A stretch of 20,475 bases of DNA. It comes from a virus. Made by a program: the position numbers and the translations under genes. This document shows positions 1 to 20,475 of this stretch, piece by piece (within the stretch, counting starts at the first letter, position 1; every line of letters begins with the position of its first letter). The notes below the pieces were generated by a model that worked only from the letters and a program-made list of their open reading frames with translations, was not told where the DNA came from and did no database searches. The stretch is taken from the IMG/VR virus record IMGVR_UViG_3300029267_002779, positions 1-20,475 of that record; one strand, written 5' to 3'.

Positions 1-78
1 CGTAAGGGGATGATGTCTCGTTATGGTAAAAAAGCTATTGAAGGTAAATTTTATTGTACTGGTGGAGTTACCACGTAA
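1..78 (+). CDS. C-terminal end of an upstream virion gene (partial)
   Basis: Reading from base 1 in frame 1 gives 25 residues ending with TAA at 76-78, including MMSRYGKKAIEGKF. Only the tail is present, so no domain can be assigned. It sits just upstream of neck genes, the place where many myoviruses carry the major capsid gene, so a capsid or other head protein is a reasonable guess from position alone. The stop is followed at once by a 117-base non-coding gap with a strong stem-loop, which suggests the end of a highly expressed unit. Confidence 0.55.
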   Translation, partial: RKGMMSRYGKKAIEGKFYCTGGVTT

Positions 79-98
79 TAAAACTTAGTTAATCAAAT

Positions 99-175
99 AT
101 GATTGCTAGGTAGAGTTAGCTTATCTTAATCTTAAAACTTAGCTTATTTTAATTAATACTCTACCTAGCAATCAT
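99..175 (+). repeat. 18-bp perfect inverted repeat (large stem-loop)
   Basis: Bases 99-116 (ATGATTGCTAGGTAGAGT) are the exact reverse complement of 158-175, with a 41-base AT-rich loop. The loop holds a 15-base direct repeat with one mismatch (116-130 and 139-153, TTAGCTTATCTTAAT type). No T-run follows the right arm, so this is not a classical intrinsic terminator. A transcript-stabilising or processing hairpin between the upstream gene and the neck genes is more likely. No other gene fits in 79-195. Confidence 0.75.
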
Positions 176-195
176 CTCTAATAAGGTAATAAATA

Positions 196-918
196 ATGTC
201 TACGTCCCTAACACAAGCATCTATTATTCAATACGTAAAAGTTATGTTAGGGTTTCCTGTTATTGACGTAGAACTTGAAAAAGATCAGTTTAGCGTTATT
301 ATTGAACAAGTGTTAGGTATCTATGGTACGTATAAACCAGTTGAAAAGAGAGATACTATAAGTATTCTTTCTGGGCAACAAAACTATAGTTTAACAGCAG
401 CACAAGTAGGTAAGGGAATAATAGAAGTTAATAAACCAGATCCTATGAGAGAAAATATTTCATTGACTGACTTTGATATATTTGATTATCACACAAAATT
501 TGTTCCTTCATTAGATCCAGGTGACTTCTATGCTGAGAGACTCTACTATAAAGAAATTAAGAGATCTGCTGGAGTAGATTTTGATTGGGAGGTTGTTTAT
601 AATCCAGATGATGGTACAGCTGTATTATATGTATCGCCAGAACCAGATGAAGCTTTTACATTAGATTATACTTATGTTGTTGATCCTACTCTAACACAAG
701 TACCTGCTTCAGACGATGATTTTATCAAAGATTATGTATTGGCAATGTGTAAACAGGTATTAGGTAGAATATTAAGGAAACATAAGGGTGTAAGAGGAGC
801 TGAAGGACAGATTGAATTAGATGGTCCTGAATTAATGCAAGAGGGTAAAGAAGAACAAAATAGTTTAAACGAATATCTAGATAATAGAGGACAGATAGTA
901 CCACCTATTGTAGGTTAA
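196..918 (+). CDS. Putative neck / head-tail connector structural protein
   Basis: This 240-aa protein starts at ATG 196, with AAGGT at 183-187 as ribosome site. Its N-terminus (residues about 8-45: IIQYVKVMLGFPVIDVELEK, then QFSVIIEQVLGIYGTY) has the form ITxYVLRRLGxPVxxVExTxDQxxxxIxxAL. I recall that pattern from virion proteins encoded near the neck genes of T4-like and related myoviruses. The middle is beta-rich and the C-terminus is charged and helical. It is the first of a run of connector and tail-completion genes, which supports a head-tail joining role. The family assignment is from memory of the motif, so the exact function (gp13-like or adaptor) is uncertain. Confidence 0.6.
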   Translation: MSTSLTQASIIQYVKVMLGFPVIDVELEKDQFSVIIEQVLGIYGTYKPVEKRDTISILSGQQNYSLTAAQVGKGIIEVNKPDPMRENISLTDFDIFDYHTKFVPSLDPGDFYAERLYYKEIKRSAGVDFDWEVVYNPDDGTAVLYVSPEPDEAFTLDYTYVVDPTLTQVPASDDDFIKDYVLAMCKQVLGRILRKHKGVRGAEGQIELDGPELMQEGKEEQNSLNEYLDNRGQIVPPIVG

Positions 919-927
919 TTACTACTT

Positions 928-1623
928 ATGACTTTTCAGCATTTTTCATCTACTAGAGATTTTGAACTCATGGAAAAAGTTTCTGCTGAGAAGTTTCGTT
1001 TATATTTTAAACCTAGAAGATGGTTAGTTAATAGTGACACACTTGAACTAAATATTTATGGTGAACCTGGGAATCCTATTTCTGTATCAGATGGTGTAAC
1101 TAGTATTCCGGCAACTAGAGAGCTAACAAGTGCTTCAACTAATTTTAATACTGAAGGTGTTTTAGCTGGAGACATATTAGAGATAGAAACTCCAGCCTGT
1201 AATGAAGGAGACAACGGAAGATATCAAGTAGATAGTGTTGTAAGTGATAATGTAATTAAAATATCAGAAGACTGGCCAGAAGGAAGTTTGAGTAATTTAG
1301 TTTTTAAGATTCATTTTCTTAAGGAAAGATTTGTTGAATTTAATCAATTAGTTCCTTTTAATGTTATTTTAAACCCTACACAGAAAGAGTTAACTAGGTG
1401 GGGGATCTCTGAAAAACGAACTACTGTAATTGTATTTAATAGAAAAGTGCTTAGAGAGATAAACTTAACTCCTAAGATTGGTGATCGTTTTATCTATGAG
1501 TATGGAGATCGAGATATTCACTATGAAGTTCAGAACCTTTTTGATGATGGTCAACTTAATGACAACGGTAACCGTTTGTACTATGTTGGAACGGCTAGAA
1601 GAACGACTAATAAGTTACCTTAG
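928..1623 (+). CDS. Putative neck protein (gp14-like) with an inserted beta domain
   Basis: This 231-aa protein starts at ATG 928, nine bases after the previous stop and without a clear Shine-Dalgarno sequence, so translation is probably coupled. The outer parts (residues 1-50 and 132-231) resemble myovirus neck proteins, with a RWGISEKRTTVIVF stretch followed by IGDRFIYEYGDRDIHYEV, a fold for a small ring protein. Residues about 53-131 are a separate beta domain (DGVTSIPATRELTSA, GVLAGDILEIE, EDWPEGSL). The same domain occurs three times inside the tail sheath at 3938. It therefore looks like an accessory surface domain inserted in more than one virion protein. The neck assignment rests on position and motif memory. 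Confidence 0.6.
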   Translation: MTFQHFSSTRDFELMEKVSAEKFRLYFKPRRWLVNSDTLELNIYGEPGNPISVSDGVTSIPATRELTSASTNFNTEGVLAGDILEIETPACNEGDNGRYQVDSVVSDNVIKISEDWPEGSLSNLVFKIHFLKERFVEFNQLVPFNVILNPTQKELTRWGISEKRTTVIVFNRKVLREINLTPKIGDRFIYEYGDRDIHYEVQNLFDDGQLNDNGNRLYYVGTARRTTNKLP

Positions 1624-1626
1624 TTA

Positions 1627-2211
1627 ATGGCATCACAAACTCAAAATAAGACTAGAAGAAGAACTAAAAAACAAAGAGATAATTTTACTGGTTTTATTGC
1701 TGCTTTTGCAAGAGAAGTTGAGTTACAGGCAACTAAGTTAAACAAAAAAATAGCTAAAGAGTATGCTGCTGATGCTAGAAGAACTATTGAACAACAATTG
1801 TATGATTGGACTCCATTGTCACCACGTTATAAGAAATGGAAAGAGTCTAGCGGATTTGATCCTAGAATTTATATAAAAACAGGTGAATTTCTTTCTAACA
1901 TTAAATGGGGTGTTACTCATAATAGAGTCTGGACGGGAGTACCTAAACACAAAATACACCAAGATTCAGGAATGAAACTTAGTAAGCTTGCGAGTATTCT
2001 TGAATTTGGAAGAACTATAAAACATCCTGCTACAACTATTAAGAGAGATGGTAAAGAAATAGAAGTTAAAGAGTATACAGTAATTTTACCTCCTAGACCT
2101 ATATGGAGACCTTTATTATCAAAATATTTAAAAATTAAAAAGAAATTTGCACAAAGTTATAGAAAGTCATTAAGAGAAGCTTTAGCTAGAGAAAAGAAAA
2201 AAGGAAAATAA
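1627..2211 (+). CDS. Tail-completion / Mu gpG or HK97 gp10-like protein
   Basis: This 194-aa, strongly basic protein starts at ATG 1627, three bases after the preceding stop. It contains WTPLSPRYKKWKESSG, then IKTGEFLSNIKWGV, a GVP.H..H element, LASILEFGR, and PPRPIWRPLL near residue 160. This order (ploughed helix, TGxLxxSI, LExGT/R, PPRPxxRPxL) is typical of the Mu gpG / HK97 gp10-like virion morphogenesis family, which completes the tail or joins it to the head. The N-terminal 20 residues and the C-terminal 30 are lysine/arginine-rich, as in nucleic-acid or scaffold contacts. Its place between neck and tail-terminator genes fits. Confidence 0.65.
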   Translation: MASQTQNKTRRRTKKQRDNFTGFIAAFAREVELQATKLNKKIAKEYAADARRTIEQQLYDWTPLSPRYKKWKESSGFDPRIYIKTGEFLSNIKWGVTHNRVWTGVPKHKIHQDSGMKLSKLASILEFGRTIKHPATTIKRDGKEIEVKEYTVILPPRPIWRPLLSKYLKIKKKFAQSYRKSLREALAREKKKGK

Positions 2212-2214
2212 CTT

Positions 2215-2562
2215 ATGGAGATAAACGATCTTATTAATAATGTAGTGGATGGTGATAGTGTTGAGAGTGTAATTAATTCTATTTTTGAAGAGAGTACTGA
2301 TGTAGACGAAGCTAGATTTACTTCAGGAGGGAAAACTACTAGTAGAGAAGGAAATAACGCAATTCTGAGTATAGCTGTTCCAGAAGTAAAGAAACTACTT
2401 GCTAGTTTAGGTAAGAAACCTAATGTTGGTTTATCTGATAGATACGGTGGACCTAATAGTGAAGCATTGTTAAAAGAGGCTAAAACTCTTGATGGTTCAC
2501 TAAAACGTCTTAAAACTAAGTTAGAGAAGTTTATGAAAAAACTTGAAGCTTCTAGACAATAA
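2215..2562 (+). CDS. Small virion-region protein, diverged member of the LIEQVL N-terminal motif family
   Basis: This 115-aa protein starts at ATG 2215, with AAGGA at 2202-2206 as ribosome site. Its first 25 residues (INDLINNVVDGDSVESVINS, then IFEE) match in pattern the N-termini of the three small proteins encoded at 6193-7573: LI..V..G....VIxSI.EE. The rest is different: a glycine-rich linker and a lysine-rich helical C-terminus (residues about 75-115). I do not recognise a function. A shared short N-terminus on unrelated bodies suggests a sorting or cleavable leader peptide, as in T4 internal head proteins, but this is inference. Confidence 0.55.
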   Translation: MEINDLINNVVDGDSVESVINSIFEESTDVDEARFTSGGKTTSREGNNAILSIAVPEVKKLLASLGKKPNVGLSDRYGGPNSEALLKEAKTLDGSLKRLKTKLEKFMKKLEASRQ

Positions 2563-2575
2563 ATTTGGTTATTAA

Positions 2576-3505
2576 TTGATTAATCAACTATTATTATATG
2601 ACCAGGCTGTTTTAACTTGGTTAACAAATAATCTTCCACCATTATTAGAAGGTAGAAGCACACAGATACTTATATCTACTGCAAGGAAGATGTATGCCGA
2701 GGTTACTACTGGGAGATTAGCCGATAATTTAACGTTGACTTTTCCCAGAATAGTAATGACTAGACTTGATCATATAGTAGATCCACTACGATTTAATTCT
2801 AATAGAATAAGGAGATTGGGATGGTGTACATCTCCACAACAAAATAAATTGAGATCTGCTAATTATCCTACTCCTGTTAATATTACTTATCAAATTGATT
2901 TATGGACTAGATTTGTTAAAGAAATGAATTTATGGGAGCAAAAGGTATTTACAACATATGCTTCAGGTTATAATCACTTATCTGTTACAATAGATGATGT
3001 TTGGACGAATAAAAGTTACACTAATTTTTTGGAAGGTGGTATTGTTGATAATTCTGATTTAGAACCAGGTGAGGGTGAACGGGCTATTAGAAGAACTTTT
3101 ACTCTACGTTCAGAGGCATGGTTATTTGATCAGGACTTTGTAACTACTGCTGTTGTTAAACAAATTGAGATGCAATTTAGAGATTTTGATGATGATTCTC
3201 TATACGATAGAGTGTTTTTGCCTCCTAAAGAGACAATAGCTACAGGTAATGGAATAACAACTTCATTTGGACCTATTATTGTTGATCGACCTCCTATTTT
3301 AGAGGATACTATTGTATTAGAGACACTGGTAGGTGGATCCCTAGTTCATGTAATAGACGATGGTAGTGGTAATTTGATTAGTGAAAGTTCGGATTTTTCA
3401 TCAGGTACAATTAATTATACTACTGGGTCTCTATCTTTTACTTTTAATAACCCTCCAGATGATACAGAGGATATAACTGTATCATATTTTATGGATCAAG
3501 ATTAA
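2576..3505 (+). CDS. gp15-like tail terminator / sheath stabiliser with C-terminal beta extension
   Basis: This 309-aa protein begins at TTG 2576. A stop codon lies directly before it in frame, so no earlier start is possible, and the Shine-Dalgarno sequence is weak. Residues about 55-185 follow T4 gp15: a FPRIVMTRLDHIVDP stretch, a central PVNITYQIDLWTRFVKEMNL segment, and RRTFTLRSEAWLF, matching gp15's PRINLHLVDF, PIKMIYELSIFTRYEDDM and RRIEWSLTFEVNGWMY. gp15 caps the tail tube and locks the last sheath ring. The last 100 residues add a beta-rich domain with DGSGNLI, SGTINYTTGSLSFTF, a repeat-like element seen in phage surface proteins. The gene stops by overlapping the next start (TAATG). 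Confidence 0.65.
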   Translation: MINQLLLYDQAVLTWLTNNLPPLLEGRSTQILISTARKMYAEVTTGRLADNLTLTFPRIVMTRLDHIVDPLRFNSNRIRRLGWCTSPQQNKLRSANYPTPVNITYQIDLWTRFVKEMNLWEQKVFTTYASGYNHLSVTIDDVWTNKSYTNFLEGGIVDNSDLEPGEGERAIRRTFTLRSEAWLFDQDFVTTAVVKQIEMQFRDFDDDSLYDRVFLPPKETIATGNGITTSFGPIIVDRPPILEDTIVLETLVGGSLVHVIDDGSGNLISESSDFSSGTINYTTGSLSFTFNNPPDDTEDITVSYFMDQD

Positions 3506-3909
3506 TGGGTAAAGTAAGAATTATAAATATATGGAGCGAACAAGTTGCTTTAGAACCTATTGCTGCTTCTAGAACTAGATGTTATATTGTTACTATTAAT
3601 GTTGGAGATCATATTGATTTAGATTCATCTAAATTATCAAGACAAATTAAATATTTAGAAAAAAAGAAAAGAATAGAAATACAACCATTAGATTTTAAAG
3701 TTAAATTAGTTAAAAAAGAAGATCCTATAGTAAATGTTGCTGGTGATCCTGTATCCGTGCCTTTAGAAACTATTAAAGATGATTTACTAGAAAAAGAATT
3801 GGAAGAATTAGAACTAGAAGAAGCTTTAGAAAAAGCTAAAGAAGAACAAAATAAGATTGGTGAGGAAATACAACGTCGTATTACTAGTAATGGCGTTAGG
3901 CTTAAATAA
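3505..3909 (+). CDS. Small coiled-coil protein of unknown function, sheath-proximal
   Basis: This 134-aa protein starts at ATG 3505, overlapping the previous stop by one base (TAATG), so it is translationally coupled to the tail terminator. Residues 1-75 look like a small beta domain (IINIWSEQVALEPI, TINVGDHIDL). The C-terminus is a highly charged helix (residues about 90-128, with EKELEELELEEALEKAKEEQ) expected to form a coiled coil. No family is recognised. Position between terminator and sheath suggests a tail assembly or structural accessory. Confidence 0.6.
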   Translation: MGKVRIINIWSEQVALEPIAASRTRCYIVTINVGDHIDLDSSKLSRQIKYLEKKKRIEIQPLDFKVKLVKKEDPIVNVAGDPVSVPLETIKDDLLEKELEELELEEALEKAKEEQNKIGEEIQRRITSNGVRLK

Positions 3910-3937
3910 ATAATATAGAATATTTGGAGGATAATAA

Positions 3938-6166
3938 ATGTCTTTCGTTTCAGCTGGTGCCTATGCAAGGGAGATAGATTTATCTCTTTATGCGGAAACA
4001 TCAACCAATACAAAGTTGGCTTTAGTACACACTTTTAATAAAGGACCTATCGACGAGAAAACAACAGTAACTAATTTAGATAATTTAAAAACTTTATTTG
4101 GGGAACCTATTGACTCAACAGTCTCGTCGACAGCATGTCAGGGATGGTTTGCTGCTAGAGAGTATCTGAGGCGTGGAAATCAGCTCTCAGTCGTTCGTGT
4201 GGAATCGTCCACTACCCCGGCTGAATATGCCTCTCAGAGCGTTCCTGGGTCGTCTGACGATACTCTAGCAACAGCGACTGATGGAGCAACCTCTATTCCA
4301 GCTACAAGGACCTTAACGTCAGCTACAGGTGATTTTGTGACTGATGGGGTTATCGTAGGAGATGTCCTTGAAGTTCATGAAGGAGGAGCTGATGATGGGT
4401 TTTATGTCTTAACAGCTGTTGCTGCAACTGTCCTTACTATCGATAGGGACTGGCCTACAGGATCACTTAATAACCAAGATTTTACTGTCTGGGCAGCACA
4501 AAAAGAAGGCGGAACAAATGGAGTAACTAGTACAGCTGCAGATAGAGAGTTTACATCTAGTGGATCTACTTTCTCGACTAATGGAGTAGCTGCTGGAGAT
4601 ATATTAAGTATTGAAGAACCAAGTGGTGATATAGAAGATAATGGATTTTATCTAATTGAATCTGTTGATTCAGAAACTCAAATTACAGTAAATAGAGACT
4701 GGCCAGAAGGTGGATTAACAGCATTAGATTTTACTATCTATTCATCAAATTCTAATGGTACTGACGGAAGTACAGCTGTGGATGGTGAATTTAGTTCAGC
4801 TGGAGCTAAATTTCAAGATCATGGAGTACAAGCTGGAGATATACTCTATATTAATGATCCAGTTGATGATGGTGATAACGGATACTACATGATCTCTGGT
4901 CTGAAGTCCGGATCAGAAGATACTGTTGTTGAAGTTAATCAAGCTACTTGGACAACTGGTTCTTTAACTGGTCTAACTTATAAAATTATTCCTGGTTCAG
5001 TTACTTTTCAAGGCGCAACTAAAGGAACTTGGGCGGAAGGTCTTAGGTTATACCCAGAAATTTATGCTAATGATCCGCTTAAATTTAATCTACGTACTAA
5101 GAATAGTGACGGATCACTTAGTTTAGAAACAGTTTATGGTATGAATAGAACTAGTGTTGCTGATGATATGGATGATAATTCAGATTATTGGACAGCAACA
5201 GTTAGATCCAATAGAGGGGAACCAGTAGTTGGTGACTATTACGATGTAACCGGAGGTGACGATGGTTATACAAGTATTTCAGATGCAGATTATATTACTG
5301 GTTTAAGAGAATATAGTAATCCAGAGGAAGTTGATATAGATTTGATGATATGTCCTGGGGTATCTTCTCAGAATGTACAAGATGAAATAATTAATCTTTG
5401 TGAAGCAAGAGCTGATTGTTTTGGTATTATTGATCCTCCTGATTGGTCTTCGATAGATGCTGTACAAGAGATTCTAGATTACCAGGACGGTACTAATATA
5501 AGAACAACAGCTCTTAATACTTCATATGCTGCTATATATTGGACTTGGCAACAGATCTATGACGAGTTTCATGATCAAGATGTTTGGATAGCTCCTAGTG
5601 GTCATATCGCTGCTATATTTGCACATAGTGATAATATACAAGCTCCGTGGTTTGCTCCAGCTGGTTTAAAAAGAGGTAAATTAATAGGTTCTAAAGATGT
5701 TAGGTACTCTCCAGATAGAGATGATAGAGATATTATATGCCCAACTAGTGGAAATAGCGGACGTATAAATCCTATTGTAAATCTTACTGGTGAAGGAATC
5801 TATGCCTGGGGTCAAAAAACTCTTTTAAATTCATCTTCAGCACTAAATAGAATTAATGTTCGTCGAATGTTGTTAAAGGCAGAAAAACTAATAGTAGCTT
5901 CTGCTAGAGTAATGGTTTTTGATCCTAATGATGAAATATTGGATCGAGAGTTTGAGAGTGTTGCGGAGCCTCATTTAGATAATATTCTTTCTAAAAGAGG
6001 TATTAGAGAATATAGATTAGTGGTAGCAACAACAGATACAGATAGAGATAACAATAGGGCAGTCTATAAACTTTTAATTAAACCAACTAAAGCTGCAGAG
6101 ATTATCGAAGTTCAGTTCGCTCTTACTTCTCAGGGAGCAGACTTTCAGGAACTAATAGCAGCTTAG
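3938..6166 (+). CDS. Contractile tail sheath protein
   Basis: This 742-aa protein starts at ATG 3938 with a strong GGAGG ribosome site (3926-3930). The N-terminus (SAGAYAREIDLSLYAE, then LALVHTFNKGPIDEKTTVTN, and LFGEP at 54-57) is the usual start of phage sheath subunits. The C-terminus, from about residue 640 (NRINVRRMLLKAEKLIVASA, FDPNDEILDREFES, LTSQGADFQELIA), is the conserved sheath assembly domain. Residues about 114-353 carry three copies of a beta domain, making the protein longer than simple sheaths and close in size to T4 gp18. Base composition is uneven: 4141-4260 is about 55% G+C, while upstream 3541-3660 is about 27%. Confidence 0.92.
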   Translation: MSFVSAGAYAREIDLSLYAETSTNTKLALVHTFNKGPIDEKTTVTNLDNLKTLFGEPIDSTVSSTACQGWFAAREYLRRGNQLSVVRVESSTTPAEYASQSVPGSSDDTLATATDGATSIPATRTLTSATGDFVTDGVIVGDVLEVHEGGADDGFYVLTAVAATVLTIDRDWPTGSLNNQDFTVWAAQKEGGTNGVTSTAADREFTSSGSTFSTNGVAAGDILSIEEPSGDIEDNGFYLIESVDSETQITVNRDWPEGGLTALDFTIYSSNSNGTDGSTAVDGEFSSAGAKFQDHGVQAGDILYINDPVDDGDNGYYMISGLKSGSEDTVVEVNQATWTTGSLTGLTYKIIPGSVTFQGATKGTWAEGLRLYPEIYANDPLKFNLRTKNSDGSLSLETVYGMNRTSVADDMDDNSDYWTATVRSNRGEPVVGDYYDVTGGDDGYTSISDADYITGLREYSNPEEVDIDLMICPGVSSQNVQDEIINLCEARADCFGIIDPPDWSSIDAVQEILDYQDGTNIRTTALNTSYAAIYWTWQQIYDEFHDQDVWIAPSGHIAAIFAHSDNIQAPWFAPAGLKRGKLIGSKDVRYSPDRDDRDIICPTSGNSGRINPIVNLTGEGIYAWGQKTLLNSSSALNRINVRRMLLKAEKLIVASARVMVFDPNDEILDREFESVAEPHLDNILSKRGIREYRLVVATTDTDRDNNRAVYKLLIKPTKAAEIIEVQFALTSQGADFQELIAA
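4277..4996 (+). repeat. Three tandem beta-domain repeats within the tail sheath gene
   Basis: Protein repeats lie at residues about 114-187, 193-270 and 274-353. Each follows DG.TS....R.fTSa...F...GV.aGDiL.i......D.GfY.i..V......V.rDWP.GsL..l.F.i. Unit 1 opens with TDGATSIPATRTLTSA. The neck-region protein at 928 has SDGVTSIPATRELTSA in its own single copy. Units 2 and 3 are more diverged; in unit 3 DWP becomes TWT. They probably form surface domains on the outside of the sheath ring. Confidence 0.8.
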
Positions 6167-6192
6167 TAATTTAATATAACAGGAAGAATAAC

Positions 6193-6759
6193 ATGATCCA
6201 GGAACTTATTGAACAAGTACTAGGAGGTGATCATCCAAGAGATGTAATTAATAGTATTGTTGAAGAGGATCGAGGCTTAGTTGCTGAGATTCCGTATTCA
6301 TCTGTTTTTGATAAAAGAAATAAATTTGTATATAAATATGTCAAAGATGAAAATGTTTATAAGATCACTTATACTGGAAATGTAGGAGATCAACCTAATT
6401 TTTTTGGGTCATTCAAATTAGAGAGACAAGCAAAGGAGGAAGCTGAAAGGCTTAATAAACATCATCAAGATATACGTAGATTTCATCAATTTAAAGAGGA
6501 ACCTTCTAAGAAAAAGATTGTTAAAGAACCTGTAGTAAGGAGGAAGAAAAAGAGACCTAGTTTTAAAGAATTAGATAGAATTGAACAGTCTGTCAGAAGA
6601 AGTGGTAAAAAGTCAAATAGGATTGCTTTTGATGCTATAAAATCGATGTTTCAAGGACAAGATCCTGATGATCCCACAAATACTAAGTATTGGCATGATC
6701 CTATAATAGCTAAAAAAGCTTATACTGTAATTGTTAATGCATTAGAAGGTAAATTTTAA
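6193..6759 (+). CDS. LIEQVL-motif family protein, long form
   Basis: This 188-aa protein starts at ATG 6193, with AGGAAG at 6181-6186 upstream. It has three parts. The N-terminal 24 residues are the shared motif (IQELIEQVLGGDHPRDVINS, then IVEE). Residues about 30-90 are a small domain with IPYSSVFDK, KITYTGNVGDQPNFFGSF and a helix ERQAKEEAERLNKHHQD. A lysine-rich linker (about 105-125) leads to a helical C-terminal region, KELDRIEQSVRRSGKK, absent from its two neighbours. The function is not recognised. Its location between sheath and tube genes says virion or assembly. A 78-base piece of it was copied to 7142-7219. Confidence 0.6.
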   Translation: MIQELIEQVLGGDHPRDVINSIVEEDRGLVAEIPYSSVFDKRNKFVYKYVKDENVYKITYTGNVGDQPNFFGSFKLERQAKEEAERLNKHHQDIRRFHQFKEEPSKKKIVKEPVVRRKKKRPSFKELDRIEQSVRRSGKKSNRIAFDAIKSMFQGQDPDDPTNTKYWHDPIIAKKAYTVIVNALEGKF

Positions 6760-6773
6760 AGAGGATAATTAAA

Positions 6774-7092
6774 ATGATCAACGAACTAATCGAACAAGTA
6801 CTAGAAGGTGATCATCCAAAGGATGTGATTGAAAGTTTTATAAAGACATTGAGACCTGGTGGGAGAGGTAGAATTAGTAAAATTCCTTTAGAGACTATTT
6901 CGGATGCTGATAAGTTTACATATGAAAAAGATGAATTGAATCCTGGTTATTTTGTTGTTACTTATGATGGTTTTGATGTAGGAGATCAGAATAACTATTT
7001 TGGAGATTTTGATTCAGAAGCTAAAGCAAAAAAAACAAGTTGCTGATTTAAATAAGTTGTTAGACAAAAGACGTAAACTAAAAAGAAAGTAG
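6774..7092 (+). pseudogene. LIEQVL-motif paralog with an apparent frameshift in an A8 run
   Basis: ATG 6774 follows GAGG at 6761-6764. The first frame ends at TGA 7044-7046 (90 aa) with the abrupt end AKKTSC. The A run at 7028-7035 is eight bases. Reading it as seven continues in frame as QVADLNKLLDKRRKLKRK to TAG 7090-7092, which aligns with the end of the paralog at 7253 (LNNYLNQQRGLYSKLKRK) and gives nearly the same length (105 versus 106 aa). The gene is thus broken, mis-assembled at the homopolymer, or rescued by slippage at A8. Its central domain (SKIPLETISDADKF, VGDQNNYFGDF) is otherwise well conserved. Confidence 0.7.
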
Positions 7093-7141
7093 TTTTATTC
7101 ATCTTAGTTCTTAATATATGATTCTAGTCTAGGAGTATTTT

Positions 7142-7236
7142 AAATTAGAGAAACAAGCAAAGGAGGAAGCTGAAAGGCTTAATAAACATCATCAAGATAT
7201 ACGTAGATTTCATCAATTTGTAGATTTCATCAATTT
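7142..7236 (+). repeat. Fragment copied from the 6193 gene plus a 17-bp tandem duplication
   Basis: Bases 7142-7219 repeat 6415-6492 with one difference (G to A). The last 17 bases (7203-7219, GTAGATTTCATCAATTT) are then duplicated at 7220-7236. The joint with the next gene's leader falls in TTTAAAGAGGA, which is present both inside the 6193 gene (6490-6500) and before the 6774 start (6755-6765). That pattern indicates recombination at an 11-base microhomology. The fragment is open in the frame of the gene at 7253 but has no ATG of its own. Confidence 0.85.
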
Positions 7237-7252
7237 AAAGAGGATAATTAAA

Positions 7253-7573
7253 ATGATCAACGAACTAATCGAACAAGTACTAGAAGGTCAACATCCAAAG
7301 GATGTAATTAATGAGGTTATGGACTTTTCGTCTAAAGAAAGAGGGATGATTAGTAAAATTCCTCTTAGTTCTATTTTAAAGAAAGGTAATGAGTTTATTG
7401 TTAAATTTGATAAGAAGGAAAATGAATACATAGTTGTATATTCTGGTAATGTAGGCAACCAACCTAATTTTTTTGGATTTTTTACTAAAAAAGAAGCTGA
7501 TGATGAGGTTAAATTATTAAATAATTACCTTAATCAACAAAGAGGTCTTTATAGTAAGTTAAAGAGAAAGTAG
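7253..7573 (+). CDS. LIEQVL-motif family protein, short form
   Basis: This 106-aa protein starts at ATG 7253, with GAGG at 7240-7243. Its leader and first 16 codons are almost identical in DNA to those of the 6774 paralog, with one early change (EGDH to EGQH). The domain after the motif reads SKIPLSSILKKGNEF, YSGNVGNQPNFFGFF, then a charged helix and a basic end. It is the intact short version of the family. It lies one intergenic spacer upstream of the tail tube gene, and a copy of that spacer (7090-7133 versus 7571-7614) also follows the 6774 paralog. A cassette of gene plus spacer was therefore duplicated in tandem. The function is unknown. Confidence 0.6.
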   Translation: MINELIEQVLEGQHPKDVINEVMDFSSKERGMISKIPLSSILKKGNEFIVKFDKKENEYIVVYSGNVGNQPNFFGFFTKKEADDEVKLLNNYLNQQRGLYSKLKRK

Positions 7574-7633
7574 TTTTATTCATCTTAGTTCTTAATATAT
7601 GATTCTAGTCTAGGTATAGTAGGAGTATTTTAA

Positions 7634-8158
7634 ATGGCGTTAACTAACCCTCAAGCAAGTGACCATATTGCTGCTGAGGCAGGTACTTTCGAGCCTCAGA
7701 GGCAGAATAACTGGTCTCTAGAAATAACACTAGATGAAGCTGATAAGGATGTGATTATAGCTTCATTAGTATCTTCAGCATTACCTCCAGAAAGTAATGA
7801 TGAAGTAGAATTACAATATCAGAATGAAAAACGTTATGTAGCTGGGCAAGCTACTTTTGAAACTATTCCATTAACATTAGTTGATTATGTTGATGTTGAG
7901 ACAAGAAATGCAATCCTTAGATGGAGACAACAAGTTTATAATCCAGAAACTGGGGCTATTGGACTAGCAAAAGACTATAAGAAAAGAGGTAATATTGTAA
8001 TGACTGCTCCAGATGGCAGTACAGAAAGAGTTTGTCGTTTAATAGGTCTTTGGCCGTCTGCTGTACCTAATCCAGGAACTTTGGATATGTCTGGATCAGA
8101 TAAAGTAATGATCGAAGTTACTTTACGTTACGATAAAGCTATCTGGAAAACTCTTTAA
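7634..8158 (+). CDS. Tail tube protein (gp19-like)
   Basis: This 174-aa protein starts at ATG 7634, with AGGAG at 7621-7625 as ribosome site. Length and features fit the myovirus tail tube family: an early NNWSLEI strand, ASLVSSALPPESNDEVEL, central RYVAGQATFETIPLTLVDYV, RNAILRWRQQVYNPETGAIG, and a late GLWPSAVPNPGTLDMSGSD followed by beta strands to the end. The tube subunit forms hexameric rings inside the sheath. The gene lies downstream of sheath, as in most myoviruses, although the sheath-tube pair is here split by the LIEQVL gene cluster. Confidence 0.85.
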   Translation: MALTNPQASDHIAAEAGTFEPQRQNNWSLEITLDEADKDVIIASLVSSALPPESNDEVELQYQNEKRYVAGQATFETIPLTLVDYVDVETRNAILRWRQQVYNPETGAIGLAKDYKKRGNIVMTAPDGSTERVCRLIGLWPSAVPNPGTLDMSGSDKVMIEVTLRYDKAIWKTL

Positions 8159-8215
8159 GTATTAAATTAGCTTAGTCAATTTTCATGTTAATTTCTATGT
8201 CAAAGGAATGTCATA

Positions 8216-8974
8216 ATGGGAAAAGAGTTTACGGGAGAATTAGAATTAGCTTCAAAAGGCTTATTCTATGAAGGAGATTTTGACGGTATAATACAAGTCG
8301 AGCCATGGGGGGTTAAGGAAGAGCGTTTATTCGCTAGTAGGAACCTAGACTATAATCTTCAGATAGATAGATTAATCTCTCGCCTTACTAATTGTCCGAT
8401 TGATCCTAAAGAATTACTTTTAATAGATAGACAACATATATTTATTTATATGCGTTGCCTGTCTTACGGAGGTGACTATTCATTTAGTTATAAATGTGAA
8501 GAGTGTGAGGAAAAGGTTAGGCATGACATGAATCTAGAAACAGATCTAGATGTTGTTTATGCTGATGATCCTATTATTACTAATTCTTTAGGTATTTCAG
8601 AGTTAAGAGAACCTTTTTACGTTAAGTTACCTCTTAAAGATGTTGAAATTGGTTGGAGACTACTTAGAGGTAAGGACGAACATAATGTTAGAAAGTATGT
8701 AAGAAGAACTATGAAAGGTGCTAGTGATGAGAGACAGGATTATATTTATAGAACTGCATTAAGACTTGTTGAAATAGATGGTACTCCTATAGATATTAGT
8801 TCAGCTCTACAATTTACAGAGAGTTTAAAAGGGAAAGATTCTGTTGTATGGAGAGACCATATAAGAAAAGTTGATTTTGGAATTGAGATGGAAATAGAAG
8901 TCCCTTGCAGACTATGTGGTTACCCGAATGAATTCATGATGCCTTTGGATAAATCGTTTTTTCGTCTTAACTAA
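8216..8974 (+). CDS. gp26-like baseplate hub assembly protein, zero-frame product
   Basis: This 252-aa protein starts at ATG 8216, with AAAGGA at 8202-8207. The pattern LASKGLFYEG, VEPWGVKEERLFASRN, IDRLISRLTNCPID, LLLIDRQHIFIYMRCLSYGG followed by C94-x2-C97 is that of the T4 baseplate protein family typified by gp26, which acts in hub assembly. A second pair, C231-x2-C234, lies near the C-terminus, so the four cysteines probably bind zinc. The frame ends at TAA 8972-8974, but at its last codons (TTT TTT at 8957-8962) a shift would continue translation for 64 codons. The position between tube and tape measure is where tail-assembly chaperone genes with programmed frameshifts usually sit. Confidence 0.7.
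   Translation: MGKEFTGELELASKGLFYEGDFDGIIQVEPWGVKEERLFASRNLDYNLQIDRLISRLTNCPIDPKELLLIDRQHIFIYMRCLSYGGDYSFSYKCEECEEKVRHDMNLETDLDVVYADDPIITNSLGISELREPFYVKLPLKDVEIGWRLLRGKDEHNVRKYVRRTMKGASDERQDYIYRTALRLVEIDGTPIDISSALQFTESLKGKDSVVWRDHIRKVDFGIEMEIEVPCRLCGYPNEFMMPLDKSFFRLN
8957..8963 (+). promoter_or_regulatory. Candidate programmed frameshift site TTTTTTC
   Basis: Codons F248-F249 of the gp26-like gene are TTT TTT followed by C, four codons before the stop. Moving +1 here, or slipping back two bases so that TTC is read, enters the frame that stays open from 8964 to 9158. Slipping back one base meets TAA almost at once. A minus-two slip is used by phage Mu in its tail assembly chaperone gene. No downstream pseudoknot was sought computationally. 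Confidence 0.5.
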
Positions 8975-9158
8975 GCTGCACAGTGTTAGGGACCAAGCTA
9001 GGTTAATTTTTGACTTAGTTCATTATGGGGGGTTCCAATACTGTGATGTTCTTAACATGAAACCTTTTGAGAGAGATTACTACCATGAATTAATTAATGA
9101 ATCTAGAAAAGAGAACATTGAATTTCAGATGGCTCTACACGATAAGAAGAGAAAGTAG
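8964..9158 (+). CDS. Frameshift extension of the gp26-like protein (C-terminal domain)
   Basis: This frame encodes 64 residues ending at TAG 9156-9158. It includes VRDQARLIFDLVHYGGFQYC, DVLNMKPFERDYYHELI and a charged helical end. The Y..F.Y.d.l.M..fER.yy...l pattern is familiar from small phage proteins encoded next to baseplate and tail-assembly genes. The only ATG in this frame is at 9057, after the conserved YGGFQY part. No GTG or TTG occurs earlier in the open stretch, and a TGA closes the frame a few codons above 8957. Translation of the conserved part therefore seems to need frameshifting from the upstream gene, giving a fusion of about 313 aa. Independent translation of only 33 residues from 9057 is the alternative. 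Confidence 0.6.
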   Translation, partial: VLTKLHSVRDQARLIFDLVHYGGFQYCDVLNMKPFERDYYHELINESRKENIEFQMALHDKKRK

Positions 9159-9202
9159 ATAGAAAGTAACTAATCTAACATATTTTCTAGAATCTATCTA
9201 CT
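9154..9202 (+). repeat. 10-bp inverted repeat before the dUTPase gene
   Basis: AGTAGATAGA (9154-9163) pairs perfectly with TCTATCTACT (9193-9202) around a 29-base AT-rich loop. It overlaps the stop of the frameshift extension. No T-run follows. It may be an mRNA end or processing hairpin separating the tail-assembly gene from dUTPase. Confidence 0.5.
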
Positions 9203-9242
9203 ATAGAGAGTAAGGACATTGAATAACTGATTGGAGAAAGAA

Positions 9243-9740
9243 ATGAGCGAATTTAAATCTATTACAGCAAATACAGTAAAATTTAAGAAATTACGTAAAA
9301 GTGCTATTATACCTAAACGTATGAGTGAGAAGGCATCAGGACTAGATTTGTTTGCCTATATTCCGGAGCAACCTCAGTTATTAAATACAGATGAATCAAG
9401 GACTATATTACTATATCCTTCAGATAGAGTTGTTATTTCTACGGGTATTACTATGGAATTACCAGAAGGATATGAAGCGCAAGTAAGATCAAGATCTGGT
9501 TTATCCGCTAAAAATGGTATCTGTGTTCTTAATTCTCCAGGTACTATTGATGAAGATTATAGGGGAGAAATAAAAGTAATTTTATTAAATACTGATAGGG
9601 TAAAGACTTTTACAATAAAGCATGGTGACCGAATAGCTCAACTTGTTATTTCTAAGGTATGTAGATTACCCTATACGGAGGTTGAAGAACTGTCGGATAC
9701 TGAGAGAGGCGAAGGTGGTTTGGGATCTACCGGAGTATAA
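9243..9740 (+). CDS. dut: dUTP diphosphatase (dUTPase)
   Basis: Hydrolyses dUTP to dUMP and pyrophosphate, keeping uracil out of DNA and feeding dTMP synthesis; it normally acts as a trimer. All five family motifs are present in the 165-aa product: ASGLDLFA (31-38), RSGLS (84-88), GTIDEDYRGEI (100-110), GDRIAQLVI (128-136) and the C-terminal RGEGGLGSTG (155-164), with the usual phenylalanine of the last motif replaced by leucine. ATG 9243 is preferred over TTG 9231 because GGAG (9233-9236) sits correctly before it. A metabolic gene inside the tail-assembly/tape-measure block is unusual and suggests insertion. Confidence 0.95.
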   Translation: MSEFKSITANTVKFKKLRKSAIIPKRMSEKASGLDLFAYIPEQPQLLNTDESRTILLYPSDRVVISTGITMELPEGYEAQVRSRSGLSAKNGICVLNSPGTIDEDYRGEIKVILLNTDRVKTFTIKHGDRIAQLVISKVCRLPYTEVEELSDTERGEGGLGSTGV

Positions 9741-9742
9741 GG

Positions 9743-9991
9743 ATGGCTGCTAAATTATCTGATGAACACTTAGAGAACGTACTTTCATTTATTAGAGATC
9801 GAGGAGAGGTTTCTACTAAAGAAGTCTCTACATTCATTAAAAAGAAAGCAGAAGCAACATTAAATAGATTAATTAATAATGGTAAGATTGAGAAAGTACA
9901 GAAGATAGAAAAGAGAATAGGTGAATACGGATCTTTTACTGGATTAAGACACAGAAAGAAAATTAATTATTATAGAATAAAACAAAATTAG
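9743..9991 (+). CDS. Small winged-helix-like protein, possible DNA-binding regulator
   Basis: This 82-aa protein starts at ATG 9743, three bases after the dUTPase stop, with GGAG inside the end of dUTPase as ribosome site. The sequence ENVLSFIRDRGEVSTKEVST followed by KKKAEATLNRLINNGKIEKV has the helix / S-T-K-E / recognition-helix / N-G-x-I-E-K-V pattern of winged-helix DNA-binding domains. Residues 55-82 are basic, with a probable beta wing. It forms a two-gene unit with dUTPase that looks inserted among tail genes. No specific family is recognised. Confidence 0.6.
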   Translation: MAAKLSDEHLENVLSFIRDRGEVSTKEVSTFIKKKAEATLNRLINNGKIEKVQKIEKRIGEYGSFTGLRHRKKINYYRIKQN

Positions 9992-10002
9992 GTTCTTAGC
10001 TT

Positions 10003-12402
10003 ATGCCTGAAAATCGTGAAGATATTTTATTTCATGAAGCTCTACTTGATACTAGTCAATTAAAGAATGCTTTATCTACTGTAGAAAAAGCTTATGCAAA
10101 GTTTTTTGATCAGATAGATAAAGCAACTGATGGACTAGAAAATCAAGAGGATCAACATAGAAAGACTGGTGAGTCTGCTAATAAACAAGCTAAGGAAACG
10201 ATTAATTCAGGCAGTAAATTAATTAATTGGTTTTCAGGGTTCTTTAAGAAAAAGAAGAAACTTAGAGATGAGGATGTAAAAGGAACAGAAGAATCTAATA
10301 AAAATAGAGTTAAATCCACCGGTTTTGCTACAAGAGGAATAGTCGGTTTCATTCGACACGAAAAAGCTGCATTAGAATCTCTGGGGCTATCTTGGTCTAA
10401 TTTAATAAGCATCTTAGGTGGAGGTGCTATTCTAGGTGCTATATTTAGTAGTATGAAATCTTTTCTTGAATTTGATAAACAGATTAGATCTGTAACAGTT
10501 ACATTAGGAGATCAACCACGTGTGTTAGCTGCTGCAACTAATGCTATTCAAGGTCTAACAGGACATTTAGATGTTACTAGAGAAGAGTTAGTAGCTTTAA
10601 CAACACAGATAGGAGAACTTAAATTAATTAAAGGTAATACCCAAGAAGCTTCAGCAGCATTTAGAAGCCTAGTTACTGATACTATTAATTTAAGTAAATC
10701 TATGGATGTATCTACAGATAGTGTTGTTGGTTTATATGATCAGTTTACTCGGGTTTATGGATTGCCCCATAATAGATTAAGAAATATATCTGCTTCAATG
10801 AAGTTTATTCAGGAAACAACATCTATTAGTGGTCAAGAGCTTATTAGTTTTACTCAGAATTTAGATGGTGTACTTTCTAGGATGATTAATACTTCGGATA
10901 CAGCTAAGGCAGAAGTTACAGCTGATATGATGGCTATAGCAGGTGTATTTAAACAAGCTGGAGTACAACCAGAAAATATAGCTACCTTATTTACAGAGGC
11001 GTTAAAAGTACAGAGCGAACAAGGAAATAAGTTTTTAGGTCTTATTACAGAGAATACTGAGTTTACTATTGATCAAGTTCGTCGAATGATGGAAGAAGGT
11101 GACGTTCAAACTCCAGCTAAGCTTCTTATAGAAAGATTAAGTAAAGAAGGACCTGAATGGTTAAAGCATAATGAGAATTGGTTGAGTGAAGTAACTAATC
11201 TTAATTTCACTCAGTTGAAAAATATATCAGAAATGAATTCTGCTACACTTGCTGATATGTTTATTAAGAATAGGGAGGAATTTAAAAGAGGTCAAAGACA
11301 TGCTGATGCTGCGGCTAAACGTCAACATGAATTATCTAAACTATGGAATAATCTAAAGAGAGTATTGGAAAAGATATGGTTATCTATTGGTAAAAATGTT
11401 GCTATTGTTGTAACTAAGATAGCTGATAAATTAGTTCCAGTTTTGAATGATGCTTTATCTAGGATGTCAAAATGGTCAGAATGGGCATTAAGTAGTAAAG
11501 GTGGTGAGTCTATAAATATTTGGATAGATAAGGCTATATCTTTTTTTAAAGGTCTGTGGGAATGGGTTAAGAGAGTTCATGGTTTTATTGTAGAAAAAAT
11601 GTTTCCAGTATTTGAGTTTTTATTCAATCAAATTGGTAATCTAGTCAAATGGTTTCAAAGTCTATCAGGAACAGAACAACAGATGTTAGCTTGGGCAACT
11701 GTTATCGGTTTAGCTATAACTAAGTTAGGGGGTACCTTTTCATTAGTTGTAGCCGGATTAGCTGGAGTATTTGCAGGTGGAATGAAATTAGGACAAATGA
11801 TAGATGAGTTTCTTGGTCGTGCTGATAAATTTAGAGCTATTAAAGAAAGTTTACGAATAACTAAGAAACAACAAGCAGCTGTTGAAAGTGAGGCTAGATT
11901 TAAAGGTATTAGAAGAAGAATTCAAGCTCTTCAAACTACTACTGCAGAAGGAGCTATTGAAGAATTAAGACGTATGATGCAGGAAGGAGTTATAACAGCT
12001 GAAGGAACAATTAATGTTAGACAGGCTGATATTGCTAGAAAAGGAATGGGAGCAGCTAAGGGTCTTCAGAGATTGTTAGAAACGTCTCTTGGTCGATTGG
12101 CTGAGGTCGAACGAGTAGGTGAGGGACGAGAGATGACTGGTGCACAGATCCTTCAGGAGGCTATCCCAACAGCTGTAGCCCCAGAGGCTCCAGAAACGGT
12201 TCCTATGGCCCAGAAGGTTAAGGGGGCTATAAAACCACCTATGACCTTAGCGCCTATTTCTGAGCCTCTGAAGCCCAAGATTCAGGTCACTGCCTCGTCA
12301 CCGAGAGAGGAGAAATTATTAGCAGAGATTAGAGATGGTATTTTTAGATTAATTACTCAGAAAAGACATCCGTCAAGACAGGTTGTAGAAAGTTTGTTAT
12401 AA
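10003..12402 (+). CDS. Tail tape measure protein
   Basis: This 799-aa protein is the second-longest in the window. It starts at ATG 10003 with a poor ribosome site. Features fit a tape measure: a helical N-terminus, a basic patch at about 80-95, a glycine/alanine hydrophobic segment (about 130-148, LISILGGGAILGAIFSS), a long mostly helical middle, a second hydrophobic segment (about 564-596, WATVIGLAITKLGG then LVVAGLAGVFAGG), and a proline-rich C-terminal linker (about 715-770). Tape measures set tail length at roughly 0.15 nm per residue, implying a tail near 120 nm. The linker DNA (12121-12240) is about 55% G+C, far above its surroundings. Confidence 0.85.
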   Translation: MPENREDILFHEALLDTSQLKNALSTVEKAYAKFFDQIDKATDGLENQEDQHRKTGESANKQAKETINSGSKLINWFSGFFKKKKKLRDEDVKGTEESNKNRVKSTGFATRGIVGFIRHEKAALESLGLSWSNLISILGGGAILGAIFSSMKSFLEFDKQIRSVTVTLGDQPRVLAAATNAIQGLTGHLDVTREELVALTTQIGELKLIKGNTQEASAAFRSLVTDTINLSKSMDVSTDSVVGLYDQFTRVYGLPHNRLRNISASMKFIQETTSISGQELISFTQNLDGVLSRMINTSDTAKAEVTADMMAIAGVFKQAGVQPENIATLFTEALKVQSEQGNKFLGLITENTEFTIDQVRRMMEEGDVQTPAKLLIERLSKEGPEWLKHNENWLSEVTNLNFTQLKNISEMNSATLADMFIKNREEFKRGQRHADAAAKRQHELSKLWNNLKRVLEKIWLSIGKNVAIVVTKIADKLVPVLNDALSRMSKWSEWALSSKGGESINIWIDKAISFFKGLWEWVKRVHGFIVEKMFPVFEFLFNQIGNLVKWFQSLSGTEQQMLAWATVIGLAITKLGGTFSLVVAGLAGVFAGGMKLGQMIDEFLGRADKFRAIKESLRITKKQQAAVESEARFKGIRRRIQALQTTTAEGAIEELRRMMQEGVITAEGTINVRQADIARKGMGAAKGLQRLLETSLGRLAEVERVGEGREMTGAQILQEAIPTAVAPEAPETVPMAQKVKGAIKPPMTLAPISEPLKPKIQVTASSPREEKLLAEIRDGIFRLITQKRHPSRQVVESLL

Positions 12403-12421
12403 ACAAAAGGAGTGATTGAAG

Positions 12422-12664
12422 ATGGTAAGTTCTAATCGTATTTATAAGTCAAAGGAAGAATGTCCGTGGTGTGGTCAGGATAGTTGGTATTGTTATATAG
12501 TCGATGAGTCTATTGTACCAAGTATATCTAATTGTTCTTTACCGAGTATTTCTCCTATTATTGATTTAAACTTTGTAGAATATAATAGTATTGTAAAACC
12601 TAATAGTCTTTTTGATGCATTATTTTTTGATGAATGTGTAAGTTGTGGGGCTGTTGTTAGCTAA
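12422..12664 (+). CDS. Small two-CxxC (zinc-ribbon-like) protein
   Basis: This 80-aa protein starts at ATG 12422, chosen over TTG 12416 because AGGAG at 12408-12412 is nine bases before the ATG. It has CPWCGQDSWYC near the N-terminus and CVSCGAVVS at the C-terminus, the two CxxC knuckles of a zinc ribbon separated by about 55 residues. It is the first gene after the tape measure. The function is not recognised; it could be a structural zinc protein or an adaptor. Confidence 0.55.
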   Translation: MVSSNRIYKSKEECPWCGQDSWYCYIVDESIVPSISNCSLPSISPIIDLNFVEYNSIVKPNSLFDALFFDECVSCGAVVS

Positions 12665-12665
12665 A

Positions 12666-12845
12666 ATGAGAATATTAAATAGCATTATTGAATTTATAAA
12701 GTTATTAGTACTATCTCCAGTACCTGGTAAAAAGGAACAGGAGATACGACGTAAAAGAGCTTTTTACAATTTGTATAATCATAGGTATATAACTAATGAA
12801 GAAATTAATAAACGTATTGAGGAACTTTCTAGATATAAATTTTAG
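12666..12845 (+). CDS. Small protein with hydrophobic N-terminal helix
   Basis: This 59-aa protein starts at ATG 12666, one base after the preceding stop, so translational coupling is likely. A GTG at 12645 is possible but would overlap. Residues 2-18 (RILNSIIEFIKLLVLSP) are hydrophobic enough for a membrane or amphipathic helix. The rest is basic and helical (EQEIRRKRAFYNLYNHRYIT). No family is recognised. Confidence 0.45.
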   Translation: MRILNSIIEFIKLLVLSPVPGKKEQEIRRKRAFYNLYNHRYITNEEINKRIEELSRYKF

Positions 12846-12856
12846 GTCATGAAATA

Positions 12857-13054
12857 ATGAATCCTTATTTTGAAGTAGATATACCAGAAACGTTAAAACG
12901 TGCTGGTCTTTATGGTGTAGTCGGGAAGTATAGACTTATCTGTCCTCTTTTAATCTTATAAAGTAAAGAATATTTTATGAATAAGACAGGAAAGAAAGAA
13001 GTAGCTAACGCTTATAGAGAAGCAATAGTGTTACTGAAAAGGATTCTATCATAG
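12857..13054 (+). pseudogene. Small gene interrupted by an in-frame TAA
   Basis: ATG 12857 follows TAGGT (12843-12847) and opens a 34-codon frame that stops at TAA 12959-12961. The same frame then runs on to TAG 13052-13054. The second half (NKTGKKEVANAYREAIVLLK) is a good amphipathic helix and has an ATG at 12977 but only a weak ribosome site. Either one 65-residue gene has been broken by a stop, or two tiny genes happen to share a frame. No function is recognised. Confidence 0.35.
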
Positions 13055-13072
13055 TTTTTAATAGGTGAAATA

Positions 13073-13273
13073 ATGTCTAAAGTAACTGGGATTAAAGCAA
13101 TGCACTGTGTTATATCTGATAGTTGTAGATTTATTCATGGGAATAAAGGTGCATTAGATATTGCATTTGAGAAAATTAAATAGGAATATTTAAGTATTGT
13201 GAATAGATTTCCGATTGGTGAAGATATCAAACTTCATATTGTGTTAAAGAGTGAACGTAAAATCAAAAGATAA
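13073..13273 (+). pseudogene. Small gene interrupted by an in-frame TAG
   Basis: ATG 13073 has AGGTGA just upstream (13063-13068). The frame gives 36 codons to TAG 13181-13183, then continues in the same frame for 29 codons to TAA 13271-13273. The predicted secondary structure runs through the stop: a helix GALDIAFEKIK, stop, EYLSIVNRF, followed by a strand KLHIVLKSER. This makes a single interrupted alpha/beta protein likely. TAG is used as an ordinary stop elsewhere in the window, for example for the sheath, so recoding is not the default explanation. Confidence 0.4.
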
Positions 13274-13289
13274 TTGAAAGGATTAATTG

Positions 13290-13781
13290 ATGACTGTAGA
13301 AGAGATCTTGAAAAAGAAAAAGGAAGAGTTGAAAAACCTTAAGACAGAGATACAAACGATTGAAAGTTTAAAAGAATCATTTTCAGATTTAGAAGTACAT
13401 ACAAATAGAAAGAAAGTTGTTATGTGTTGTTCTAAATCTGTAAATAGTTTAGTTACTGAGTATGAATTACATTATAGTTGTGGTTGTTGTAACGATGCTA
13501 ATGTTGAAATCTATCCTTTTTTGATAATTAATGGAGTACAACTTTATAGTAGTCCTTGTTATTTTGTGATTGGTCAAAGGAATTCTTGTTATGGATACAA
13601 ATTATGTGACTGTGATGAAGATGATGATTGCAACTGTCCTATAGATGAAGATGAGATTATAGTTGATAACAATTGGGATAAAAGACTAAAGGAAGCCAAT
13701 ATATCTGAACAAGTGATTAATAAACTGAAAACTCGTGTATGTAATTATACTGAAACTGAACTGGAAGACGAGAACTATTAA
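13290..13781 (+). CDS. Cysteine-rich protein of unknown function
   Basis: This 163-aa protein starts at ATG 13290, with AAAGGA at 13277-13282. Residues 1-37 form a charged coiled-coil helix (EEILKKKKEELKNLKTEIQT). The middle is rich in cysteine: VVMCCSKS, YSCGCCND, then CYGYKLCDCDEDDDCNCP, about a dozen cysteines next to an acidic stretch. That pattern suggests metal binding or several small zinc sites. The C-terminus is again helical and charged. I recognise no family. Confidence 0.6.
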   Translation: MTVEEILKKKKEELKNLKTEIQTIESLKESFSDLEVHTNRKKVVMCCSKSVNSLVTEYELHYSCGCCNDANVEIYPFLIINGVQLYSSPCYFVIGQRNSCYGYKLCDCDEDDDCNCPIDEDEIIVDNNWDKRLKEANISEQVINKLKTRVCNYTETELEDENY

Positions 13782-13802
13782 AATAATATTTAAGGTAAGA
13801 TA

Positions 13803-14300
13803 ATGCCAATAGGTGTAGAAGGTAAATTAATAGATTACGAAGAACAAGCTAATCATATTACATTTTTGTATTATGAGGATATAGAAGAGGGATATGATCC
13901 AGTTTATGAAGATCAAGTTGTAAGAGGTAGATTTGAGGAGCACGAATTCTATAGTCATACTTCTGCTGAGAGTCAAAGTTTTGCCTTTAGATTAGCTGCT
14001 TCAGTAGATGAAAATGATGATAGTGACGCTAAAAAGATTTGGGAGGACTATCTATTTGTTAAGTCTTTTGCGTATCCAGACTATGGTATTGGATCATTAG
14101 GACCAATTAAACCACCTAGAAAAGCAATCATTACGATCGGTAGATGGTTGAGAAAGGTAGGTAGTATAAGATCGCCTTCAGCAACTTTTTCTAAAGTATG
14201 TGATGAGGATGGGTATCCTTTGATTATTGATGTAAAGTTTCAATTGAGGGTTATTAATGTAGATCCTAGAAGCTACAGAGAGGTAAGGAAAATTGGATAA
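13803..14300 (+). CDS. Putative baseplate / tube-cap structural protein
   Basis: This 165-aa protein starts at ATG 13803 after AAGGT. The N-terminal half is acidic. The C-terminal half reads like the beta-rich tail-tube-related caps of baseplates: SLGPIKPPRKAIITIGRWLR, then RSPSATFSKVCDEDGYPLII and DVKFQLRVINVDP. The PP-x-V/I-x-I, G-x-P, D-V-x-F pattern resembles T4 gp48/gp54-type or PBSX XkdP-type proteins that start the tube on the baseplate. The link is by pattern only. Its place between tape measure and hub genes supports it. Confidence 0.45.
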   Translation: MPIGVEGKLIDYEEQANHITFLYYEDIEEGYDPVYEDQVVRGRFEEHEFYSHTSAESQSFAFRLAASVDENDDSDAKKIWEDYLFVKSFAYPDYGIGSLGPIKPPRKAIITIGRWLRKVGSIRSPSATFSKVCDEDGYPLIIDVKFQLRVINVDPRSYREVRKIG

Positions 14301-14622
14301 TGAAGATTGTTGGGTTGATGAGTTATTGGTTGATGAATTTTCTAGATTTTGTAGTTCAGAAATACATGAAGCTGCAAATATTATTCATGTGTATAGATTG
14401 AATCAGGAGTTATACAGTAAGGTATCAAGTGAGAATGATTTAGATAAAGCAAGAGATATTAGAAATAGATTTCTAGTAGTTGAGAATACTATGAGAAGAT
14501 ATATTTTAGAATGTAAGATAGAGAAACCGATACCATTGTGTAAATTTATGAATTCTAGTATATGTCCATTAATAATGTATAAAAGGAGTAGGAATGAACA
14601 GAGAGTATCAAAGAGCAATTGA
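14293..14622 (+). CDS. Hypothetical helical protein
   Basis: This 109-aa protein starts at TTG 14293, overlapping the previous gene by eight bases, with AAGGA just upstream. The only in-frame ATG is far inside, so the rare start is accepted. It is predicted to be mostly helical (SSEIHEAANIIHVYRLNQEL, then DLDKARDIRNRFLVVENTMR), with cysteines near both ends. No family is recognised. It overlaps the next gene by 29 bases. Confidence 0.45.
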   Translation: MDNEDCWVDELLVDEFSRFCSSEIHEAANIIHVYRLNQELYSKVSSENDLDKARDIRNRFLVVENTMRRYILECKIEKPIPLCKFMNSSICPLIMYKRSRNEQRVSKSN

Positions 14623-14785
14623 ACATGTGTGTATTGGTAAAGACTGGCTAAGTAATGGATTAAGTATACTAGGAGACTTACTAATAAAGGAAGATAGTAA
14701 GATAAAACCTTTATACAATGAATTATTTGATATTCTATGTAAGATAACTAGGTTAGAAAATGAACTTAAAAAACTCAATAAGTAG
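14594..14785 (+). CDS. Small helical protein
   Basis: This 63-aa protein starts at ATG 14594 with a strong AAAGGAG ribosome site (14580-14586), inside the end of the previous gene. It is mostly helical, ending with a leucine/lysine helix (LFDILCKITRLENELKKLNK). The function is unknown. Confidence 0.5.
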   Translation: MNREYQRAIEHVCIGKDWLSNGLSILGDLLIKEDSKIKPLYNELFDILCKITRLENELKKLNK

Positions 14786-14987
14786 ATTAAGGGAATTAGG
14801 ATTAGAGACTGATAATATAAGGTCTGATGTAAGAAGATTAGGTAATGAAGAATTAGTAACTTATTTATTGTTATCAGACAGACATTGGGTTAATAAGGGT
14901 AACCATAATTGGATATTTAGTACCTCAGTATATGAAGAATTATTAAGTAGATTAAATAATATAAATAATCGTACTATGGATTTCTAA
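14760..14987 (+). CDS. Small hypothetical protein
   Basis: This 75-aa protein starts at ATG 14760, overlapping the end of the previous gene by 26 bases, with a weak ribosome site; coupling is likely. The sequence is helical, with SISRLRELGLETDNI followed by RHWVNKGNHNWIFSTSVYEE. Its stop overlaps the next start as TAATG, which ties it to the wedge gene. No family is recognised. Confidence 0.45.
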   Translation: MNLKNSISRLRELGLETDNIRSDVRRLGNEELVTYLLLSDRHWVNKGNHNWIFSTSVYEELLSRLNNINNRTMDF

Positions 14988-15346
14988 TGGCAGCAACTTA
15001 CGAAACAAGTGAAGGTAAAACTAACTTCTTAGAAAATACAGACGATAATAGACCATTATCTAGATATAACAAAATTAGATTATATATAAATAAAGATGGG
15101 TTCCCTGTACAAGAATCTTGGGAGATAGATGAGATTGAGGAATTATCTTCAGATAGATTCTTTGAGGTTACAAGGGAGTTTGCTCATAGATTAGATCTTA
15201 TTTCTTTAAAGTTTTATGGTACATTGTATTTGTATTGGGTATTGGCGAGAGTGAATAATTTAGTAGATCCTTTTGCAGATACTGTAGTTGGACTTAGATT
15301 AAGAATACCGGATAGAGAGAATTTATTTCAGAAAATTTTGGTATAG
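14987..15346 (+). CDS. gp53-like baseplate wedge protein
   Basis: This 119-aa protein starts at ATG 14987, overlapping the previous stop by one base. The C-terminal half, VTREFAHRLDLISLKFYGTL, YLYWVLARVNNLVDPFAD, GLRLRIPD, matches the pattern seen in gp53-like and LysM-adjacent baseplate proteins: a helix, then Y-G-x-x-x-L-Y-W-V-L/I-A-x-x-N, then dPf..l..G..LRIP. gp53 joins wedges into the baseplate ring. It is shorter than T4 gp53 (about 196 aa) but typical for distant myoviruses. It lies two genes downstream of a putative tube-cap and directly before the hub. Confidence 0.65.
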   Translation: MAATYETSEGKTNFLENTDDNRPLSRYNKIRLYINKDGFPVQESWEIDEIEELSSDRFFEVTREFAHRLDLISLKFYGTLYLYWVLARVNNLVDPFADTVVGLRLRIPDRENLFQKILV

Positions 15347-15357
15347 GGAGTAAAAAG

Positions 15358-15375
15358 ATGGATAGATTAGATTAA
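15358..15375 (+). promoter_or_regulatory. Five-codon mini-ORF with a strong ribosome site upstream of the hub gene
   Basis: GGGAG at 15346-15350 is correctly spaced before ATG 15358, yet the frame is only MDRLD then TAA (15373-15375). The hub gene, 35 bases further on, lacks a clear ribosome site of its own. The mini-ORF may serve as a landing pad for re-initiation, or may be the start of a decayed small gene. Confidence 0.3.
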
Positions 15376-15409
15376 AAATATTTAAAATAGTTAGTGAAAA
15401 AGAAATAGA

Positions 15410-16792
15410 ATGAATAGAGAGCCATTACATCCTGTAGTACAATTAAAGTTTGGTATTGACGACTTTGTTGTATCAATCCCTCCCCGACATTTGATTGAAT
15501 TCACTGCAATAGATAAAAAAGGTGGATCGGATATAGCCAATTTTGTATTTATTGATCCTACCTACCATAAAATAGACCGACTGATTATAGCTACAGATAA
15601 GAAAGATGCACCATTACTTTATAGATGGGGGTATCCTGGTAATGGACTAGAAAAGTCGTTATGGCGGAGTGCTAGGGTAGAAACTTATGAGCCAACTATC
15701 TCCCATTCAGGTTTAAGAATTAATTTAGGTGTACGATCTATTGGATCTGAATTTGCTGCATTAGTTGAACCCCGAACATATATAGGAAAAATAAGTACTG
15801 TAGTTCGAACAATTGCTTTAGAAATGAATTATAAGAATGAAAATATCGTAATTGAAGAAACAGATGATGAAGATAATGAAACAAATAATATGGAATGGTT
15901 TTCTGGCAATCGTACTAGAATCGACTTAATATATTATTTTATGAGAATAGCTAAGAGTAAGACTAATCCAAATGATAATTATACATTTAAATTAGGATCC
16001 GATGGTAAATTTTATTTTAGAACTTCCAGAGGATCTAAAACACAAACTAAAAAAGAATATCGATCATTTAAAGTATTAGCTGGGGATCCTACTGGAGGTG
16101 TAATTGAATTTGTACCTCAATATAATGCACAACAAATAGGATCATGGGCGCAATCTATTATAGCGAGTACCTATGATCCTCGAACTAAGAGATTTGAGAA
16201 GCGATTACTTACTCGAAAAACTCTTGGATTAGAGGATAAGGAAAATGATCCGAAAAAGGGTCGAACGACAGCCGGACCTCTTGTAGATGATGGCAAACCA
16301 ATAAATGAGCAAGAGAGGCGCTACAATGCTCATAGACACCTTCCTAGCCGATCTCTAGCTACTGGGGGCCGTTGTAGTGGACGTACAAGTCATCAATACA
16401 GTGAGCCCGAGAGAGCTTTCAATCGAGTTGAACACGCATTCAAATCCTTACATCAATCTATATCTACTGCATCATTATCACTGGTAGGGTTACCTGAATA
16501 CTCTGACTTTGGACCTGATGAAGTGTATTGTGATGTCCTGGTTGTATTGCCGGAGGCTGCATTAGGGTTGGAAGACATACGTGAAGGTTTGATAGAGAGT
16601 AATATTGAAAGAAACTATAGTGGACTACATTGGAGTAGCGGAAGATACACTATCAATGATGTGACTCACACTATAGCTAGTGGGTACACAATATCCGCTA
16701 ACCTATACAGAAGTAGTATGCTAGATGGACCTACTAGTGCTAGTACCGGACCACCTAGCAAGCCAAATACAATGTATGTCAAGGTACAATAG
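15410..16792 (+). CDS. Baseplate hub protein (gp27 / gpD-like)
   Basis: This 460-aa protein starts at ATG 15410; an in-frame TGA 13 bases earlier excludes a longer form. The N-terminus (PVVQLKFGIDDFVVSIPPRH, FTAIDKKGGSDIANFVFID) is a beta-barrel-like domain. Near the C-terminus, HWSSGRYTINDVTHTI followed by ASGYTISANLYRSSM is the sG.Y.v..v.H.I..GY.t...l.R pattern of hub/late-control-D-type proteins. The hub joins the tail tube to the central spike. A basic, glycine/arginine-rich linker (about 275-330) lies in between. The typical C-terminal proline/serine tail follows. It is the last clearly structural gene of the late block in this window. Confidence 0.65.
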   Translation: MNREPLHPVVQLKFGIDDFVVSIPPRHLIEFTAIDKKGGSDIANFVFIDPTYHKIDRLIIATDKKDAPLLYRWGYPGNGLEKSLWRSARVETYEPTISHSGLRINLGVRSIGSEFAALVEPRTYIGKISTVVRTIALEMNYKNENIVIEETDDEDNETNNMEWFSGNRTRIDLIYYFMRIAKSKTNPNDNYTFKLGSDGKFYFRTSRGSKTQTKKEYRSFKVLAGDPTGGVIEFVPQYNAQQIGSWAQSIIASTYDPRTKRFEKRLLTRKTLGLEDKENDPKKGRTTAGPLVDDGKPINEQERRYNAHRHLPSRSLATGGRCSGRTSHQYSEPERAFNRVEHAFKSLHQSISTASLSLVGLPEYSDFGPDEVYCDVLVVLPEAALGLEDIREGLIESNIERNYSGLHWSSGRYTINDVTHTIASGYTISANLYRSSMLDGPTSASTGPPSKPNTMYVKVQ

Positions 16793-16863
16793 AGAATATA
16801 TTATGTATGAAAGTGTATCATAGAAATGGTATAAAAAAAGTATCGATTTGGTATCAAAATATG

Positions 16864-16896
16864 TTGACAAAAGATTGGCGGATGCTACTATATAAT
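16864..16896 (+). promoter_or_regulatory. Sigma70-like promoter
   Basis: A perfect TTGACA (16864-16869) is followed by TACTAT (16886-16891, 16-base spacer) overlapping a perfect TATAAT (16891-16896, 21-base spacer). It lies in the 139-base gap between the hub gene and the 89-aa gene at 16932 and points toward the latter. It is the only good host-type promoter I found in the window and marks the change from structural to non-structural genes. Confidence 0.6.
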
Positions 16897-16931
16897 TGTA
16901 AGCAGCAAACAGAACAAAAAGGAGAAGGAAA

Positions 16932-17201
16932 ATGTTTTGTTCAGAATGTGGAAAAATAACTTTTGAGCCAAAAAATGAAAAGAGAGAAAGATGTAAATGT
17001 AATTTTAAAAATATATCAGTAGAGGAATACTTTCGAGGATATCTTGAGAGTGAGGTAATAGAATTATCTAGAGTTACAGATCGTAAGTCTATTATTATTG
17101 ATATTATCAATGAGGCCAAAGAAGAAAAAATAAAGCTAGGTTATCATGATATAAACGAGTACCTCCAGGATATCCTGGAAGCCAATCACGACTACGAATA
17201 A
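16932..17201 (+). CDS. Small zinc-finger-like protein, first gene after the promoter
   Basis: This 89-aa protein starts at ATG 16932 with AAGGAGA upstream. The N-terminus has FCSECGKI and RCKCNF, a CxxC...CxC arrangement for one zinc ion. The remainder is helical and acidic (VEEYFRGYLESEVIELSRVT, then DIINEAKEEKIKLG). As the first product of a sigma70-like promoter it is probably early. The function is not recognised. Its 3' end contains a 16-base perfect palindrome, TCCAGGATATCCTGGA (17164-17179). Confidence 0.6.
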   Translation: MFCSECGKITFEPKNEKRERCKCNFKNISVEEYFRGYLESEVIELSRVTDRKSIIIDIINEAKEEKIKLGYHDINEYLQDILEANHDYE

Positions 17202-17205
17202 AATA

Positions 17206-17220
17206 TTAGTTTAAAACTAA
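17206..17220 (+). repeat. AT-rich palindrome before tRNA-like element B1
   Basis: TTAGTTT and AAACTAA flank a single A, giving a short AT-only hairpin directly after the stop of the 89-aa gene and 11 bases before the tRNA-like element. Similar weak AT hairpins precede elements A1 and A2. Confidence 0.4.
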
Positions 17221-17231
17221 AATAGCTTATT

Positions 17232-17276
17232 ACCTACCTGGTTGGGTAGAGTAAGGTTCGATTCTTCCTATAGGCA
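17232..17276 (+). ncRNA. tRNA-like element B1 (no anticodon arm, imperfect copy)
   Basis: This 45-base element aligns with element B2 at 20011. It has a 5' strand ACCTA, D-like hairpin CCTGGTTGGGTAG, T loop TTCGATT (17257-17263), 3' strand TAGGC (17271-17275) and discriminator A. The T stem AGTAAGG/CTTCCTA pairs only near the loop and the first acceptor pair is A-C, so this copy is weaker. After it, CACTGATTG and AACAACA are shared with B2, then an AAGGAG ribosome site and the gene at 17314. No CCA is encoded. Confidence 0.65.
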
Positions 17277-17313
17277 CTGATTGAACAACAACAACTGTCA
17301 GAAGGAGCACAAA

Positions 17314-17616
17314 ATGTTGGACGTAGACTTTGGTGAGTTCTTGGGACCACAAGGTCCTAGTAAAGAAATAGTTGAAAAGCAAAAAAAGATCCTTACCAAG
17401 GCCAAACAGTTGGCCTTGGCGATTCAAACATCAAAAGAAATAATGAACTGGCTCAAGGAGAATCGCCTCGAGCTAGTCGATGAAAGAATTTCGGCTCCGT
17501 GGGGGGAGTTCTACCTCACGGAGGTAGTAGAACAAGCCGAAGAGATCAGCTCCCCAGTGCGGCAAGTCCTGGAGGAATACATTAACTATCTGCTTTATGG
17601 AGATGGAGATGAGTAG
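17314..17616 (+). CDS. Hypothetical acidic helical protein
   Basis: This 100-aa protein starts at ATG 17314 with GAAGGAG (17301-17307). It is mostly helical: SKEIVEKQKKILTKAKQLAL, then NWLKENRLELVDERI, FYLTEVVEQAEEISSPVRQV, and an acidic end. The function is not recognised. The 3' part (17461-17580) is about 55% G+C, far above most of the window, which suggests separate origin or codon selection. It lies between tRNA-like elements B1 and A1. Confidence 0.6.
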   Translation: MLDVDFGEFLGPQGPSKEIVEKQKKILTKAKQLALAIQTSKEIMNWLKENRLELVDERISAPWGEFYLTEVVEQAEEISSPVRQVLEEYINYLLYGDGDE

Positions 17617-17617
17617 T

Positions 17618-17641
17618 TTAGTCTAACTTAAAAATAACTTA
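17618..17641 (+). repeat. Left copy of a 24-bp inverted repeat
   Basis: Its reverse complement occurs at 20261-20284 with 23 of 24 bases identical. It starts two bases after the stop of the 100-aa gene and ends nine bases before tRNA-like element A1. Part of it (17620-17626) can pair with 17639-17645 as a local hairpin. Confidence 0.7.
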
Positions 17642-17649
17642 GATTATTT

Positions 17650-17695
17650 GCCTATCCCTGGTAGGTAATACAAGGTTCGATTCCTTGTATAGGCA
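17650..17695 (+). ncRNA. tRNA-like element A1 (no anticodon arm)
   Basis: This 46-base element folds as acceptor GCCTA (17650-17654) with TAGGC (17690-17694), a 14-base D-like part TCCCTGGTAGGTAA, and a T arm TACAAGG-TTCGATT-CCTTGTA (17669-17689), a perfect seven-pair stem. Read in tRNA numbering this equals a seven-pair acceptor with one mismatch plus a five-pair T stem, twelve pairs in all as in real tRNAs. Discriminator A is 17695 and no CCA follows. The helicase ATG comes six bases later with no Shine-Dalgarno sequence. There is no room for an anticodon arm. Confidence 0.8.
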
Positions 17696-17701
17696 CTGAA
17701 A

Positions 17702-19804
17702 ATGAAAGTTCGATTTTTACATAATCTCTTCATATGCGATTCGTCGTATGAAGAGAGACATCTCCCCAAGTCAGCTGGTTTTAGGTGGCATGGGGGGAGC
17801 TGCTGGGTACCTGAAAAGTGCCCAGCATGTAAGGCTGGACTTGGTAAGCTTTGGTGGACCGATGATTCCACCAAAGCCCTAAAGTTAGCCGAGTACTTTG
17901 ATGACTCGGCTAAAGAGGCTACTGTAGATTGTGTAGCCTCAATTGAAAAGTCACGGTCTATTTCCTCAGATCGTGATTTACAATCTCCAGATAACCTGAG
18001 CTATCTCCCTTACCAAAGAGCTGGTATCGACTTCGCTCTTGGTAGGGAAAATACATTGATAGCTGACGAGATGGGTTTAGGTAAAACTATCCAAGCTCTT
18101 GGCGTGATCAATAATGATAGTTCAATCAAAAGTGTCCTTATTATATGCCCAGCTTCTCTAAGGCTAAATTGGCAAAAAGAAGCTAAAAAATGGCTAGTAA
18201 GAAATTTTACTATTCAAGTATGCAAAAGTAAGTTAGATCCTAAAGCGGATCTAGTAATTTGTAACTATGAAAAGATCAAGGGAAATTTAGAGAAAGAACT
18301 AAAAAGTAGAAAATGGGATCTTATTATTATAGATGAGGCCCATTATTTAAAAAATCCAAAAACAAAGCGTAGTAAATCAATTTTAGGGGTCCGTCCTACT
18401 TGGAAAAAAGAAGGAGGACAATGGATCGAAAAAACCCCTAGAGTACCTGGTGTGGTAGACTCTTGTAAAAAACGAATCTATCTCACAGGTACTCCAATAC
18501 TAAATAAGCCTATTGAGCTGTACCCCCTTATTAGTAGTCTAGATCCTCAAACCTGGAGATCTAGATCTTATTATGCCAAGCATTTCTGTGATGCTGGTTA
18601 TAATGGATATGGTTGGGACGAGAGCGGAGCACGGAATTTAGATGAACTTCAAGATAAGCTCCGTTCTACTATCATGGTGCGCCGGCTAAAAGCTGATGTA
18701 CTAAAGGATCTACCTTCTAAAAGGCGACAAATTATCGTCTGCGAATCCAAAAAGTCTGATCTATTGTCGGAAAAAGAGATTTTTGAGGCTACTGGTAAAT
18801 CCTATCAAGATGTAGTCGCTGATCTTGAAAAAGGATTTGTAGGTAGTTTCGAGGAGCTTTCTAACTTACGTCATAGCATAGCTAAGGCAAAATTACCTTA
18901 TGTAATCGATCATATCCAGAGTATGATCGATAGTGGGGTAAATAAGATTGTAGTATTCGCTCACCATCATGATGTGGTAGATTCTATTTATTCTCAGTTT
19001 TCGAATATCGCTGTAAAACTTGATGGAAGAATGAGCGAAAATAAAAAAGACGCCTCTGTCAACTTTTTTCAAAATGATTCTAACATAAAAATATTTATCG
19101 GTAGTATAAAAGCTGCTGGTGTTGGGCTAACTCTTACTGCATCATCAAATGTAGTGTTTGCGGAGCTAGATTGGGTACCGGCTAATTTAGTGCAGGCCGA
19201 AGATCGATGCCATCGTATCGGCCAGCAAGATTCAGTACTAATCCAACACATCGTACTTGATGGTAGTCTAGATCAAAGAATATGCCAACTAATAGTAAAA
19301 AAGCAGAATGTAGCGGATAAAGCTCTGGATATTGAAACTAAGGTAGACCTGAGTTCTGCTAAAGAAAAAGTAAAAAAAGATCAAGAAAAATCCAAAAAAC
19401 AGTCAAAAGAAAAAATAAAAGTAACCGAAAAAGAGGCTATATCTTATACACAAGAACAGAAGGATTGTGTGTTAGCTTGTCTTAGAGTTCTTGCAGCTAA
19501 TTGTGATGGGGCGCGGACAGAAGATGGACAAGGATTCAATAAACTAGATACTAATTTTGGTAAATCTTTGGCTACATCTGTTGAACTCACAGATAAACAA
19601 ATGAGGTATGCTGTAAAATTAGTGAGAAAATATCAACGTCAGCTAGATAAAGATGTAGTAGAGATTGTACTAGGTAAATCTAGTAAGAAAAAAGTCAAAG
19701 AAACTATAAGAAAAAAGGGAAATAATAAAAAAGTAGAAAAAAGTATTGTAAAAAATAAAAAGAAAGCTAAGATGAATAAAGATGAGACACACTGGCAATT
19801 TTGA
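17702..19804 (+). CDS. SNF2-family helicase/ATPase with N-terminal DUF5710-like module
   Basis: This 700-aa protein starts at ATG 17702 directly after element A1. It has the SNF2 motifs: Walker A DEMGLGKT (122-129), Ia VLIICPASLRLNWQKE, II DEAH (211-214), III YLTGTP (about 260), IV KIVVFAHHHDVVDSI, V IGSIKAAGVGLTLT, VI QAEDRCHRIGQ (about 498-508). It should translocate on double-stranded DNA. Residues 1-65 carry KSAGFRWHGGSCWVPEKCPA, like the small module in front of phage SNF2 and SMARCAL1-type enzymes. A later domain has DGARTEDGQGFNKLD and LTDKQMRYAVKLVRKYQRQL, typical of phage members. The end is lysine-rich. DNA of the N-terminal part (17761-17880) is about 55% G+C. Confidence 0.9.
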   Translation: MKVRFLHNLFICDSSYEERHLPKSAGFRWHGGSCWVPEKCPACKAGLGKLWWTDDSTKALKLAEYFDDSAKEATVDCVASIEKSRSISSDRDLQSPDNLSYLPYQRAGIDFALGRENTLIADEMGLGKTIQALGVINNDSSIKSVLIICPASLRLNWQKEAKKWLVRNFTIQVCKSKLDPKADLVICNYEKIKGNLEKELKSRKWDLIIIDEAHYLKNPKTKRSKSILGVRPTWKKEGGQWIEKTPRVPGVVDSCKKRIYLTGTPILNKPIELYPLISSLDPQTWRSRSYYAKHFCDAGYNGYGWDESGARNLDELQDKLRSTIMVRRLKADVLKDLPSKRRQIIVCESKKSDLLSEKEIFEATGKSYQDVVADLEKGFVGSFEELSNLRHSIAKAKLPYVIDHIQSMIDSGVNKIVVFAHHHDVVDSIYSQFSNIAVKLDGRMSENKKDASVNFFQNDSNIKIFIGSIKAAGVGLTLTASSNVVFAELDWVPANLVQAEDRCHRIGQQDSVLIQHIVLDGSLDQRICQLIVKKQNVADKALDIETKVDLSSAKEKVKKDQEKSKKQSKEKIKVTEKEAISYTQEQKDCVLACLRVLAANCDGARTEDGQGFNKLDTNFGKSLATSVELTDKQMRYAVKLVRKYQRQLDKDVVEIVLGKSSKKKVKETIRKKGNNKKVEKSIVKNKKKAKMNKDETHWQF

Positions 19805-19817
19805 AAAGGAGACAACA

Positions 19818-19997
19818 ATGAAAACTGGAAGATATGAGAACGAAGATCTAATCAAAGCAAAAGAGATGATAACAGAGGCAGTATCCTATGCTAAAGAAAT
19901 TGCTAATCCAGATTTATCAAAAGTAAGTAATAATGACGATATCGCTTGTGATATTGTATATTTGTTGGAAAATAGCTTGAAGTTGTTGGAAAGATAA
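19818..19997 (+). CDS. Small helical acidic protein
   Basis: This 59-aa protein starts at ATG 19818, 13 bases after the helicase stop, with a strong AAAAGGAGA ribosome site (19804-19812). An upstream in-frame ATG at 19782 lies inside the helicase gene and is less likely. It is predicted to be two helices (DLIKAKEMITEAVSYAKEIA and CDIVYLLENSLKLLER). No family is recognised. It is the one gene here not preceded by a tRNA-like element, and is probably cotranslated with the helicase. Confidence 0.6.
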   Translation: MKTGRYENEDLIKAKEMITEAVSYAKEIANPDLSKVSNNDDIACDIVYLLENSLKLLER

Positions 19998-20010
19998 AAA
20001 GTAACTTGTT

Positions 20011-20055
20011 GCCTACCTGGTTGGGTAGTAGGGAGTTCGATTCTTCCTATAGGCA
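20011..20055 (+). ncRNA. tRNA-like element B2 (no anticodon arm)
   Basis: This 45-base element has acceptor GCCTA (20011-20015) with TAGGC (20050-20054), D-like hairpin CCTGGTTGGGTAG (CTACC can pair with GGTAG), and T arm TAGGGAG-TTCGATT-CTTCCTA (20029-20049), seven pairs with one G-U. Compared with type A, four T-stem pairs differ but all still pair, which is covariation supporting the fold. Discriminator A is 20055. A normal AAAGGAG ribosome site and the gene at 20090 follow. Confidence 0.8.
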
Positions 20056-20089
20056 CTGATTGTAACAACATTGTAAAAGGAGTGAAACA

Positions 20090-20248
20090 ATGGAAAAAGA
20101 ATTTTATGATGATATGAAAGAAATTGGAGCGGAAAAAGAATTTTATGATGATATGAAAGATTTATTCAATAATGACTATGAATTATACTTAGAGAAATTT
20201 TATGAATGTCTGGAGGATTTATACTTAGAGAAATTTTATGGATGTTAA
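20090..20248 (+). CDS. Tiny acidic protein built from two internal duplications
   Basis: This 52-aa protein starts at ATG 20090, with AAAAGGAG at 20076-20082. A 29-base segment is repeated exactly (20093-20121 and 20132-20160, period 13 codons, encoding EKEFYDDMK). A 22-base segment is also repeated (20183-20204 and 20219-20240, period 12 codons, encoding LYLEKFY). Both periods keep the frame. The protein is acidic and aromatic. The function is unknown, but frame-preserving recent duplications with a good ribosome site suggest it is translated. Confidence 0.6.
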   Translation: MEKEFYDDMKEIGAEKEFYDDMKDLFNNDYELYLEKFYECLEDLYLEKFYGC

Positions 20249-20260
20249 TGTCTGGGGGAT

Positions 20261-20284
20261 TAAGTTATTTTTAAATTAGACTAA
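20261..20284 (+). repeat. Right copy of a 24-bp inverted repeat
   Basis: This is the reverse complement of 17618-17641 with one difference. Its first seven bases (TAAGTTA, 20261-20267) can also pair with TAACTTA at 20288-20294, giving a hairpin just upstream of element A2. Confidence 0.7.
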
Positions 20285-20302
20285 AGCTAACTTATCTTAT
20301 TT

Positions 20303-20348
20303 GCCTATCCTCGGTAGGTAATACAGGGTTCGATTCCTTGTATAGGCA
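20303..20348 (+). ncRNA. tRNA-like element A2 (no anticodon arm)
   Basis: This 46-base element is nearly identical to A1: acceptor GCCTA (20303-20307) with TAGGC (20343-20347), D-like part TCCTCGGTAGGTAA, and T arm TACAGGG-TTCGATT-CCTTGTA (20322-20342). The one T-stem change from A1 turns an A-U pair into G-U, so the fold is kept; the other two changes fall in the D loop. Discriminator A is 20348 and only two bases separate it from the next ATG. Confidence 0.8.
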
Positions 20349-20350
20349 CT

Positions 20351-20475
20351 ATGAAGTATAAACTTCAATATGCTGGGAAGCGATTGGAAGCTCTAGATGT
20401 AATAAGAGTTTCTGGCGCTAAATTGGAAAGGGACTCTATAGTTTCTTTCCAGTCTACAAGGCAATTGGAGTACTG
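20351..20475 (+). CDS. Start of an unidentified gene (partial, runs off the window)
   Basis: ATG 20351 opens a frame of 41 codons without a stop to the window edge (KYKLQYAGKRLEALDVIRVS and onward). There is no Shine-Dalgarno sequence; the ATG is two bases after the tRNA-like element A2. The same arrangement before the SNF2 helicase makes this start credible. No family is recognisable from the fragment. Confidence 0.5.
   Translation, partial: MKYKLQYAGKRLEALDVIRVSGAKLERDSIVSFQSTRQLEY

Follow-up and report, generated by a model that had tools for sequence, protein, structure and literature searches.

Unrelated phages share tRNA-shaped signals lacking an anticodon arm between consecutive genes, and host tRNA-processing enzymes probably cut the messages at these signals into separate mRNAs. 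Four such elements lie in the window, which is the whole stretch of 20,475 nt analysed here (IMG/VR record IMGVR_UViG_3300029267_002779, positions 1-20,475, one strand), where they belong to a module with the following layout:

16864..16891, + strand: promoter-like site (TTGACA, 16 nt, TACTAT, with TG before the second hexamer), a consensus match only
16932..17201, + strand: 89-aa ORF that opens the module, without a known family
17232..17276, + strand: element A1, a degenerate tRNA-like copy with 8 of 12 pairs
17277..17313, + strand: Shine-Dalgarno leader (AGAAGGAG) 3' of A1
17314..17616, + strand: 100-aa ORF with an ATG start, no known family above the cut-off
17650..17695, + strand: element B1, acceptor GCCTA/TAGGC, T stem TACAAGG/CCTTGTA, loop TTCGATT, discriminator A
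17702..19804, + strand: SNF2-family helicase of 700 aa, ATG 6 nt past the B1 discriminator
19818..19997, + strand: 59-aa ORF starting 13 nt past the helicase stop, without its own element
20011..20055, + strand: element A2, acceptor GCCTA/TAGGC, T stem TAGGGAG/CTTCCTA, loop TTCGATT, discriminator A
20056..20089, + strand: Shine-Dalgarno leader (AAGGAG) 3' of A2
20090..20248, + strand: 52-aa ORF with an internal duplication
20303..20348, + strand: element B2, acceptor GCCTA/TAGGC, T stem TACAGGG/CCTTGTA, loop TTCGATT, discriminator A
20351..20475, + strand: ORF leaving the contig end (sequence read directly), ATG 2 nt past the B2 discriminator

The tRNA-like elements of the window are real, and all four copies lie where an earlier note on this DNA had placed them. 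The common acceptor, T helix and twelve pairs that it described hold for B1, A2 and B2, each of which has a complete acceptor plus T helix (5 + 7 = 12 pairs), a canonical T loop, a GG-bearing D-like loop and a terminal A, but not for A1, in which positions 1:72 are A-C, three of the seven T-stem positions are unpaired and the predicted fold is no better than that of shuffled sequences (z = +0.45). Pairing is indeed retained through the T-stem changes that separate A2 from the B copies, and the types run A, B, A, B along the sequence rather than B, A, B, A. The proposed rule of one element before each gene except the helicase-coupled 59-aa gene applies to the genes after the first; the first gene (16932) has the promoter-like site at 16864-16891 instead, a 10-of-12 promoter match, and is the only gene start with such a match and without an element. 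A match of the 100-aa ORF to TrmK fell under the Pfam cut-off and was rejected. The + strand of the window has exactly four copies of GTTCGATTCNTNNTATAGGCACT, the 3' part of the elements, and 100 dinucleotide shuffles contained no match to it even when 3 mismatches were allowed. A GC hairpin with a T run behind it, the mark of an intrinsic terminator, was not detected at the window elements on this strand. Folding with RNAfold, which ignores tertiary contacts, gave a minimum structure for B1 and B2 that is not tRNA-like (-16.0 versus -13.0 kcal/mol for B1); in this alternative the acceptor 5' strand is captured by the D-like arm, and it is predicted to compete with the tRNA-like fold in both copies.

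Comparative data come from other phages. An exact search of viral contigs with the window's own 3' motif found no further copy, no close relative of the window helicase was found among these contigs, and the tail sheath has an identical protein on one contig plus one distant relative, so the window phage itself is without comparative data. When a discovery pattern that left the T stem unconstrained was applied, 24 stretches of viral contigs matched and the T stem was present in 22 of them, whereas bacterial and archaeal genomes (257 Gb) yielded 21 matches with a T stem in only three, one of which is a phage contig. Two leader-anchored patterns gave 85 matches, comprising 48 ordinary full tRNAs, 25 sequences without a T stem and 12 mini elements. 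The earlier note had named missing copies in relatives and missing covariation as grounds for rejection; instead, the collection amounts to 47 distinct elements from approximately 17 lineages, and its covariation, described below, likewise supports the reading as tRNA-like gene punctuation. A hot-spring cyanobacterial phage contig carries about 15 elements and a Bacteroidota-type phage nine, almost all of them between co-directional genes and with varying sequences but a covarying helix; the remaining element-bearing phages mostly have one element each and no array. A metagenome-assembled genome that holds an array phage contains an RNase Z gene. Among isolates, elements are present in Planktothrix phage PaV-LD (e.g., 14804-14850), and the R2 search gave weak matches in RM378 (E 0.004) and phiLo (E 0.017) and no match in CL131, kac65v151, FPSV-S1, MN1 or mumin6-1; its matches in Microcystis phage Mwe-JY26 were rejected because they sit within an ordinary tRNA gene cluster. 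BLAST of one element against annotated phages retrieved for the most part the T arms of genuine tRNAs, and no locus reached 80% coverage.

Covariation in these sequences is far above both shuffled and slid controls. In the first alignment 97.1% of cells are paired and the covariation score is 0.736 (0.163 when shuffled), and in the second the values are 94.8% and 0.797 (0.174 when shuffled, at most 0.19 for slid partners). GG is found in the middle segment of 45 of the 47 elements, compared with a mean of 31.9 and a maximum of 39 in 500 shuffles, and the two 12-bp strands are spaced by 8-22 nt. Pairing between N-1 and N73 was observed 13 times, composition predicting 13.2, which indicates that the helix ends at 12 pairs. 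N73 is A in 36/47, N74-N75 is CC in none of the 47 and no element encodes CCA, the bases 3' of N73 being CTGA, CAAA, TTCC and similar. The real tRNAs of one element-bearing phage contig likewise lack an encoded CCA. It might be argued that the elements are functionless decayed tRNA genes or mobile repeats, as the window copies are mutually similar and A1 is degenerate; however, every element of another phage contig (G024) differs in sequence yet retains the pairing, GG, T loop and discriminator, the placement recurs in about 17 lineages and the covariation contradicts decay, which makes this explanation scarcely credible. Phages are known to encode counter-defence tRNAs, and the elements display an elbow and an acceptor end, so they might serve in trans as decoys or sponges for tRNA-targeting defence or toxin enzymes. 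We consider such a role very improbable: without an anticodon they would be useless against anticodon nucleases (a version raised by the earlier note and disfavoured here), their acceptor sequences vary freely, and their placement on the coding strand between co-directional genes, in register with stops and leaders, points to a role in cis.

The elements combine features of known RNAs without belonging to any of the families examined. The 12-bp acceptor plus T helix, the T loop TTCRANT and the D-loop GG are those of tRNA, but the anticodon arm and four-arm cloverleaf of a canonical tRNA gene are missing, as is the combination of a tRNA-like domain with a tag ORF that defines tmRNA. ARAGORN reported neither tRNA nor tmRNA at the elements; an Rfam scan returned nothing at the window elements, RF00005 matched no element, and the best score for mascRNA-menRNA (RF01684) was 18.4 bits against a cut-off of 42.5. 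Sub-threshold matches to Plastid-ycf2 were discarded because they lie on the opposite strand. Mitochondrial tRNA punctuation resembles the present system in its tRNA shapes at coding-strand gene borders, its 12-bp acceptor plus T domain and its compact polycistronic genomes; the phage elements differ in being dedicated, non-decoding and without an anticodon arm, in dsDNA phages of bacteria, where cleavage is what we infer. Plant mitochondrial t-elements and the MALAT1/MEN-beta mascRNA are also non-decoding tRNA-like folds, which direct end formation of longer RNAs by RNase P and RNase Z; they have no sequence relation to the phage elements, which occur in bacterial hosts and form arrays with many different copies in a genome. 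YrlA, a bacterial Y RNA, has a tRNA-mimicking module without an anticodon arm as well, but it is longer, stands alone as an RNA and carries a stem that binds Ro, and no match to it with an E of 10 or below appeared in window positions 17200-20400 or in L030 positions 5900-12300. RNase P is described as cutting bacterial polycistronic mRNA and the C4 antisense RNA of phages P1 and P7 (cited in PMC11143913), so a bacterial tRNA-processing enzyme acts on non-tRNA transcripts, including phage RNA, although those are single substrates and not a dedicated intergenic family.

The position of the elements relative to stops and leaders bears on how they may work. Among the 43 elements with an upstream ORF, 37 have its stop codon in the interval from 13 nt ahead of the element to 14 nt within it, and in 11 of these the stop is inside; upstream stops often fall within the 5' acceptor strand. 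The leader of cyanophages opens with a 5' stem-loop, one or two bases past the discriminator, and continues with a Shine-Dalgarno sequence and the start codon, whereas the leaders of Bacteroidota-type phages are short, unstructured and A/T-rich; some elements directly precede a new promoter. Overall, a leader hairpin at an offset of at most 2 past N73 occurs in 18/47 elements (3.6 expected; 2-4 in downstream-shifted windows). In the L004 family the palindrome after the element is also found 3' of promoters without an element, which makes this hairpin a leader module independent of cleavage. An uncut element acting in cis on translation or mRNA stability, either by recruiting or blocking ribosomes through a fold before the start codon or by switching between acceptor pairing and the D-arm hairpin, could account for a start codon within about 45 nt in most cases and for the competition between D-like hairpin and acceptor strand in the window and the L004 family, and a tRNA-like riboswitch, yjdF, is described as controlling translation (PMC9142559). 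Such a role nevertheless seems unlikely, as it needs neither exactly 12 pairs nor the absence of CCA, no ligand pocket or sequence is conserved outside the tRNA elbow, and leaders ranging from full Shine-Dalgarno to A/T-rich types share no mode of translation.

It is rather likely that these minimal tRNA mimics act as processing signals placed between one cistron and the next in phage operons. Each element would fold in the nascent polycistronic RNA as a tRNA elbow with an acceptor end, and host tRNA 3'-end processing of the RNase Z type, with or without RNase P, would cut after the discriminator N73; RNase Z is the most likely enzyme because no CCA is encoded, and it is known to bind to the elbow of tRNA and to mature precursors without CCA (PMC4810234). 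The downstream cistron would thereby receive a defined 5' end, which would precede a protective stem-loop by one or two bases in cyanophages and open the short leader in Bacteroidota-type phages, and the 3' end of the upstream cistron would be capped by the tRNA-like fold; elements just before a new promoter may mainly form 3' ends. Hairpins built from an acceptor and a T arm are cleaved by RNase P RNA (PMC11143913), and a cut at base 1 may also occur. Symmetric punctuation as in mitochondria, in which an RNase P cut ahead of base 1 and an RNase Z cut behind N73 would release a stable mini-tRNA of 40-50 nt, is possible though doubtful: both enzymes measure their substrates by the 12-pair coaxial helix with an elbow (PMC11143913, PMC4810234), and the upstream stop lies outside the window copies and many others, but the R73-CC motif for RNase P is absent, and where the stop is inside the element a 5' cut would destroy the upstream message by producing nonstop mRNA. 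A 3' cut as the main event is thus favoured over the symmetric pair by the way leader hairpins line up with N73, by the lack of CCA and by the stops in the 5' acceptor strand. Against processing stand the minimum predicted folds of B1 and B2, the degeneracy of A1, the presence of one element and no array in most other phages, the element-free occurrences of the L004 palindrome and the ATGs 6 nt and 2 nt past N73 of B1 and B2, where a cut would leave nearly leaderless mRNAs.

While tRNA-shaped transcript punctuation is textbook knowledge for mitochondria, we found no earlier description in the literature of it as a systematic feature of bacterial viruses. The elements add an RNA family that ARAGORN and Rfam miss. 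On balance, it seems probable that they constitute a general, undescribed layer of phage expression, in which dedicated mini-tRNAs without an anticodon, present in phages whose hosts include cyanobacteria and Bacteroidota-like bacteria, recruit essential host tRNA-maturation enzymes that divide each operon into mRNAs of one or a few cistrons, the 3' ends being tRNA-capped and the 5' ends designed. If cleavage is confirmed, phages would be exploiting tRNA-processing enzymes that are hard for the host to lose, it would become clear how long early operons give separately tuned mRNAs, and the elements would offer instances in nature of the smallest tRNA mimics and possible compact processing signals for synthetic operons.

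The 20,475-base IMG/VR virus record carries contractile-tail genes (sheath and tape measure) followed by a right-end small-gene module with an SNF2-type helicase in its middle, whose best-covered relatives are those of Thermus and Rhodothermus phages (about 36% identity). All four reported elements lie within this module, where every later gene except the 59-aa one behind the helicase is preceded by an element. The features of the window are as follows.

2215-2562, 6193-6759, 6774-7046 and 7253-7573: small paralogues with the common N-terminus M(I)NELIEQVLEGDHPKDVI; three are in tandem, and the fourth is more distant
16864-16891: promoter-like site ahead of the first module gene
17232 (A1), 17650 (B1), 20011 (A2) and 20303 (B2): starts of the tRNA-like elements
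20090-20248: 52-aa ORF with internal duplications (EKEFYDDMK twice, LEKFY twice)

The earlier note had claimed four tRNA-like copies, and this holds for three of them, which have 5 acceptor pairs, 7 T-stem pairs, the loop TTCGATT and discriminator (N73) A, whereas the element at 17232 is degenerate (first pair A-C and three T-stem mismatches). Chance can be excluded for the set, since the 3' motif has four exact matches in the window versus none in 100 shuffles (three mismatches allowed). A competing fold is predicted for the window's B elements, and their start codons follow N73 by only 2 and 6 nt; cleavage there would leave nearly leaderless mRNAs.

In an alignment of 20 elements built from sequence alone, 97.1% of cells were paired and the covariation score was 0.736 (0.163 when shuffled). 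The score reached 0.797 in a 38-element alignment that takes in acceptors besides GCCTA (0.174 shuffled, at most 0.19 with slid partners), although this second alignment is biased towards the first model, to which it was fitted. Among 47 distinct elements, the middle segment contains GG in 45 (mean 31.9 and maximum 39 in shuffles), 36 have A at N73, and none has CC at N74-N75. The base before the element pairs with N73 in 13 cases versus 13.2 expected, indicating that the helix ends at 12 pairs. The elements consist of a tRNA acceptor and T domain with elbow signature loops and 12 pairs, lack CCA and are located between genes, and the 47-element family gives good support to the gene-punctuation reading, which was originally based on four copies.

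Two records hold many elements that differ in sequence. G024 (also L028), a 32.9-kb contig with about 15 elements, has a counterpart of the same length and with identical elements in the bin of a Thermosynechococcus MAG. Phages of Aphanizomenon, Planktothrix and Nodularia have matches to the tape-measure-like protein of G024. G005 (also L030), a 78-kb contig whose topoisomerase-like protein is closest to Flavobacterium phages, has 9 elements in 6.5 kb, six with a TTCGANT loop. Both typically show the arrangement gene, element, leader, gene, with elements always on the coding strand. An element is also present in the isolate Planktothrix phage PaV-LD; it is kept in related contigs and followed by the same leader hairpin, ATTCCCGAAAGGGATTT, as in G024.

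L030 6032-6073, 9999-10039 and about 9027-9069, minus strand: three G005 elements with loop ATCGTTT or ATCGTCT, in which A54 and T58 (or C59 variants) replace T54 and A58
L028 19562, 16400 and 15520, minus strand: G024 elements with loops TCGCT, TCACT or TCGCG
PaV-LD 14804-14850: element between ORF024R (stop 14799) and ORF025R (start 14888)

One loop-variant G024 element is followed by a perfect sigma-70-like promoter (TTGACA-17-TATAAT, 15515-15487), consistent with this element forming the 3' end of the message upstream. A second PaV-LD element (about 6850-6890 of L108, PaV-LD 10000-22000) has an inverted T loop, AGTCGAA for TTCGACT; the orientation is normal in related contigs (L109 1354), as if the PaV-LD hairpin had flipped.

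The elements are in register with stop codons and leaders. An upstream ORF could be identified for 43 elements; its stop lies from 13 nt before to 14 nt inside the element in 37, including 11 with the stop inside. The next ATG mostly follows after a leader of 18-45 nt, and in G024, PaV-LD-like contigs and the viral stretch L011 a stem-loop opens the leader, its first paired base usually being the second after N73. Such a stem-loop starts at offset 2 or less in 18 of the 47 elements versus 3.6 expected from shuffled leaders (windows shifted downstream gave only 2-4), but these counts overstate independent events as 13 elements are from G024 and the phages are not independent. In the L004 family of viral stretches, the palindrome after the element is also found downstream of promoters and is therefore a leader module serving either kind of 5' end; the perfect palindrome TGTATGATAATCATACA recurs in leaders and intergenic places of two members, L065 and L069, and follows both promoters and a tRNA-like element within the family.

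Precursors without CCA are matured by RNase Z, which recognizes the elbow (PMC4810234). The MAG that contains G024 has a gene for RNase Z, which is partial and lies at a contig end, and CCA is also absent from the real tRNAs of L020, another element-bearing contig. We infer that a host RNase Z-like enzyme may cut after N73, yielding an mRNA with a 5'-monophosphate that the 5' stem-loop would shield against 5'-end-dependent decay, while the upstream mRNA would be capped at its 3' end by the tRNA-like fold. An additional RNase P cut at the 5' side is possible, but it would remove the stop codon from some upstream genes. Because both models predict the cut after N73, confidence in the RNase Z-led model partly overlaps with that in its rival, in which RNase P and RNase Z cut symmetrically.

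The distribution was examined with the pattern GCCTA-N16..24-TTCGATT-N7-TAGGCA, which leaves the T stem unconstrained; a T stem was scored as present when at least 6 of 7 pairs formed between the 7 unconstrained bases before the loop and the 7 after it, which by our own estimate (3/8 chance per pair) would happen by chance in about 1% of matches. The T stem pairs in 22 of 24 matching IMG/VR stretches versus only 3 of 21 in 257 Gb of bacterial and archaeal genomes (the array phage's own contig, a Calditrichia MAG and an Actinomyces MAG), implying that the elements are essentially viral. Bacteroidota-type single elements were found via a leader-anchored pattern. With such patterns, 48 of 85 matches (L115-L193) had an ordinary full-length tRNA where other phages have the mini element, suggesting that full tRNAs may fill the same punctuation role. 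We found no account of such elements in phages in the open-access papers searched, and an earlier description may exist. The phage elements probably represent a new form of the tRNA-punctuation principle, in a new setting.
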